Of a stretch of DNA of 64,000 nt, positions 1-64,000 are shown piece after piece. Where the stretch lies: NCBI GenBank assembly GCA_021371935.1, contig JAJFVF010000022.1:124001-188000 (forward strand). Reading direction: 5' to 3'. Below the pieces are notes generated by a model, which saw only the letters and a list, made by a program, of their open reading frames with translations, searched no databases and was not told the DNA's origin. This stretch comes from a bacterium. GTDB taxonomy: Bacteria > Armatimonadota > UBA5829. Numbering within the stretch: the first letter of the stretch is position 1; every line of letters begins with the position of its first letter. Both the position numbers and the translations under genes were made by a program.

Positions 1-1139
1 TCGGAAGCACCCAGACCGCCATCGAGGCCATGAGACTCGGGGCTTATGATTATATCACCAAACCTTTCGAGCTTGACGAACTGCAGATTGTCGCTGAACG
101 TGCACTCCAGCAGAAGAGAGTGATCGACGAAAACCGGTTCCTAAGAGGCGAACTCAAGAAGAAATACGGATTTGACAACATCATAGGAACCAACCAAGAC
201 GTCCAGAGGGCATATGTCATGGCAGCACAGGTCGCGCCGACCAATGCCACCGTGCTCATTACAGGCGAGACAGGCACAGGTAAAGAGTATCTCGCTCGAA
301 CAATCCATTACCAGAGCGGGCGGGCTTCAGGGCCGTTTGTGAAAGTCAACTGCGCTGCGCTCTCGGAAAGCCTGCTTGAAAGTGAACTCTTCGGGCACGA
401 AAAAGGAGCATTTACACACGCAGTTACCCGACATATCGGACGGTTTGAAGTGGCGGATAAAGGCACCATCTTTCTTGACGAAATTGGGGAAGTCTCACTA
501 TCGGTCCAGACAAAACTGCTTAGAGTGCTGCAGGAAAAGCAGTTTGAGCGGGTCGGCGGCAGCGAGACGCTGAATGTGGATGTCCGTGTGATTGCCGCCA
601 CTAATTGCGACCTCATGCAGGCAATCAAAGACAAAAAATTCCGTGAAGACCTCTACTACAGGCTCAATGTCATCACATTGAACCTGCCGCCAGTCCGGCA
701 GCGTGGCGACGACATAGAACTCTTTGCCCATCATTTCCTGAAAATATATGCAGACGAGACCGCAAAGAATGTGATGGACTTCAATGATGAAGCCCTCGAA
801 GCTCTGAAAAATCATGAATGGCCGGGAAATGTGCGAGAACTGGAGAATGCAATAGAGCGGGCTGTGATTCTATGCAACAGCCGCACAATCCGGCCTGAAC
901 ACCTCATGCTCAACCACAATAACCACCCCACCCCCTCGACTTCACCAAAGTCGATCATGGATGGTATAGCCCCAATGGCTCCGCTCAGGGATTTAGAGAA
1001 AATCCACATAGAACGAGTGCTCAAAGCCAAGAACTGGAACCAGTCTGCTGCAGCGCAGGTGCTCGGGATCGACAGAAAAACACTCAGAAATAAGATCAGG
1101 GAATTTCACCTGGAAAAAGAGGAATGCCAAAAAGTTTGA
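1..1139 (+). CDS. NtrC-family sigma-54-dependent response regulator, 5' truncated
   Basis: This is the 3' part of a two-component activator that would use ATP hydrolysis to open sigma-54 promoters. The frame is open to the left edge, so the receiver domain is cut; only its last helix with the conserved Lys (KPF) remains. Next come the AAA+ domain with Walker A GETGTGKE, Walker B GTIFLDEIGE and arginine-finger region, and a C-terminal Fis-type helix-turn-helix (QSAAAQVLGIDRKTLRNK). The sigma-54 contact loop reads GAFTHA instead of the usual GAFTGA, which is odd. The gene runs toward the che cluster and is convergent with cheB. rpoN lies about 7 kb away. Class is certain; target genes are unknown. 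Confidence 0.93.
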   Translation, partial: GSTQTAIEAMRLGAYDYITKPFELDELQIVAERALQQKRVIDENRFLRGELKKKYGFDNIIGTNQDVQRAYVMAAQVAPTNATVLITGETGTGKEYLARTIHYQSGRASGPFVKVNCAALSESLLESELFGHEKGAFTHAVTRHIGRFEVADKGTIFLDEIGEVSLSVQTKLLRVLQEKQFERVGGSETLNVDVRVIAATNCDLMQAIKDKKFREDLYYRLNVITLNLPPVRQRGDDIELFAHHFLKIYADETAKNVMDFNDEALEALKNHEWPGNVRELENAIERAVILCNSRTIRPEHLMLNHNNHPTPSTSPKSIMDGIAPMAPLRDLEKIHIERVLKAKNWNQSAAAQVLGIDRKTLRNKIREFHLEKEECQKV

Positions 1140-1194
1140 GCGACCTCAAGAAGTAGGCCGATCCATTAGCAGTGAATTAGTTGCTTGAAACTGA

Positions 1195-2265
1195 TCAGCG
1201 GTGAGACTGCGCGACTTTCAAGACCGTGTCAAAAATTGCCTCGGCCATTTCCTGTAAAGGCACTACCTTGTCGACCACACCCATTTCAGCAGCCGCCCTG
1301 GGCATTCCGTAGACCACGCAACTTGACTCGTGCTCGCCAAGCGTTACTCCACCGGCATCCTTTATCAGCTTAAGGCCGTTCGCTCCGTCACGTCCCATAC
1401 CCGTAAGGACTACACCGATCAGCCTGTCATGAAACACCGGAACAGCCGAGGCCATGGTGACATCAGCCGACGGTCTGACACCCCAAAGGGGAGGATCGCT
1501 GGTAATATGAACAATGCCGCGTTTGTCAAAAACAGTGTGAAAACCAGACTTGGCAAACATGACATCGCCCGGCTTTATTGTGTCACCTTCGGCACTCTCA
1601 CGCACGTTGAGGATCGTTTGAGTATCGAGGTCGCGCGCAAATGGACCGGTGAAACCCGGCGGCAGATGCTGTACTATCACATATGCCACACCGTCGGAAT
1701 CCGTGAGATCGGGAATCAAAGTGCGCAGAGCGCGCGGACCGCCGGTCGAGGACGCAATCATGACAATGGGAAATTTGGTGATTGCAGGTCTGGAAGTCTG
1801 AACGCGCGGATGCGAAGGCGCCTGTTCCACGAGGCTCAGATGTGATACCTCCACATCGGCGGCAGCAAGAACCTTTGCGACCAGGTCTTCGGCAAGCATG
1901 GACATGCCCAGACCTAGAGAGCTGTTGGGCTTTGCCATGACATCCACCGCACCATAACGCAGAGCCTGGACACTTTCAGTGGCGCCCTGGGTCGTAAGTG
2001 AGCTTAACATCAAAACAGGAGTCGGGCACTCCTGCATTATGCGGCGGAGGGTCTCGATGCCGTTGAGCTTGGGCATCTCGATGTCGAGAGTTACAACGTC
2101 GGGCTTTAGCTCCTTGATCTTCTTCAGAGCATCAAGCCCGTTTACCGCAAAACCCACTACATCCAGGTTCGGACTCGCGCTGAGTATGTCGGTCGTGATC
2201 TTCCGAGCAAACACGGAATCGTCCACGACCAACACCCTCTTTTTAGCGGAGGATTGCTTCTTCAT
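1195..2265 (-). CDS. cheB: Chemotaxis protein-glutamate methylesterase CheB
   Basis: CheB removes methyl groups from chemoreceptors and can deamidate them, under control of CheA phosphorylation. The 356 residues match the usual length. The N-terminal receiver has acidic pair D15-D16 and phospho-acceptor D61 (TLDIEMP). The C-terminal esterase shows the Ser motif SSTGGPRAL, the His motif QHLPPGFT and the Asp motif GMGRDGANGL, so the catalytic triad is intact. It is the last gene of the minus-strand che cluster and is separated from cheD by about 60 bp that contain a short palindromic repeat. Confidence 0.96.
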   Translation of the reverse strand: MKKQSSAKKRVLVVDDSVFARKITTDILSASPNLDVVGFAVNGLDALKKIKELKPDVVTLDIEMPKLNGIETLRRIMQECPTPVLMLSSLTTQGATESVQALRYGAVDVMAKPNSSLGLGMSMLAEDLVAKVLAAADVEVSHLSLVEQAPSHPRVQTSRPAITKFPIVMIASSTGGPRALRTLIPDLTDSDGVAYVIVQHLPPGFTGPFARDLDTQTILNVRESAEGDTIKPGDVMFAKSGFHTVFDKRGIVHITSDPPLWGVRPSADVTMASAVPVFHDRLIGVVLTGMGRDGANGLKLIKDAGGVTLGEHESSCVVYGMPRAAAEMGVVDKVVPLQEMAEAIFDTVLKVAQSHR

Positions 2266-2290
2266 TTCTATCGCTGCCTTTCAGGCGGCT

Positions 2291-2329
2291 TAACCCGGAT
2301 TATGCGCTCCTCGTGAATAATGCGGGTTA
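2291..2329. repeat. Short copy of the double-hairpin repeat family
   Basis: Inverted arms TAACCCG and CGGGTTA enclose GATTATGCG and GTGAATAATG, the same words found in the larger copies at 8399, 37179 and 51842. It looks like a deletion derivative keeping one outer half of each hairpin. The cheD stop codon (TAA on the minus strand, 2327-2329) is formed by the end of this element. Confidence 0.7.
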
Positions 2330-2821
2330 GGAAAGCAGATTGGCCAGGACCTTTATGTCATGACCGTTCTGCTTGACTGTCACCAGCCCACTAACGGCGT
2401 CCATTGTCATAGTTCTTCCCTGATTGCCGCCAACATCCTCAGCAATCAGTTTGAGTCTTGACTTCGACAGCATATGCTTGACGGTCTCAGCATTTCGTCT
2501 GCCGACGTCGAGCTTACTGTCGGAACCATCGAATGAAAAGAGTTGAGCGCCTCCGGCTATAGCAACACGCATCCTGTATTGCACCGCTCCTCTGGCCAGC
2601 ATCTCCTTGATTACATAAGGAACGGCTGTGTCGGCATACTTGCCGACTTCCGTGGAACCTGATTTGGCCTCAGGTAAAACTATATGCGCCATGCAACCTA
2701 CCTTTATGTGCGGGTCGAAAACGCATAACCCAATACATGAACCAAGCCCAAGAGCTTTGAGTTCGGATAGATCCGGGCGGGTAAACACCACCTCGCCCAT
2801 TCTGGCAATACCACCATCCAA
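2327..2821 (-). CDS. cheD: Chemoreceptor glutamine deamidase CheD
   Basis: CheD deamidates glutamines of chemoreceptors and, in Bacillus and Thermotoga, binds CheC to raise its phosphatase activity. The 164 residues contain the catalytic Cys in GLGSCIG (C29) and the His in AHIVLP (H46). It sits directly after cheC with a one-base gap, as expected for the CheC-CheD pair. The stop codon lies in a dispersed palindromic repeat, so the last one or two residues may have been altered by that insertion. Confidence 0.94.
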   Translation of the reverse strand: MDGGIARMGEVVFTRPDLSELKALGLGSCIGLCVFDPHIKVGCMAHIVLPEAKSGSTEVGKYADTAVPYVIKEMLARGAVQYRMRVAIAGGAQLFSFDGSDSKLDVGRRNAETVKHMLSKSRLKLIAEDVGGNQGRTMTMDAVSGLVTVKQNGHDIKVLANLLS

Positions 2822-2822
2822 A

Positions 2823-3425
2823 TCAGGCCGCCTCCTCTATAGAAGTTGTGACTATTTCAGGTATGTATAGGAAAAATCCGCGCAGTGAACGCTTTGCGCC
2901 GGCAAATTTGGTGACCACGCTTATCGTGTCTTCCTCAAAACAACCGGTGTTGAGCAAAACACTGTCCACTACCGCCGCAGACATATCAATCGCAAGACTC
3001 GGTGGACTAGGCAATAGTGAACACCGGTAGAAATCGGAAAATGCGTTCAGGTAGGAAGAAGTCACAATGTTTCCCACCTCTTTTAACACCGACTGCTCCA
3101 TTTCATCTACGTGCTTCGTATGCCCAAGGCTGTTGCCGGTTATCATGTCGACAAGCAGCAGCGCACTCTCATACGGAAAAACAAGCAGAGCATGTCCGGG
3201 CATTTTACCAGTGACACCTATGTATATCCCTACCATAAGGTCTTCGGGATTGCCACCGATCTCAGAGAGCCGTGACGTAGGCGCTATGCCTGCCGAAATC
3301 ACCTCCAGCCTGATCGCGCTGGCCGACATGGTCTTGAGCGATTCGCCTGCTTTCTTTACCCCGGACTTCGCCACGGTGAGAAAATTGCTAAGCGCATCGT
3401 CATTCTTCTTGTTTACCGATACCAT
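2823..3425 (-). CDS. cheC: CheY-P phosphatase CheC, apparently single active site
   Basis: CheC dephosphorylates CheY-P and partners with CheD. The second signature E-x2-N is present (LKEVGNIVTSSY) with the downstream Pro (LLPSPPS). The first copy, normally near the N-terminus, is not visible: the matching helix reads NFLTVAKSGVKKAG and lacks the Glu and Asn. The protein is therefore probably a one-site CheC. Gene order fliM-cheC-cheD supports the assignment. Confidence 0.88.
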   Translation of the reverse strand: MVSVNKKNDDALSNFLTVAKSGVKKAGESLKTMSASAIRLEVISAGIAPTSRLSEIGGNPEDLMVGIYIGVTGKMPGHALLVFPYESALLLVDMITGNSLGHTKHVDEMEQSVLKEVGNIVTSSYLNAFSDFYRCSLLPSPPSLAIDMSAAVVDSVLLNTGCFEEDTISVVTKFAGAKRSLRGFFLYIPEIVTTSIEEAA

Positions 3426-3446
3426 TGTCAGTCCTCCAATGTTTGT

Positions 3447-4418
3447 TTACAGGGGCTCTGCTACTTCCGAAATCTTCAGCGCCAGGTTTTTACCCGACAA
3501 CCCCAATACCCCTGAAAAAGCAGGCACATTCTCAATCCAAAACTCAGCCGTTCCGTTCTCTCTGATAGGCAGCTTGATTACATCTCCTACATCAAGCCCC
3601 GAAACCTCCTCGACAGAGAGCGATGTCCTGCCAAGAATCGCACGGCACTCAACTGCAACTTCCTCAAATGACTTCATCAGAACGGGATTGGTCTGGTCAT
3701 TGCCACCACCCCTGGACTGCAGACTCCTGCCGGCGGTCAGAGCTGGCAGAACCGGCTCGATTGCAGATGCGGGTAGACATATGCTCATCATACTTACATT
3801 TTCGCCTATGTTGACTTCGTATCCGCAGACCAAAACCGCCTCCGAAGGAAGCAGGACCTGCCGCGTGCTCGACTCGGTCGTCATATTTATCACGGAAGCC
3901 TTTAGTTCAACGCACCATGACCACGCCTCAATGTATTGCCGCAGGGCAAGCTCGACTACCGACCTGACGATGGCTTTGTCCACATCTGATATCGACGGCT
4001 GATTCGATGCGCCCGATGCTGACCCTCCGGCCAACAAGTCCACACATATTGAAACGAAATGTGGATTAAACTCAAATATCGCTGTCGATGTGAGCGGCTG
4101 CAAGTCGACCTCGACAAATAGTGTACCGTCCGAAACCGACGAACAATACTCGCGATAAGTCAACTGATCCAATGCCAATAGGTCCGCACGAGTATATACT
4201 CTGAGCATGGACGAAAGAGCTGAAGCAAACGCCGCTCCATGCCTTGAATGAATGGAATTGAGCGACCGCAGGTGGTCCTTGGAAAACTTGTCGGGACGAG
4301 AAAAATCATACAGCCGCACCTGCTTCTCGGGAGCCTTTGCCCCTATATCCTGTGCCCCTGTAGACTTAAAAGTCTCCATTAAAGCATTTATTTCATCCTG
4401 ATTAAGTACGTCAGCCAT
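3447..4418 (-). CDS. fliM: Flagellar motor switch protein FliM
   Basis: FliM forms the C-ring of the flagellar motor and binds CheY-P to change rotation. The N-terminus has the CheY-binding-like peptide LNQDEINALM, the middle is a CheC-like domain, and the C-terminus is a SpoA domain (GDVIKLPIRENG...). Length of 323 residues is normal. No other flagellar gene is in the window, so the rest of the flagellar regulon must lie elsewhere. It is embedded between cheX and cheC. Confidence 0.92.
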   Translation of the reverse strand: MADVLNQDEINALMETFKSTGAQDIGAKAPEKQVRLYDFSRPDKFSKDHLRSLNSIHSRHGAAFASALSSMLRVYTRADLLALDQLTYREYCSSVSDGTLFVEVDLQPLTSTAIFEFNPHFVSICVDLLAGGSASGASNQPSISDVDKAIVRSVVELALRQYIEAWSWCVELKASVINMTTESSTRQVLLPSEAVLVCGYEVNIGENVSMMSICLPASAIEPVLPALTAGRSLQSRGGGNDQTNPVLMKSFEEVAVECRAILGRTSLSVEEVSGLDVGDVIKLPIRENGTAEFWIENVPAFSGVLGLSGKNLALKISEVAEPL

Positions 4419-4447
4419 CTCTTTCGCTTCTTCCTATAGTCAGCCTG

Positions 4448-4924
4448 TTATGCGGCCGCCTGCACTGCAATCTCAGCCAATGCCACATTTACCTCGATAG
4501 TACCATATTGAGTGCATACAGGCACAACCAGGGCCGGTGTCTTGGTGGACATCTCAACACTTGTGCCGCGTATTACCGAGGGCGGAGTGATATCGACATC
4601 GTAGCCGTTGCGCGACAGCATCGTAATCGCATTGCCCGTAATCATATTGCCAAGCTCACTCAGAGCGCTAAGACCCATTCCCTCTAGACCATCAACCGGA
4701 CTGCCTACCATCATCGTCGCGATCTTCTCCGCGGTAACTAATGACATTCCATACAAAGAAACACCTTCGACATTGCCGTTGACACCGGCAACAATCGTTA
4801 CCTGCTGAGTTGTAAACGTATTGGTCCTAAGGGATATCTGTCCGCGTGTCGGCTTTTCACCTGAAAGTGTCTCCAGCACGCTGAACGCCGCACCCACAAA
4901 AGGTTCTATAAACTCGACTTTCAT
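4448..4924 (-). CDS. cheX: CheX-like CheY-P phosphatase
   Basis: The 158-residue protein belongs to the CheC/CheX/FliY phosphatase superfamily. It carries the active-site helix ELGNMITGNA (Glu and Asn separated by two residues) and the glycine-rich strand pattern typical of CheX. It would remove phosphate from CheY, whose gene follows within 50 bp of its upstream side. Having both CheX and CheC in one operon suggests graded signal termination. Confidence 0.88.
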   Translation of the reverse strand: MKVEFIEPFVGAAFSVLETLSGEKPTRGQISLRTNTFTTQQVTIVAGVNGNVEGVSLYGMSLVTAEKIATMMVGSPVDGLEGMGLSALSELGNMITGNAITMLSRNGYDVDITPPSVIRGTSVEMSTKTPALVVPVCTQYGTIEVNVALAEIAVQAAA

Positions 4925-4973
4925 TCAACTAGTCTCCTGTGCTTTCGCTCCACTGCCGCTAATCGATTTCACA

Positions 4974-5342
4974 TTATGCAGCACTCAGCGCTTTACTCAC
5001 TCCTTCTACTACCCGCTCCGGCTGGAAAGGCTTTACTATATAGTCCTTTACACCAGCCTTTATCGCATCTATGACCAGGTTTTGCTGCCCCAGAGCCGTG
5101 CACATCAGCACGACAGCGCCCGGATCCGTCTTTAGAATCTCTTTTGCCGCGGAGATTCCATCCATGATCGGCATTGTGATATCCATCAATACAGCATCCG
5201 GCTTCAGCTCGCCATAGCGCTGGACCGCTACCTGACCGTTATCGGCTTCACCGGCGACTTCAAAGCCTGCCTGTTCCAATATGCGCTTTACGGTCGCTCG
5301 CATGAACATTGCGTCGTCAACCACGAGAATGCGTTTGGGCAT
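4974..5342 (-). CDS. cheY: Chemotaxis response regulator CheY
   Basis: This is a single-domain receiver of 122 residues: acidic pair D9-D10, phospho-acceptor D54 (VLMDITMP), the Thr in MCTALG and the Lys in VKPFQ. Phosphorylated by CheA, it would bind FliM. It lies just downstream of cheR in the cluster. The lack of any output domain and the neighbourhood make CheY the natural call rather than a stand-alone sporulation-type receiver. Confidence 0.95.
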   Translation of the reverse strand: MPKRILVVDDAMFMRATVKRILEQAGFEVAGEADNGQVAVQRYGELKPDAVLMDITMPIMDGISAAKEILKTDPGAVVLMCTALGQQNLVIDAIKAGVKDYIVKPFQPERVVEGVSKALSAA

Positions 5343-5353
5343 TTCGGCCTCCT

Positions 5354-6160
5354 CTAATTACTGCACGGTTTCTTGTAAAAGAAAGAAACCATATTTTCGT
5401 AACCAATCGTTTTATAATCGGCGATCCGCTCGGTGCCGCCGACAAACAGATATCCGCCCGGCTTGAGCGAGGCAAAGAATCGCTCATACAGAGTTTTCTT
5501 CGTCTCCTCAGTAAAATAGATTACAACATTTCGGCATACGATCAAATCGAAACCGCTCTGGAAACGATCTTCAAGCATATTGTGCTTGGAGAACCTGATC
5601 ATCCTCTTTATTACATCACTTGCAACATAACCCTCAGGCTTATGATCGAAATACTTGGTCAACCGCTGACGCGACACATTCCGCATCTCGGCTTCCTGAA
5701 AAACACCCGCCTGAGCCCTCGCGAGCATTCGGTCGTCAATATCGGTTGCGTGAATGCGATGAATGCCGCCTGTGTGCATCTCATCGAGTATGACAGCCAG
5801 TGAGTAAGGCTCCGCGCCGTATGAACAACCCGCCGACCAGATATTTATACTTCTGGTCTGCATAAGCAGCTCGGGTAGTATCTTTTTGTGAAGCACATCG
5901 AACTGTTCAGGATTGCGGAAAAGCTCCGATACGTTAATCGTCACGCGGTCCAGAAACTCATCCAGCAGAGCCTTGTCATTCTGCATAAGTGAATAATACT
6001 GTGTAAAGCTCTTCGCGCCGCATCGCTCCATGTTCAACCTGAGACGGCGCTCCATCTGAGGCCGTTTATATGCATCGAGGTCGAGACTGTAAGCAGCTTT
6101 TACCTTGCGCTTGAATGATGCAAAATCAATTTCCGCAAGTTGATCCGAACTACCACTCAT
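5354..6160 (-). CDS. cheR: Chemotaxis protein methyltransferase CheR
   Basis: CheR methylates receptor glutamates using S-adenosylmethionine. The N-terminal helical domain (MERRLRLNMERCG) is followed by the methyltransferase domain with SAM motif WSAGCSYGAEPYSLAV and the motif FDLIVCRNVVIYF. The usual GEEPYS Glu is Ala here. The start codon overlaps the cheA stop by one base (TAATG), which indicates translational coupling. Confidence 0.95.
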   Translation of the reverse strand: MSGSSDQLAEIDFASFKRKVKAAYSLDLDAYKRPQMERRLRLNMERCGAKSFTQYYSLMQNDKALLDEFLDRVTINVSELFRNPEQFDVLHKKILPELLMQTRSINIWSAGCSYGAEPYSLAVILDEMHTGGIHRIHATDIDDRMLARAQAGVFQEAEMRNVSRQRLTKYFDHKPEGYVASDVIKRMIRFSKHNMLEDRFQSGFDLIVCRNVVIYFTEETKKTLYERFFASLKPGGYLFVGGTERIADYKTIGYENMVSFFYKKPCSN

Positions 6161-8208
6161 TAGGACTGTACTCCCGTTTCAGCGACTTGGCGTGGTCTTC
6201 TTCGCCTGTTTATTAAAGCCCCTATCGCTCCTACATCCACAATCAGAGCAACACGCCCGTCACCGAGTATCGTCGCGCCGGCGACGCCGTCAATATCACC
6301 GAAGAATGAGCCGAGAGGCTTAATGACCACTTCCTGCTCACCTATCAACTTGTCGACTACCAAGCCGATATTCATAGCGCCTGTGCGCACTACCACAAAC
6401 GTAATGCACTCATTATCAGATAGATGTATGCTTTGATTATGGTCAAACAACTGACCCAACCTGACAAGGTGAAGCACCGATCCACGGAAATTGATTGCAG
6501 GATGCCCATCGATATGATGGATTTCACCTGCCTCACAGCGAAATGTCTCCTGGACCGCGCTCAGCGGGATCACGTAGACCTTGTCGCCCACACCTGTCAC
6601 CAGCGACTGGATGATCGCCAGAGTCAAAGGCAAATTGATCCTGAATGTCGTTCCCTCACCAGGCTTGGTGTGGACCTCGACATTGCCGGATAGACCCTGG
6701 ATATTGCTGCGGACAACGTCCATACCTACACCGCGCCCGGAGACATCGGTCACCTTTTCTGCCGTGCTTACCCCGGAGGCGAATATGAGCTGCAGAGCTT
6801 CCTCATCGGTCATCCTGGCAAGAGTCTCTTCGCTGACAGCGCCATTTTTAAGAGCAGCAGTCTTCACCTTCTCTATTGAGATTCCATTACCGTCATCCTG
6901 AACCTCAATAATAATTCGGTTTTCTTCCTGCTTCGCAGCCAAGACGACTCGCGCCCGCTTGGACTTGCCTGCTGCAGCGCGCTTGTCGGGAGACTCGACG
7001 CCATGATCGACCGCATTTCTCAAAAGGTGAGTCAGAGGATCGACAATGTCTTCCAATATCGAACGGTCAAGCTCGGTCTCCTGACCTTCGAGTATGAAAT
7101 CGACCTCTTTGCCCGCCTTGTGCGACAAATCGCGCACCATACGCGGAAAACGATTGAATACCTGCTCAACAGGCAGCAGGCGGACCTTCATTATATGCTC
7201 CTGCAGTTCGTTGACGACACGGCCTATGTGCACCGATGTCTCGCCCAAGCCCTGCACGAGTTCCTCGTTTTCATATTTCATTGCAAGCTGAGAACCGATC
7301 TGGTTCATTCGCGTGCGATCTATCACCAGTTCAGCCACCAGGTTCATTAGGGTGTCCAGCCTGTCGACACCTACACGAACAGTCTGGATGGCTTTGGCTA
7401 CACTTCCCGAACTCGGACCTGCAGTGGGAGCTTCATCATTTTTCTTGGGCTTCTCTTGCTGATTCTGAACAGGTCGGTCCACTTGACCTGCATCATCGTC
7501 GGAAATTGTGCAGTCGATAAGCTCTACCTCGGCAAGGCTCTTGATCGCATCTATGACGGGTTCGGGACCATTGGCAGGCGTAAATGTGATGGCTATCTCT
7601 TGATCCGCTTGAATGTCGTCGAGATTGTCCTGACTCGGTTCCGATGACACTACCTCGCCCTGCATCGAAAGCGAATTGAAAACCATGAACGCCCTGACTG
7701 AAGGCATCAGGCATTCGGGCACTATTTTGACCCGGATCAACATCGCACCGGCAACATCCGTACTTTGCTTTACATTTTGAGCGGCAAGCTTTTCCACCGG
7801 TGCCTCAGTAGGCTTGTCATCTGATCCATCGGTGAGTGACTTTATACGCACAAGCAAATCACCGATCTCCGCACTAACCGGTTCTCCATTGCTAACCTGG
7901 CCGGTCATTACCCGCAGATTGTCAGTGCCCTCAAGGAGCACATCTATTATCTCGGGAGTAACTGCCAGCACGCCGTTTCTCAGCGGGTCCAGCAGGTTCT
8001 CCATGGCGTGAGTGAGCCGGGCAATCTCAGTCAGACCCATTGTTGCGGATGAACCCTTCAGTGTGTGAGCAGCCCTGAATATCTCTTTGAGTATCTCAAT
8101 ATCACCCGGGTTCTTCTCGAGCTGAAGAAAACCGTCGTCGAGTTTCAATAACTGCTCTTCGGCTTCCTCAAGAAACAGACCCATCATATCGGACATGTCA
8201 GAACCCAT
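6160..8208 (-). CDS. cheA: Chemotaxis histidine kinase CheA
   Basis: CheA phosphorylates CheY and CheB. Domain order: HPt with phospho-acceptor H48 (AAHTLKGSS), a CheY-binding-like region with charged linker, dimerisation helices, HATPase with the N-box (LLRNAVDHG) and G-boxes (GRGVGMDVV), and a C-terminal CheW-like domain. The start at 8208 is chosen because GAGAGGG lies just upstream; a frame-open extension to 8262 has no such site. No cheW lies nearby, so coupling to receptors needs a cheW encoded elsewhere. Confidence 0.95.
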   Translation of the reverse strand: MGSDMSDMMGLFLEEAEEQLLKLDDGFLQLEKNPGDIEILKEIFRAAHTLKGSSATMGLTEIARLTHAMENLLDPLRNGVLAVTPEIIDVLLEGTDNLRVMTGQVSNGEPVSAEIGDLLVRIKSLTDGSDDKPTEAPVEKLAAQNVKQSTDVAGAMLIRVKIVPECLMPSVRAFMVFNSLSMQGEVVSSEPSQDNLDDIQADQEIAITFTPANGPEPVIDAIKSLAEVELIDCTISDDDAGQVDRPVQNQQEKPKKNDEAPTAGPSSGSVAKAIQTVRVGVDRLDTLMNLVAELVIDRTRMNQIGSQLAMKYENEELVQGLGETSVHIGRVVNELQEHIMKVRLLPVEQVFNRFPRMVRDLSHKAGKEVDFILEGQETELDRSILEDIVDPLTHLLRNAVDHGVESPDKRAAAGKSKRARVVLAAKQEENRIIIEVQDDGNGISIEKVKTAALKNGAVSEETLARMTDEEALQLIFASGVSTAEKVTDVSGRGVGMDVVRSNIQGLSGNVEVHTKPGEGTTFRINLPLTLAIIQSLVTGVGDKVYVIPLSAVQETFRCEAGEIHHIDGHPAINFRGSVLHLVRLGQLFDHNQSIHLSDNECITFVVVRTGAMNIGLVVDKLIGEQEVVIKPLGSFFGDIDGVAGATILGDGRVALIVDVGAIGALINRRRRPRQVAETGVQS

Positions 8209-8280
8209 AGACACCCTCTCCAAAAAAACAGCTAAGAGCGGATGGCCCCAAACTGCCACCACTCCATTTATATGTAGGCC

Positions 8281-8305
8281 GGACTCACCTGTAACAGGTT
8301 AGTCC
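8281..8305. promoter_or_regulatory. Palindrome upstream of cheA
   Basis: Arms GGACT/AGTCC and ACCTG/CAGGT form a 25-bp dyad around TAA, about 75 bp upstream of the cheA start codon. It could be an operator or a leader hairpin of the che transcript. No clear sigma-54 or sigma-70 promoter could be placed next to it by eye. Confidence 0.4.
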
Positions 8306-8398
8306 TAGTGTTATTTTGGGGCTAACGCAGATATTTCTTTAGGGCTAATAAAGTACTCAAGTGGGCTAGCTCTTCTGCCGATAATTATGCCAACCGCC

Positions 8399-8479
8399 GC
8401 TAGAGCGCATCATTCACGGCAAACGTGAATAACGCTCTCGGAGACCCGGATTATGCGGGAAGCGCATGACCCAGTCTAG
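8399..8479 (-). repeat. Double-hairpin repeat, copy at the rpoN start
   Basis: This is the reverse-oriented relative of the copy at 51842-51921: outer GCTAG/TCTAG, hairpin words CATTCACG/CGTGAATA, spacer CTCGGAGA, then CCGGATTATGC and GCGCATGAC. It is imperfect compared with 51842. It lies between divergent cheA and rpoN and ends only 7 bp before the chosen rpoN start, so it may shape expression of rpoN. Confidence 0.75.
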
Positions 8480-8486
8480 AGCGGAT

Positions 8487-9908
8487 ATGGAAAGGTATGG
8501 TTTTAGTATGCAAGGAGCAGTACTTGCGCAGAGGCAAAGCCAGCGCACGATCCCCGTTCAAATTCAGGCAAATTCGATTCTTAATATGAGTCTGCTGGAA
8601 CTGCAGCAGTTTGTCGAAACGGAGGCTATGGAAAACCCGGCCTTGTGCATGGACGAGACTTCCAGATGCCCCGTATGCGGATTTGTGACCGTCGCGCCTA
8701 CATGCCCTGTCTGCAGCGCATCACTCGCCGCAAGCAAGATTACTACGCCCGAAGACCATGAGCGCTCATATCTGGAAAGAGCATTTGCCGCAGGAAATGA
8801 TGAACTCTTCGACCCGTTCAGGACCGTGGCAAAGTCCATGGAACTCAACGACTACCTGAAACAACAGGCCCGCATGATACTGGGTGGGCGAAAACTCAGA
8901 ATCGCCGAATACCTCATAGACTCGCTGGACGATGACGGATATTTCCGCGAATCGCTCTTTGAGACTGCGGAGGAGTTTGCGGCCGCAGTGCCGGAGATCG
9001 AATCGGTGCTGAAGATCGTGCAGAGCTTCGATCCATCCGGAATTGCGGCAAGAAATTTGCGTGAATCACTGCTGATCCAGATACGCCGTATTTCATCACC
9101 AGAACCTATCGCGCACACAGCCGAGATGATACTTGAAGACTATTGGGAAGACTTCTCGAAAGTGCGTTTCAAATCATTGGCAAAGAAACTCGAGGTATCT
9201 CACCAGGTTGTTGTGGAGGCATGCGAATACATACGCGACAACCTCACCCCTCACCCCGCATCGGCTTATCATCCGCCCTTCGAGGAGCTTGCACCTAGAG
9301 AGTCGAGCGCTATAGTGCCCGACATCATAATCCAAAAAAATGGAGATTCGTTCAGCGCAGAAGTTGTCGATTGTTACGGCAGTTACCTCAAGATCGATGA
9401 GACATATGAGGAATGCTATCAGTCGATCAAGAGCGGCGATAGCTATTTGGGCGAAGATGATTGCAAACATATTCGCGAGCACGTCGAGCGCGTTCGCTGT
9501 ATTCTCGACGCTATCAAGCTCAGGAAAAAGACACTTGCCAGAGTTGCGTCATACCTGGCTGAGTATCAGCATGACTTTCTGGCTTATGGGCCGTCAAAAC
9601 TAAAAACACTGCGTCAGAAGGATGTGGCGAAGGCGCTGGAAGTCCATGAGTCCACAATCTGTCGCGCATTATCCGACAAATACTGCAGGCTGCCCTCGGG
9701 TGAAGTGGTGTCGTTCGAGATATTCTTCGACTCAGCGCTGCCTGTGCGAAACCTCATCAGCCAGATCATAGCCCTCTCTACCGAACCTCTATCCGATGGC
9801 GAGATCACAAAGAAGCTTGCAGACCACGGCGTAACGATTGCCCGCAGGACAGTGGCCAAATATCGCGATCAGCTCAGGGTTTTGCCTTATCAGTTGAGGG
9901 CGGCGTAA
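8487..9908 (+). CDS. rpoN: RNA polymerase sigma-54 factor with zinc-ribbon insert
   Basis: RpoN directs core polymerase to -24/-12 promoters and needs NtrC-type activators such as the one at 1-1139. Region I is Q-rich and recognisable (LAQRQSQ...LLELQQFVE...NPAL). The C-terminal RpoN box reads ARRTVAKYR. Between region I and the core-binding region lies a four-Cys motif (C61-x2-C64 and C73-x2-C76, CPVCG...CPVCS), which textbook sigma-54 lacks. An upstream ATG at 8466 exists but lies in a dispersed repeat; ATG 8487 or 8508 is more likely. Length is about 473 residues. Confidence 0.92.
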   Translation: MERYGFSMQGAVLAQRQSQRTIPVQIQANSILNMSLLELQQFVETEAMENPALCMDETSRCPVCGFVTVAPTCPVCSASLAASKITTPEDHERSYLERAFAAGNDELFDPFRTVAKSMELNDYLKQQARMILGGRKLRIAEYLIDSLDDDGYFRESLFETAEEFAAAVPEIESVLKIVQSFDPSGIAARNLRESLLIQIRRISSPEPIAHTAEMILEDYWEDFSKVRFKSLAKKLEVSHQVVVEACEYIRDNLTPHPASAYHPPFEELAPRESSAIVPDIIIQKNGDSFSAEVVDCYGSYLKIDETYEECYQSIKSGDSYLGEDDCKHIREHVERVRCILDAIKLRKKTLARVASYLAEYQHDFLAYGPSKLKTLRQKDVAKALEVHESTICRALSDKYCRLPSGEVVSFEIFFDSALPVRNLISQIIALSTEPLSDGEITKKLADHGVTIARRTVAKYRDQLRVLPYQLRAA

Positions 9909-9911
9909 CAA

Positions 9912-9946
9912 TTTGTTATTTGGTATTTGATATTTACTATTTGTTC
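9912..9946. repeat. Heptanucleotide-period array after rpoN
   Basis: Five consecutive 7-bp units follow one another: TTTGTTA, TTTGGTA, TTTGATA, TTTACTA, TTTGTTC. The period is exact while the units diverge. It begins 4 bp after the rpoN stop codon. Confidence 0.75.
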
Positions 9947-10023
9947 GGGACAGGGCGCCCCGAAGCAACCAAAGGCAGCTAAGCGGTAACATTCTCGCAG
10001 TATATCGAAGCGCACCATAGCAA

Positions 10024-10058
10024 TAATCAATATAAATTACGAAATAGCAAATACTTTA
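10024..10058. repeat. Heptanucleotide-period array, TANNAAA type
   Basis: Units TAATCAA, TATAAAT, TACGAAA, TAGCAAA, TACTTTA follow one another with an exact 7-bp period. They are roughly the complement of the array at 9912 and lie just beyond the stop codon of the minus-strand gene at 10073. The two arrays flank a GC-rich 70-bp spacer containing the small dyad TTCGGG/CCCGAA. Confidence 0.7.
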
Positions 10059-10072
10059 TGAGGCTATGTGCT

Positions 10073-10492
10073 TTAGTGTGGCCTGAGCAGGGTGAGAGGA
10101 TAGAATTGGATGTTCCTGAGTATTCCAAAAACAACGATAACCGCAGATGATATCCAGTAAATTCCGACTGAGCGAAATCTTTTGCATGGGAGTTTTACCT
10201 TAAGCAGTTCTAGTAGTTCCACAACAATCGACCATGCTATTACTGGAACAGCGAAAACAATTAGGATGTTGAATGCCACTGCACCCTGCAAATTACCATG
10301 GACCAGTTGATGTAGACTTCGCAACATCCCACAGCCGGGACAGTAAAGGCCTGTCATATCATGAAAGACGCATCTCGGCAGCCAGATGCTCTTCTGAGGG
10401 TCCACGAACCACAATGCCAGAAACGCAAGCGTGATCGAAAACACCACAATTGAAGCGCGAAGAGCTTCGGCTTTTGGTAATTTTTGCATCAT
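10073..10492 (-). CDS. DUF2752 family small membrane protein
   Basis: The 139-residue protein has two to three predicted membrane segments and the family signature: a Cys in PRCVFHDMTG, then LYCPGCGMLRSLHQLVHG. Members are often encoded with RDD or zinc-ribbon proteins, as here, but their function is unknown. Its start overlaps the stop of the upstream RDD gene (ATGA), so the two are translationally coupled. Confidence 0.85.
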   Translation of the reverse strand: MMQKLPKAEALRASIVVFSITLAFLALWFVDPQKSIWLPRCVFHDMTGLYCPGCGMLRSLHQLVHGNLQGAVAFNILIVFAVPVIAWSIVVELLELLKVKLPCKRFRSVGIYWISSAVIVVFGILRNIQFYPLTLLRPH

Positions 10493-11223
10493 CTGGATCG
10501 TATTACAACGGTTCCGGCAATCCTGTCATGCCAGCCCTGCTTGGTGGGACTTGTGGCTATGGAGATAAACATCAGACCGCAAGTAACTGCAGCTAATATC
10601 GACTCCATAATATAACGTACAATCGCTGTGCCTAACCCTATGGGTGAGCCGTCCGCTTTGACTATTTTCAGTCCCAAAGCCATCTTGCCCAAAGTTGCAC
10701 CCTTGGCAGTGTTCATGCCTATGAAGTAGATAATGTTAATAAGGTTGCTAATCCAAACACCATTTGCACCCCCATTCAGCGCCTCCAGCATTGCCTTCGT
10801 GTTCTGCTCACCCGACATTGAGCCGGTTGGTTCCGTTGTTCCGCCGGTCAACATGCCGATGATATAGGCGACAAAAACCAGCAAAACTGCGTCAATAAAG
10901 TATGCGGCAAAGCGAAGACCAAACCCAGCATAATCCATTACCATCGGATAAGCGGGAGTGGGCGGAAAAACGGGATCTGCAGGCTGCTCAATGACCGGAA
11001 CAGCAGAGCTTTGGCTGCTGGATTGCCCTTGATTGCTATCTGGTAATGGGGAGGAAAGCGAGGCATCCTGCGTTACGGATGGAAGTTGACTGGGGGTTTT
11101 CTTGTTGGTGGTCCTTTGTATGGGAGTGTTTACGGGAACTCTATCCGAGCCTAAATCGAAATAGCATTGTACGCACGTGGATGTGCTGCCTTTGTTCTCG
11201 TATCCACATTTTGGACATTTCAT
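10489..11223 (-). CDS. Zinc-ribbon and RDD-domain membrane protein
   Basis: The N-terminus is a zinc ribbon (CPKCGYENKG...CVQC). A Ser/Gln/Pro-rich linker of about 60 residues follows, then an RDD domain: Arg and Asp in FGLRFAAYFIDAVLL and the later GWHDRIAGTVVI. RDD proteins are membrane proteins, some with ion-transport roles, but most are uncharacterised. It forms a two-gene operon with the DUF2752 gene. Confidence 0.87.
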   Translation of the reverse strand: MKCPKCGYENKGSTSTCVQCYFDLGSDRVPVNTPIQRTTNKKTPSQLPSVTQDASLSSPLPDSNQGQSSSQSSAVPVIEQPADPVFPPTPAYPMVMDYAGFGLRFAAYFIDAVLLVFVAYIIGMLTGGTTEPTGSMSGEQNTKAMLEALNGGANGVWISNLINIIYFIGMNTAKGATLGKMALGLKIVKADGSPIGLGTAIVRYIMESILAAVTCGLMFISIATSPTKQGWHDRIAGTVVIRSR

Positions 11224-11418
11224 CTAAAGTAATCCTCATCTTTTACACTATATGTATGCCGACTAATAACTTCATCTGCATTCTATCCTCAAGCAACCGG
11301 CCTGTCAATAGTTATCGAACTATGACTGATATATTCAAGACATTCGTGTCATAACGCAGGAAACTGCCTCTATCCCAGCACTGGTCCCCTAAATTTTGCC
11401 TGTTTTCAAAAAATAGTA

Positions 11419-11448
11419 TTGACAAGCCGCATATATGGCCGGTATACT
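11419..11448 (+). promoter_or_regulatory. trp operon promoter
   Basis: The -35 TTGACA (11419-11424) and -10 TATACT (11443-11448) are 18 bp apart. The predicted transcription start near 11455 lies only a few bases before the leader-peptide ATG at 11458, so the leader mRNA may be leaderless or nearly so. Confidence 0.8.
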
Positions 11449-11457
11449 GGGAGTGTT

Positions 11458-11559
11458 ATGAACACAGCGTCTTATTTGATAATACATGGAGGCGAGTATA
11501 CTTGGGGCTGGCGCCACTTCAACATGAGTGGAGCCGCCGCATCAGCACGTATCAAATAG
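11458..11559 (+). CDS. trpL: trp leader peptide
   Basis: This is a 33-codon open frame between the trp promoter and the attenuator hairpins. It contains Trp-Gly-Trp (YTWGWRHFN), the Trp codons needed to sense charged tRNA-Trp by ribosome stalling. The 3' part of the frame (GTGGAGC, 11528-11534) is complementary to GCTCCAC at 11594-11600, as expected for segment 1 of a transcription attenuator. No Shine-Dalgarno site fits, which agrees with a start at the very 5' end of the transcript. Confidence 0.72.
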   Translation: MNTASYLIIHGGEYTWGWRHFNMSGAAASARIK

Positions 11560-11593
11560 ACATAAAATAATAGACAGTTTATAGTCGCGGGCC

Positions 11594-11685
11594 GCTCCAC
11601 AGGAGTGTCCGCGGCTTTTGGTGTGTGCGTAAGCACGCTGGCAGGTGCAAAAGCCGAGGATTAGCAGTATGTCCTCGGTTTTTTT
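11594..11685 (+). terminator. trp attenuator with antiterminator
   Basis: The terminator is CCGAGGA (11654-11660) paired with TCCTCGG (11672-11678) followed by seven T. A competing pairing is CGGCTTTT (11612-11619) with AAAAGCCG (11649-11656), which overlaps the terminator's left arm. GCTCCAC at 11594 can pair with the leader-peptide region. Together these give a classical mutually exclusive set: stalled ribosome, antiterminator; fast translation, terminator. Confidence 0.82.
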
Positions 11686-11725
11686 GCGTTTTAGGCACAT
11701 TTGACAAATGAAGGAGCACAAGCAT

Positions 11726-13219
11726 ATGAGTGCATATTATCCAGATAAAAAAGAATTCATCAAACGAGCCGGAAACGGCAACATGACGCCGGTATACAAG
11801 GAGATATTGGCAGATATGGAGACCCCAGTATCCGCATTTCGGAAGATCACTCAGACAGGCAGTGAAGACTACTCATTCCTGCTTGAGAGCGTCGAGGGAG
11901 GGGAGAGAATGGCCAGGTTCTCGTTCCTGGGAAATGGCACAAACCTGGTCATCAAAAGCAGAGGCCGGAATGTCGAAATCACTCGCGACGACAAGCTGGA
12001 ACAGATCAACCTCGAAGCAGGCAGAGATGTCCTGCATATATTGAAGGACGAGATGAGCAGCCTGCGTTATGTGCCCGATCCTGACCTGCCGAGGTTCTGC
12101 GGCGGAGCGGTCGGGTTCATCGGATACGATATGGTCCGGTTCTTTGAGGATCTGCCGGATATGACCATCGATGATCTCAAAATGCCCGACTGCACACTGA
12201 TTTTTACAGACACGCTGCTCATCTTCGATCATGTGCGCCATAAAATTCGCGTGGTCTGCAATGCACGAATCGATGGAAACCCCGAATCAGCCTATGATCA
12301 TGCGGTAGGCAAGATCGAGAAAATGATCGAGCGCCTGAAATCCCCTGTTAAGACAAGCACTTTAAAGCGAAATGCTAATTCACCGACTATTACTTCTAAC
12401 TTCACTAAAACTGAGTTTGAGAACGCAGTGACCAGATGCAAGGAATACATTGCAGCGGGAGATGTGATACAGGTCGTGCTCTCCCAGCGTTTTCAGACTA
12501 AAGTGACTGCCGACCCGTTCGATGTCTACCGCGCCCTGCGCAGTCTGAACCCCTCCCCTTACATGTATTATCTGTCCTATGGCGATATGAAGCTGATTGG
12601 GTCATCACCTGAGATTCTGGTCACTGAGGAACGCGGAAATGTGACCGTCCGCCCTATAGCCGGAACTCGACCAAGAGGCGCAACTGAAGAGCAGGACCTC
12701 GCACTTGAAGATGAGCTTCTTAAGGATGAGAAAGAACGGGCAGAGCACATCATGCTTGTCGACCTGGGACGCAACGACATCGGCAGGGTCTGCAGGTATG
12801 GAAGCGTGGACGTTAACGAACTCATGGTGATCGAGAAATATTCTCACGTGATGCATATGGTCTCGAATGTGCGCGGGAGGCTGAACCTGGACAAAGACGA
12901 GTTCGACCTGTTGAGAGCATGCTTCCCGGCTGGGACAGTCTCGGGTGCTCCCAAGATCAGAGCAATGGAGATTATAGACGAGTTGGAGCCTACCAGGCGG
13001 GGCTCATATGCCGGTGCTATAGGATATTTCAGCTACTCAGGCAACATGGATGCATGTATAACTATACGCACTATTCTTATTCAAGACGATACAGCATATG
13101 TCCAAGCGGGTGCAGGAATTGTGGCTGATTCTGTACCTGCCAAGGAATATGAAGAGACTCAAAACAAAGCCAAGGCATTGATTAATGCGTTGAGCGCTGC
13201 AGAGGAAGGATTGGAGTAA
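11726..13219 (+). CDS. trpE: Anthranilate synthase component I
   Basis: TrpE makes anthranilate from chorismate with ammonia supplied by TrpG, the first step to tryptophan. About 497 residues with the chorismate-binding domain motifs [31 protein letters not shown] and [11 protein letters not shown]. The N-terminal Trp-feedback region has LLES and RFSFLG. Start 11726 is used because AAGGAG lies 9 bases upstream; an in-frame ATG at 11708 has no ribosome site. It is followed by trpG after 4 bp. Confidence 0.96.
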
Positions 13220-13223
13220 GACA

Positions 13224-13784
13224 ATGATCCTGATGATAGACAACTATGACAGCTTTACATATAACCTGGTCCAGTATCTGGGTGAGATGGGGCAGCAGCT
13301 AAAGGTATTCAGAAACGATAAGATCACACTGGATCAGATTGAAGAGATGAAGCCGGACAAGATAGTGATATCTCCGGGACCGTGCACACCAAACGAGGCC
13401 GGTGTGTCAGTGGCTGCGATCAAGCACTTTGCGGGAAAGATTCCCATACTGGGGGTATGCCTTGGGCACCAGAGTATAGGATATGCGTTCGGCGGGGAGG
13501 TCGTGCGGGCGCAGAGGCTTATGCACGGAAAGACATCTCTCATTCACCACGATGGTGAGGGTATTTTCAAGAATATGCCGAACCCGTTTACTGCAACACG
13601 TTATCACTCTCTGATAATACGACGAGAGACTATTGCCGACTGTCTGCAGATAACAGCCGAAACCGATCAACGCGAAATCATGGGAGTGCGCCACAAAGAC
13701 TATCCAATCGAGGGCGTTCAGTTCCACCCGGAGTCGATCTTGACTCAGGAAGGCAAGTTGTTGCTTAAGAATTTTGTTGGATAA
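13224..13784 (+). CDS. trpG: Anthranilate synthase component II, glutamine amidotransferase
   Basis: This is a class I glutamine amidotransferase of 186 residues that delivers ammonia to TrpE. The nucleophile Cys is in GVCLGHQ and the His-Glu pair is in GVQFHPESI. The N-terminus [19 protein letters not shown] is typical of TrpG/PabA. In many bacteria the same protein also serves PabB for folate; no separate pabA is visible here. Confidence 0.95.
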
Positions 13785-13827
13785 AATTTTTCGCGAAAAC
13801 GCGAGAAACAAAGCGCGAAATTCTGAT

Positions 13828-13901
13828 GTCATTCCCGCGAATGCAGGAATCCGGGCAATGGTGCCATAGCCCACTGGATTCCCGATCAAGTCGGGAATGA
13901 C
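13828..13901. repeat. Inverted GTCATTCCCG repeat between trpG and trpD
   Basis: Perfect 10-bp termini GTCATTCCCG and CGGGAATGAC bound a 74-bp unit that contains two inner hairpins (GGAATCCGGG-type and GATTCCCGATC-type). It resembles widespread palindromic intergenic repeats built from ATTCCCGC...GCGGGAAT found in many bacteria. It sits in the middle of the trp operon and could form a stem in the trpG-trpD message. Confidence 0.7.
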
Positions 13902-13982
13902 AAAAGTGATAGGTCAGATTTTTTTAGTTATCGTGCTTTCATAATTTTGTGCTTTCACAATAAATTTACCTGGAGAAAGAAA

Positions 13983-15011
13983 ATGATTAGAGATGCTATT
14001 AAGAAAGTGGTCGAAGGGTGTAACCTCAGTCAGGATGAGGCCATGCTCGCAATGACCGAGATAATGGATGGTGAAGCGACCGCCGCGCAGGTGTCGTCAT
14101 TTATCACGGCGATGCGGATTAAAGGCGAGACCGTGGATGAGATTACCGGTTTCGTCAAGATTATGCGCGAAAAGGCGATCAAGGTCAGGCCGAAGTGCGA
14201 TGCTCTCATCGACACATGCGGCACGGGCGGAGACACGCTCGATACGTTCAATATATCAACCACTGCGACATTTGTGATCGTTGGAGCGGGGGTGACTGTC
14301 GCAAAACACGGCAACCGTGCGGCTTCAAGCACATGCGGCAGTGCGGATGTCCTGGAAGCACTCGGGGTGAATCTGAACCTGAACCCGGATCAGATCGCGA
14401 CATGCATAGACCAGGCGGGAATAGGATTTATGTTCGCGCCTTTTATGCACCCATCCATGAAACATGCCGCCGGACCGCGCAAAGAGATCGGTATAAGGAC
14501 GGTCTTTAACATGCTCGGACCTATGACCAACCCAGCAAACGCGAAATGGCAGGTGATCGGAGTATTCGCGCCTGATATCACTGAGACTATGGCGAAGGTG
14601 CTCAATGCTCTGGGGACAGAGCGGGCGATGGTCTTTCATGGCATGGCCGGTCTGGACGAGATATCCACACTGGGCGAGACGCGCATAAGCGAACTCAAAG
14701 ACGGCAAAGTCAACACATATACGGTGTCGCCATCAGACTTTGGAATAGAGACCGTAAAGCCGGAAAAACTGGCGGCAGGCACTGGTAGTGTTGTGGACAA
14801 TGTCCAGGCTCTGCTGAGTGTGCTCGACGGCGAAAAAGGCGCAAGGCGCGATATTGTGCTGCTCAATGCAGCGGCGGCGCTGATGGTCGCAGGCAAGGCT
14901 GACGACATACGCGACGGAATGACTCTGGCGGCGCAGTCTATCGACTCGGGCGCAGCTATGGAGTCGCTAAAGAGGTTCAAGTCAATAACGCAGGAGCTTG
15001 CAGCAAATTGA
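13983..15011 (+). CDS. trpD: Anthranilate phosphoribosyltransferase
   Basis: TrpD joins anthranilate to phosphoribosyl pyrophosphate. Visible motifs are CGTGGDTLDTFNIST (PRPP-binding loop), KHGNRAASS and the later FMFAPFMHPSMKHA and RTVFNMLGPMTNPA. The start at 13983 follows GGAGAAAG; an upstream in-frame ATG at 13947 lies in AT-rich spacer. The stop overlaps the TTG start of trpC (TTGA). Confidence 0.96.
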   Translation: MIRDAIKKVVEGCNLSQDEAMLAMTEIMDGEATAAQVSSFITAMRIKGETVDEITGFVKIMREKAIKVRPKCDALIDTCGTGGDTLDTFNISTTATFVIVGAGVTVAKHGNRAASSTCGSADVLEALGVNLNLNPDQIATCIDQAGIGFMFAPFMHPSMKHAAGPRKEIGIRTVFNMLGPMTNPANAKWQVIGVFAPDITETMAKVLNALGTERAMVFHGMAGLDEISTLGETRISELKDGKVNTYTVSPSDFGIETVKPEKLAAGTGSVVDNVQALLSVLDGEKGARRDIVLLNAAAALMVAGKADDIRDGMTLAAQSIDSGAAMESLKRFKSITQELAAN

Positions 15012-15838
15012 TACTGGATAAGATTATACAAGAAAAGATTATTGAAGTTGAACAGAGAAAGGCTGTATTGCCTCTGCGTGAACTCAGGTCACGTGTATCT
15101 GATGCGCCCATGCCGTTGGATTTTGCAAAGCGGCTCGTCAGAAATAAGAACGGAATTCCGGCTGTGATTGCGGAGGTAAAAAAAGCCTCGCCATCAAAAG
15201 GACTGATCCGGCAGGACTTCGATCCAAGAGCAATCGCTGCGTCGTATGAGTCCGGCGGGGCATCGGCAATATCTGTGCTCACTGACGAGAAGTTTTTCCA
15301 GGGCTCGCTGGAATATATGAAGTTTGTAAAGCGGACTGTATCGATCCCTGTGCTCAGAAAGGACTTCCTAATAGATGAATATCAGGTCTATGAGGCTCGG
15401 ACAGCGGGAGCAGACGCTGTGCTGCTGATTGTGGCAGCTCTCGAAAAGGATAAACTGGCCGAGCTGATGAACCGCGCGACCGAACTCGGAATGTATGCTC
15501 TGGTGGAGGTCCATGATGAGCATGAGATGGAGATGGCGCTGGACGTGTGTGCGCCGCTTATAGGGATCAATAACAGGAATTTGCAAACATTCGAGGTCAG
15601 CTTGGATACCAGTATAAGGCTGATGCAGCAATTTACGTCCGGCCATACAGCCACTCAAAACAAAGCTGAAAAGGTAGCGATGACAGGTGGCAGGCCGAGA
15701 TTTGTGAGCGAGAGTGGGATATTTTCTCACGATGACCTGACCAGACTAGGCTCGATTGGAGTGGACGCGGTGCTGATAGGTGAAGCCCTTGTGCGTGAAG
15801 ATGACATCGAGGCAAAACTGCGGGAGTTGATTGGATGA
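15008..15838 (+). CDS. trpC: Indole-3-glycerol phosphate synthase
   Basis: TrpC closes the indole ring from carboxyphenylamino-deoxyribulose phosphate. A TIM barrel of 276 residues with the catalytic Lys/Glu signatures AEVKKASPSKG, VLRKDFLID, EVHDEHEM, INNRNL and SESGI. The start codon is TTG in the 4-bp overlap TTGA with trpD, and the stop overlaps the ATG of trpF. Both overlaps support tight coupling. Confidence 0.95.
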   Translation: MILDKIIQEKIIEVEQRKAVLPLRELRSRVSDAPMPLDFAKRLVRNKNGIPAVIAEVKKASPSKGLIRQDFDPRAIAASYESGGASAISVLTDEKFFQGSLEYMKFVKRTVSIPVLRKDFLIDEYQVYEARTAGADAVLLIVAALEKDKLAELMNRATELGMYALVEVHDEHEMEMALDVCAPLIGINNRNLQTFEVSLDTSIRLMQQFTSGHTATQNKAEKVAMTGGRPRFVSESGIFSHDDLTRLGSIGVDAVLIGEALVREDDIEAKLRELIG

Positions 15839-16473
15839 CACTGGCCAAAATCTGTGGGATCACTAATATTGAGGACGCCATAGCGGCAGTGGAGTCTGGT
15901 GCGGATATGCTGGGTTTTATCTTTGCAGACAGCCCAAGGCATGTAGGCGTGTCCACGGTAGCTGATATCTTGAATACCATCAAACCATCAAACCATCAAA
16001 CCATCAGAACTGTCGGGGTCTTCACTGAAGAATCCGACGAAGTGATGCAGATTATGGACGAGTGCAGCTTGGACTACGCTCAGCTTCACGGCGATCAAAG
16101 TGAAGACTTTGCACGGAAGATCGGTGCGGGTCGGGTGATACGTGTTGCGCGTGTGAGGGATGAATCCAGCATCAACGACCTTGCAAGTCACTCGCACGCC
16201 GCCTATTACTTGCTTGATACATACAAGAAAGGGCAACCAGGAGGCACCGGAGAGACATTCGACTGGGAGCTTGCAGTCCGCGCAAAATCACTCGGCAAAC
16301 CCATCATTCTCTCAGGTGGGCTGGAGCCCGAAAACATAGCAGATGCAATCAAGACAGTTAAGCCGTATGCAGTGGATATATCGAGTGGGGTGGAGATATG
16401 CCCCGGCAAGAAGGATCACAATAAGGTAAAGGAGTTAATTGAAAATGTCAGAGCAGCAGACAACGCTTCCTGA
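15835..16473 (+). CDS. trpF: Phosphoribosylanthranilate isomerase
   Basis: TrpF isomerises phosphoribosylanthranilate. The 212-residue barrel shows KICGITN at the N-terminus, [40 protein letters not shown] and VDISSGVE. Residues around [11 protein letters not shown] are encoded by an 8-bp tandem repeat (15977-16008) that is read in successive frames; this lies between conserved strands, before VGVFTE. The 3' end overlaps trpB by about 29 bp. Confidence 0.94.
15977..16008 (+). repeat. Octanucleotide tandem repeat inside trpF
   Basis: Three exact copies of CCATCAAA and a fourth with one change (CCATCAGA) lie head to tail within the coding sequence. Because 8 is not a multiple of 3, gain or loss of a single unit would shift the reading frame of trpF. 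Confidence 0.9.
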
Positions 16474-17659
16474 TGCTCGCGGCCACTTCGGAATGTATGG
16501 CGGGCGATACGTCCCTGAAATTCTGATGCCGGCTTTGGACGAGCTTATGGAGACTTACAGTCGGTATAAAGATGATAAAGAATTTAACGAAGAGTTGGAC
16601 TATTATTTCAAGGAGTATGTGGGCAGACCCACACCACTATACTTCGCCAAAAGGATGACAGAGAAACTCGCTGGCGCAAAGATATATCTCAAGCGCGAAG
16701 ACCTATGTCACACCGGTGCGCACAAGCTCAATAATGTGATGGGTCAAATTTTGCTTGCAAAGCGGATGGGTAAACCCAGGGTCATCGCTGAGACAGGCGC
16801 AGGTCAGCATGGTGTCGCAACAGCTACTGCATGTGCGCTTTTTGGCCTCAAGTGTCACGTCTACATGGGTGTTGAGGACATGGAAAGGCAGGCCTTGAAT
16901 GTCTTTAGAATGAGGTTATTAGGGGCTGAGGTAATCCCGGTCACCAGCGGCACTCAGACCCTTAAGGACGCTACCAGCGAGGCAATCCGCGACTGGGTCA
17001 CAAATGTCAACGATACGCATTACATTATAGGCTCGGTGGTCGGGCCGCACCCCTACCCTATGATGGTGCGCGATTTCCAGTCTGTAATAGGCCGAGAGAC
17101 CCGCAGGCAGCACATCGAAAAAGAAGGCAGGCTCCCTGATTACCTGGTCGCATGTGTCGGCGGGGGCAGCAACGCTATGGGGATGTTTTATCCGTTCGCA
17201 AAAGATGAGTCGGTCAAGATGATAGGCGTTGAAGCTGCCGGTGAAGGGATTAATACACCTCGCCACTGCTCGACATTGGGTCTGGGATCGCCGGGCGTGC
17301 TGCATGGCTCGATGAGCTATTTATTGCAGGATGAGGACGGCCAGGTCCAGCTCACTCACAGCATCTCGGCAGGGCTGGATTATCCTGGGGTCGGGCCGGA
17401 ACACAGCTATTTCAAAGACTCGGGGCGGGCGGAATATACAAACGCCACAGACGCCGAGGCTCTGGAAGCATTCCAGTTTCTTTCGGAAACAGAAGGTATA
17501 ATTCCCGCGCTGGAATCTTCGCATGCGATTGCACATGTCAGGAAGTTGGCTCCCAGTCTGGGTAAGAATGAAACAGTGGTGATATGCTTATCCGGCAGAG
17601 GCGATAAGGACGTGCATACAGTAGCCAAGCAGCTTGGGACGGAGGGCATATTGGAATGA
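16445..17659 (+). CDS. trpB: Tryptophan synthase beta chain
   Basis: TrpB condenses indole with serine using pyridoxal phosphate. About 404 residues; the PLP lysine is in HTGAHKLNN, with [10 protein letters not shown], the phosphate loop GGGSNAMG and CLSGRGDKD. It is the TrpB1 type that pairs with TrpA. The ATG at 16445 is 10 bases after AAAGGAG; a TTG six bases earlier is possible. The end overlaps trpA (ATGA). Confidence 0.97.
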
Positions 17660-18450
17660 ATAGAATAGATGCAAAATTCGTAGAGCTCAAAGACCGCGGA
17701 GATAAGGCGCTGGTATGCTTCATAACCGGAGGTGACCCGGACTTTGAGACGACCAAAGACCTTACACTGAAAATATTCGAGTCGGGAGCGGATATAGTCG
17801 AGATCGGTATTCCGTTCTCAGACCCGCTGGCGGATGGTCCGACTATCCAATCGGCAAGTTTCAGGGCGCTGCAGGCCGGCGCGAGCGTGAAGGGTATATT
17901 CGATAATGTGCGCTCCATAAGGGCGTTGTGTGACAAACCCATAGTGCTGATGACTTATTATAACCCGGTGCAGAAATACGGCATTAAGAAATTCGCTGAT
18001 GATGCGGCATCCGCTGGGGCTGATGGAGTGATTATGGTCGATCTGCCTGTCGAAGAGGCGTCAGAATGGAAATCGGCTTCAGATTCGGCACGGATTGCGA
18101 CTATATTTCTCCTTGCACCTACCAGCACGAAGGAGAGAATAGCCCTTACGGCGAACATGGCAAGCGGGTTTATATATTGCGTATCGAGGACCGGCGTCAC
18201 CGGCGCAAGAAGCAGTGTGCCCGCTGACTTGAAGCAGTTGGTAAACACGATTAAGTCGGCGTCAGGACTGCCTGTCGTGATTGGTTTCGGCATATCCAAG
18301 CCCGAACATGTGCGGCAGGTGACCGAATTTGCTGACGGGGCAGTGGTCGGGAGCGCGCTGGTGAGTATCGTAGACAAAAGCGCTGACTCGGCTGAAGCAA
18401 TAGAGCGAACCGGAGATTTTGTCAAAGAGCTAAAAAAGGGAACGAGTTAG
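17656..18450 (+). CDS. trpA: Tryptophan synthase alpha chain
   Basis: TrpA cleaves indole-glycerol phosphate and channels indole to TrpB. The 264-residue barrel includes the catalytic Glu in [14 protein letters not shown], the Asp in VDLPVEE, and phosphate-binding [15 protein letters not shown] and GSALV. It ends the operon; the next 80 bp hold 7-bp-period repeats and an 11-bp dyad but no T-run, so the terminator is unclear and read-through to deoC is possible. Confidence 0.96.
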
Positions 18451-18451
18451 G

Positions 18452-18513
18452 GGACAGGTGTTAGGCAACAGGTGGCAGTAAAACCGTGACCTGTGACCTG
18501 TTGCCTGTTATCT
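18452..18513. repeat. Heptamer arrays and dyad between trpA and deoC
   Basis: Units GGACAGG, TGTTAGG, CAACAGG, TGGCAGT (18452-18479) and GTGACCT, GTGACCT, GTTGCCT, GTTATCT (18486-18513) each run with a 7-bp period and are roughly complementary. They give an 11-bp perfect stem, AGGCAACAGGT (18463-18473) with ACCTGTTGCCT (18496-18506). Confidence 0.75.
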
Positions 18514-18531
18514 CAGGATTGAGGTGATTAT

Positions 18532-19260
18532 ATGTTCTCGAAAGAACAGTTTGCCAAGCTGATGGATTCTACTCTGCTCAGGCCAACCGCCACTCGCGAG
18601 GATATTGTCCGGTTTTGCGAGGAAGCGGCACACTATCACGTCGCATCGGTCGTGGTCTTTCCATTTTGGCTGCCTGTAGTCCGACGAGCTATGGCTGAAA
18701 CTGATGTCAAGATCGCCACTGTAATCGGATTCCCGTTCGGCGCAAGCGGCAGGTCGGTGAAAGTATATGAGGCTCGGACAGCCATCACCAACGGAGCCAA
18801 TGAACTGGACATCGTAATCAACATAGGTGCGCTCAAATCAGGTGAGCGCAATATAGTCGAGAGCGAAATCAGAGAGCTTGTAGACACCTCCCGAATGACC
18901 GGCATGACCCAGGACGCAAAGCGAACCGTCCTCAAATTCATCATTGAAGCATACTACCTGGCCGACGACGAGAAAAAGATTGCCTGCGAAATTATTCGCG
19001 AGGCAGGCGGCGACTTCGTCAAGACATCGACAGGCACCGCTCCCGGTGGAGCGACTGTGGAGGATATACGGCTGATACGCCATGTGGTAGGATCGGATAT
19101 CGGCGTCAAGGCCGCAGGGGGAATTCGCACAACAGAACAAGCTATGGAGATGCTGGATGCGGGCGCGAGCAGGATAGGAACATCCAGCGCGGCAGCCATA
19201 ATTGACGGATACGTGCCCGAAGACTATCTTGAAAGCGCTGGGCGAAGACGAAGCGGCTAA
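18532..19260 (+). CDS. deoC: Deoxyribose-phosphate aldolase
   Basis: DeoC splits 2-deoxyribose 5-phosphate to glyceraldehyde 3-phosphate and acetaldehyde in deoxynucleoside breakdown. The 242 residues carry IGFPFGAS, NELDIVINIG, the Schiff-base Lys in FVKTSTG and the second Lys in VKAAGGIR. A GAGGTG site precedes the ATG. It follows the trp operon but belongs to another pathway. Confidence 0.94.
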   Translation: MFSKEQFAKLMDSTLLRPTATREDIVRFCEEAAHYHVASVVVFPFWLPVVRRAMAETDVKIATVIGFPFGASGRSVKVYEARTAITNGANELDIVINIGALKSGERNIVESEIRELVDTSRMTGMTQDAKRTVLKFIIEAYYLADDEKKIACEIIREAGGDFVKTSTGTAPGGATVEDIRLIRHVVGSDIGVKAAGGIRTTEQAMEMLDAGASRIGTSSAAAIIDGYVPEDYLESAGRRRSG

Positions 19261-19271
19261 GAATATGATCG

Positions 19272-19892
19272 ATGACCAAAAAGGAACAATTTGACCCGAC
19301 TGAAAAGGAATATCTGGACGAGTCGTTTGATGAGATGGACCTATCTGAGTCCAATTTTGTCAGATGCACATTTGTCCACTGCAAATTTGTCGATGCACGC
19401 CTGGGTGAGGCCAACATGACAGGGTGCCGGTTTGAAGAATGTGACTTCACACGCGCAAAACTCAACTCATCCGTCATCTCCGACTGCTCATTTGCAGGAT
19501 GTACATTTACCGGAGCCGATCTATTCATGTCCGACTTCAAAGACTGTAGTATGCTCGGTTCCACATTCATTGACACAAGGCTCGACGGTATCTCAATAAG
19601 CGGCGGTAACTGGTCTTGGGTGAATATGCGCTTTCAGGACCTGCACGGTCTTGATCTGCAAGCCATTAACTTCACTGAAGCTGATTTCTACAGTGCAGAC
19701 CTCACAAAAGTCGACCTGCGCAATGCCGACCTGACCAGAGCCAATATGAACAAAGCCAAGCTGATTGATGCCGACCTGCGCGGCGCAGCGATGCCTGGTA
19801 TAAACCTGATTGACGCAAATATCAAGGGCACACGAATGGATATAACCCAGACAGTCTATTTTGCAAAGTGTCATGGTGCAATTGTCGAGTGA
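19272..19892 (+). CDS. Pentapeptide-repeat protein
   Basis: The 206-residue protein is built from A(D/N)LXX-type pentapeptides, e.g. FVRCTFVHCKFVD, ADLTKVDLRNADLTRAN. Such repeats form a right-handed quadrilateral helix. Some relatives protect DNA gyrase, most have no known role. There is no signal peptide, so it is likely cytoplasmic. It begins 11 bp after deoC and may be co-transcribed. Confidence 0.85.
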   Translation: MTKKEQFDPTEKEYLDESFDEMDLSESNFVRCTFVHCKFVDARLGEANMTGCRFEECDFTRAKLNSSVISDCSFAGCTFTGADLFMSDFKDCSMLGSTFIDTRLDGISISGGNWSWVNMRFQDLHGLDLQAINFTEADFYSADLTKVDLRNADLTRANMNKAKLIDADLRGAAMPGINLIDANIKGTRMDITQTVYFAKCHGAIVE

Positions 19893-19907
19893 TCGGCAAG
19901 ATTTCAC

Positions 19908-19936
19908 TTGACAGCAAACTTACGGACTGTTAAAAT
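19908..19936 (+). promoter_or_regulatory. Promoter of the tRNA-Gly/tRNA-Cys pair
   Basis: TTGACA (19908-19913) and TAAAAT (19931-19936) are separated by 17 bp, about 75 bp upstream of tRNA-Gly. It could also drive the FmdE-EcfT-EcfA genes beyond the tRNAs. Confidence 0.75.
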
Positions 19937-20009
19937 ACCGTTGTTAGACGGGGCATTGTAAGTCCGGCAATGCCTGCCATTTGAACTGATAAAATTTGAC
20001 CTCAGATAT

Positions 20010-20084
<75 letters not shown>

Positions 20085-20090
20085 TATTGA

Positions 20091-20165
20091 GGCGACGTAG
20101 CCAAGTGGCTAAGGCAGCGGTCTGCAAAATCGCTATCACCAGTTCGATTCTGGTCGTCGCCTCCA
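20091..20165 (+). tRNA. tRNA-Cys (GCA)
   Basis: Acceptor GGCGACG pairs with CGTCGCC; the anticodon loop CTGCAAA gives GCA; the T arm is CCAGTTCGATTCTGG. CCA is encoded. It lies 6 bp after tRNA-Gly, so both come from one transcript. Confidence 0.96.
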
Positions 20166-20248
20166 CGTCCAATAAAAACTATTCCAAAAACATACTCTAC
20201 AGTTTGCTGTGTACTAGCGACTGCCTACTAATACTACAGAGGAGAATA

Positions 20249-20671
20249 ATGAAAGAGTTTACTGATCTTGACCTTGCAAAAAGGTTCCACGGCCACATGG
20301 GACCGAACCTGGTGATTGGGATGAAAATGGGCAATTATGCCGTCAAGGCATTGAATATAAACGATCATTTCGGGATCAATGTGGAAGTTCACTGCCCAGG
20401 AAAGCCGCCTGTCTCCTGCATGATCGACGGAATACAACTCGCCACCGGCGCGACCATGGGTAAGACAAATATAAAGCACATCATAAGCGATGAAATCGTC
20501 AAGGTCATCTTTAAAAACACTCAGACTGGTACAGCGGTTGTACTCACTCCGACGGATAGTATCGGTCCGAAATCGTTGGAATGGTATAACGAAGTCGGTG
20601 AAGATGAGGCATCTCTGAGAGTTTGGAAACTGCCTGACGACCAGGTTTTTGCTGTATGCAAGAGCAAATAA
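20249..20671 (+). CDS. FmdE-domain protein
   Basis: The 140-residue protein carries the formylmethanofuran dehydrogenase subunit E signature: RFHGHMGPNLVIGMKMG, a central Cys (HCPGKPPVSCMIDG) and GATMGK. In non-methanogens FmdE-domain proteins are often found with metal transport or molybdenum/tungsten genes, but their function is not settled. ATG 20249 follows AGAGGAG; the open frame continues upstream through the tRNAs and is not coding there. It overlaps the EcfT gene by 16 bp. Confidence 0.85.
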   Translation: MKEFTDLDLAKRFHGHMGPNLVIGMKMGNYAVKALNINDHFGINVEVHCPGKPPVSCMIDGIQLATGATMGKTNIKHIISDEIVKVIFKNTQTGTAVVLTPTDSIGPKSLEWYNEVGEDEASLRVWKLPDDQVFAVCKSK

Positions 20672-21363
20672 AGAAGTCAAACTGGATCGCACAGATTCAT
20701 CCGTATGTGCGTGTCTATTGCGCAATGGTACTGATAATAGCGGCGGCGGCAGTACCCCACCCCACACAATTATTGATGATCGGATTGCCGATTATAGCCC
20801 TTGCAGTCGCATCATCCCTCTCTTGGAGAAGGTGGATCGTCGGGCTGTTTGCTGTCATATCACTCATAGCGGGGCTTATGGTGTTGTCGATATTATCGGG
20901 CATGTCAATAGCATCAGCCGAATTCGACCGAATGGGAATGTTCATTGTCAAATGCCTGCTTGTATTTGTATGTTCATCGGCGCTGTTTCAGACAACCGGC
21001 CATGTGAATGTCTGCAGGGCGCTGGAATATATCAGAGTCCCGGCGCTATTTACTGCGGTCGCCGGTCAGATATTTCGATGGTTCGAGATCGTACATCACG
21101 AGGCGCTTAGGATGAATACAGCCCGCGTGCTGCGAGGCGGAGATAGAAAGAGTCGCATAGCCCAGCTAGGAGATATCGCTGTGCTCATCGCAAGCCTGAT
21201 GGTGCGATCATTCTCACGCGCGGAAAGGGTCGCGACTGCTATGGAATGCAGGGGTTTTGACGGCCGACTGCCGCATTCCATCATGTTGGCTCCACACGCG
21301 GCCGCCTATGCCCCACTCGCGATCACCCTGGTATATGTTCTTATGTCGGTGGTGGCGATATGA
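20656..21363 (+). CDS. ECF transporter transmembrane component, CbiQ/EcfT type
   Basis: This is the membrane coupling subunit of an energy-coupling-factor transporter. It has about five hydrophobic segments and the coupling motifs RMNTARVLRGG and ATAMECRGFDG that contact the ATPase. The 235-residue length is typical. The next gene encodes its ATPase. No substrate-binding S component (CbiM, NikM, BioY type) is visible in the window. Confidence 0.88.
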   Translation: MQEQIKKSNWIAQIHPYVRVYCAMVLIIAAAAVPHPTQLLMIGLPIIALAVASSLSWRRWIVGLFAVISLIAGLMVLSILSGMSIASAEFDRMGMFIVKCLLVFVCSSALFQTTGHVNVCRALEYIRVPALFTAVAGQIFRWFEIVHHEALRMNTARVLRGGDRKSRIAQLGDIAVLIASLMVRSFSRAERVATAMECRGFDGRLPHSIMLAPHAAAYAPLAITLVYVLMSVVAI

Positions 21364-22067
21364 GTTCGAGCGCAATATCGGTCCGCAGCCTCAGCGTAAA
21401 TTATCCCGACGGCAGAAAAGGCATTGAAGATATCTCATTTGAGATCGAGCAGGGTGAGTCGGTCGCAATATTGGGAGCCAACGGTGCGGGCAAAAGCACG
21501 CTGTTGCTTGCACTGGTCGGCGTTCTGGGCGGCACCGGAGAGATCGAGATTGCGGGCATGCCGGTCAATAGTAAGTCTCTGAGTAAGGTGCGCGCTAAGG
21601 CGCAGTTGGTGTTTCAGGACCCGAACGACCAGTTGTTTTCGCCCATCCTGGCAGACGATATCGCTTTCGGACCGAGAAATTTCGGTGCACATGGTGATGA
21701 GATAGATGGGATTGTCTCGCGGAGTCTTGAGGCTGTTGGGCTCAAGGGCTTTGAAGAACGTCAGACGCACAGTATGAGTCTGGGTGAGAAAAAGAGAGCC
21801 GCCATAGCATCGGCAATCGCATGCAAACCTGAAATTCTACTAATGGATGAACCGAGCGCAGGGCTTGACCCACGCGGTGCAAGACTGCTAGCCAAACTGC
21901 TGGATGCACTCGACTGCACGAAACTGATATCTACGCATGACTTGCGCTTTGCAAAAACGGTTTGCACACGCGCAATCGTTATGTCCGAGGGCACAATTGC
22001 TGCAATAGGCTCCACGCAGGACATACTCTCCGACGCATCACTCCTGTCTGCATGCGGGCTTAAATGA
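21360..22067 (+). CDS. ECF transporter ATPase, CbiO/EcfA type
   Basis: ABC ATPase of 235 residues with Walker A GANGAGKST, Q-loop FQDPNDQLF (typical of CbiO/EcfA), signature SLGEKKR, Walker B ILLMDEPSAGLD and the H-loop in STHDL. It overlaps the EcfT gene by 4 bp. Substrate is probably a metal ion (cobalt or nickel) or a vitamin; the absence of an S component leaves it open. Confidence 0.9.
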   Translation: MSSSAISVRSLSVNYPDGRKGIEDISFEIEQGESVAILGANGAGKSTLLLALVGVLGGTGEIEIAGMPVNSKSLSKVRAKAQLVFQDPNDQLFSPILADDIAFGPRNFGAHGDEIDGIVSRSLEAVGLKGFEERQTHSMSLGEKKRAAIASAIACKPEILLMDEPSAGLDPRGARLLAKLLDALDCTKLISTHDLRFAKTVCTRAIVMSEGTIAAIGSTQDILSDASLLSACGLK

Positions 22068-22083
22068 TTATCGAACCGTTAAA

Positions 22084-22111
22084 TAATCAATACAACATAC
22101 TCAATACTAAA
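22084..22111. repeat. Heptanucleotide-period array after ecfA
   Basis: Units TAATCAA, TACAACA, TACTCAA, TACTAAA follow with an exact 7-bp period, the same TANNAAA pattern as at 10024. It lies between convergent genes. Confidence 0.7.
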
Positions 22112-22128
22112 TCAGGTCGGGCTCTCCA

Positions 22129-22710
22129 TTACTTCTTCGACGCCCACTCCAGGTAGTCTGCCGGGTAGAACCGCCATTGCTCATGGATCGCATGCTTGAT
22201 GCCTATGCGAGGACGGACAATGATCCGCCCGACATCAGCGCCGTCATCCAGCACATAAAACTTATCACCGAGCAGATCCTCACAATTGAGTTCCGGACCG
22301 ATCTCCATAGCCTGGGTCAGCTTGCCGGGACCGCTGCACAGATCATGAGGATTGTCTTTACCTCGATTGCGCATCATCAGCTCGATACCCTCAAGTGGCA
22401 CCAGCGCTCTGATCAAAACAGCCTCACCTGTCCCTTTCGGCTGGGTCACGAAGTTCATACAGTAGTGAAAACCATAGGTGAAGTAAACATACGCATGACC
22501 AGGCTCGCCGAACATAGCAGCGTTGCGTTTGGTCATACCTCTGGACGCATGACATGCCGGATCGTTGCACAAATATGCCTCGGTCTCGACTATTCGACCA
22601 GACATAATACCCTCGTCCGTGACATGCACAAGCACTTTGCCAAGGCATGCGCGCGCAACAGTCACTGTATCCTGAAGATAGAACTCACGGGGAAGCTTAT
22701 TTGACGACAA
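22129..22710 (-). CDS. mpg: 3-methyladenine DNA glycosylase, AAG/MPG family
   Basis: This enzyme excises alkylated purines such as 3-methyladenine and hypoxanthine to start base-excision repair. The 193 residues contain VETEAYL (catalytic Glu), DPACHASRG, YVYFTYGFHYCMN and CSGPGKLTQAM, all hallmarks of the AAG fold. The length is typical for bacterial members. Confidence 0.93.
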   Translation of the reverse strand: MSSNKLPREFYLQDTVTVARACLGKVLVHVTDEGIMSGRIVETEAYLCNDPACHASRGMTKRNAAMFGEPGHAYVYFTYGFHYCMNFVTQPKGTGEAVLIRALVPLEGIELMMRNRGKDNPHDLCSGPGKLTQAMEIGPELNCEDLLGDKFYVLDDGADVGRIIVRPRIGIKHAIHEQWRFYPADYLEWASKK

Positions 22711-22723
22711 CTTACTGACCTGT

Positions 22724-22746
22724 AAAAATGCCCCGGAGACCGGGGC
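22724..22746 (-). terminator. Intrinsic terminator of the peroxiredoxin gene
   Basis: Read on the minus strand, GCCCCGG and CCGGGGC form a 7-bp stem with a TCT loop followed by ATTTTTA. It lies about 40 bp past the peroxiredoxin stop codon. Confidence 0.8.
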
Positions 22747-22752
22747 GACATA

Positions 22753-22780
22753 TTTTTATTTCATATTTTATATTGAGTAT
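22753..22780. repeat. Heptanucleotide-period array beside the peroxiredoxin gene
   Basis: Units TTTTTAT, TTCATAT, TTTATAT, TGAGTAT repeat every 7 bp. The array lies immediately 3' of the peroxiredoxin stop codon on the minus strand. Confidence 0.6.
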
Positions 22781-22786
22781 TTGGGG

Positions 22787-23437
22787 CTAGAGTTCCTTCT
22801 TGCATAGATACCAATCTATGCATTCGTAGCCCTCGGAAGTGCGCTTTTCGGCTCCCTCTGAGGTCGTTGGAGGAGGAACTACCACTTTATCACCCGGTTT
22901 CCAGTTTGCAGGGGTCGCTACGCCGTATTTGTCCGTCGTCTGCAGAGCATCCACGAGCCGCAGTATCTCGTCTATATTGCGCCCGTTGGACATAGGGTAA
23001 TAAAGCATCGCCCGCATAATGCCTTTGTCGTCTATTACAAAAACAGTCCTCACGGTCGACGTGGTAGATGAAGGTCCCTGCAGCATTCCATAAGCCTGCG
23101 CCACCTTCATATCAAGATCGGCAATCACCGGAAACGGGATATCCACCCCCAGCTTGTCCTTTATATTCCGAGTCCAGGCCACATGCGAAAAGACGCTGTC
23201 GATAGACAGGCCGATGAGCTGGACATTTCGCTTTTTGAACTCATCGTTCTTTTGAGCAAATGCGACAAACTCAGTGGTGCACACTGGCGTGAAATCCGAC
23301 GGATGCGAGAACAGCACTACCCATTTGCCCGCAAAATCCGAGAGTTTGAGTTGGCCATGAGTCGTTATTGCTTCCCATTCGGGGGCGGAATCACCTATAA
23401 GTGGGTGTTTGCAGACATTTTCCATTTCTTCTTCCAT
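22787..23437 (-). CDS. Peroxiredoxin, Prx6/1-Cys-like
   Basis: Thiol peroxidase that reduces hydrogen peroxide and organic peroxides. The peroxidatic Cys is in [10 protein letters not shown]. The 216-residue length and the C-terminal arm ([12 protein letters not shown], two more Cys) match the Prx6 group found in archaea and some bacteria, where C-terminal Cys can form disulfides with the active site. AGGAGA precedes the ATG. It follows the rhodanese-fused flavoprotein gene, suggesting a shared redox role. Confidence 0.92.
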
Positions 23438-23458
23438 AACATTCTCCTATCTTGTTTA

Positions 23459-25150
23459 CTAAACTTCCAGAGAGTACGGCCAGGCCGAAACGCCGCCGTC
23501 CATAAATTTGACATTCTTGAAACCCTCGCCATCGAGAATTCTCTGAGCCTCATAACCTCGAATGCTGACCTTGCAGAACGTCACGATCTCAGCGTCCTTG
23601 GGCAATTCGCCGGACCTCGCACGAAGTTTACCTAAAGGTATATTGACAACTCTCGGGTTTTTCAAACTCAGCGTTTCCACTTCTTTCGGTCCACGCACAT
23701 CCAGCCATATGAAATCCCTGCCCCCGTCGATCATATTCTTGACCTGCATAGGCGTGATGGAGTGGGCAAGGTCATTTATCTTGTTGTCTATCACGTTGGC
23801 GGCATGCTGGAGTATATCGACCGCGGATGAAAATGGAGGCGCATATGCCAGGTCAAGCTCCGATACATCTCGATAGGTCCCGCCGAAAGAGAGCAGGGTC
23901 GCAGTGACATCCACCCTCTTGGCTACATCGCCCGTCCCGACCGCCTGCATGCCCAATACTTTACCAGACTTCGGGTCGGCGATGAGCTTCAGGATCATCG
24001 GGCGCGATGTGGGATAATAGTGAGCGCGGTCAGGTCCCGGCGTAAGAGCAGTCACATACGGCAGACCCATCTTTATGCAGTCCTTTTCAGAAAGCCCGAC
24101 ACGGCCTACATTGAAGTCGAAAGCCTTAAATATCACCGTGCCCAAAACACCGTCAAACGTCGAGTTGCCGCCGGTGATGTTGTCGCCTATGATCCTGCCG
24201 TGCTTATTGGCAGTGGAGCCAAGCGGCACATACGCCGGTTTACCCGTAATACGATTCCAGACCTGGGCACAGTCGCCGCCGGCATATATATTGGGATCAT
24301 TGGTCTGCAGATGTTCATTAACTTTGATCGCGCCTGTCTCACCGATCTCAAGTCCGGCATCTTTTGCCAGCGTTATATTGGGACGGACGCCTATGGCAAC
24401 AAGGACCATCTGCGTGTCGACTTCGCCCTTATCGGTAATAACACGGCTCACCTGGCCGGTGTCATCGCCTTCGAGTGCGAGCACTTTGGTGCCGGTCATC
24501 ACATTGACGCCTTTGCCTTTAATATGCTTTTCGAGGTGAGCGGAAAGCTCCGGGTCCAGAAACACTGGGACCAGCGTGTCCATCATCTCGATCATGGTCA
24601 CCGATATGCCGTTCGAGGTCAGAGCCTCGGCGACTTCCATGCCTATCAGCCCTGCGCCGATAATCACAGCACTATTGCAGCCACATGTGACCCATTTCTT
24701 GATGTCCTCGGCGTCTGTCGGATGATTGAGTCTGAATACCCCTTTTAGATCGATCCCGGCAAACGGCGGCATTACGGAGTCCGCTCCCGTCGCAAGGACA
24801 AGTTTGTCGTAGGCGACCTCACTCTTGACGCCGGTCTCAACAGATATGACCTCGACCACCTTTTTCTTTCGATCTATACGCTCGGCAAGGGTGCGGTTCA
24901 TCACATCTATCGCCTTCACGTTCTTGAAAAATGCGGCATCGCGGATCACACCCGCGCCAGCGCTCATCAGTTCGTCGGCTGTCTCAATCTTGCCCTCGAT
25001 ATAATACGGCAGCCCGCATCCGGCGTACGAGAGCAGTTCCCCACGCTCGATTATGGTGATATCTGCATGCGGATCGCGCCTGCGCGCTCGTGCCGCCGCT
25101 TTGGGTCCGCAGGCTACTCCGCCTATAACGACTATACGATTTTTCGCCAT
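23459..25150 (-). CDS. CoA-disulfide reductase homologue with C-terminal rhodanese
   Basis: FAD/NAD(P)H-dependent oxidoreductase of about 563 residues. The N-terminal FAD site is VVIGGVACGPKAAARAR; the redox Cys C45 is in SYAGCGLPYY, the single-Cys active site of CoA-disulfide and polysulfide reductases. The last 90 residues are a rhodanese domain with Cys in VTFCKVSIRGYEA. Fused enzymes of this type reduce CoA disulfide, CoA persulfide or polysulfide. Start 25150 follows GGAGGT; the longer open frame to 25297 would add an unlikely hydrophobic leader. Confidence 0.9.
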   Translation of the reverse strand: MAKNRIVVIGGVACGPKAAARARRRDPHADITIIERGELLSYAGCGLPYYIEGKIETADELMSAGAGVIRDAAFFKNVKAIDVMNRTLAERIDRKKKVVEVISVETGVKSEVAYDKLVLATGADSVMPPFAGIDLKGVFRLNHPTDAEDIKKWVTCGCNSAVIIGAGLIGMEVAEALTSNGISVTMIEMMDTLVPVFLDPELSAHLEKHIKGKGVNVMTGTKVLALEGDDTGQVSRVITDKGEVDTQMVLVAIGVRPNITLAKDAGLEIGETGAIKVNEHLQTNDPNIYAGGDCAQVWNRITGKPAYVPLGSTANKHGRIIGDNITGGNSTFDGVLGTVIFKAFDFNVGRVGLSEKDCIKMGLPYVTALTPGPDRAHYYPTSRPMILKLIADPKSGKVLGMQAVGTGDVAKRVDVTATLLSFGGTYRDVSELDLAYAPPFSSAVDILQHAANVIDNKINDLAHSITPMQVKNMIDGGRDFIWLDVRGPKEVETLSLKNPRVVNIPLGKLRARSGELPKDAEIVTFCKVSIRGYEAQRILDGEGFKNVKFMDGGVSAWPYSLEV

Positions 25151-25241
25151 TACTACCTCCAACTGCAAACGCAAATACGAAAGTAGTATTACCCAAATAG
25201 CTGAGCTTGATAACTTGATTGAGGAAAATACTGGAGTTTTT

Positions 25242-25994
25242 TTACTTTGAGGATGGACGGCGGTATACAGTAAGTATGACTGCCAGTGATGCGACAATCA
25301 TCACAATACTGACCCACTGAGCCTGAGTGAGCCCGCATATCCATTCCTGAGCGGAATATCCATTCCTGAGAAACTCCACCAGGAACCTGTAAATGCCGTA
25401 CAGCCCGAGGTAGCTCACAAAAACAAAACCATTTGCGCGCTTGAGATTTTCCAGACGGGTGAGGATCGCGAATATGATCAGGTTAGCTATGGTCGCATAT
25501 ATCTGAGTGGGATGAGACGGGGGTGTGAGTGTGCCGTTTTCCAGAAACCGCACACCCCAGGGCAGGCTGGTCGGACAGCCATAGCAGCAGCCATTGAGGA
25601 AGCAGCCGACGCGTGTGAATGCATAAGCAATGGCTACAGAAGGTGCGAACAGGTCAGCCATCTGCAAATATGAAAGTTTAGTGCGCCTGGTATATATATA
25701 TCCCGCCAGCAGTGCAAAAATTACGCCGCCGTGAAAGCTCAGGCCGCCCTCCCATACCGCAAAAAACCGGCTGAAGCTCTCTGTCTGGGAGTTCAGAAGG
25801 ATATATACCAGACGTGAACCTATGATCCCGCTCAGGAGCACGACAAGAGCAAGGTCATAGACGCGGTCTGCATCAATATCGCGTCTCTTTGCGACACGCA
25901 CGGCTCGCCACAAACCAACACAGAAACCCACGACCATCATCAGACCGTAGGCTCGAATGGGAAGACCAAATATTGTAAAGAGTGTTGAGTGCAT
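25242..25994 (-). CDS. lgt: Prolipoprotein diacylglyceryl transferase
   Basis: Lgt transfers diacylglycerol to the lipobox Cys of prelipoproteins at the inner membrane. The 250-residue polytopic protein shows IRAYGLMM, GGLSFHGGVIFALL, RVGCFLNGCCYG (family signature) and HPTQIYATI. It is followed on the upstream side by lspA, the next enzyme of the pathway. Confidence 0.95.
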   Translation of the reverse strand: MHSTLFTIFGLPIRAYGLMMVVGFCVGLWRAVRVAKRRDIDADRVYDLALVVLLSGIIGSRLVYILLNSQTESFSRFFAVWEGGLSFHGGVIFALLAGYIYTRRTKLSYLQMADLFAPSVAIAYAFTRVGCFLNGCCYGCPTSLPWGVRFLENGTLTPPSHPTQIYATIANLIIFAILTRLENLKRANGFVFVSYLGLYGIYRFLVEFLRNGYSAQEWICGLTQAQWVSIVMIVASLAVILTVYRRPSSK

Positions 25995-26000
25995 AATGGG

Positions 26001-26495
26001 TTATGGGTTGCTGGATTGCTTTTCTACAATATATACGTGATAGAACAGGAAAATCGCTCCCAGAACTATTGCCACATCGGCGAAGTTGAATGTCGGCCAA
26101 GCGTGCGCCTGGCCTCCAAAGATGACATATATGCTGATAAAGTCGGTAACTCCCTTGGAAGCAAAAGCGATTCTGTCGATCAGATTGCCGACCGCTCCAC
26201 CCATCAGCAGCCCCAGACCTATTACCAGACTCTTCGAGGCTGACCCATTTCCGCCAAGGCGTACCATAGCATATATGGCGACAAGAGCTGCAATGATAAA
26301 CAGCGGCGCCCAGTTCGGCAGTATGCCGAATGCGCCGCCGCGATTATATGTTAAATCCAAATTGATTAAGCCGGGAATGATAGTGACGGCAACGTCGGAT
26401 GTGAGAAAATGGCGCGCAAGCAGCTTTGTGACCTGGTCTACAACAACAGTGACACACGCAGTCAGATAAAACACTATGGTCTTTCGTTTGGCCAA
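26001..26495 (-). CDS. lspA: Lipoprotein signal peptidase II
   Basis: LspA cleaves signal peptides of diacylated lipoproteins. The 164 residues have four membrane segments and the two catalytic Asp motifs, GGAVGNLIDRI and FNFADVAI, plus NRGGAFGI. It lies between a DksA-like gene and lgt, separated by one base from the former and 6 bp from the latter. Confidence 0.95.
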   Translation of the reverse strand: MAKRKTIVFYLTACVTVVVDQVTKLLARHFLTSDVAVTIIPGLINLDLTYNRGGAFGILPNWAPLFIIAALVAIYAMVRLGGNGSASKSLVIGLGLLMGGAVGNLIDRIAFASKGVTDFISIYVIFGGQAHAWPTFNFADVAIVLGAIFLFYHVYIVEKQSSNP

Positions 26496-26496
26496 A

Positions 26497-26862
26497 TTAC
26501 CTTCTCTCGAGTGATGCCTGACATTCGATGCAAAGCGTCGCGTATGGGATCGCCCTGAGCCGGTTAGGGTTTATGTCGCCGCCGCATCGGTCGCACTTGC
26601 CGTATGTCCCGTCTTCTATCTTTCTCAAGGCATCGCTTATTTTTTCAAGAATTGCCTTGAAACTCTCGTCGATAGCATAGTCCTTGGTGCGCTCATATGT
26701 GTCACTTGCGGCGTCCGCAGGATGATTGTCATAATCAGCCAATTCATAGCCTTCTTCGGCTGCACTGGCGCTAAGAGCACGGTGCTCGAGCAATATTCGC
26801 TCCCGCTCATCGAGCAGGAGCTTCTTATACTTCTGCAAGTCCAGTTTATGCTCCATCGTCAT
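26497..26862 (-). CDS. DksA/TraR-type zinc-finger protein
   Basis: The 121-residue protein has an N-terminal coiled coil and the C-terminal four-Cys zinc finger CDRCGGDINPNRLRAIPYAT-xCxxC, typical of the DksA/TraR family that binds the RNA polymerase secondary channel. It is shorter than E. coli DksA and the coil tip does not show a clear DxxDxA motif, so activity with ppGpp is uncertain. Position between ileS and lspA is a common arrangement. Confidence 0.88.
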   Translation of the reverse strand: MTMEHKLDLQKYKKLLLDERERILLEHRALSASAAEEGYELADYDNHPADAASDTYERTKDYAIDESFKAILEKISDALRKIEDGTYGKCDRCGGDINPNRLRAIPYATLCIECQASLERR

Positions 26863-26874
26863 CTCTCCGATCTG

Positions 26875-29625
26875 TTAGGAGATCGCCTCATAGCAGCGGT
26901 CACAAAGACCAGGATGATCGCTGTGGCTGCCGACAGACTCTAGCACCAGCCAGCAGCGCTCGCACTTTTTGCCTATGGGCGGCTGCACCTCGACTGTCAG
27001 TTCCTCGCCATTCTCTTTGACTAGATCGACCTGCGATACGATAAATATCGATGGCAGATCAGAGACATAGTCACTCAGAAATGCATATAGATCATCAGGC
27101 GCGTTGAGCTTTACGCGAGACTCAAGCGGTTTGCCTATCTTACCACTCTGACGAGCCTCTTCAAGCGTCAGCAGCACCTTGTCCCTTACTTCCAATATCT
27201 TCACCCAACGCGAGGCAAGTCCTTCGTCAACCCACTCCGGGTGAGCCTTTGGAAACTCCGAGAACAGCACAGACTCCGCCTTATCTCCCGGCATCTCCTG
27301 CCACGCCTCCTCGGCTGTGTGCGAGATTATCGGCGCAAGCAGACGTGTGAGCGCCGAAAGAATCTCATACAATGCCGTCTGAGCCGAACGTCTCTCATGA
27401 GAGCTTTGCGCGGAGGCATATAGTCTATCCTTCAGGATATCCAAATATAGGCTGCTCAAATCCACCGCGCAGAAATTATGCACCGCATGATAGACCTTAT
27501 GGAACTCATTGGCCTCATAAAAGTCCGAAACCTGCGCGATCAACTCGGCAGTCCTGTGCAGCATGTAGCGGTCTATCTCAAGCATATCCGCATAATCTAC
27601 TTTGTCCTTGGCAGGATCAAAATCGCTTGTGTTGCCGAGCATGTATCTGAATGTGTTCCTGATTCGTCTATATGCGTCTATGGCACGGGTAAACATCTCC
27701 TGGCCGAAGCGCACATCCTCAAAGTAATTCAGTGAAGACATATACAGCCTGAGCACGTCCGCGCCTATATTTTTGATCGCCTGCTTGGGCGAGATCGCAT
27801 TGCCGCCGGATTTGCTCATCTTCTTGCCTTCGGCATCCAGTATATAGCCGTGAGTCACCAAATCCTTGAAAGGTGCTTCACCCCTTGTCGCCGTGCTTAT
27901 TATTATCGACTTATTAAACCAGCCGCGATGCTGGTCCGAGCCTTCCAGATATGTGTCGGCCTTATACGTGCCATACAGACGCTCCGTGACAGCCCTGCAG
28001 CTCGACCCCGAATCAAACCATACATCCAGTACATCGGTTTCCTTAACAAACTCCTTGCCCCCGCACGCAGGACAGACAAAACCATCTGCAAGAAACTCTT
28101 TTGCTTCTTTTTCGAACCACGAATCTGACCCGTTCACAAAAGCGTCTTCATAGACACGGTCTATCATATCCTTGCTCATGACAGGCTCGCGGCACGCTTT
28201 GCAGAATATTACCGGAATGCCTACTCCCCATGACCTCTGGCGGGAAAGACACCAGTCTGGAGATGTCGAGATCATTGAATAAAATCTGTTACGCCCCTCA
28301 GTCGGGAAGCATTTGACCTTTTCAATCTCCTTGAGGATCCGCTCTCGCAGGTCATTGTGATCCAGCGCCATAAACCACTGCTCAGTCGTACGGAAGACTA
28401 CCGGCTTGTGACATCTCCAGCAGTGCGGATAGCTGTGAGTTATCTCACTGCTCGCAAGCAGATTGCCTACCTCGGTGAGCTTATCCAAAACAGCTTTGTT
28501 GCCCTCGCGGATTATATGAAGCCCCTCGAACTCGCCAGCTTCTTTGGTGTAATAGCCCCGGTCATCCACCGGGTTCAGAGGTGTCAGGCCGTAGCGCTGG
28601 CCGGTCTCAAAGTCTTCACGGCCATGGCCGGGAGCAGTATGCACGACTCCCGTGCCGTCGTCCAAGGTCACGTAACTTGCATGGACGAGCATCGAATCAC
28701 GGTCGAATATAGGATGCTTGAAGATCATGCCCTCAAGCTCGGCGCCCTTGACTGTCTTGGCGACACAGTAATTATCTTTGCCTATGGCGTGCATGGTCGC
28801 GCCGACCAGTTCGGCTGCTATCACATATCTGTCGCCATCGACATCCACAAAAGCATAATCGTAATCGGGATGCACTGCCACGGCCATATTCGCAGGGATC
28901 GTCCATGGGGTGGTGGTCCATATGATCGTATATGAATTGGCGGCAGGCTTACCATCAAAGAGACCATTCGGGTCTTTGACCAACGGGAAGCGCACGAATA
29001 TAGACGCCGAAGTATGATCGGCATACTCTATCTCGGCCTCGGCAAGAGCGGTCTCATCATGTATGCACCAGTGGATCGGCTTGAGACCGCGATATATATA
29101 GCCCTGCTCCACCAGCTCGCCGAAAACCTTGATGATCGTCGCTTCATACTCGCGGCTCATAGTCAGATATGGATTGTCCCAGTCACCGATGCATCCCAGG
29201 CGCCTGATCTGGTCGCGCTGTATATTGACCCATTTTTCTGCATACTCGCGGCATGCCTTGCGCATTTCGAGCTTCGTGGGAGTCAGATGCTTTTTGTGAA
29301 ACTCTCCGGAGACCTTGTTCTCTATCGGCAGACCGTGGTTGTCCCAACCTGGAGTGAATGGAACACGGTAACCCTTGAGCGCTTTATACTTGAGAATAAA
29401 GTCCTTCAAAGCCCTGTTGAGCGCATGACCCATATGGATATCGCCGTTGGAGTACGGCGGGCCGTCGTGGAGTATGAAGGTACCGTTGGGTGCATCACGC
29501 TCAGACAACTGCTTATATATATCTTTTTCCTCCCACAACTTCTGGATCAAAGGCTCCCTGTTCGCCAGGTCGGCCTTCATCGGGAATGATGTTTTGGGAA
29601 GATTTACTGTTTTGCTATATTCCAT
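26875..29625 (-). CDS. ileS: Isoleucyl-tRNA synthetase
   Basis: IleS charges tRNA-Ile and edits valine. About 916 residues: HIGH box as DIHMGHALN, editing domain (TTPWTIPANMAV, HTAPGHG), KMSKS box GKKMSKSGG, and a C-terminal zinc ribbon CERCW...CDRCY. This is the bacterial IleS1 type. Start 29625 (MEYSKTVNLPKT) is preferred over an upstream frame opening at 29658; it overlaps the rfbD end by about 22 bp. Confidence 0.96.
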   Translation of the reverse strand: MEYSKTVNLPKTSFPMKADLANREPLIQKLWEEKDIYKQLSERDAPNGTFILHDGPPYSNGDIHMGHALNRALKDFILKYKALKGYRVPFTPGWDNHGLPIENKVSGEFHKKHLTPTKLEMRKACREYAEKWVNIQRDQIRRLGCIGDWDNPYLTMSREYEATIIKVFGELVEQGYIYRGLKPIHWCIHDETALAEAEIEYADHTSASIFVRFPLVKDPNGLFDGKPAANSYTIIWTTTPWTIPANMAVAVHPDYDYAFVDVDGDRYVIAAELVGATMHAIGKDNYCVAKTVKGAELEGMIFKHPIFDRDSMLVHASYVTLDDGTGVVHTAPGHGREDFETGQRYGLTPLNPVDDRGYYTKEAGEFEGLHIIREGNKAVLDKLTEVGNLLASSEITHSYPHCWRCHKPVVFRTTEQWFMALDHNDLRERILKEIEKVKCFPTEGRNRFYSMISTSPDWCLSRQRSWGVGIPVIFCKACREPVMSKDMIDRVYEDAFVNGSDSWFEKEAKEFLADGFVCPACGGKEFVKETDVLDVWFDSGSSCRAVTERLYGTYKADTYLEGSDQHRGWFNKSIIISTATRGEAPFKDLVTHGYILDAEGKKMSKSGGNAISPKQAIKNIGADVLRLYMSSLNYFEDVRFGQEMFTRAIDAYRRIRNTFRYMLGNTSDFDPAKDKVDYADMLEIDRYMLHRTAELIAQVSDFYEANEFHKVYHAVHNFCAVDLSSLYLDILKDRLYASAQSSHERRSAQTALYEILSALTRLLAPIISHTAEEAWQEMPGDKAESVLFSEFPKAHPEWVDEGLASRWVKILEVRDKVLLTLEEARQSGKIGKPLESRVKLNAPDDLYAFLSDYVSDLPSIFIVSQVDLVKENGEELTVEVQPPIGKKCERCWLVLESVGSHSDHPGLCDRCYEAIS

Positions 29626-30473
29626 TCTCGTACAAACTCCGATACCGCGTCCTGCCACGACCTTGCATTGTCGCGCCCCAGCAGTTCCATCTTGTAGTGC
29701 CTCAGGACGGAATACTTGGGACGCTTTGTGGGCGTGGGCCAGTCTTCAGATTTGATTGGGATGACCTCGACATCAGTCATACCCGCTTTTTTTAGTATCT
29801 CTTTTGCAAACTCATACCACGAGCAACTGCCCGCGTTGGTGTAATGGTACACTCCATATAGAGGTGAACCCACCAAAGATATAAGGAACTGCGCAAGGTC
29901 TTTTGCATATGTCGGGCAGCCGACTTGATCGGCCACTATCCGCAATTGCTTGTTTTTCTGTGCAGCATTCAAAATCGAAAGAGGGAAGTTCTTGCCGTGC
30001 GGCGCAAAGACCCATGATGTGCGCACCACATAATGCTTTGGGCAAAGTTCGCGCACTGCCATCTCGCCGCCGAGTTTGCTTGCGCCATATGCGCTGATCG
30101 GATTGACCGGGTCAAACTCGGTGTAGGCTTCGCCCTTCTCGCCGTTAAAGACATAGTCCGTGCACACATACGCGATTGCGCAGCCTATCGATGCGCATGC
30201 GCACGCCAGGTTCCATGTGCCCACAGCGTTGATCTTGAATGCCTTGTCCGGTTCGCGCTCACAGCCATCGACATCGGTCATCGCGGCACAGTGGATCACC
30301 ATCTCGGGCTTCACACGGTTAATTATCTCGAACACTGCATTTGTATCCGAAATGTCCAGCATCTCGCATCCATCGATGACGTCGGTCGGTATGATGTCAT
30401 GGTTCTCCTTTTTGAGACCCTCGCACACCAGCCTTCCCAGCATCCCGCAGGCGCCGGTCACTAATACACGCAC
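29604..30473 (-). CDS. rfbD: dTDP-4-dehydrorhamnose reductase family protein
   Basis: Short-chain dehydrogenase-type protein with NAD(P) motif VTGACGMLG, the catalytic YGASK and the RmlD patterns HCAAMTDVDGCE, YVCTDYVFNGEKG and VRTSWVF. The last step of dTDP-rhamnose synthesis is likely, though no rfbA, B or C gene is near and methionine adenosyltransferase beta-like relatives exist. GTG at 30473 after GGGG is the likely start; an ATG at 30491 in frame is the alternative. A 7-bp hairpin lies just upstream (30500-30522). Confidence 0.87.
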   Translation of the reverse strand: MRVLVTGACGMLGRLVCEGLKKENHDIIPTDVIDGCEMLDISDTNAVFEIINRVKPEMVIHCAAMTDVDGCEREPDKAFKINAVGTWNLACACASIGCAIAYVCTDYVFNGEKGEAYTEFDPVNPISAYGASKLGGEMAVRELCPKHYVVRTSWVFAPHGKNFPLSILNAAQKNKQLRIVADQVGCPTYAKDLAQFLISLVGSPLYGVYHYTNAGSCSWYEFAKEILKKAGMTDVEVIPIKSEDWPTPTKRPKYSVLRHYKMELLGRDNARSWQDAVSEFVREWNIAKQ

Positions 30474-30655
30474 AACTATCCCCCGGTACATGCCGCAAAG
30501 CCCCTGGCACTCGAGCAGGGGCCTTACATATGATAACTACTTTTCTATTATACCGGCGAACCGGCGGAAGGTCAAGGAATCACGGAACAGGGTAGTGTAT
30601 CATTTTGAATCCCGCTAAGGTTGACGATGCTTGAGCGATGTGGTAAGCTCAAAGT

Positions 30656-30901
30656 ATGGAAAAGCGGAAGAAAAAAGAACACGACTTCGCTGTTAATGCT
30701 TTCCGGGTAGTGCAAGAAGCTACCGGAGAAATTGAGCCTGCCTCAAAAGAGCCGAAACCCAAGAAAGGCTTTGACGATCCCAAGGCGTCAGGACACAGAG
30801 GCGGGCTTAAAGGCGGCAAAGTCCGCGCCGCAAAACTAACTCCAGAACAACGCAAAGAAATTGCGCAGAAGGCTGCGCGTGCGCGTTGGAGTAAGTCATA
30901 A
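30656..30901 (+). CDS. Small basic protein, passenger gene
   Basis: An 81-residue, Lys/Arg-rich protein with a Gly-rich centre (GHRGGLKGGKVRAAKL) and a helical tail TPEQRKEIAQKAARARW. Similar short basic tails are common in small uncharacterised bacterial proteins; a nucleic-acid-binding role is plausible but unproven. It starts about 20 bp after the partial copy of the transposase promoter region, whose -35 TTGACG and a weak TAAGCT may drive it. Confidence 0.6.
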   Translation: MEKRKKKEHDFAVNAFRVVQEATGEIEPASKEPKPKKGFDDPKASGHRGGLKGGKVRAAKLTPEQRKEIAQKAARARWSKS

Positions 30902-30976
30902 TCTCTTTCAACAATCACCCGCCAAATTTCCCCTATGCAACTAATACGAGTTTAAAAAAAAGTTTCTCGATCAACC

Positions 30977-31005
30977 TTGCATGCATGGTTTACTTGTGCT
31001 ATACT
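30977..31005 (+). promoter_or_regulatory. Promoter of the HARE-domain passenger gene
   Basis: TTGCAT (30977-30982) and TATACT (31000-31005) are 17 bp apart, about 33 bp before the ATG at 31038. It overlaps repeated GCATGC/TGCATG words that might serve as an operator. Confidence 0.6.
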
Positions 31006-31037
31006 GCATGCAGCATATGGGCGTGGAGGTTTTTGAT

Positions 31038-31718
31038 ATGAGCAACGATTCCCTCGAAGCGCAACTAAGACTGCATAAATCCGCTCTACAGCATGATAGA
31101 GACCAAATCTTGTTGCAAATCCAAGACTTTGTTAATAAGCAGGCGGAAATCGAAAAGAAGATTGAGGCCGCAGATATTCTACTGTCTGAGTTCAAAACTA
31201 CAACTAATCAACAAATCGAACCTCAACTCATCCCGTCCGAATCGGTTGAGAAAAACAATTTTGTTGGCTTGACAGTTGTTGAAGCATGTACCACTGTTCT
31301 TTTACAAGCAAAACGACCGATGAAAATTGCCGAATTAGCTTCAGCGATTTACGACGGTGGCATTCGACTAAAATCACAAGCTCCCACACGCTCTATCACT
31401 GTTATTCTAGAACGCAATCAGAATTTTGCACGGGTTGCACCAGGAACGTACGCATTAGTAAACCAACAGGAATACAAGTCAATAACACAAAAACAGTCAG
31501 CAATTCGATTAAACAAAGAAGGAGCACTCAAGGGTAGCGAACGTATACTCAAGGAAAAAGGGCGGCCTATGCATGTTAGAGAAATACTATCAGCTCTAAA
31601 AGAAACAGGATTTCGTTCAAATGCTAAGCGACCTGAAGCAATGTTATCGGGAACGTTAAAGCGAAGCACTAAATTTAAGTTAGTAGGTGGAGATACATGG
31701 GATTTAGTAAACCGTTGA
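31038..31718 (+). CDS. Protein with coiled coil and two HARE-HTH-like winged helices
   Basis: The 226-residue product begins with a coiled coil (about residues 1-55), then a winged-helix segment GLTVVEACTTVLLQ...MKIAELASAIYDGG...VAPGTYALV and a second, similar one RILKEKGRPMHVREILSAL...DTWDLV. The pattern fits HARE-HTH domains, which occur in DNA-modification and transcription proteins such as ASXL and RNA polymerase delta. GGAGGT precedes ATG 31038; an upstream in-frame ATG is less likely. It is carried inside the insertion element and may act on DNA or the host polymerase. Confidence 0.65.
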   Translation: MSNDSLEAQLRLHKSALQHDRDQILLQIQDFVNKQAEIEKKIEAADILLSEFKTTTNQQIEPQLIPSESVEKNNFVGLTVVEACTTVLLQAKRPMKIAELASAIYDGGIRLKSQAPTRSITVILERNQNFARVAPGTYALVNQQEYKSITQKQSAIRLNKEGALKGSERILKEKGRPMHVREILSALKETGFRSNAKRPEAMLSGTLKRSTKFKLVGGDTWDLVNR

Positions 31719-31732
31719 CGCTGTGAAAATAA

Positions 31733-31765
31733 ATGCGAAGTATAGCTGACGGCTATACTTCGCAT
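31733..31765. other. Perfect 13-bp hairpin after the HARE-domain gene
   Basis: ATGCGAAGTATAG (31733-31745) pairs fully with CTATACTTCGCAT (31753-31765) around a 7-nt loop. It lies 15 bp past the gene's stop. There is no T-run, so it may be an RNA-stabilising stem or a recombination-type structure rather than an intrinsic terminator. Confidence 0.6.
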
Positions 31766-31777
31766 AAACAGGAATGT

Positions 31778-31848
31778 GGGGCGCGCTCGGGGCCACCTGG
31801 GGCCTTTGATCCTTCTGGTGAGGGGTTCGACTCCCCTGCGCTCCACCA
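31778..31848 (+). other. tRNA/tmRNA 3'-end-like segment
   Basis: GGGGCGC (31778-31784) can pair with GCGCTCC (31838-31844), followed by ACCA. A T-arm-like hairpin AGGGGTTCGACTCCCCT with the TTCGA loop precedes it. The middle 36 nt do not fold into D and anticodon arms, so it is not a normal tRNA. It could be a tRNA or tmRNA 3' remnant captured as an attachment site, or part of a structured RNA of the element. Confidence 0.45.
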
Positions 31849-31852
31849 AAGT

Positions 31853-31934
31853 TAGGTAGTATAAACTACCTAGCCTTCTGGCTGAGTGAGTGAATCACTC
31901 TGTACACACTGTGATGATACCTCACTTCGGCCAG
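31853..31934 (+). other. Structured leader before the 36-codon gene
   Basis: Two dyads are visible: TAGGTAG/CTACCTA (31853-31872) and an outer CTGGC/GCCAG (31878-31934) with inner GAGTGAG-CTCAC pairing. The region ends 18 bp before an unusually strong ribosome site, which suggests an RNA structure controlling that small gene. No known riboswitch was recognised. Confidence 0.4.
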
Positions 31935-31968
31935 AAAATCAACCCTTGTTTAGGAGGAGGTGATAACA

Positions 31969-32079
31969 TTGGCCGAAGAATACATCTTTGTGCGCTGGAT
32001 TACCACGCGTAATGGTAAACGGCTTTATGCGAGTGCATATGGTCTAAAAGCGTTCAAAATCCGAATTAAGCGCTACTAG
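31969..32079 (+). CDS. 36-residue basic small protein
   Basis: TTG start after AGGAGGAGG with 8-bp spacing. The product is basic and aromatic (YIFVRWITTRNGKRLYAS, then AYGLKAFKIRIKR). The strong ribosome site and a hairpin right after the stop argue that it is translated. It sits immediately upstream of the transposase promoter and may be a transposition accessory factor; I do not recognise a characterised family. Confidence 0.6.
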   Translation: MAEEYIFVRWITTRNGKRLYASAYGLKAFKIRIKRY

Positions 32080-32086
32080 CACTAAT

Positions 32087-32115
32087 GCCCTCTCTCGTTT
32101 TTTTTGAGAGAGGGC
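32087..32115 (+). terminator. Hairpin after the small gene
   Basis: GCCCTCTCTC pairs with GAGAGAGGGC around a G-T8 loop. The stem is 10 bp and perfect. The U-rich stretch is in the loop rather than after the stem, so termination efficiency is uncertain. Confidence 0.5.
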
Positions 32116-32149
32116 ATCCATTCCCACAAGAAACAAATGCAAATTCCTA

Positions 32150-32178
32150 TTGACAATGCTTGAGCGTTAGGATATAAT
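32150..32178 (+). promoter_or_regulatory. Transposase promoter
   Basis: TTGACA (32150-32155) and a consensus TATAAT (32173-32178) are 17 bp apart. The GTG start at 32208 follows GAGGTG. Confidence 0.82.
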
Positions 32179-32207
32179 ATAGTCAGTTTGAAGCGAGGTG
32201 ACACATA

Positions 32208-33050
32208 GTGAATAAGCTGAATTCAGAACGGCAGGCTCAGATAGTAAAAGCTCTTTGCGAGGGTAATTCTATCCGAAGCACAGCGCGTATGACCGGCAGC
32301 GCGATCAATACCGTGGTTAAACTCTTAACCGAATTGGGTGCTGCCTGTGCTGAATACCACAACAATACTATGTGGAAACTTCCCTGCAAACGGATTCAGT
32401 GTGATGAGATATGGTCTTTCTGCTATTCCAAGCAGAAGAACGTTCCAGAAGAACATCAAGGCGAGTTTGGCTATGGTGACGTATGGACTTGGACGGCGAT
32501 AGATGCTGATACAAAATTGATTCCCGCTTGGTTTGTAGGTCTCAGAAACGCCGAATGCGCCTCAGCTTTCCTTAATGATCTTGCAGAACGGCTCACAACA
32601 AAACACATACAGTTGACCACAGACGGCCATAAGGTCTATCTTGACGCCGTGGAGAGTGCCTTTGCTGGTAATGTAGATTATGCTATGCTGGTTAAGCTAT
32701 ACGGCAATGAGCGACAAAGCGAAGCCCGATACAGCCCAGCGGAATGCACCGGAACTGAAATTAAAGTCATTCAGGGAAACCCAAAGATCGATCATATTTC
32801 AACTTCCTATGTTGAGCGTCAAAACCTTACTATGCGGATGTCTATGCGGAGGTTCACACGCCTAACTAACGCATTCTCGAAGAAGATAGAGAACCATGAA
32901 GCAGCCATAGCCCTTTATTTCATGCATTATAACTTTGCCCGTCCTCATAAGTCATTGGCTAATCCATATCCGAGAACACCTGCAATGGCAGTAGGCATAG
33001 CCGACCATGTTTGGACAGTCGAGGAAATAGTAGGTTTACTTTCAAAATGA
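32208..33050 (+). CDS. DDE transposase, IS1/IS1595-like
   Basis: The 280-residue enzyme has an N-terminal helix-turn-helix (NSIRSTARMTGSAINTVVKLL) and a DDE core: D66 in QCDEIWSF, Asp in TTDGHKVY and Glu in SYVERQNL, followed by MRMSMRRFTRLTNAFSKK and the H-x-K end NFARPHKSL. These are typical of single-frame transposases usually filed under the IS1 family. The GTG start fits GAGGTG. The stop codon is part of the right terminal repeat. The frame is intact, so it may be active. Confidence 0.92.
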   Translation: MNKLNSERQAQIVKALCEGNSIRSTARMTGSAINTVVKLLTELGAACAEYHNNTMWKLPCKRIQCDEIWSFCYSKQKNVPEEHQGEFGYGDVWTWTAIDADTKLIPAWFVGLRNAECASAFLNDLAERLTTKHIQLTTDGHKVYLDAVESAFAGNVDYAMLVKLYGNERQSEARYSPAECTGTEIKVIQGNPKIDHISTSYVERQNLTMRMSMRRFTRLTNAFSKKIENHEAAIALYFMHYNFARPHKSLANPYPRTPAMAVGIADHVWTVEEIVGLLSK

Positions 33051-33088
33051 TACACTACCCGGAACAGGTCAGTTTTATGGAAGAATAA

Positions 33089-33120
33089 GGCTCGGCGGGA
33101 GCCTCGCCCTCCCAGCAGGC
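33089..33120. repeat. GGCTCGG hairpin repeat, short copy
   Basis: The sequence GGCTCGGCGGGAGCCTCGCC continues to CTCCCAGCAGGC and matches the copy at 47411 with a few changes; the preceding CAGTTTTATGGAAG is also shared. The insertion element landed about 22 bp from this repeat. Confidence 0.7.
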
Positions 33121-33237
33121 CAAGACAATCAAACGATTTGACTAAGAATTCTGAGTTACTTGCCCATCATAATAATAGACAAAGGAATGAAGCAGCCTCT
33201 GAGATAATTCAACACTATATTGGTACTGGAGATAGCT

Positions 33238-34536
33238 TTGCACAGGAAGTTCATTTTTACACTTATTGCACTCGGAATTGTCTTGTCAACCAGATCATTC
33301 GGAGCGACGGACAATATGCTTCGGGTTGGCTTGACGCGATTTTTTAGCTGCGCTTCACTTACGGTCAGTTCATCATCCGGTGCAATAATCATAACCGGCA
33401 GGGATAAGACTGTTACCGCAAAGAGTGTCACAATACAGATATCGGACTCGACTGTCAGCGCAAAGCCGGATGGCAGTGACTCAGTAATATCGGCAACGTC
33501 GATCAACCTGGCAAGCGACAGGCCGGATGGCCTGCTTGTGCTCAGCAGCCCGGCATCGAAAGAGATGAAATATCGCGGCAGCATCGAAGTCGACGTTAAT
33601 AATGGAAAGATGACTGTTGTTGATATCGTTGATGTGGAGAACTATCTACTTGGAGTGATACCGGCGGAGATAGGTGAGTCCAATCCCACTGAGGCACTGA
33701 GAACGCAGGCAATCACAGCAAGAACGTATGCTCTCAGCAATAAGCGCAAGCATATGTCTCAAGGCTTCGATGTATGCGACAGCACACACTGTCAGACATA
33801 CAACGGTGCCGGTTCGGAAAAATCCAAATGCAGCCAGGCTGTGATCGATACGAAAGGTATGGTGCTGACTTATAACGGAAAGATTGCCGAGGTCATGTAT
33901 TCGACAGACTGCGGCGGTGCAACCGTCAACTACTTCGAGACGCATCCGAACACAAACTTCCCGTATCTGTGCGGTGCTGTCGACCCGGACGATATTCCAC
34001 GAATCACCTGGGGTCAGACATATACTCTCCAGGAGCTGGGTGCAAAGCTCGTCGCGGCAGGGGTCAAAGAAGCAGATAGCCTGCAGAGCATAACCATCTC
34101 AAAGACAGGATCAACCGGCAGGCCACTGGAAGCGCAGATAACCGGCACTTCGGGCTGCACAACAGTAAAAGTCGGGAAGATACGCGCAGCACTGGGACTC
34201 AAGAGCACAATGTTTTCCATAGAAACCGACGCCAGCGGAAAAGTCGTCATCAACGGCAAAGGAGCCGGTCACGGCGTAGGGCTGTGCCAGAGGGGAACGA
34301 TAGGGCTCGCATCGGCGCCATACAACTACACTTATGCCCAAATACTTGCTCACTATTTCCCAGGGACTGCGATAAGCGGCGGTGCACCAGTCGAGATGGC
34401 AGCAGATGTGGTGCAGGCAGATGAACGGATCGTAAAGGTCCCAACACCAATTGCAAATAAACCTAAAAAGGCCACAAAGTCAGAAGAACAGCCGGTGATC
34501 TTCGACGTCAGGCTTGCCCCTCCCGACTCGCTTTGA
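33238..34536 (+). CDS. SpoIID/LytB-domain secreted protein
   Basis: The protein has a signal peptide (HRKFIFTLIALGIVL...SFGA) and a SpoIID domain: YLLGVIPAEIGES, ALRTQAITARTYAL, CDSTHCQTYNG, STDCGGATVNYFE and GHGVGLCQRG. SpoIID is a lytic transglycosylase acting on peptidoglycan without stem peptides, and homologues occur widely outside spore formers. The likely start is TTG 33238 (GGAG six bases before); another TTG lies at 33220. The 3' end overlaps the convergent rsmI by about 29 bp. Confidence 0.9.
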   Translation: MHRKFIFTLIALGIVLSTRSFGATDNMLRVGLTRFFSCASLTVSSSSGAIIITGRDKTVTAKSVTIQISDSTVSAKPDGSDSVISATSINLASDRPDGLLVLSSPASKEMKYRGSIEVDVNNGKMTVVDIVDVENYLLGVIPAEIGESNPTEALRTQAITARTYALSNKRKHMSQGFDVCDSTHCQTYNGAGSEKSKCSQAVIDTKGMVLTYNGKIAEVMYSTDCGGATVNYFETHPNTNFPYLCGAVDPDDIPRITWGQTYTLQELGAKLVAAGVKEADSLQSITISKTGSTGRPLEAQITGTSGCTTVKVGKIRAALGLKSTMFSIETDASGKVVINGKGAGHGVGLCQRGTIGLASAPYNYTYAQILAHYFPGTAISGGAPVEMAADVVQADERIVKVPTPIANKPKKATKSEEQPVIFDVRLAPPDSL

Positions 34537-35359
34537 GCCGAAGTGCAGCGGCATAGACCTGGCGCTTTGGCAGTTTGAACTCGATCATCACACGCCGCAC
34601 GGCATCGCGCTCAGACTCGCCTGACTCCATCAATTGCGTAAGCCGACTCTCAATGCTGACATGTGGTTCTTCCTCTGCCTCCACAGCATGGGCTCCTCCG
34701 AGTATAATCACGAACTCACCGCGCGGTTTATGCTCGGTAAAGTGCTCGATCGCCCCGCTCACTGTCCCGCGATAGGTCTCTTCAAACATCTTGGTGGCCT
34801 CGCGGACTATGACGACCTGCCTGTCATCGAGTTCATCGCGGATCGATTCAAGTGTCTTCATGAGCCTTAAAGGTGACTCATAGAGGCATATTGTCCGCAT
34901 TTCGTGCTTCAGTGCCTGAAAAAACGCCTTGCGCTCGCCTGACTTGCGAGGTGGAAAGCCGTCGAACGCGAAGTGGGCCGTCGGCAGGCCGGATATAACC
35001 AGCGCGGTTATCACTGCAGTGGGGCCGGGAATAGATTCCACACTCACACCCTCGCCGATGCATAGCGCGATAAGCTCGTGACCGGGATCGGATATGCCTG
35101 GAGTCCCTGCATCGGAGACCAGCGCGACATTCTTGTCGCCAAGAAGCATTTCAAGTATCCGCTCCGACTTTTCGGCCTTGCTGTGCTGGTGATATGAGAT
35201 CAGAGGGGTATGGATATCAAAATGACTCAGCAGTCGTTTTGTGACCCTGGTGTCTTCAGCAGCAATGACATCCACTTCTTTGAGCGTGCGCAGCGCCCTG
35301 AAGGAGATATCTTCGAGATTGCCTATTGGTGTGGCGACTATGTAGAGTTTGCCGGGCAT
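34508..35359 (-). CDS. rsmI: 16S rRNA ribose 2'-O-methyltransferase RsmI
   Basis: RsmI methylates C1402 of 16S rRNA with SAM. The 283 residues include LYIVATPIGNLEDIS, AAEDTR, SDAGTPGISDPG, PGPTAVITAL and HFAFDGFPPRK. Start 35359 (MPGKLYIV) matches the family's N-terminus; the frame is open further but not conserved. It is convergent with the SpoIID-like gene. Confidence 0.95.
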   Translation of the reverse strand: MPGKLYIVATPIGNLEDISFRALRTLKEVDVIAAEDTRVTKRLLSHFDIHTPLISYHQHSKAEKSERILEMLLGDKNVALVSDAGTPGISDPGHELIALCIGEGVSVESIPGPTAVITALVISGLPTAHFAFDGFPPRKSGERKAFFQALKHEMRTICLYESPLRLMKTLESIRDELDDRQVVIVREATKMFEETYRGTVSGAIEHFTEHKPRGEFVIILGGAHAVEAEEEPHVSIESRLTQLMESGESERDAVRRVMIEFKLPKRQVYAAALRLKASREGQA

Positions 35360-35379
35360 ATTTGGTGATAGGTAACAGG

Positions 35380-35418
35380 AAAAAATAGTGGCTGACAGCA
35401 CAGCCGCCAGCCACTATT
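35380..35418 (-). terminator. Intrinsic terminator of the parvulin gene
   Basis: On the minus strand an 11-bp perfect stem AATAGTGGCTG/CAGCCACTATT with a 13-nt loop is followed by TTTTCC, about 20 bp after the stop codon at 35437. Confidence 0.88.
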
Positions 35419-35436
35419 GCTATCTTATCCTGCCTG

Positions 35437-37059
35437 CTATTTCTTAGAGTCTTTCTTAGCCGGCTCAGGAGCATTTTTCTGCTGCTCTGCCTGCATCGCC
35501 TTGACACGCTGGTCATAGTCGGCCAACCATTTCTGCTCGGCGGCGACCAGTTCAGGATGCTTGAGCTGCTGAAACTTGGTGACCAACTGCTCATGAGAAG
35601 CTCTGTCGTTATGCGCAACCTCACTCGCGGTCTTATATTGCTCAAGAGCTTTGGCGGTAGTGGCTGCCTTCTGCTCAGGTTTTTCATTTGCAGCCTGAGC
35701 CATCAGCATGTCACCCAAAAGTATCCTCAGGTCTGGAGTGTCGATCGTGTCATTTGCGCCCATAACCAGCGGATAGAGTATGTCCAGACCCTCCTTGGTC
35801 TTGCCGTTCTCATAGAGAAGCTGGGCAAGTTTTGCGTTGATTATCTGATTGTCAACCCTGTTGGTGCGCGCTTTCTTCAACGCACTTATGGCATCCGTGG
35901 TCATCTTCATACTCTTTGCAGGCTCGGTAAACGCTGTGCGCGCCTTCGCGATCAACCAGTATGCGCGCAGTTCGGGATCACTAATCTTGACGTTCTCATT
36001 CTTCTGCATCTGAGCCTGGAATGCCATCAGACCAGTCATCTTACGGTCATCAGCAATCTGTTTGCGCCTGTCGCTGGTGGCTTTCTTGTCCATCTTGGCA
36101 GGGAGCTTGGGTGTTATGCTCTCCAACTTCACGATAAACGTGCCATAGTCCGTCTTGATGGGCGAAGATACACCACCCGGCTTCAGCTTGGCAACAGCGT
36201 CCCTTACCTCAGTGGGCAGCGACCAGCGAGTGTCGAATGAGTATTCGGTCGCCGAATCACTATTCATCAGGGAACCCTGCGAATTCTCTTTTGCAATCTT
36301 TGCAAAATCCGCACCACCCCGAATTTCGGTCATGATCTTGTCGATGCGGGTCTTCAACTGGTCCTCTGGCATGATACCTTTCATAAACGCAATTTGACGT
36401 ATCTTATAGACATTGTAGCTGTCTTTGATGTCCTGCTCGGTGACTGGCTTGAGACCCTTTTCAATCTTTTTCTGTATGCCCTCAAACGCCAGCTTCGCGC
36501 GAATATCATCGGCAGGTATCTTTGCGCGGATCTGATCTTCAATGTTGCGTATGGAACCACCAACACTGGCGAGTTCTTTCTTGAATTTGGAATCTTCCCT
36601 GGGATTGAGCGTGCGCTCTTCGGCTGTCAGTTCGCTGCCCATTATGGACTCACGGCTCTGATTGAGTGCCTTGACAACCTGCGCATCGATCTCCTCATTT
36701 ACCCTGCGATCACTGATATCGACACCCATCTTTTCAGCTTCGCTGAGTATCATACGACTTTGGACCGTCTGAACAAACAGTCCTGCCCGTGCATTCGCAA
36801 GCTGGAGAGCGGAACGCATGCCCTGGTTCCTTGCCTGATCGCTTGTAGCTGCCCACATATTCTCGAAATCGGCACGCTTTATCTCTTTGCCGTTGACTAC
36901 TGCGACTACATCATTGCCACCTTTAGCACTGCTGCCGCCTTTTCCGCCGGGCATAGCACCAAATGTAAATATTGCACCCACTATGAAGACAATGGCTATT
37001 CCAAGCATGACCCACTTGAGGTGCTGGCCAAACTCAGTTCTCAGTTTGTAAATACTCAT
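35437..37059 (-). CDS. Membrane-anchored parvulin-type peptidyl-prolyl isomerase
   Basis: PpiD/SurA-like foldase of 540 residues. It has a short cytoplasmic start, one membrane segment (WVMLGIAIVFIVGAIFTFG), a SurA-N-like helical region with VVAVVNGKEIKRADFE, a parvulin domain (GADFAKIAKENSQGS... LKPGGVSSPIKTDYGTFIVKL) and an alpha-helical tail with repeat-like helices and a Lys/Gln-rich end. It probably helps fold envelope proteins. It is a single-gene unit with its own terminator. Confidence 0.88.
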   Translation of the reverse strand: MSIYKLRTEFGQHLKWVMLGIAIVFIVGAIFTFGAMPGGKGGSSAKGGNDVVAVVNGKEIKRADFENMWAATSDQARNQGMRSALQLANARAGLFVQTVQSRMILSEAEKMGVDISDRRVNEEIDAQVVKALNQSRESIMGSELTAEERTLNPREDSKFKKELASVGGSIRNIEDQIRAKIPADDIRAKLAFEGIQKKIEKGLKPVTEQDIKDSYNVYKIRQIAFMKGIMPEDQLKTRIDKIMTEIRGGADFAKIAKENSQGSLMNSDSATEYSFDTRWSLPTEVRDAVAKLKPGGVSSPIKTDYGTFIVKLESITPKLPAKMDKKATSDRRKQIADDRKMTGLMAFQAQMQKNENVKISDPELRAYWLIAKARTAFTEPAKSMKMTTDAISALKKARTNRVDNQIINAKLAQLLYENGKTKEGLDILYPLVMGANDTIDTPDLRILLGDMLMAQAANEKPEQKAATTAKALEQYKTASEVAHNDRASHEQLVTKFQQLKHPELVAAEQKWLADYDQRVKAMQAEQQKNAPEPAKKDSKK

Positions 37060-37178
37060 GTATGGATAATCCTCCGGATGGATCGATCATAATGCATTAC
37101 AATTCTAATGTTACAGAACCTGCCGCGCAAAGTCAAGAAATCCAATCGAAACATATCATCCGCCTGCATCGACGCCTT

Positions 37179-37255
37179 GCTCGGATTATGTTGGAAGCGC
37201 ATAATGCGAGGCTCTGAGAGCATTATTCACACTCCTGGTAAATAATGCAGGCCAG
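37179..37255 (+). repeat. Double-hairpin repeat, degenerate copy
   Basis: Same orientation as the 51842 copy: CTCGGATTATG, GCGCATAATGCG, CTCTGAGAGCATTATTCAC and AATAATGC are all present, with mismatches in both stems. It lies in the 268-bp gap between the parvulin and Gfo/Idh genes; otherwise that gap shows nothing clear. Confidence 0.7.
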
Positions 37256-37327
37256 CGGGTGAAGCATGCGTTAAGCCAACCTACAATGCTCGGCCAATGC
37301 TTCACCCCTACAAGCACCTCACGATCA

Positions 37328-38476
37328 TTAGTGGAATGACGCTTTTGCGTCTACGACTTCACCTTTTGTGCTCTGCTTGACGAATTTAGACTCGGCTATC
37401 AGACGCTGCAGTTCCTTCTCAAACGCCTTGCTATCCAATGGCAGGCGCACTGTGGAATCGGTGAGAGTGGAATAGAGCATTGCATTTGCAAGCTCGACAG
37501 ACCTGATCCCATCTTCCGCCGGTGAAATCAATGGAGTGCCATCCAATATTGCATCAACAAAATTTTGCGTTATCTCTGAGTGCTGGCCGCCGGCCTTTAC
37601 GGGGATATCTATGTTCCATATGGGCGGGAAGACAAAACCGGCTGGGCATGTCCTGCTGAACTGAGTTGTCTGAACTTCATTTCTCGTGTAGCTGAACTTG
37701 CCGCCCTCGATGACCACCTTGCCCTGCTCGCCCGCCACTTCCAGACGGTTCGTGCCGGGAAACTCGCCGGTGGAGGTTATCAGCACACCAGTCGCTTTGT
37801 TGGCATACTCCATATAGGCCGTCACTTCATCCTCGATCTCAACATTATGGCGCACGCCGAACCTGCAGAAAGCACGAACGCTCTCGGGCATACCGAAGAA
37901 ATATTGCCATAGATCAAGATAGTGAGGACACTGGTTCATAAGCACACCGCCGCCCTCGCCGGACCATGTGCCTCGCCAACCGCCGTTGGCATAATACGCC
38001 TCGCTCCTGAACCAGTCTGTGCAAGTCCAGTTGACACGCACAATCTCGCCCAACTCACCGCTGTCGATAAGATACTTTAACTTCTTCCACCAGCCGATGG
38101 TACGCAGGTTGAACATTACAGCGAAGACCTGCTTTGGGTCCTTATGAGCCGCCAACAGGCGCTCACAATCAGCCTTATGCACAGAAATTGGCTTTTCCAC
38201 CAGGACATGAAGACCCTGTTCGAGAGCATCGATGCCTATGGTAGTATGAGAATAATGAGGTGTAGATATCAGAACTGCATCGACCTCACCGGAACGGATC
38301 ATCTCCTCGCTGCTGGTAAACCTTTTCAGGTCTGAAAACTTCTCAATACGGCTTGGGTCGATATCACAGACTGCAGTAAACTCGCAGCGCTTTACGTCTC
38401 CGGCGCGCAGGTAGTTGGCGTGATGGTTGCCTATTACCCCCAGACCGATTATTCCCAAGCGGACATTTCCACTCAT
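37328..38476 (-). CDS. Gfo/Idh/MocA family oxidoreductase
   Basis: NAD(P)-dependent sugar or cyclitol dehydrogenase of 382 residues: Rossmann motif GIIGLGVIGNHH, the EKPIS motif (VLVEKPISVHKA) and C-terminal alpha/beta domain with GGWRGTWSGEGGGVLMNQCPHYLDL containing the catalytic-type His/Asp. Substrate cannot be told. AAGGAAG precedes the ATG. The gene upstream encodes a sugar-phosphate isomerase/epimerase, a frequent partner. Confidence 0.9.
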   Translation of the reverse strand: MSGNVRLGIIGLGVIGNHHANYLRAGDVKRCEFTAVCDIDPSRIEKFSDLKRFTSSEEMIRSGEVDAVLISTPHYSHTTIGIDALEQGLHVLVEKPISVHKADCERLLAAHKDPKQVFAVMFNLRTIGWWKKLKYLIDSGELGEIVRVNWTCTDWFRSEAYYANGGWRGTWSGEGGGVLMNQCPHYLDLWQYFFGMPESVRAFCRFGVRHNVEIEDEVTAYMEYANKATGVLITSTGEFPGTNRLEVAGEQGKVVIEGGKFSYTRNEVQTTQFSRTCPAGFVFPPIWNIDIPVKAGGQHSEITQNFVDAILDGTPLISPAEDGIRSVELANAMLYSTLTDSTVRLPLDSKAFEKELQRLIAESKFVKQSTKGEVVDAKASFH

Positions 38477-38576
38477 TGTTCTTCCTTTCCATCAACATAC
38501 TGTTGTTGTTCATGCGCAATATTCGCACTGATAATACATACTTAAATGTCAAAAGCCCAGTTGCCTTCCACAAAAC

Positions 38577-39347
38577 TCACTCTATAAGATTGTTGCGGAT
38601 GTAATCAAAGCTGATTTTGAGTGATTCAAAGGGATCATGCTGACACTCATCTTGCTCAACGATATACCATTGACAGCCGGAGCCTTGCGCGGTATGGACT
38701 ATCTCATGCCAGTTCAAATTGCCACTGCCTATCTCGGCAAATGTAACTGTCAGATCGGGCATGACGGCATAGTCCTTCATATGAAGCAGCGGCAGACGCC
38801 CATCCAGCTTCCGACACCAGGCAGCCGGGTCGCCTCCGCCATACTGAACCCAGTATGTGTCTATCTCGCCCTGGAGATGACGCTTGTCGGTGTGAGAATA
38901 TATCACATCCAACATCAGCTCGTCGTCAAATCGACGAAACTCGATGTGGTGATTATGATACGCAAGCGTTATCCCGGCATCAGCCAGCACACTGCCTGAA
39001 GAGTCAAGACGCGCGGCAAAAGACTTAACATCGTCAAGCGAATTCAGTTCCACACCCGATGGATAAGGATATGCGGTATATGTACAATCGAGTTTTTTAA
39101 GCCGATCTATTACTGCATTCGGATCATCGAGCAGTGTTTGAGTATCCTCATGGGTGGCACAGCAGACCAGTCCTTCTCCGTCGAGAATTTTTACAAGTTC
39201 GGACTCGTCGATGGGACCCATTCCACTGATCTGAACTGCCTGATAACCGATGTCACTTACCTTCTTGAGCGAAGCCGCAACATCGGCAGGCGTCTTCAGG
39301 TGGTCTCTAATTGTGTATAACTGCGCCGCTACCTGCTTCAGCTTCAT
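38577..39347 (-). CDS. Sugar phosphate isomerase/epimerase, xylose-isomerase-like barrel
   Basis: The 256-residue TIM barrel shows QLYTIRDHLKTPADV, GYQAVQISGMG, YHNHHIEFRR and a metal-site pattern (GEIDTYWVQ, HMKDY, VEQDEC). Members interconvert sugars or cyclitols. It overlaps the pilT-like gene upstream by 4 bp (ATGA), so it is co-transcribed with the pilus motors despite the unrelated role. Confidence 0.88.
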   Translation of the reverse strand: MKLKQVAAQLYTIRDHLKTPADVAASLKKVSDIGYQAVQISGMGPIDESELVKILDGEGLVCCATHEDTQTLLDDPNAVIDRLKKLDCTYTAYPYPSGVELNSLDDVKSFAARLDSSGSVLADAGITLAYHNHHIEFRRFDDELMLDVIYSHTDKRHLQGEIDTYWVQYGGGDPAAWCRKLDGRLPLLHMKDYAVMPDLTVTFAEIGSGNLNWHEIVHTAQGSGCQWYIVEQDECQHDPFESLKISFDYIRNNLIE

Positions 39348-40429
39348 TTTCCGACCTCCAGCATCGCCTCAAGTTCTTTGACATTGCTCGCTCGTGATAA
39401 ACCTTCCTCTCTTGCGATCATTCCTCTCTTAACCAGTTCGGCGAGGTATTGATCCAGCGTCATCATCCCCTGTCTGCCGCCGGTCTGTATCATGGAAGAT
39501 ATCTGGAACGTCTTTGCCTCCCGGATCAGGTTTCGGATGGCTGTCGAGTTCACCATTGTCTCGAAAGCGGCAACTCTTCCCTTGCCGTCCGCCCGCTTGA
39601 GCAGTGTTTGGGAAACCACACCTATCAAGTTGTTGGCCAACTGCATTCGTATCTGGGCTTGCTGATAGTTTGGGAAAACGTCGATGATACGGTCTACAGT
39701 CTGAACGGCATCCTGAGTGTGCAGCGTCGCAAATACCAAGTGACCGGTCTCAGCAGCAGTAATCGCAAGGTGGATCGTCTCAAGATCACGCATCTCACCG
39801 ACCAGGATAACATCAGGGTCCTGCCTGAGAACATATTTCAAGGCGTTGTTGAATGAAAGAGTGTCCGTGCCCAATTCGCGCTGGTTGATGATCGACTTTT
39901 TGCACTCGTGGACAAACTCGACCGGGTCTTCCACAGTCATTATATGCTCGGACCTGCTTGAATTTATGTAATCGATCATTGCAGCCAGAGTGGTGGATTT
40001 GCCGGAACCAGTCGGGCCGGTTACCAGAACCATTCCTCTCGGACGCTCTGCAAAATACTGGCAGACAGGAGGCAAGTTCAGTTCCTGCATACTCATGATA
40101 TTAGTAGGAATCGCACGCTGGACCATACTCACCATACCGCGCTGCTGCATAATATTCGTTCGATATCTGGAGACATTCGGTATCTCATATGCAAGGTCCA
40201 TCTCCATCTCTTCCTCAAAACGTGCCCGCCGAACGTCGTTCATTACGCTATATGCCAGACTGCGAGAGTCATCAGGAGTCAGCACAGGATACTGTTTCTG
40301 GGGTATCAGATCACCGTGTATGCGCATCAAAGGATGATTGCGCGCCTTGATGTGGAGGTCAGAGCCACCCCTTTCGACCAGAAGCGTCAACATCTCGTCT
40401 ATAAATTCTCTGTTCATCGCTCGACTCAT
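39344..40429 (-). CDS. PilT-family twitching motility ATPase (second copy)
   Basis: Type IV pilus retraction-type ATPase of 361 residues. Walker A GPTGSGKSTTLAAM, Asp box (ITVEDPVEFVH-like), Walker B VILVGEMRDLET and His box TGHLVFATLHT. The C-terminal AIRNLIRE, close to the PilT AIRNLIRE signature, is kept. It overlaps the first pilT by 4 bp. It is about as long as PilT and could act as PilT or PilU. Confidence 0.92.
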   Translation of the reverse strand: MSRAMNREFIDEMLTLLVERGGSDLHIKARNHPLMRIHGDLIPQKQYPVLTPDDSRSLAYSVMNDVRRARFEEEMEMDLAYEIPNVSRYRTNIMQQRGMVSMVQRAIPTNIMSMQELNLPPVCQYFAERPRGMVLVTGPTGSGKSTTLAAMIDYINSSRSEHIMTVEDPVEFVHECKKSIINQRELGTDTLSFNNALKYVLRQDPDVILVGEMRDLETIHLAITAAETGHLVFATLHTQDAVQTVDRIIDVFPNYQQAQIRMQLANNLIGVVSQTLLKRADGKGRVAAFETMVNSTAIRNLIREAKTFQISSMIQTGGRQGMMTLDQYLAELVKRGMIAREEGLSRASNVKELEAMLEVGK

Positions 40430-41508
40430 TTGACCACCCCCTGCAGTGCCTTCGCGGCCATTCGTTCCAGTTCGCGAGGATTCGATGATTTGGAAATGGC
40501 ATCGTCGTAGTTGACAACGCGCCTCCTCAATAGACCGACAAGATACTGATCCAGAGAGATCATTCCAAAGTCACCCCCGGCCTGAATATCCGAATATATC
40601 TGGTGAGTCTTGCCCTCTCGTATCAGTGAGCGAATAGCCGGGGTCGCAACCATCACCTCGAATGCCGCTATTCGACCGCCTTGGGCATCTATCCTTGGTA
40701 AAAGCTGCTGAGAAATTACGGCCTGAATGGTAACCGATAACTGCATACGTATCTGAGACTGCTGCTCAGGAGGAAAAACGTCGATGACACGGTCGATTGT
40801 TTGAGGAGCATCTGTCGTGTGCAAGGTCCCAAATACAAGGTGACCGGTCTCAGCTGCCGTGATCGCAAGAGATATGGTCTCGAGGTCTCTCATCTCACCG
40901 ACCAGAATCACATCAGGGTCCTGCCTCAAAACATGCTTTAGGGCCTCCGCAAATGAGTGAGTGTCCTGCTCCAACTCGCGCTGATTGACAGAACACATTT
41001 TATCCTGATGCACAAACTCGATCGGGTCCTCAATCGTAATTATATGCGCTTTCTCACGCTCGTTGATGTGATTTATCATAGCTGCCAGACTGGTCGATTT
41101 ACCTGAACCCGTGGGGCCGGTCACCAATACCAGGCCTCTCGGCCTGAGACATATGTCCTTCGTCACTTGAGGCAGACCCAGGTCGTCAATCGTCTTGATC
41201 TTGATTGGGATCGCTCTAAGCACGGCTCCGACATGACCACGCTGCCGAAAACAGTTTACACGAAATCTGGATACGTTCTCTATCTCATAGGAAAGGTCAA
41301 GTTCCATAAACTCCTCAAGGCGCTTGCGGCGCTCCTCGTTGAGGATCGGAAATACTATATCTTCTACCTTTTCGATGATTGGGAAATTGGTTGGGGTAAG
41401 CTTTCCATGAATTCGCATAATTGGAGGCTGACCATATCTCAGATGCAGGTCCGAGCCGGACTTTTCAACCATCTGAGTCAAAAGCTGATCGATATATAAT
41501 TCTGCCAT
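40426..41508 (-). CDS. pilT: Twitching motility ATPase PilT
   Basis: PilT powers retraction of type IV pili. The 360 residues carry GPTGSGKSTSLAAM, the Asp box IITIEDPIEFVH, Walker B VILVGEMRDLET, His box TGHLVFGTLHT and the C-terminal AIRSLIREGKTHQI. It is the first gene of a four-gene run (pilT, pilT-like, isomerase, oxidoreductase). No pilus assembly genes are in the window. Confidence 0.93.
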   Translation of the reverse strand: MAELYIDQLLTQMVEKSGSDLHLRYGQPPIMRIHGKLTPTNFPIIEKVEDIVFPILNEERRKRLEEFMELDLSYEIENVSRFRVNCFRQRGHVGAVLRAIPIKIKTIDDLGLPQVTKDICLRPRGLVLVTGPTGSGKSTSLAAMINHINEREKAHIITIEDPIEFVHQDKMCSVNQRELEQDTHSFAEALKHVLRQDPDVILVGEMRDLETISLAITAAETGHLVFGTLHTTDAPQTIDRVIDVFPPEQQSQIRMQLSVTIQAVISQQLLPRIDAQGGRIAAFEVMVATPAIRSLIREGKTHQIYSDIQAGGDFGMISLDQYLVGLLRRRVVNYDDAISKSSNPRELERMAAKALQGVVK

Positions 41509-41664
41509 TCGTAGATGACCTCACATTTATTTTGCACTGTGCATGCACAACACAAGGCCGCAGCGCCAAGTGGCAGTGCGACCCACAAATATATGACCTT
41601 GCTTATATAATTTTAGTTCCAATGCCAAGATTCTGCAATAGGCACCAAACACACGCAAAAAGTA

Positions 41665-41694
41665 TTGACACTCCAATACGTCACTTGGTATAAT
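41665..41694 (+). promoter_or_regulatory. tRNA-Asn promoter
   Basis: TTGACA (41665-41670) and TATAAT (41689-41694), both consensus, lie 18 bp apart and 17 bp before the tRNA. Confidence 0.88.
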
Positions 41695-41711
41695 TTTAGT
41701 GTTGACGATGT

Positions 41712-41787
41712 TCCTCGGTAGCTCAATTGGCAGAGCACTTGGCTGTTAACCAGGGGGTTCGTGGTTCGAGTCCACGCCGGGGAGCCA
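41712..41787 (+). tRNA. tRNA-Asn (GTT)
   Basis: Acceptor TCCTCGG pairs with CCGGGGA; the anticodon stem CTTGG/CCAGG encloses CTGTTAA with anticodon GTT; the T arm is GTGGTTCGAGTCCAC. CCA is encoded at 41785-41787. Confidence 0.96.
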
Positions 41788-41813
41788 GCAAATTTGAAGA
41801 GTAAGCTAGTCGA

Positions 41814-42170
41814 TCAGAGATGGAAGCTCGATTTGAAAACCTGCTCCCGCCCTCCAACCTTGGAACGCAAAACATCTCTAAGCATTTTGAGCACCTCGGA
41901 ACCGGTGCAGTGATTGACCCAAGTGTGACCGACATTCCTGAGCCTTTCTGCATCAGCAAGAATTTCTTTTTTTTGCACAGCCGCCCAATGCAGCCCGCCA
42001 ATAATGGCGTATATATGATTGCTGCCAGACACCTTTTTTATACAAGTAACCAGCGAACCCACTTCGCAGTGAGTGCAGCAGGTTATTACCACTAAACATT
42101 CAGTCGTGTTAAGCATTAATGTCTGCTCGTCGTGAAAAGCGTCGGGTTCGCAATTGCCATCTACCAGTCT
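41814..42170 (-). pseudogene. Remnant of a metallo-beta-lactamase-fold hydrolase
   Basis: Only the C-terminal third is readable. The frame DGNCEPDAFHDEQTLMLNTT leads into LVVITCCTHCEVG, YAIIGGLHW and HCTGSEVLKML, which match the metal-binding end of the MBL-fold family that includes dihydropterin-type synthases (usual GCSHAG, IGGFH, HCTG). A stop at 42171-42173 interrupts the frame and the N-terminal metal motif HxHxDH is absent. It begins 26 bp from tRNA-Asn, a typical decay or integration site. Confidence 0.68.
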
Positions 42171-42342
42171 TTAGATTTGGATGCCTCTGTGCCCTGCTGA
42201 GCGTTCAAACCGGATATGACATAGATGAACATCAGTTGGAAATGTACGACATCTGCCACAAGTGCGCCGTAAGGAGAAGTGATTACTGCAGGAACCGAAA
42301 CACCTAAGCTGGCGTATAATAATAGATACTGCCCGGCCTGTT

Positions 42343-42371
42343 TTGCATAAACACGTCAGGTCAGATAAAAT
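42343..42371 (+). promoter_or_regulatory. Promoter of the metal-handling operon
   Basis: TTGCAT (42343-42348) and TAAAAT (42366-42371) are 17 bp apart, just before the gene at 42386. A GTAT-N8-ATAC dyad lies at 42314-42329 and could be a metal-regulator site, but this is weak. Confidence 0.55.
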
Positions 42372-42385
42372 GGCATAGTCAGCTT

Positions 42386-42730
42386 ATGGCTTTATCTAAA
42401 TCACTCAATCGAAGATTGGTTTCTATGACGCTGCTTGCGGCGATGCTTGCATTTGTGGTCGTGTTCGATATTCATACTGACGACCTGCAGCTTTGTCCAC
42501 AAAAGCAGGCGACAGGTGCAGTCTGTGAAATCGTTTCAGGACATCAAGTCTCTCACAGCTCGCATTGTGCTGCATGCGAGATGATGAGTATGGGCACAGG
42601 CAATGCTGTGTTTACACCTGTTGTCAGTATATGCAGCAACACAATACAAGACACTTTTGTCTGCGACAGTTTGCCTGCCGCAGCATCTGTCTTTTTCTGC
42701 TCATTTCCCTCCAGAGCTTCTCCCGTATAG
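42386..42730 (+). CDS. Small exported or membrane-bound protein with Cys/His motif
   Basis: The 114-residue protein begins with an N-terminal hydrophobic helix (VSMTLLAAMLAFVVVFDI) and has six Cys, including the likely metal site HQVSHSSHCAACEMM. The C-terminal part is again hydrophobic. I do not recognise the family. Its place at the head of an ABC and metal-binding operon suggests a metal-sensing or metal-binding role. Confidence 0.55.
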   Translation: MALSKSLNRRLVSMTLLAAMLAFVVVFDIHTDDLQLCPQKQATGAVCEIVSGHQVSHSSHCAACEMMSMGTGNAVFTPVVSICSNTIQDTFVCDSLPAAASVFFCSFPSRASPV

Positions 42731-42804
42731 CACTCTTTCCAAATGTTTTGTAATGCTTCACACCAGCCTAAGCAGGGTGAAGCTGTGCCTGAAGGAGTAT
42801 TTGT

Positions 42805-43482
42805 ATGATAGAAGTGCGTGACCTGCGCCTCAACTATTCTACGAAGGAAGAGGTTCTTAAAGTAATTGACATACCGCACTGGTCGGTGGATAAAGGCGAA
42901 CATATCGCCATATTCGGACCGTCCGGCTCGGGCAAGTCTACGCTGCTGCACCTGCTGGCGGGAGTGCTCGTGCCGTCCAGCGGCGAGGTAACAGTATGCG
43001 GCGAAGAAGTTACGAAGATGTCCGAAGCCCAGCGTGATCAATTTCGCGCGAGAAGAATTGGTTATGTCTTTCAGAACTTCAATCTGCTGCAGGGTTACTC
43101 TGCACTGGACAACGTACTGATGGGAATGACGTTCTGTTCAGTAAAGGCCGACCGCAAGGTTGCAAAAGACCTGTTGGAGCACGTCGGCATAGGCTCCCGT
43201 CTCAATCATACCCCGTCTGAAATGTCGCTGGGTGAGCAGCAGCGAGTGGCGATCGCCAGAGCATTAGCAAAGAAACCGGAGGTCGTGCTTGCAGACGAGC
43301 CCACCGGCTCACTTGACCCAAAGAACAAGATGCAGGTCGTCGATCTACTGCGCTCGATGTGCGCCGAACTGGGAAGCACCCTGATTCTGGTCAGCCATGA
43401 GGAGAATGTGATCGACAGGTTCGAAAAAAAGGTCAGGTTCGCCGATATTAACAAGGCATACGATGCGGAGGTGGCAAAATGA
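42805..43482 (+). CDS. ABC transporter ATPase, LolD/MacB type
   Basis: ATPase of 225 residues with Walker A GPSGSGKSTLLHLL, Q-loop FQNFNLLQGYS, signature SLGEQQRVAIARAL, Walker B VVLADEPTGSLD and SHEE. This subfamily works with FtsX-type permeases, and the next gene is one, with a 4-bp overlap. GAAGGAG precedes the ATG. With the downstream His-rich and DUF3299-like proteins it may belong to a zinc-uptake-related system. Confidence 0.92.
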   Translation: MIEVRDLRLNYSTKEEVLKVIDIPHWSVDKGEHIAIFGPSGSGKSTLLHLLAGVLVPSSGEVTVCGEEVTKMSEAQRDQFRARRIGYVFQNFNLLQGYSALDNVLMGMTFCSVKADRKVAKDLLEHVGIGSRLNHTPSEMSLGEQQRVAIARALAKKPEVVLADEPTGSLDPKNKMQVVDLLRSMCAELGSTLILVSHEENVIDRFEKKVRFADINKAYDAEVAK

Positions 43483-44729
43483 GCTTCTGGCATATTCTGC
43501 TGCACAATATACGACGCCACCGTTTCTCGACGATACTGGCACTCATAAGCATCACCCTGGGAATAGGACTGCTTACAGCCGTTGTCTCTTTCAGGGAACA
43601 GTCCCATCATCACTTCATTACTGAAGGCGTTGGGGTCGATGCTATTCTTGGGCCTAAAGGTTCACCTCTGCAGATCGCGATGAACGCGATGTATCACCTC
43701 GAAGAAATGCCCGGCAAGATCAAGTGGAGCTATTACGAAAAAGTCAAAAAAGACCCGCTCGTGGTCGATGCTATTCCATTCGTAACAGGACACTCTTATG
43801 CGGGCTACAGAGTCAATGCTATAGACGACCGTTTCTTCACATCTTTTGAATACCGGCCCGGCAAACGTTTTTCATTCGACCCTGATGCCGGCGGCCAAGG
43901 GCGGATGTTCAAAGCTCCTCATGAGGCAGTTGCAGGCTGGGCAGTAGCGAAGGCGCTGGGGCTTCACCTGGGCGACACGTTTAACCCGGTATGCGGGGTG
44001 CACTCAGGCGACCCGGTTCATATGCATGACAAGATCACGTTTGTCGGTATCCTTGCCCCTACCGGAACTCCGCATGACCGGGCGATATATATTCCCCTAA
44101 AGACTTTCTACACACTCGAAGGCCACGGCGCGAGTGTAGCGGCGATGGCGACCGACTCATCTCAGAGAGAAATCAGCGGAGCCTATCTCAAACTCAGACA
44201 TATCCGGGGAGGCGCTATGCATCCGGGTGTACAAAACCTCAAGTATGAGATAGACCAGTCCACAGAGGGACAGCTTGTCGTGCCCAGTGAGGTTGTGCCG
44301 AGGATACTCGATATTATTGGCTGGGTGGATAAGGTCATGTTCATCGTGGGAGCACTCGTGACACTGCTTGCGATCATGTTCCTCTTTGTCGTCCTGATAA
44401 CCGCCCTTAGAGAACAGCGCAGGGAACTTGCAATGATGAGAATGCTCGGGGCTAACAGGCGCACGGTCTTTGGCCTGATAATGTCAGAGGCTGTCTTCTT
44501 GAGCATAGTCGGAACTATCTTTGGCATCGTCTTCGGACATCTGCTGGTCATGCTCGGCAGTCATTATGTTGCCATTGAGACCGGCATGCAGTTTTCTGCC
44601 AACTACCTTTCTTCCGCAGACATCTGGGTTCTGCCATGTGTTACACTTATGGGTGCAGTGGCGGGATTGATACCGGCTGTGCAGGCATATCGAATGAGCA
44701 TTCTGCGAAATCTGAATATTATGGAGTGA
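43479..44729 (+). CDS. FtsX-family ABC permease
   Basis: Permease of 416 residues with one N-terminal membrane helix, a long periplasmic domain (about residues 45-275) and three C-terminal helices around ALREQRRELAMMRMLGANR, the FtsX/MacB cytoplasmic coupling motif. The periplasmic part has several His (EQSHHHFI, VHSGDPVHMHD, HIRGGAMHPG), fitting metal contact. It pairs with the preceding ATPase. Confidence 0.88.
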   Translation: MSFWHILLHNIRRHRFSTILALISITLGIGLLTAVVSFREQSHHHFITEGVGVDAILGPKGSPLQIAMNAMYHLEEMPGKIKWSYYEKVKKDPLVVDAIPFVTGHSYAGYRVNAIDDRFFTSFEYRPGKRFSFDPDAGGQGRMFKAPHEAVAGWAVAKALGLHLGDTFNPVCGVHSGDPVHMHDKITFVGILAPTGTPHDRAIYIPLKTFYTLEGHGASVAAMATDSSQREISGAYLKLRHIRGGAMHPGVQNLKYEIDQSTEGQLVVPSEVVPRILDIIGWVDKVMFIVGALVTLLAIMFLFVVLITALREQRRELAMMRMLGANRRTVFGLIMSEAVFLSIVGTIFGIVFGHLLVMLGSHYVAIETGMQFSANYLSSADIWVLPCVTLMGAVAGLIPAVQAYRMSILRNLNIME

Positions 44730-44733
44730 AACT

Positions 44734-45729
44734 GTGGACACTGAAGATACTACACAGCACAGGGTATTGCCCTGGAAGACAATCATAATATGCGTTGTTA
44801 TCGCCCTCGGCGCAGCATATTACGCATACAATTACATACGCAATGCACGTATAGAGGCCAGCACGGTTGTTGTCCGGGTAAACGGTGAGCCTATATATGC
44901 ATCCACAGTCAATCGTGGGTTCTCCAGCGATTCGTTTGACTCCACTGCGGATGATATGAAAAACAACAAGATCGCGCGCCTGATCACCCAGGTAGCAGTA
45001 CGGCAGTTCCTGTCCAAACACCATGTTCGCGTCCGCGAAGAACTTGTGGACAAGCAAATAGCGGAGTTGGAGAAGAACCCTCCCAGTATGGGCTGCCCGT
45101 GCTGCACATACCCTAGCCTGGACGCATATCTTTCGGCAATAGGATACACAGTGGATGATCTGCGCTCGGATATCAGGAACCAGATCGGGCTATCGGATTA
45201 CGCAAAGAAGTCCTGGAGAAAAACACATTCTGATAAGGCTGCAGTGCTCAAAGAAATTGGCGGACAAAGCCAGTATATCCGGGGGCATTATGCAAAGGTG
45301 TGGCAGGTATTTTTCAATACATTCCAGCAGCCTGGCTATAATACAAACCCCGACCAGGTAAACAAAAAAGCCGCCGCAAAGGCGCAAAAGGCCTGGAAGA
45401 GGCTTCAAAACGGTGATAAATTCGGCGCAGTGGCCAGGTCGGTGTCTGAAGATATGACAAGCAAGCACAAAGGCGGTTCGCTCGGCTTTATCGATAAATC
45501 GTCATATGGCGAGGAGTTTCAAGATGCAATATCCCACCTAAAACCGGGCGAATACAGCAAACCGGTTCACAGCTCTTGGGGTTATCACATCATAAAATGG
45601 CAGCCTATGAGTGACGACGACGTTATCAAGTTCTGCGAATCTTACTTTTTCGAAAAGGAATTCAAGCGGCTGTATTCGCAGATCATGAAGAGTGCGAAGA
45701 TAGAAAGACTCGACTCTGCCAATAAATAA
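44734..45729 (+). CDS. Membrane-anchored parvulin foldase in the metal operon
   Basis: The 331-residue protein has one membrane segment (TIIICVVIALGAAYYAYNYI), a SurA-N-like helical region and a parvulin domain (KFGAVARSVSEDMTSKHKGGSLGF... LKPGEYSKPVHSSWGYHIIKW). A CPCC motif in PSMGCPCCTYPS is unusual and could bind metal or form disulfides. GTG start after GGAG. Inside this operon it may help fold a partner surface or metal-binding protein. Confidence 0.82.
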   Translation: MDTEDTTQHRVLPWKTIIICVVIALGAAYYAYNYIRNARIEASTVVVRVNGEPIYASTVNRGFSSDSFDSTADDMKNNKIARLITQVAVRQFLSKHHVRVREELVDKQIAELEKNPPSMGCPCCTYPSLDAYLSAIGYTVDDLRSDIRNQIGLSDYAKKSWRKTHSDKAAVLKEIGGQSQYIRGHYAKVWQVFFNTFQQPGYNTNPDQVNKKAAAKAQKAWKRLQNGDKFGAVARSVSEDMTSKHKGGSLGFIDKSSYGEEFQDAISHLKPGEYSKPVHSSWGYHIIKWQPMSDDDVIKFCESYFFEKEFKRLYSQIMKSAKIERLDSANK

Positions 45730-45748
45730 TCTATAGGAGAATCCGATC

Positions 45749-46258
45749 ATGAATAGAAAGGTAATATGTGCTTTTATTATAATGACCATTATGGCAATCG
45801 TTGTCGGCTGCTCCGGCAAACCAGAAACTGTCTCTGAACATAAAACCGCATCTCACGGGCATCATCAATACAAGCATCAACACAAACATGCGGCGGCGCA
45901 TGGCGGCTCGCTCAACGCTATAGTGGCATGCGAAAACGGTCATGCAGAGGTTAAGCTGGAAGGCGATACGCTGCAGTTGTGGTTCGTGGGGGGCGGCACT
46001 GACACGACAAAGTCGGTCCGCGTGCCGGATAAGTCGATAACCATCCAGGTGACTACCGCTGATGGCGCTAAGACTCTTGTTTTGAAACCCAAACCGCTCG
46101 ATCTTGCCGGAGAGAAGATCGGTGACTGCTCATATTTTGAGGGCAACGCACCGTGGCTTGGCGGCCTAAAGACGTTCAGTGCAAACGGCCAAATTACATT
46201 CAGGGGCAAAAAAATGCCGCTCAAGATCGAGTATCCCAACGGATATGACCCGGATTGA
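45749..46258 (+). CDS. His-rich lipoprotein, putative metal-binding
   Basis: Lipoprotein signal peptide with lipobox VVGCSG at residues about 17-22. A His-rich stretch follows (SHGHHQYKHQHKHAAAHGG), then a compact beta domain with HAEVKLEGDTLQLWFVGG and GDCSYFEGNAPWLGG. His-rich segments of this kind are common in zinc or nickel binding proteins. It is placed between the foldase and the DUF3299-like gene, like the binding protein of zinc-uptake loci. Confidence 0.75.
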   Translation: MNRKVICAFIIMTIMAIVVGCSGKPETVSEHKTASHGHHQYKHQHKHAAAHGGSLNAIVACENGHAEVKLEGDTLQLWFVGGGTDTTKSVRVPDKSITIQVTTADGAKTLVLKPKPLDLAGEKIGDCSYFEGNAPWLGGLKTFSANGQITFRGKKMPLKIEYPNGYDPD

Positions 46259-46271
46259 TCAGAGAAAAGAA

Positions 46272-47375
46272 ATGATCAAAATCAGATATAAGAAGCTATT
46301 TAAGTACGGCCTGCCGATCATACTTATCGTGTTTGCCGTCGACTGTGCGTCCGGCTATATAATGCAGCGAGTTGCAAACCGCGATAAGTCCGCATTACAA
46401 ATAAACGTGCGGTCCGAGACGGGCATGACCGGCCACAATACAATCGGAATAGACGAACAGGCTCTGTCGGGTTCAAGTGAACACTTCCTGCACTTTTCCA
46501 GCCTCGGACAGTGGAACTACACGATAGATTCCCGACCAGCTTGCCCAAAATCGATCAAAGCCCTGAGCGGACGTAAATTCGACTGTGTAGGGTTTATGTA
46601 TCCACTGCAGACGGGCGAGAAGATCAAAGATTTCTGCCTATTGAGGAGCACGCAGACGTGCTGCTACGGCCCTCGCCCGCAGTTCAATCAATACATACTG
46701 GTGGAGATGAAGGAGCCGGTCAAGTTTCAACGGCTCATACCTGTAATGGTGAGCGGAAAGTTTGTCGTCGAGCCAAAACCGGACGACGGCTATATCTACA
46801 GAATGGAAGGCGATGCGCTGAGCTGCGTAGGTGAAGATACACCGGATATCGACCCTGTTAGTTCTGCAAAAAAGGCAAAACTGCCGCTTTTCGATTATGC
46901 GCCTCTGATGGCTATGTCCAAAACCAAGACTAAGGGAGTTTCGGACGAGATTTGCGCAATGTCGGGAAAGAGAGTTGTTGCTGCTGGATACTGTGTGAGC
47001 AGAAGTTCATCACAGCCGCCCAGGATCATCCTGGAGAAAACATGGTGGGACGGCGTCGCTCAGGGGACTCCGCCTACAATCTATAACGCCATAGCGGTCT
47101 ACCCCGCAAATAACGGTCAAGTTCCTCCGCTGTGGAAGCCATTTCAGGTCTTTACAGGCACACTTCACGTGACGAAAGACCCCGACCGTTGGGGTAAGGA
47201 AGGCATAGTCCAGCTTCGGAATGCGCAGATAGGCGTGCCTGGAGTGACAAAGCCCATCGGGTTTGCAATGAGTGGACCATTCATCCCATGGGATGAAAAG
47301 CTGATTATACTGGCGCTCTTCCTACTGCTTACGCTGAGGTGGCAGAGGAAAGAATCACATCCGATTTCAGAATAA
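46272..47375 (+). CDS. DUF3299-like membrane protein
   Basis: The 367-residue protein has an N-terminal and a C-terminal membrane helix. The central domain matches DUF3299: GFMYPLQTGEKIKDFCLL, CCYGPRPQFNQYILVEMKEPV and GKFVVEPKPDDGYIYRM. DUF3299 proteins are often encoded next to FtsX-type ABC transporters for metal uptake; the function is not known. A second, similar domain (FQVFTGTLHV...YRMEG-like) follows a linker with two Cys (EICAMSGKR). ATG 46272 is chosen; the frame is open further upstream into the previous gene. Confidence 0.75.
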   Translation: MIKIRYKKLFKYGLPIILIVFAVDCASGYIMQRVANRDKSALQINVRSETGMTGHNTIGIDEQALSGSSEHFLHFSSLGQWNYTIDSRPACPKSIKALSGRKFDCVGFMYPLQTGEKIKDFCLLRSTQTCCYGPRPQFNQYILVEMKEPVKFQRLIPVMVSGKFVVEPKPDDGYIYRMEGDALSCVGEDTPDIDPVSSAKKAKLPLFDYAPLMAMSKTKTKGVSDEICAMSGKRVVAAGYCVSRSSSQPPRIILEKTWWDGVAQGTPPTIYNAIAVYPANNGQVPPLWKPFQVFTGTLHVTKDPDRWGKEGIVQLRNAQIGVPGVTKPIGFAMSGPFIPWDEKLIILALFLLLTLRWQRKESHPISE

Positions 47376-47410
47376 ATCATGAAGCAGTTCAGTTTCGCGG
47401 AAGCAAATAT

Positions 47411-47473
47411 GGCTCGGTGGGAACCTCGCCCTCCCGGCAGGCTCATTATTGGGAGCGAAGCTCCTACTGAGCC
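47411..47473. repeat. GGCTCGG hairpin repeat, full copy
   Basis: The unit runs from GGCTC to GAGCC. Inside are a GGGA...TCCC pairing and GGAGCGAAGCTCC. The short copy at 33089 matches the first half. The rest of the 47376-47614 gap holds a 9-bp hairpin CTTTTGATG/CATCAAAAG and no gene. Confidence 0.72.
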
Positions 47474-47614
47474 GAAAATTCCCGTACAATTGAACTCTCT
47501 CTAAATCATCTGTAAATCGCCAGCCAGGTTGTGGTAAACTGAAACCGGCGGGTTGTGGTCTACCACACCTGACTGATGGGCTTTTGATGTGGACGCATCA
47601 AAAGTCCATTTCCT

Positions 47615-48238
47615 CTATTGGCCTGTAAAGACCAGATGGAGTGTAAATAGCGTGTCACCTCCTTCGTTTGGAAACTGTGCGCCCGCAAGCATTCCAAATG
47701 CATCCGTATATTGATAATTGAACCCGACAGACGAGAAATTCTCATCGCCATATGTGTAGTCCGCCATAAGGGTAAACCTGTCATTTATCGCCCTATCGGT
47801 TCCGGCAAACCAGCGGTTCTTGCCCTCTATCCGCATAATGCCTGCATGGAGCTTGGCAAAACCGAAGTCATTCATCCCCACAATATATGGGTTGGACTTG
47901 AAATCACTGGCTACACTGCACGTGCCGATGGCCATCGCCTGTTTTTCGTCCGCACGTTTTGCAAAAACGTACTTGGCATTGAGCAGAGCACCAGGATCGG
48001 CATCCACACTCATATCGAAATCAACACCGGCTTCGATGCGGTCGGTAAAGCCATACTCCGTATTGACTATATTCGTGTCTGTTTCCGACTCCTGGACCGA
48101 GCAGTCCATTTGAAACTCGATGCCGTATTGCTTGGCACCAACTGTATCGGTAGTCGGAATAATAGTCAGCCCACTGTAGCAGGCATAACATGGCGCTGAT
48201 GCCGCCAAAATCGCGATCAGACAAAAAAATGTTTTCAT
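47615..48238 (-). CDS. Exported protein, predicted beta-barrel
   Basis: The 207-residue protein has a signal peptide (KTFFCLIAILAASAPCYA) and alternating hydrophobic/aromatic strands (RFTLMADYTYGDENFSSVGFN, TLFTLHLVFTGQ) that suggest a small outer-membrane beta-barrel. I do not recognise the family. It overlaps the FeoB-associated Cys-rich gene by one base, so it belongs to the feo operon transcript and may be a porin-like partner in iron uptake; that role is inference. Confidence 0.65.
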   Translation of the reverse strand: MKTFFCLIAILAASAPCYACYSGLTIIPTTDTVGAKQYGIEFQMDCSVQESETDTNIVNTEYGFTDRIEAGVDFDMSVDADPGALLNAKYVFAKRADEKQAMAIGTCSVASDFKSNPYIVGMNDFGFAKLHAGIMRIEGKNRWFAGTDRAINDRFTLMADYTYGDENFSSVGFNYQYTDAFGMLAGAQFPNEGGDTLFTLHLVFTGQ

Positions 48239-48441
48239 TAAACTTCCTTTCCTCCTAAGTTATTCTGCGTATCAGCACACGATTTCGTAATTTTTTTGGA
48301 CATGCAGTTTGCACACTTGTCGCATCCGCACGAGCATTCGGTGTCCTTGCCAGAGATTATCCGACAGACCGAACGCACGGCAAATATTCCTGCCGCTGTC
48401 ACAATGAGAATCACAGCAATAGTCTCAATCATTGTCCTCAC
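48238..48441 (-). CDS. FeoB-associated Cys-rich membrane protein
   Basis: The 67-residue protein has one membrane helix and a Cys cluster (ECSCGCDKCANC). Short proteins of this kind encoded right after feoB are filed as FeoB-associated Cys-rich proteins, sometimes related to FeoC or P12. It likely helps FeoB or binds iron at the membrane. Confidence 0.85.
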   Translation of the reverse strand: MRTMIETIAVILIVTAAGIFAVRSVCRIISGKDTECSCGCDKCANCMSKKITKSCADTQNNLGGKEV

Positions 48442-48448
48442 CTCATTT

Positions 48449-50578
48449 CTATAACAGGATATGGCCGACCTGATATACGATCAGCGTTATGACATATGCG
48501 AGGGCGGTCATTCCCACAAACTGAAATGTCGCCCATTTCCACGAATTGCTCTCGCGCTTCGTGATGGCGAAGGTAGCCATACACGGTGCGCTTATCAAAC
48601 AAAAGAGCATGATGCAAAATCCGTTCAGAGGCGTATAGTGCTTCCTGAGCTGAGTGCGCAGTGACCCGGATGTTTCGTCAGCCTCTCCTACCGCGAACAC
48701 AATCCCGAGCTGCGCCACAAACACTTCCTTGGCTGCTATCGCACCGACAAGAGCTGTTCCTATGCGCCAGTCGAACCCCAGAGGACGCAGCACAGGTTCG
48801 ATGGTATGGCCGAGGCGGCCTGCAACTGAATAAGCCATGGTCTCGGCTTGTTGGTCGTCTGCGATTTGAGTAAGGCGATTATTCAGGGCATCGCCGCGCA
48901 GAGTCTGCTTCGCCTGAATGGTGAGCTTTACATAGTCGTGGTCGAACGTGGTCTTCTTTGGAAAACTCGTGCAAACCCACAGCAAAATCGAAACACCGAG
49001 GATGATAGTTCCAGCTTTGGCAAGATAGAGCGCCGAGCGCTCCCACATGTGCAACAACACACTTTTTGCGCTCGGCAGATGATAGGGCGGAAGCTCCATA
49101 ACAAAGGGGGCTGCCTGTCCTTTGAAGAGCGTCATGCTCAGGAGCTTCGCACACCCTATCGCCAGAACGATCCCGATGATGTAGATAAGCCAGAGCATCG
49201 GTGTCCTGAGACTTTGCGGGAAGAACGCAGGGATAATCAGCGCATATATCGGCAGCCTGGCGCCACAGCTTATGAGCGGCACGACCAACATGGTAAGCAG
49301 CCTGTCGCGCTTGTTCTCAAGAGTCCTGGTGGCCATGATCGCAGGCACAGAGCAGCCGAAACCGATGATAAACGGTATGAAACTCTTGCCATGCAGTCCG
49401 ATCCGACTCATCAATCTATCCATAATGAACGCCGTGCGTGCCATATATCCGGTGTCTTCCAGGATTGCGATTGCAATGAACAAAAGCATGATATTCGGCA
49501 GAAAGATAAGCACGCTGCCTACACCGGAAATTACCCCATCGACTAAGAGTGATCTGAGCAGGCTCTCAGACCCGCTCGGCCAAAAAGCCGAGATTATGTC
49601 CGCCAACCGGCCGAACCCGGCGTCTATCCAGTCCATGGGCGGCGCGCCGAGAGTGAACGTAAGTTGAAAGACCAAATACATGACAGCCAGAAATATAGGT
49701 ATCCCCAGGTATTTGTTTGTGAGGATGGAGTCTATCCGATCAGAAAGGCGGCGCACTTCCGGCGCGCTGCGCACGGCCTGCCTGCAGATATCGGCTATAT
49801 ACGAATATCTCTTGTCCGCAATGGCGATTTCGGCGGACAGACCAAGACGCCTATTGACTGATGAACATGCTTTCTCGATATGCTCAACGGCATCTTGCGA
49901 TGTTATCTTCGAGAAGACCTGCTGATCGTTTTCGAGGAGCTTTATGGACATCCAGCGTCTGTCGATATCGGAGATGTGTTCGGTGACTCCAAGAGCCTCG
50001 GAGATTTCATAGATCTGTCTCTCAATTACATCTCCATAAAAGACGCCTGCAGCTTGTCTATGCGTTTTGCCCAACACAACAGCCAGAATAGCATCCAACA
50101 ATTCGGCAGAGCCCTCGTTCCTGATCCCCACACAGGGAACAACCGGAACTCCGAGCAACTCTGAAAGCCGCTTTATGTCTATCTTGACTCTCATTTTCGA
50201 GGCTGTGTCGGTCATATTGAGCGCAATGATGACAGGCAGGCCAAGCTCGATGATCTGCATTGTCAGATAGAGGTTGCGTTCGAGATTGGACGCATCCACG
50301 ATATTCACTACCAACTCCGGCCGCTCATCGACAAGATAGTTGCGCGCAACAAGTTCGTCCACCGCGTATGCTGAGAGGCTGTATGTGCCGGGCAAATCGA
50401 CTATGTTGATATCATGACCGCAATGCCTGCAACGGCCTTCTTTCTTTTCAACCGTCACACCAGGATAGTTGCCGACATGCTGACGCGCACCGGTCAGATT
50501 GTTGAAAATAGTCGTTTTGCCGGTGTTTGGGTTGCCTGCAAGGGCTATTGTTATAGTTTTGGTTATACCGGTTTTCAT
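48449..50578 (-). CDS. feoB: Ferrous iron transport protein B
   Basis: FeoB imports Fe2+. The 709 residues start with a GTPase domain: G1 GNPNTGKT, G2 PGVTVE, G3 DLPGTYSL and G4 NMTD. A guanine-dissociation-like region follows, then the membrane domain with gate motifs GCSVPAIMATR and CGARLPIY. Start 50578 follows GGAGAAAG. Promoter elements and a regulator-type palindrome precede it. Confidence 0.96.
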   Translation of the reverse strand: MKTGITKTITIALAGNPNTGKTTIFNNLTGARQHVGNYPGVTVEKKEGRCRHCGHDINIVDLPGTYSLSAYAVDELVARNYLVDERPELVVNIVDASNLERNLYLTMQIIELGLPVIIALNMTDTASKMRVKIDIKRLSELLGVPVVPCVGIRNEGSAELLDAILAVVLGKTHRQAAGVFYGDVIERQIYEISEALGVTEHISDIDRRWMSIKLLENDQQVFSKITSQDAVEHIEKACSSVNRRLGLSAEIAIADKRYSYIADICRQAVRSAPEVRRLSDRIDSILTNKYLGIPIFLAVMYLVFQLTFTLGAPPMDWIDAGFGRLADIISAFWPSGSESLLRSLLVDGVISGVGSVLIFLPNIMLLFIAIAILEDTGYMARTAFIMDRLMSRIGLHGKSFIPFIIGFGCSVPAIMATRTLENKRDRLLTMLVVPLISCGARLPIYALIIPAFFPQSLRTPMLWLIYIIGIVLAIGCAKLLSMTLFKGQAAPFVMELPPYHLPSAKSVLLHMWERSALYLAKAGTIILGVSILLWVCTSFPKKTTFDHDYVKLTIQAKQTLRGDALNNRLTQIADDQQAETMAYSVAGRLGHTIEPVLRPLGFDWRIGTALVGAIAAKEVFVAQLGIVFAVGEADETSGSLRTQLRKHYTPLNGFCIMLFCLISAPCMATFAITKRESNSWKWATFQFVGMTALAYVITLIVYQVGHILL

Positions 50579-50617
50579 AAATGCTTTCTCCAGTCTGCAT
50601 TGATAGACATGGCACGT

Positions 50618-50647
50618 AAAGTTAGGCATGTCTAACTTTGCTGTCAA
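50618..50647 (-). promoter_or_regulatory. feoB promoter with DtxR-type operator
   Basis: On the minus strand a -35 TTGACA (50647-50642) is followed 17 bp later by a weak -10 (TAACTT). The dyad TTAGGCATGTCTAA (50622-50635) with flanking AAAG/CTTT extends over the spacer and -10. It matches the TTAG-N6-CTAA pattern also seen upstream of the regulator gene. It would give iron- or manganese-dependent repression of feoB. Confidence 0.75.
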
Positions 50648-50659
50648 AAAAATATAGCA

Positions 50660-50905
50660 CTACCTCACGAGTATTCTATATGCTGTTTCCCAGTCGAGCG
50701 CCAGCCGCACACCCTTTACGATGAGAATACACGGCCCATGATGCGATCTTCCGGCAAGCCTGATCTGGACCCCAGGGCAAAAGCCCATCGCCGTAAGCTT
50801 GGACTTTACATTCTCCTCCGCCCGGATGCTCTCCAGCGTCACCGTATCACCCACATTCGCCAGAACAAGCGGCATACCGGATGTGTGTTCAAGTAATCGC
50901 ATCAT
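50660..50905 (-). CDS. feoA: Ferrous iron transport protein A
   Basis: The 81-residue SH3-like FeoA protein has GDTVTLESIRAEENVKSKLTAMGFCPG and the C-terminal GVRLALDWETAYRILV. FeoA supports FeoB activity. It lies between the DtxR-type regulator and feoB in the usual order, 6 bp after the regulator. Confidence 0.93.
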   Translation of the reverse strand: MMRLLEHTSGMPLVLANVGDTVTLESIRAEENVKSKLTAMGFCPGVQIRLAGRSHHGPCILIVKGVRLALDWETAYRILVR

Positions 50906-50911
50906 TTGCTC

Positions 50912-51667
50912 CTACATCCTCTTCATAACAATCCCTGCCGCTTCTTCCTTGCGCAGCGAGAGATGATAACCCTTGATCTTTACGTCTATAGGGTCGCCAA
51001 GGGGGGCGACTCGCTCGACCTCGATTACTGTTCCAGGCGTAGCTCCCATATCCAGAAGACGGCGGCGTATCGTGCCTCCTGCCTCTATGCTTTCTATGGC
51101 GCCTTTTTCGCCGGGATTGATGTCACTGAGCTTTATGTGCATATCATCTGTTTCTCCTTTCCCAAGAATGTCGGGAAGATTTTTTAGGCATTGGCGAATA
51201 CACGGCTCGCAAGTCTGCTTGCTGATGCCAGCATTGCAGTTGTGGGCATAGCCGTTTATCCAGTTGAAACCACCGCGTGGGCATTCCTTTACAAATTGCA
51301 CGAACTGCACCAGTCGCTCAAGCACTGTCTCCGATATAGCATGCTCGAGCTGGCAGGCTGTGGATTCAGCCGTCTTTTCATCGAGCTGCAGCACCTCAAA
51401 CAGAAAGCTATGGAGTATTTCGTGACGGCGAACAACATTTTCGGCTACTTTGCGTCCCTGAGCCGTAAGCGTGACAACATCATATGGAGCATAATGCACC
51501 AGGTCGCGCTCTGCAAGCAGCCGCAATGCGCCGGTCACGGATGGACCCTTCACTGCAAGATGCTTTGCAATGTCCTTGCTTCGAGCCGCTCCTTTGGTGT
51601 TCGTAATGAGCAGGATTGCTTCCAGATAATCTTCAAGACTGGCGCTGAGCGCGGTTGCTGATGTCAT
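50912..51667 (-). CDS. DtxR/IdeR-family metal-dependent repressor
   Basis: Iron- or manganese-activated repressor of 251 residues. The N-terminal winged helix reads SLEDYLEAILLI, RSKDIAKHLAVKGPSVTGALRLL; the dimer/metal domain has VVRRHEILHSFL and QLEHAISE. A Cys-rich insertion (CPRGG, CNAG, TCEPCIRQC) follows, then a FeoA/SH3-like C-terminal domain. It is the first gene of the feo operon and two matching operators suggest it controls itself and feoB. Confidence 0.93.
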   Translation of the reverse strand: MTSATALSASLEDYLEAILLITNTKGAARSKDIAKHLAVKGPSVTGALRLLAERDLVHYAPYDVVTLTAQGRKVAENVVRRHEILHSFLFEVLQLDEKTAESTACQLEHAISETVLERLVQFVQFVKECPRGGFNWINGYAHNCNAGISKQTCEPCIRQCLKNLPDILGKGETDDMHIKLSDINPGEKGAIESIEAGGTIRRRLLDMGATPGTVIEVERVAPLGDPIDVKIKGYHLSLRKEEAAGIVMKRM

Positions 51668-51715
51668 TGGTTTTGCTCCTTATAATGCCAAGTAATTTAC
51701 TTAACGCGCCAAAAG

Positions 51716-51759
51716 TTAGGTGTCGCTAATATTATAAGCCGCTCCTACACACTTGTCAA
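51716..51759 (-). promoter_or_regulatory. Promoter and operator of the DtxR-type regulator gene
   Basis: On the minus strand TTGACA (51759-51754) and TATAAT (51736-51731) are 17 bp apart, both consensus. Directly after the -10 lies TTAGGTGTCGCTAA (plus strand 51716-51729), the same TTAG-N6-CTAA form as upstream of feoB. A second dyad AAGTAA-T-TTACTT lies at about 51690-51702, nearer the start codon. Confidence 0.82.
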
Positions 51760-51841
51760 CAGCAACTTCTACTAGAAAGATACTTTTTTCGACTGTGTTG
51801 TCAGCGAAAATAAAGTGGATGATTAAGAACATATTGGCCTA

Positions 51842-51921
51842 CTAGCCCGGATTATGCATAAAACGCATAATCCGGGTCTCCGAGAGCATTATTCACGTTT
51901 CTCGTGAATAATGCGAGCTAG
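51842..51921 (+). repeat. Double-hairpin repeat, best-preserved copy
   Basis: The 80-bp element is bounded by CTAGC/GCTAG. Inside are two perfect 12-bp hairpins: CCCGGATTATGC (51846) with GCATAATCCGGG (51865-51876), and GCATTATTCACG (51886-51897) with CGTGAATAATGC (51903-51914). Other copies are at 8399, 37179 and 2291. Confidence 0.88.
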
Positions 51922-52018
51922 AATATCGCTGCCGAAGCGGACCAAATGTCTTTACTTCGACCTGCCTTTATAGTGTCTGACATCGTCCAGCAAGGGTCCC
52001 CAGCTAGACTCAAAATGT

Positions 52019-52055
52019 AAAGCAGAGTATTCTATAATAGATGCTCTGCTTTTTT
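52019..52055 (+). terminator. Terminator-like hairpin before the ECF sigma gene
   Basis: AAAGCAGAG pairs with CTCTGCTTT around a 16-nt loop, followed by more T. No gene ends just upstream on this strand; the preceding 51922-52018 stretch shows nothing else, so it may end a small RNA or be a relic. Confidence 0.55.
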
Positions 52056-52117
52056 ACAACCTATAGAAATCCATTGAACCAAACACCGCCTCCATCCGCA
52101 CTATATATTAGAAGCCA

Positions 52118-53788
52118 ATGATTACAGACGATGCGATACTTGTGAATATGGCGTTGGGCGGGAAGAGCGAAGCCTTCGATGAGCTTGTCAGGAAGCATCG
52201 GTCACGTGTGCTCTCTGTGGCGAGGATGCTGGTGGGGACCGCGGATGGTGCGGAGGATGTGGCACAACAGGCGTTTATGGCTGCGTTCATTAACCTCCGT
52301 TTGTTGCAGGATCCGGCCAGCTTCCGACCATGGCTGATGACTATCACTCGCAGATGCGCATTCCGCAGACGGACAGTGCAGTCTCGGGAGACAACCGAGC
52401 TTAATGAAGCCGTGATAACGTCTCCATACCATCAGCCGGACGATACGGAGGCTAAAGCCAGGATAGCAGAGATGCTGGCTGAACTCTCCGCACGCAACCG
52501 AAAGATCGTAGTTCTGCACTATCTGGACGGCTTTTCCTGCCGGGAGATCGGCGAAAGCATTGGCATTCCGCCGGGCACGGTCAGGCGCATTCTTCATGAA
52601 TCACGCAATAGTCTCCGGGCATCGTCTGAAATGATGAGAGGTGCAAGTGAGATGGCACAGAAAAAACAGGGACCCAGGCATATGGAATGGTCTGTCAATG
52701 GGCAGTGGCCGGATGGAATGATGGACAGCGTTCTGCGTCAGTCGATTTGCCTCACTATAAACAAAAGCGGACTAACCCCTGAGCAGATAGCTAAACGCAT
52801 AGATGCCAATGAAGTCTATGTGCGCGAGGCGCTGGATGTGCTTGAGGCTGAAGAGCTGGTTGCCAAAGTCGGCAGGGGCAGATACAGAACTGTGTTTGTT
52901 GCGCTTGATGCGGAGGACCGGATAGAGATCAGCCGTAAGATTAGGGCAAGGTCGGAGAGTGTTGCGGATTTGCTTACAGGAGCTTTGCCTGAACTGCAAG
53001 CTGCTTGGGAGAGTTCTCCAAAACTCGCGCAGGGCTTCGATTGGAATACAGGAATATGGCCTACGCTTGCAATAATGGTATGCAATACGGGGATTTTCCG
53101 AAATGGATCGGTCGATACCGGACTTAGACCACCTGTTCATCCGTCAAGTGGAGCGCACTACTGGGCACAGGGCCGCGAAAACGTCACTCCTGAGTATGTG
53201 CTTTGGGATACCGGGTTCTCTGTCACTTCAGCCAGAGATGCGCCTGTCCCAAGTTTTCACCACGGGTTGTTCTGGACCCATGGCCTGCCGTTCGCAAGAC
53301 CTGCAGGTCATCCAGACAGGGACGGGATGTCAATACTCCGCGCCTTGGCGTCAGGATTCAGCGATATTGATTCTATTGCTCAAGCTGCCGGATTGAATAC
53401 AGAGAAAGTGCGTGAAGCTGCTGCTGATGCGATTGAGATAAAGATGTTTAGACGCGAGCAGGATGGGCTGGCACTCACATTTCCTGTGTTTACCGACGAA
53501 GACGACAAGGCGATGCTGCCGATTGTTGACAAGGTTTGCAAGCGGCTTGCGCAGGAAGTGGACTGGACAACAAGACTTGTTGATGAGAAGTTTCCTGAAC
53601 TCGGCTTCGGTCATCTGGAAGAGCAGTTCTGCACGTGGCGCGGCTTGTTAAGGGGCAGTGCGGCTGCAGAGGGACTTCGGTTCCTCTACAACCGAGGAAT
53701 CCTGCCACATCCAGGAGACCCGGCACCTGTGAACTTCTGTATGGTGGGCTGGTTTGACCAGACCAGGTTGTTTTCCTATTATAAGTGA
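52118..53788 (+). CDS. ECF sigma factor fused to a large C-terminal sensor-like region
   Basis: Residues 1-175 are an ECF sigma-70 factor: region 2 (SEAFDELVRKHRSRVLSVAR, EDVAQQAFMAAF, FRPWLMTI) and region 4 (LSARNRKIVVLHYLDGFSCREIGESIGIPPGTVRRI). Residues about 207-270 form a winged helix (LTPEQIAKRIDANEVYVREALDVLEAEELVAKVGRG). The remaining 280 residues contain another winged-helix-like part (about 410-470) and repeated aromatic motifs (AHYWAQGRENVTPEYVLWDTG, FHHGLFWTHGLPFARP). No anti-sigma gene is nearby, so the fused region probably regulates the factor. Confidence 0.8.
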   Translation: MITDDAILVNMALGGKSEAFDELVRKHRSRVLSVARMLVGTADGAEDVAQQAFMAAFINLRLLQDPASFRPWLMTITRRCAFRRRTVQSRETTELNEAVITSPYHQPDDTEAKARIAEMLAELSARNRKIVVLHYLDGFSCREIGESIGIPPGTVRRILHESRNSLRASSEMMRGASEMAQKKQGPRHMEWSVNGQWPDGMMDSVLRQSICLTINKSGLTPEQIAKRIDANEVYVREALDVLEAEELVAKVGRGRYRTVFVALDAEDRIEISRKIRARSESVADLLTGALPELQAAWESSPKLAQGFDWNTGIWPTLAIMVCNTGIFRNGSVDTGLRPPVHPSSGAHYWAQGRENVTPEYVLWDTGFSVTSARDAPVPSFHHGLFWTHGLPFARPAGHPDRDGMSILRALASGFSDIDSIAQAAGLNTEKVREAAADAIEIKMFRREQDGLALTFPVFTDEDDKAMLPIVDKVCKRLAQEVDWTTRLVDEKFPELGFGHLEEQFCTWRGLLRGSAAAEGLRFLYNRGILPHPGDPAPVNFCMVGWFDQTRLFSYYK

Positions 53789-54009
53789 TGTCATAGAGAA
53801 AGTGGTGCGCCAGCAAACTCGTGGTAATAGATTCACCTACTTTGCAAGTTCGACGTTATAAAGTCTGGTGTGCCTTTTGTTTTGTATACAGGCTAGAATG
53901 GGAATTTTTGATAATCCCCGGACCATAAAGCTCACTAATCCTTGCTTCCACGATAGATGCCTGATGGCGACCCTTGCCATCACCGGGTCTCCAGCGATTG
54001 CCTCTGCTC

Positions 54010-54122
54010 TTCCCAGGTGGCCGACAATCTATCAGCGTGGCTAGTGACCCATTCGGCTCTTCTATTATCAGGATCGCCTCAATGATGTCCGGAGCAAGCA
54101 ACGTCAATCTGAGCTGTTTGGC
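54010..54122 (-). pseudogene. Fragment of a site-specific recombinase C-terminus
   Basis: The minus-strand frame reads KQLRLTLLAPDIIEAIL and EPNGSLATLID, like the end of serine-recombinase-associated proteins (LAPDIVEAILxGxQPxxLTLxxLL). After that the reading diverges, consistent with decay. No other recombinase part was found around it. Together with the toxin-like module downstream it marks the spacer as a former mobile-element site. Confidence 0.42.
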
Positions 54123-54125
54123 CGC

Positions 54126-54510
54126 AAACTAGACGTCTAGTCCATTCTCCTGCGTGTGAGCTTGGCAGCCAAGCGAGTAGTCGGTATCATAAATTGGGAG
54201 TTGATATTCTCTCGCCCATCAGACTGTAAGGTATTACATGTATGGGCTTAACACATAGAACCGCCTTCTGGAACTGCTCTAGCTTGCATTTGCCAATGAC
54301 TACGTGTATGTCCGACGCATTGGACATGACATGGTTTAATTGCTTCCCGATATGGGGTACGAAATTTCAACTTGCAGTAGCAACCAGAGGTTGAAAACCG
54401 GTGCCAGGAAAGAGATTAACATTCCCCGCTATCTGTACAATAATGGACTATTTCTCAAAGCACCGGTTTAACTATTTTGATGGCAAGATTGACGAGAGGA
54501 GCGGATAACC
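54126..54510. other. Non-coding spacer before the toxin-like module
   Basis: No gene can be supported here. A 10-bp inverted repeat AAACCGGTGC (54395-54404) and GCACCGGTTT (54460-54469) encloses 55 bp and lies about 40 bp upstream of the next start codon. It could be an operator or a hairpin in the leader of the 1030-residue protein gene. Confidence 0.5.
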
Positions 54511-57500
54511 GTGGAAACACTTTTCCGGCTGGTACTTAAACGACCAGCAATTGCCCAGAGCGAAGACGCACCGAGTATCTCTTTATCCCAGAATTCTCCT
54601 TTTCAGGCTTCACTTGCCAACACTCCAGCGTCTCGAGCCCGAATGCAGGCAGTTGCGCGCCGGTTTGTCAAGACACCCGCGTTCATCGGAGATCCGAAAG
54701 ACCTAGCAATCTCTGGGGCACTTAGACAGTTAGCCCAGGAATTGTCTGCATTGGAACAGAAGGAAATGGTTCAGAATATAGATTTAGCGCAGGTGATTGA
54801 GGAAGCGTTTCATTTGAAACCATCCGAACTGGTAGAAAAGCGGACTCTCGAAGACCCAATAGCTTCTTTGAAGGACAGCATCCTGGAAATAAAACTTCTG
54901 CCTGAGGAACAACATCGGCCTATCGAGGATCTAACTAACCAATTGAGGGATCTGGAGGTAGTTCTGAAGGTAGCTGCCGACGAGAACTTTCCCTGCCACG
55001 GAGCGGCATTGCGCCGATACCGTCGCCGCTCACTGAGGCTCCCCAACCAGGCCGACCTACAATCAAGCCTGTCGACGGTGCAACGTGAGAAGGAAAAGGA
55101 GAAAGAGCGGCAAGAAGCGCAAGCCAAGAAGCGTAAGGAGATTCAGGATCGGTTTGATCGGTACACACAACTGAAGGCCGCAGTTAACGAGCTGACAGCC
55201 CTCGGCGGCGAGCATTTTGAGACGACGGCACAGAAGTCGAGTCCGGGATATCTACCGCCAGCCGAGTTGAGGCCCCTTCAGCTCTTTATCCACGAGATGA
55301 AGAAGGAATTGACTGGTTCCGACCCGGGTCTCCAAGCAAGGGAGAACGCCAGTGAGCATATAGAACTTGTCCAACCGACCCATTACGCCCCAGCATCGGA
55401 AGTGACTCGTAGCACGATAACCCAGAGAATCCGGTGTATGAATGGAACTCCGGAGTTCAAGCCCCTCCAACTCGGACAGACCGGTTTCCGGCTAAAGCCA
55501 TCCGCAATGGACTCTCTTTCTACATGCACGCGGCAGATCCTGAAGGAACACAAGCTGGATACCGTCGAACGACCTCTCGACCAGGTCGTGGATAGGCTGC
55601 AGAGGGAGGCGACCGCTCTAACCAGCAATCTCAACTCACTTCTCGGCCAACCGATGCAGCATACATTCAAACGTATTGGTGACACAATGGTCATGATTAC
55701 CACGCCCATGCCGTCTGTCTGGAGCGATTTGGTGATTGGAGGCAACATGGAACTGCCTGCAACTTATGTCTTCCCGACTGACTACAGGGTAACAGGGACG
55801 CATGGGAGCGTTATGCCCGTGGGCATAGCTGATCTCCTGGTCGTCAAGCAGCAACTAATGCGATACGAAGCAACTGATGTGGCGCATATAGAGAGCATAC
55901 TCAGAGGAGAGCGCAAAGAACGCGAGCACACGAGACGACGAGAAACTGAAGAGCTGACGTTCCTCGAAACTGAAATGATCACCTCCGAGGAGCGAGAACT
56001 CGAGTCCACCAACCGGTTTGAGATGAGCCGAGAAACCAGCGAGACGATTAAGGAAGACGCTTCCCTCAAAGCTGGAATCACGGTGTCTGGCAAGTACGGA
56101 CCATCAGTAGACTTCTCGGCGAGTGCCGAAGGTTCCATGTCGCGCAGCAAAGAGGAAGCGACGAAGACCGCAGCAACCTTCGCCCAGGACGTAACCCAGC
56201 GTAGCGCCAACAAAGTCACAGAGCGAGTGCTTCAGCGCTCATCACTCCGCGTCACAAATGAGGTTAACGAGAGAAACAGCCACATGTTGGACAATGTCGG
56301 CGGTGGCGCGAACATATCAGGCATATACCAATGGGTGAACAAGGTATACCATGCGCAAATGTTCAACTACGGACTCCGTGCGCTCTACGATTTCATAATA
56401 CCGGAGCCGGGGGCGTTCTTGATCGCAGCGTTTCAGAAGGCCCATAAGCATGCGATAGAGATCGAGAAGCCGGTCACTTTTGATCTGCAGGCCGATCAGA
56501 TCACCGAGGAAAACTACCATTACTGGGTCCACCAATACGGAGCAACGGACGTGATCGCCCCACCTGAGATATACAAAACCTATAGTCTCAACTACGATGC
56601 GTCCAGCAGCGACGAGCATGCAGATTTCAACCATTCAGGGCAGATCACGATCGACGATGAATATGAGGCTGTCTGGGGTAGCGTGGGAACGGTCGAGACC
56701 ATCTGGGAAGGCGACTACTGCATAGATGTCATACTTGGCTCACGTGACCATCGTCTAGTAAACAACGGAGGATGGATATGGAGCACGACGCTGGATGGAG
56801 AACGTGGTTCCATTCCCTTCGCTTTGATCACCTGGAAAGTAGCCAATATTGGGGTCGCCGTCGAGGTGAAGTGCCAGCGCACGCAGCGTTCAGTACTAGC
56901 TTGGCAGCTTGACACACATGCGAAACTTACCCAGGCATACAAGGCTCGGCTCTCTGAATACGAGGAGAAGCTTGCGAATCTCGAGATGCAGGCAGGTATC
57001 ACTATCCAAGGCAAAACCCCTGCCCTCAACCTCGAACTCATGAATGATGAGTTGAAGAAGAACTGCATCAGCATTATGACAGCCCAGCACTACGACATGT
57101 TCGGCGCCATTGACATGGGATCAAATGGGCTCCCGCAGATCGACCTGCATGAGAGCGAAGCAGAAGGTGCCTACGTAAGGTTCTTCGAGCAGGCATTCGA
57201 ATGGGAACACATGACTTGGATAACCTATCCGTACTTCTGGGGCCGCAAGAGCGAATGGGAGGCGCGTATTGCCTATGAGGATACCGACCCGCTCTTCAAC
57301 CAGTTTCTAAAAGCCGGGTACGCTAGGGTAGTGGTGCCGGCGAGGCCAGGATTCGAAGGCGCTATCGATCATTTCATAACCTATGGCGAACTTTGGAATG
57401 GCGGCCCCCTTCCGACCATATCCAATCCTCTCTATCTTCCAATCGCGGATGAGATAGCCGAGCGGCTAGACAGACCTGGGGATGAATATCCACAAGGCGA

Positions 57501-57603
57501 CCCGTGGCTGGTGCGCATCCCAACCACCCTAGTGCATCTACGCGCTGATGACATGCTGCCAGTCTGGGCGCAGGATGCCGACGATGAGTGGATAGAGCAA
57601 TAG
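54511..57603 (+). CDS. 1030-residue coiled-coil protein of unknown function
   Basis: GTG start after GAGGAG. Residues about 186-228 are a charged coiled coil (QREKEKEKERQEAQAKKRKE). Residues 435-454 read MPVGIADLLVVKQQLMRYEA, followed by a second long coil to about 510 (HTRRRETEELTFLETE). Then comes AGITVSGKYGPSVDFSAS, a Ser/Thr-rich coil and GIYQWVNKVYHAQMFNYGLR near 610-630, and a C-terminal half with beta-rich and Trp-rich strands. No signal peptide or membrane helix. I recall similar PVGIADLLVVKQQL proteins as uncharacterised. It sits 76 bp upstream of a toxin-like gene and probably forms a module with it. Confidence 0.65.
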   Translation: METLFRLVLKRPAIAQSEDAPSISLSQNSPFQASLANTPASRARMQAVARRFVKTPAFIGDPKDLAISGALRQLAQELSALEQKEMVQNIDLAQVIEEAFHLKPSELVEKRTLEDPIASLKDSILEIKLLPEEQHRPIEDLTNQLRDLEVVLKVAADENFPCHGAALRRYRRRSLRLPNQADLQSSLSTVQREKEKEKERQEAQAKKRKEIQDRFDRYTQLKAAVNELTALGGEHFETTAQKSSPGYLPPAELRPLQLFIHEMKKELTGSDPGLQARENASEHIELVQPTHYAPASEVTRSTITQRIRCMNGTPEFKPLQLGQTGFRLKPSAMDSLSTCTRQILKEHKLDTVERPLDQVVDRLQREATALTSNLNSLLGQPMQHTFKRIGDTMVMITTPMPSVWSDLVIGGNMELPATYVFPTDYRVTGTHGSVMPVGIADLLVVKQQLMRYEATDVAHIESILRGERKEREHTRRRETEELTFLETEMITSEERELESTNRFEMSRETSETIKEDASLKAGITVSGKYGPSVDFSASAEGSMSRSKEEATKTAATFAQDVTQRSANKVTERVLQRSSLRVTNEVNERNSHMLDNVGGGANISGIYQWVNKVYHAQMFNYGLRALYDFIIPEPGAFLIAAFQKAHKHAIEIEKPVTFDLQADQITEENYHYWVHQYGATDVIAPPEIYKTYSLNYDASSSDEHADFNHSGQITIDDEYEAVWGSVGTVETIWEGDYCIDVILGSRDHRLVNNGGWIWSTTLDGERGSIPFALITWKVANIGVAVEVKCQRTQRSVLAWQLDTHAKLTQAYKARLSEYEEKLANLEMQAGITIQGKTPALNLELMNDELKKNCISIMTAQHYDMFGAIDMGSNGLPQIDLHESEAEGAYVRFFEQAFEWEHMTWITYPYFWGRKSEWEARIAYEDTDPLFNQFLKAGYARVVVPARPGFEGAIDHFITYGELWNGGPLPTISNPLYLPIADEIAERLDRPGDEYPQGDPWLVRIPTTLVHLRADDMLPVWAQDADDEWIEQ

Positions 57604-57679
57604 TGGCCTTCCTATTCTGACCTAGGATTCGGACCAATCTACATCCGAGTCCTGGATCACCAAAGAAAGCATATTGACT

Positions 57680-59524
57680 ATGGTACACAACCTTACTCCT
57701 TACCGCGCCAGAGTCATCCGTATGCAGCAGAACCTGAACAAGCTCCTAGCGGCCGGCCGAACAAGCAATGACGAGATCGCCCTTGTACGGCGCACCCTGG
57801 AGATCATGGAGGCTATCCTCAGAGAGTCACCGGAAAGCATCTTCCTTTTCGAGGAGTTCTCCTCTAAACCTCCTTACAGAGCACCTGGCGTTGATGAATG
57901 GCAGCGCTTCTGCAACCAGCTAGCTCTACGCGAGCTGTTTCCGGAGACGACTGAACCTGAGATTTTCAGAAAGAAGTACGATGAGTACAATGCCTTTGGG
58001 AAGCAACTGCTCCAAAACATCAACAAGGAATACCAGTCGGTCACAGATAAATTCATTGGTCGCTGTTACTTGTACAAAGAGAACCCACAGACACCACGCA
58101 TCATCGCCATACTCGCCAGCGAGTTGATGGCCTGGTTCAACCGCCATCAGAAGTCCTCCGAATTCTGGGCATTGAGCGCACGCGAAGGTTTCCATCAAAT
58201 GCTTGGCGAGCGCCCAGATCTTATTGCCCTGTTCCGTCTATCCCAGCAAATCCCGCTTGACACAGAGATCAGTGAAGTCCCAATAGAGCGCCCGGTTATG
58301 GTAGAAGCGATAGAGTTTGCAATCTCAATTATTCCAGTCGTCGGAAATGCCGTGTCAGCATATGAAGCCTATACCGGCAAAGACCTGCTCGGCTACAAGC
58401 TAACCGACATCGAACGCGGGATCCTTGCAACTGGCGTTGTTCTTCCGATCGCAGGCCGATTCGTTAAAGCAAGCCGTGCAGTCTACACCGAGTCGAGAAT
58501 GGTTGCCCTCTACGGCCGCGACGCCGCGAAGTGGTCGCAGACAATCGCTGCCGCCGGACGCGCTAATGCAGATGGGAATGTACTTCGCACACTGCAAGAA
58601 GCAGAGAGTGTCGTACGCGCACACAAAACGCTCGATAAGAAGCTCGCCACCGCCGCCGCAAAAGCGCTTCCCGCCATCGTCAAAAGCGGCGGCGGAGTCT
58701 CAACAACCGTCGACCAGGCAGTAATCGACCTGTGGCAGAATCTCTCGAGCAAGTATCCTATCCTGCGCAAATTAGACGGTCCCGCAATGCAGCGCGTCCT
58801 GGAAAAGGGGCCGAATGTCGACCACCTGAAAGGTCAGTTGCTCGAGGAGTTGATCGAGTCCCGCGTCGTCCCCTGGCTTAACACTCGAACCGGTCCATTA
58901 GCCTTGGGCCTGTCAGTCCCCGGCAAGCAACTGGAGTACATCCCAGGCCATCTGATCCGCGACGCAAGCAGCCATCAGATAACGGATGGAATAATCGGTT
59001 ACCACGACAAGGGTGTCTTTCAGATCGTGGCAATCTTCGAAGCCAAAGCCGGGAAGTACGCAGCGCGCGAGTTGAGTCTGGCATCAACCAGCATCTCTTC
59101 TCTGAGCAAGCTCGAACGTGCTGAACTACGTGCGTTCGCCAAGGATGTTTGGCGTGACGGCCGCGAAGTTGCAAGGCTCCAAGGAAAAGCCTACAACCAA
59201 ACTATAGAGCAAATTGAACGTGAGATAATCCAGACAGAGCGCGGCGGCCAAATCCGGCGTGACATCGAACGGATATATGGAGATGAAGCAAGTCTGACGC
59301 ACATCCAGATCGGAACGAAGGATACGGTCGTGCGGGTGAGTCCCACCAAGACCAAGTTCTTTGGTGTGCTGCCAAAGGACGTGAATTGCTCTCTCATCAA
59401 AAAGGAGCTGAAGGAGTCGAAGTTCAACTTCGAGATCATCGGAGTCGACATCAACCAGAAAGATCTCAAGGAGGCGGCAGCCGAAATGAAACCTTTAGCC
59501 GCAGCTATGACGGAAGCTCCCTAG
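57680..59524 (+). CDS. Putative toxin with pre-toxin TG-like region and PD-(D/E)xK-like nuclease
   Basis: The 614-residue protein has an alpha-helical N-terminal region (1-200), then residues about 212-270 (EFAISIIPVVGNAVSAYEAY, TGKDLLGYKLTDIERGIL) that resemble the pre-toxin TG domain of polymorphic toxins. The last 230 residues carry LLEELIESRVVPWL, D436 in ITDGIIG and E454-A-K456 in AIFEAKAGK, the layout of PD-(D/E)xK nucleases. ATG 57680 is used; TTG 57674 is also possible. There is no signal peptide and no obvious immunity gene follows. Confidence 0.6.
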   Translation: MVHNLTPYRARVIRMQQNLNKLLAAGRTSNDEIALVRRTLEIMEAILRESPESIFLFEEFSSKPPYRAPGVDEWQRFCNQLALRELFPETTEPEIFRKKYDEYNAFGKQLLQNINKEYQSVTDKFIGRCYLYKENPQTPRIIAILASELMAWFNRHQKSSEFWALSAREGFHQMLGERPDLIALFRLSQQIPLDTEISEVPIERPVMVEAIEFAISIIPVVGNAVSAYEAYTGKDLLGYKLTDIERGILATGVVLPIAGRFVKASRAVYTESRMVALYGRDAAKWSQTIAAAGRANADGNVLRTLQEAESVVRAHKTLDKKLATAAAKALPAIVKSGGGVSTTVDQAVIDLWQNLSSKYPILRKLDGPAMQRVLEKGPNVDHLKGQLLEELIESRVVPWLNTRTGPLALGLSVPGKQLEYIPGHLIRDASSHQITDGIIGYHDKGVFQIVAIFEAKAGKYAARELSLASTSISSLSKLERAELRAFAKDVWRDGREVARLQGKAYNQTIEQIEREIIQTERGGQIRRDIERIYGDEASLTHIQIGTKDTVVRVSPTKTKFFGVLPKDVNCSLIKKELKESKFNFEIIGVDINQKDLKEAAAEMKPLAAAMTEAP

Positions 59525-59834
59525 TTCCCGCTGGGTAGTTTTCGATCTCCTGCAGAATCTGAGAAGCCCCTGCCGGTAGTAAAGCGGATAGCCTTCATTA
59601 CTGTTGACCAGCTACTTCAAGTTGAGAAAAAAGTAGCTATAACGAACAGATCGTGATTCCTGGTGGAGTGCTACAGGCGAATGAGAGAGTTTCGAGGAAA
59701 GATAAAGCGGGGAGCCAGAAAATTTGAAGATAAAGGCAAAGCAGTTGTACAGCGCTCTGCCTTTTGTGCATCCGACGAGATATTTAGGATTATTGATCCA
59801 GGTTCGGCGGTATTCAGCAACGTTGACAAGTCTA
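59525..59834. other. Spacer after the toxin-like gene
   Basis: No gene is supported in this 310-bp stretch. Short open frames on both strands show no family pattern and run into the neighbouring gene. A hairpin-forming segment AAAGGCA...TGCCTTT with flanking T lies near 59730-59766 and may terminate transcripts. An immunity gene, expected for a toxin, is not visible here. Confidence 0.55.
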
Positions 59835-62800
59835 CTACAGAGCTGAGATGTCTGCCTGATCCCGACATATAATCACTCTGCAGAGGTTCTCCCCCACTTT
59901 CTCACAGGAGCTGATGCCTCGAACCGTTGCGAACTGCCAGACCGGGTTTATTGTGACACCGAGCGGCACCGTCACCTTCACCCCGACAGATGAACCGTCA
60001 TCAATAATAAACCAGCGCCTTGGACTGCTCGTGTCTACGGCAGTCACATTCCCGAAAACAGTAACCAGCAGACCTATATTATTGAGCCCGTATCCATCCG
60101 ATATTCCGTCCTGAATGCCACAAGGACCACCGCCCAGGCTCTTATTTACAAAGCCAAAAGGCCGTATGATACACTGTCCGGACATAGGTTCCGGCCAAGG
60201 AGCCGATGCCGCAATATAGCACTCACCGGATATTGAATCCACCAGGATCTGACCGGACACGTTGACGAGCGTCCCCACTGTAAAAGTGTCAGTAGTGTCT
60301 ACTCGGATACCTGCGGTGCGATCGACTCTCTCGACATAGATCGAACCCGTCATTTGTGCCGTCACAGCCGCGCCGCCAAAAGCTATTGCACTGCCCTCTG
60401 GATAAGTATTTTTGGCTCCATAGAGATTCAGAGGATACTCGTATGCACCAATGTCCCAAGCTGCAGTGGTGTCTATGTCGCCGTCCTGAGGGCGAATAGC
60501 ACCATCCAGATCAAGGACCATGGTATGACGATTAGTTCCAGAGTCGATACAGCAGGAATTTTCGCTTAGGTGCAGATTGCCGCCATCAAAATCAACAAAG
60601 TGTGGATCATCATTGATATCAGACCGACCATGTTCGATGCCGATGTAATCGAACTCCACATTGCCGTATATACAATTGTTGTAGAGCTTTATAGAGGCAC
60701 TGTCGCAATATATTCCGCTTTGATTAAACGCCACGATATTGTTGACCATTTCCGGCAACGAGCTTGAACGGGACGAAACAGCTCCGCCCCCTTTTGATTC
60801 GTTTCTTACGAATGTGTTATTGACCATGGAAACTAATGATTCGCCTTCTAAAGCTATCGCAGAGCCTATGGGACCGTAATTGCCATCGAATATGTTGTTT
60901 TTGATTGCTGCACTTGATCTATCGCAATATACTCCACTCCCACATTCATTGGACCCATTATATCGAATGACATTATTGGTGATGGTCGGAGAGCACTCAA
61001 CGCAGCATATACCTCCTCCCCTCTCGGCATAACCATTTTCGATGACAAAACCATCGATCACTGTTGCAGTAGTGGCGTTTGAGGCCACAGTAATCACACT
61101 GGACCTTCGATCGCCGTCAAGGATGGTGGCATTTGCATTCCAGTTTCTTTGATACCTTGCGGTTTCATTGCCCACAAAACCGCCGTATAGGCAAACCTCT
61201 GCCGGAAGAGTGATATTATCGTAATAATGACCGGCGGCGACCCATATCTCATTGCCCGTCACAGCAAAATGAATGCCGTCCGACACCGACAGGCAGGCTG
61301 TCTGCCAGGTCATACCATCGTGAGTCGGACCCGGAGCACTGTCCCACACATACACCAGGTTGGTAATCGTATACTGAGCGGTTTTCACCGCACTGGGAGA
61401 CCAGCCAGCCTTGAATGATCTGGCCTTCAACGTGGTCGTCGAACTAATCGCTATCGAGCCGCCTGAAGCAATCGTCGGGTCTGATTCCGTGGGATCGAGT
61501 CCATTTGTTGTATAATGAATCGTTGCGCCGGACAGCGAACATGAGATCACCACATCTATCGGACGGTTGCTTGTGCACCCATCCGGGCTGAATGAAGGAG
61601 TTGCAGCAAGACCGCACTCATAGGCTCCGACATCTACACTCGATCCGCTAATTCGCTCTTTTGCGTCCATATCAACCCACCCTGTTGGCACAAGAGAACT
61701 ATCGCCTCTATCTACGCACGATGATGTGTACATCAGGTGGTAGTCTCCGTTGTCATAATCCACAAAGCCAGGATCATGTTCGCCTATAATGTCAGTCGGC
61801 CCAGGGTCCAGCCCAAGGTAATCATAAACCGAATTTTGCCCTACGTAGTTTGACACAAGATCGGGCGGACAACCATCGCAGAATATACCTGAATCGTTGA
61901 ACGCGATGATGTTGTTGGCAAGTGAAAACATCCTATCGCCCAGACAGGCAATTCCAGATCCATCGGCCGCTGTATTATTCAAAATCGTGTTGTTGATGAT
62001 TTTTGCTTCGCTATCAACACAACAAATTGCCCCGCCAAAGCGCACGCTGTTGTTGAAAATTATCAGATTGTTATAGATATTCGGAGCCGAGTCACCGCCC
62101 ACATATATACCGCCGCCGTCCGTGCTCGCGGTGTTGCCTGTGATGATATTGTTTTCTATCGTCGGTGAAGCATCGGTGCAATCGATACCACCTCCAAAGT
62201 CTGCATTACCGTCCATTATGGTAAAACCACTTATTACTGTGTCCCAAGACGCTCCTTTGTCCACCACCACAACACTCTCATCAACTTTGATTCGTAACTG
62301 TGAGGCATGGGCAACCCAATCCCGCTGAGAACGTGAAGTCTCATTGCCCGCAAAACCGCCGTAGAGGGACAGTTGGTCTGTCAGCAGCAATGACCGATAG
62401 AGGAAATACTCTCCGCCTGCCACCCATATCTCATTGCCCCTGACTGCAATTCCAATGGCATCATCTATTGTTGTGAAAGCACTCTGCCACGTGAGACCGT
62501 CATATGTCGGACCTGAAGCATTGACATCGACGTATAGCACGTTTGTGATAGTATAGTCCGCACTCTTTGTGGCGCTCGCGGTCAATCCGCTCTTGAACGC
62601 TTTTGCTTTCAGTGTCAGACTCTGATTGACGGCAATGGTCGAACCTGACACCACAATCGGATCAGATTCTGTGGGATCAACACCATTTGTCGTATAATGG
62701 ATCGTCGCGTCCGGCGTGACGCATGTGACCGTGACATCTATCTGTCTGTTGGATATGCCGCCGTCCGGACTCAGCTGCGGGGTCGCGACAGTCGTGATCG

Positions 62801-64000
62801 TATAGCTTGCACTTTTGACGCCGCTCGCCGTCCAACCGGTTCTGAACGCTTTTGCCTTCAGCGTCGAGGTATATTGAACCAGTATGATACCACCGGAAGC
62901 TACTGCTGGATCGGACTCGGTCGGATCGGTTCCGTTGGTTGTATAGTGAATAGTCACTCCCGGCGAAGTGCAGTTGACTGTCACACTCTGCCCGGTCGAA
63001 TAGGTGCCGCCGTCGGGACTGAATGTTGGAATCGCCGCGACAAGGGTGAAATCCGCGCTCCTGGCCTCGCTCGGTGTCCAGCCTGTTTTGAACGCTTTGG
63101 CTTTCAATGTCAGACTCTGGTTGACAGCAACAGTCGAACCGGATGCCACGGTCGGGTCTGACTCTGTAGGCTCAAGCCCGTTTATTGTGTAGTGAATCGT
63201 CACACCTGCAGTGGAACAGGTAACCAATACGTTCTTCGTTGTATTGAACGTGCCTCCGGCAGGATTGAAAGAAGGGGTCGCGGAAGCCAGATTATAAATA
63301 CCTGTCTTGACATAGCTCGGCTGAAGTCCCGACTTCCATGCTTTCACTCGAAGTATGGCATTGCCGTTCACAGAGATCGTCCCGCCCTCGGCGATGGGTG
63401 TATCCGATTCTGTCGGTATATTACCGTTGGTGGTATAGTGCATCATCGCCATCGAAGTGGCGCAGTGAATCACAACACTCTGCGTGCTGTTATAGGTTCC
63501 ACTGTCGGGAGTAAGCGTAGGCGTGGCGACCATCGGCCAATATTCGTCCGCACCAATGTCTACCGCCGTGTTGCCTATGCGCGACTGCGCATCCATATCG
63601 TCTGAAGGTATGCCGGGTGCCGTATTTAGGCCGACATCACGACAAGGCGACGTGGAAGACAGATGATAGTCGGCTCCCGCTCTGTCCACAAATTGTGGGT
63701 TGGCGGAAATGTCGTGTGCGGAAGCGGACAGCCCTGAATAATCATATGAAGTATTGCCGTAAACGCAGTTATGGTCGAGCGTTGGAGGTGCGGTTTGACC
63801 TTGGTAGATGCCGGATGAGTTGAAGGCAATTATGTTGTTCTCCATTGTGCTCGGTGAAGATGCCAGGTAGATGCCGCCACCATCATAAACTGCAGTATTG
63901 TCCACAATGGTATTGTTGGTAATTGTCAGAAAGCTGTTGCTTGTGCAAAAACCGCCGCCAAAGTTCGCTATATTACCGGATATGATGTTGTTCGTCACTA
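59835..64000 (-). CDS. Giant surface protein with beta-helix and chitobiase-type Ig repeats, 5' truncated
   Basis: More than 1387 residues are visible; the frame is open to the window edge, so the N-terminus with any signal peptide is missing. Three parallel beta-helix blocks (NNIISGNIANFGGGF, NNTIVDNTAVYDGGGIY types) end in IGADEYW-like caps. Between them are five repeats with the pattern TFSPDGGTY...TIHYTTNGTDPTESDP...LKAKAFRTGW, typical of chitobiase/hexosaminidase C-terminal domains. The C-terminus has two OB-like beta domains (VDRTAGIRVDTTDT, WFIIDDGSSVGVKV). It likely is cell-surface or secreted. Confidence 0.85.
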   Translation of the reverse strand, partial: VTNNIISGNIANFGGGFCTSNSFLTITNNTIVDNTAVYDGGGIYLASSPSTMENNIIAFNSSGIYQGQTAPPTLDHNCVYGNTSYDYSGLSASAHDISANPQFVDRAGADYHLSSTSPCRDVGLNTAPGIPSDDMDAQSRIGNTAVDIGADEYWPMVATPTLTPDSGTYNSTQSVVIHCATSMAMMHYTTNGNIPTESDTPIAEGGTISVNGNAILRVKAWKSGLQPSYVKTGIYNLASATPSFNPAGGTFNTTKNVLVTCSTAGVTIHYTINGLEPTESDPTVASGSTVAVNQSLTLKAKAFKTGWTPSEARSADFTLVAAIPTFSPDGGTYSTGQSVTVNCTSPGVTIHYTTNGTDPTESDPAVASGGIILVQYTSTLKAKAFRTGWTASGVKSASYTITTVATPQLSPDGGISNRQIDVTVTCVTPDATIHYTTNGVDPTESDPIVVSGSTIAVNQSLTLKAKAFKSGLTASATKSADYTITNVLYVDVNASGPTYDGLTWQSAFTTIDDAIGIAVRGNEIWVAGGEYFLYRSLLLTDQLSLYGGFAGNETSRSQRDWVAHASQLRIKVDESVVVVDKGASWDTVISGFTIMDGNADFGGGIDCTDASPTIENNIITGNTASTDGGGIYVGGDSAPNIYNNLIIFNNSVRFGGAICCVDSEAKIINNTILNNTAADGSGIACLGDRMFSLANNIIAFNDSGIFCDGCPPDLVSNYVGQNSVYDYLGLDPGPTDIIGEHDPGFVDYDNGDYHLMYTSSCVDRGDSSLVPTGWVDMDAKERISGSSVDVGAYECGLAATPSFSPDGCTSNRPIDVVISCSLSGATIHYTTNGLDPTESDPTIASGGSIAISSTTTLKARSFKAGWSPSAVKTAQYTITNLVYVWDSAPGPTHDGMTWQTACLSVSDGIHFAVTGNEIWVAAGHYYDNITLPAEVCLYGGFVGNETARYQRNWNANATILDGDRRSSVITVASNATTATVIDGFVIENGYAERGGGICCVECSPTITNNVIRYNGSNECGSGVYCDRSSAAIKNNIFDGNYGPIGSAIALEGESLVSMVNNTFVRNESKGGGAVSSRSSSLPEMVNNIVAFNQSGIYCDSASIKLYNNCIYGNVEFDYIGIEHGRSDINDDPHFVDFDGGNLHLSENSCCIDSGTNRHTMVLDLDGAIRPQDGDIDTTAAWDIGAYEYPLNLYGAKNTYPEGSAIAFGGAAVTAQMTGSIYVERVDRTAGIRVDTTDTFTVGTLVNVSGQILVDSISGECYIAASAPWPEPMSGQCIIRPFGFVNKSLGGGPCGIQDGISDGYGLNNIGLLVTVFGNVTAVDTSSPRRWFIIDDGSSVGVKVTVPLGVTINPVWQFATVRGISSCEKVGENLCRVIICRDQADISAL
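62548..63527 (-). repeat. Four tandem chitobiase-type repeat units
   Basis: Four units of about 240 bp each encode the same Ig-like fold; a fifth unit lies at about 61365-61605. Shared codons such as those for TESDP and LKAKAFK are nearly identical, so the units arose by duplication and may recombine. Confidence 0.8.

Follow-up and report, generated by a model that had tools for sequence, protein, structure and literature searches.

The sigma-54 factor RpoN-B, encoded in the window (the whole 64,000-nucleotide stretch analysed, from the 3.54 Mb genome G000 of an Armatimonadota bacterium), carries directly after region I a conserved four-cysteine unit with a predicted zinc-ribbon fold. The unit marks a structural variant of sigma-54 that spans whole lineages: it is the rule in the sampled Chloroflexota and, despite some losses, common in Armatimonadota. 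In the openly licensed literature, searches for a ribbon, CXXC motifs or cysteines in sigma-54, and for the sigma-54 of Chloroflexi or Armatimonadetes, returned no description of such a feature. Region II has been pictured as unstructured and variable (PMC10786286), and the solved sigma-54 structures that we found are from Proteobacteria or Aquifex. The presence of the ribbon in nearly every sampled Chloroflexota RpoN and in many Armatimonadota RpoN thus adds a major structural class that is missing from the textbook picture.

RpoN-B is a complete sigma-54 factor

The rpoN-B frame is uninterrupted and encodes a complete RpoN of 473 residues, a bona fide sigma-54 (Table 1). The AID, CBD and DBD follow one another in sigma-54 order, each above its Pfam cut-off, and the same three families (PF00309, PF04963 and PF04552) are present in all 70 members of our RpoN alignment. 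The RpoN box ARRTVAKYR is present (ARRTVAKYRD, residues 452-461), and the product can be aligned along its entire length with the sigma-54 chains of solved structures, while the RpoN equivalog model TIGR02395 is matched barely above its cut-off. The full-length AlphaFold2 model finds canonical sigma-54 chains as its first structural matches, with a TM score of about 0.6. The frame could start as early as 8466, and relatives are similar only from MQG onwards, at about 8508, so that the start codon is uncertain; the residue numbers used here assume 8487.

Table 1 Features of the window around rpoN-B.
Feature	Coordinates	Strand	Basis or remark
bEBP with contact loop GAFTHA, not GAFTGA	3..1136	+	continues upstream of the window (L254:1745-3136)
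cheA, cheR, cheY, cheX, fliM chemotaxis/flagellar cluster	3447..8262	-	divergent from rpoN-B
rpoN-B, sigma-54 paralogue	8487..9908	+	start alternatives 8466 or 8508
Region I, Sigma54_AID, residues 14-53	8526..8645	+	PF00309, E 6.7e-9
Four-cysteine ribbon (predicted) CPVC-x8-CPVC, start of region II	8667..8714	+	sequence, alignments, AlphaFold2 segment, structure matches
FDPFRT, residues 108-113, conserved 'DP'	8808..8825	+	alignment to E. coli region II finger LPVY
Core-binding domain, residues 113-307	8823..9407	+	PF04963, E 2.8e-44
DNA-binding domain, HTH and RpoN box, residues 328-467	9468..9887	+	PF04552, E 4e-32

The four cysteines form a conserved unit

Translation and the Pfam domain limits confirmed the two CPVC motifs of the original prediction between region I and the core-binding part, where C61, C64, C73 and C76 are arranged as CPVC-x8-CPVC (ENPALCMDETSRCPVCGFVTVAPTCPVC). 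The accompanying claim that well-studied RpoN proteins have an acidic or short region II at this place agrees with the E. coli protein, whose region II has a net charge of -19 and no cysteine. The length of region II is the usual one, with medians of 66-71.5 residues in the ribbon-bearing groups (all except Actinomycetota) versus 69 in the outgroup. The predicted ribbon stands in the place of the normally flexible first part of region II and is followed by the finger and the core-binding domain. D109 and P110 of the 'DP' motif are nearly invariant in the RpoN alignment, and the motif aligns with the E. coli region II finger (P110, Y112), which touches the template strand and the RNA (PMC10786286).

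A sequencing artefact or a chance motif is ruled out, since orthologues from 15 related genomes, as well as about 110 further RpoN proteins, share the motif in the same register. The two CxxC pairs are conserved together. Among 88 RpoN proteins chosen without regard to cysteines, 70 have four or five cysteines within the 32 residues that follow NPxL, 18 were scored with none or one, and no protein has two or three; at least four of the 18 low scores (L034, L048, L226 and L227) are miscounts in which an earlier motif was caught, all four proteins having four cysteines. In a set of 60-70 diverse RpoN proteins picked by cysteine pattern, the four cysteines are invariant. They are also kept across spacing variants (x6, x7-x10, CxxxC-x6-CxxC and CxxC...CxC), as expected for a metal site.

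Profile and structure searches gave zinc-ribbon matches that are weak or not significant. The rpoN-B product has a weak Pfam zinc-finger match (RecR_ZnF, E 0.002). In 18 of the 70 alignment members, Pfam weakly matches a double zinc ribbon. AlphaFold2 assigned pLDDT values of 87-88 across residues 11-30 of an isolated 40-residue segment, and only about 72 to the ribbon in the full-length product. The closest PDB matches of the segment in Foldseek are the Cys4 zinc sites of Nop10, eIF2-gamma, PolD, Spt4 and LapB, with an rmsd of 0.6-1.5 Å over about 20 residues and E-values that are not significant (best 0.72); the first four superpose at about 0.6 Å over 20-22 residues with E-values of 0.7-3.5. 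The predicted zinc-knuckle-like beta-hairpin superposes on Nop10 at 0.6 Å over 20 residues, again with an E-value that is not significant, and VIA-align of the short segment gave low scores (Z at most 3.2). From these observations we infer that the cysteines of the predicted ribbon bind one Zn(II) constitutively, in a structural role.

The predicted ribbon extends across Chloroflexota and Armatimonadota

The distribution of the module was surveyed with the DNA pattern [E/D]NPxL-x7-CxxC-x8-CxxC in 84,980 species, each represented by a single genome. At least 119 stretches matched. Long RpoN-like frames account for at least 113 of them, and another six, in very short frames, are chance matches. 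The carriers among the matches listed are mostly Chloroflexota, among them the cultured Thermosporothrix hazakensis, Dictyobacter and Ktedonosporobacter, then Armatimonadota, Abditibacteriota, UBP13 and UBP15. The Proteobacteria label of a few carrier MAGs is probably wrong; L083, whose RpoN was put in the tree, groups with Chloroflexota. No match to the x8 pattern was found in viral contigs.

Four Actinomycetota (two Arthrobacter, one Nocardioides and one Cellulomonas) are also among the matches listed. Their ribbon-bearing RpoN proteins (L091, L102, L068 and L162) are rare and very divergent, and rpoN itself is rare in this phylum, with 1 of 118 sampled genomes positive, namely the query genome itself.

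In the Chloroflexota sample, the phylum of T. hazakensis, 36 of 101 genomes have an RpoN. Of these, 22 match the strict pattern, and of the 14 that do not, 13 have the ribbon with a different spacing, which brings the ribbon to 35 of 36 rpoN-bearing genomes. In Armatimonadota, where RpoN is present in 126 of 201 genomes, 28 genomes match the x8 or x6 pattern (a union counted by hand). Among 20 further loci, 13 have other four-cysteine forms and seven are without the cysteine module; one locus scored as 'none' by the script (L227) has CxxC...CxC. Several Armatimonadota lineages have an otherwise normal RpoN without the ribbon, so the ribbon is dispensable for sigma-54 function as such. The module is absent from the RpoN of E. 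coli, Rhizobium, Azospirillum, Bacteroides and Bacilli. The comparison across phyla that had been proposed as a check places the module mainly in Chloroflexota and Armatimonadota. The notion of an oddity of one gene did not hold, as the motif also occurs in a second RpoN of the genome, in nearly all sampled Chloroflexota and in many Armatimonadota RpoN. Confinement of the motif to rpoN-B or to its class is likewise ruled out by the species scan and the second paralogue.

Both RpoN paralogues of the genome carry the module

The second rpoN (paralogue A, L001) lies outside the window, about 20 kb upstream on the minus strand (G000:C22:110922-112340). Its product (NPALEVPEEDPCEGCEQPKTLCLDC) has four cysteines in the same position with a shorter spacing, CxxC-x6-CxxC (CEGC-x6-CLDC). 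Region II of RpoN-A is strongly acidic. Between the groups, region II has a median net charge of -16 in A and is far less acidic in B, at -4.5.

The RpoN proteins of relatives split into an A group with x6 spacing and a B group with the x8 spacing of rpoN-B. In a maximum-likelihood tree of 84 RpoN proteins, the A group is a single clade (support 99/98), the B group forms a clade with the outlier L022, which lacks the cysteines there (100/100), and the outgroups (E. coli, Rhizobium, Azospirillum, Bacteroides and Bacilli) separate with 100/99. The tree is unrooted and compatible both with gain of the ribbon in the carrier phyla and with its loss in the outgroups. The RpoN-B lineage in Armatimonadota is old. 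The occurrence of the four cysteines in both RpoN-A and RpoN-B indicates that the ribbon predates both paralogues. As RpoN-B has the module in common with RpoN-A and with Chloroflexota RpoN, it is an inherited part of the sigma factor rather than a device peculiar to rpoN-B.

B-like RpoN proteins without the ribbon occur in other Armatimonadota families (L022 in G029, L052 in G028 and L224 in G042; L022 is the one placed in the tree). Each of these three genomes keeps another rpoN with the cysteines.

Genomic neighbourhood and sigma-54 promoters

Of the two rpoN copies, rpoN-B is the one linked to flagellar and chemotaxis genes, and this neighbourhood, or fliM alone, is retained in several relatives. 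The genome has just two strong bEBPs (PF00158), the activators on which sigma-54 depends; the loop of the second reads GSFTGA. The one with its 3' part in the window is preceded by a histidine kinase. The contact loop GAFTGA is near-universal, and this bEBP, which adjoins the rpoN-B neighbourhood, has GAFTHA. Near rpoN-B, other genomes of this family encode a bEBP with GAFTHA or GAFTNA, and beyond the family, in L140 and L014 from the same order, GAFTGA or GSFTGA is retained. In NorR, Asn or Asp at the contact-loop glycine yields a constitutive activator, and His is absent from the constitutive changes listed (PMC2941729).

Exact sigma-54 promoters (TGGCAC-N5-TTGCW) occur 12 times genome-wide (L241-L252), versus 3 times in a reversed control. 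One site lies 33 nt before flgB, and most of the others precede genes for secreted proteins, with signal peptides judged by eye; within the window, there is no site with fewer than two mismatches. It is reasonable to suppose that two sigma-54 systems run in parallel, the one serving motility and the other surface or secreted proteins. Downstream of rpoN-B, an RDD-family membrane protein (10489-11223, minus strand) with an N-terminal zinc-ribbon-like motif, CPKC...CVQC, adjoins a DUF2752 protein.

Possible roles of the ribbon

The E. coli region II begins near the surface with a flexible stretch that enters the polymerase between the beta protrusion, the beta flap and the HTH, and is otherwise unstructured (PMC10786286; PMC7175178). 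During activation, the bEBP ring captures the N-terminus of region I through the melted DNA, and how the unfolding of region I comes to an end has been described as unknown (PMC9770992). Based on the location of the ribbon at the entry of region II and on this unknown end of region I pulling, we propose a rigid anchor or stop. We tentatively favour a constitutively folded ribbon with this role at the border of regions I and II, although we hold it with somewhat less than even confidence. The zinc-held ribbon would form a rigid knob where the chain leaves region I, which lies outside the cleft and is drawn through the melted DNA by the bEBP, and enters the polymerase. The ribbon may dock where the chain enters on the beta side, against the beta protrusion, flap and HTH, or else inside the downstream DNA channel; once docked, it would fix the entry point of region II and set the reach of the bEBP pull on region I. 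The stronger claim, that the zinc knob is unable to pass and terminates the power stroke of the AAA+ activator, is unlikely in our estimate. If it were true, sigma-54 in two phyla would have an inbuilt limit on translocation that is missing from the E. coli type. The ribbon also offers a natural handle on the extent to which region I is unfolded by the activator and on what ends the reaction (PMC9770992).

It is possible, with rather lower probability than for the anchor, that the ribbon is purely a docking domain, which would bind the core polymerase at the clamp, the flap or the downstream channel and set no limit on bEBP translocation. Such an action would resemble, by analogy, that of sigma-70 region 1.1 or of the TFIIB ribbon, the latter being a general parallel in its favour. 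The position of the E. coli region II inside the cleft and the downstream DNA channel also suits it (PMC7175178; PMC10786286), but the ribbon surface, strongly variable in the RpoN alignment apart from the cysteines, speaks against a tightly conserved interface.

Four-cysteine sites can act as redox switches, and a redox or zinc sensor, in which oxidation or zinc loss would unfold the ribbon and switch sigma-54 activity, may be envisaged on this ground. We regard it as quite improbable. Two points speak against it, though not decisively: many Chloroflexota and Armatimonadota lineages carry the ribbon without a visible common redox theme, and the unselected RpoN proteins include no intermediates with two or three cysteines.

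Slightly less credible still is a stability device, a built-in equivalent of FlgZ (HP0958) that would guard RpoN from proteolysis as in Helicobacter pylori, where the zinc ribbon of FlgZ is needed for the accumulation of RpoN (PMC3372290). Of 41 genomes of Armatimonadota relatives, 35 encode a FlgZ-family protein (DUF164/Zn_ribbon_9), among them both genomes that have the built-in ribbon and genomes that lack it, and the rpoN-B product has no match to PF02591 (Zn_ribbon_9) in a Pfam search at E up to 10. The co-occurrence leaves the idea that the ribbon replaces FlgZ unsupported. Finally, no part of sigma-54 is less conserved than region II, which also varies in length (PMC10786286), and the ribbon is missing in some lineages. 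Both would suit a tolerated insertion kept by descent with little function in a linker free to vary, but the all-or-none cysteines over two phyla, in RpoN proteins mostly about 25-40% identical to the rpoN-B product, make this very improbable.

Comparison with known systems

Compared with canonical RpoN (E. coli, Klebsiella; 5ui8, 7qv9, 8f1i and 9msg), RpoN-B likewise has region I, the finger, the core-binding domain, the HTH and the RpoN box. The start of region II is acidic, disordered and free of cysteines in the canonical proteins, whereas in RpoN-B it holds the predicted four-cysteine ribbon. The N-terminal zinc ribbon of TFIIB resembles the predicted RpoN ribbon in sitting near the segment of an initiation factor that enters the polymerase cleft; position and fold context differ, and the likeness is drawn as an analogy rather than as a claim of homology. 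FlgZ/HP0958 (DUF164, PF02591) has two CxxC motifs, a zinc ribbon and a functional link to RpoN (PMC3372290), but is a separate protein acting in trans without sequence match to the RpoN ribbon. Finally, the flagellar paralogues of the RpoN2 type (Rhodobacter sphaeroides, Xanthomonas) resemble rpoN-B as an extra copy tied to flagellar genes. They belong to Proteobacteria, whereas the Armatimonadota paralogue forms in the tree a lineage of its own that is not confined to the class.
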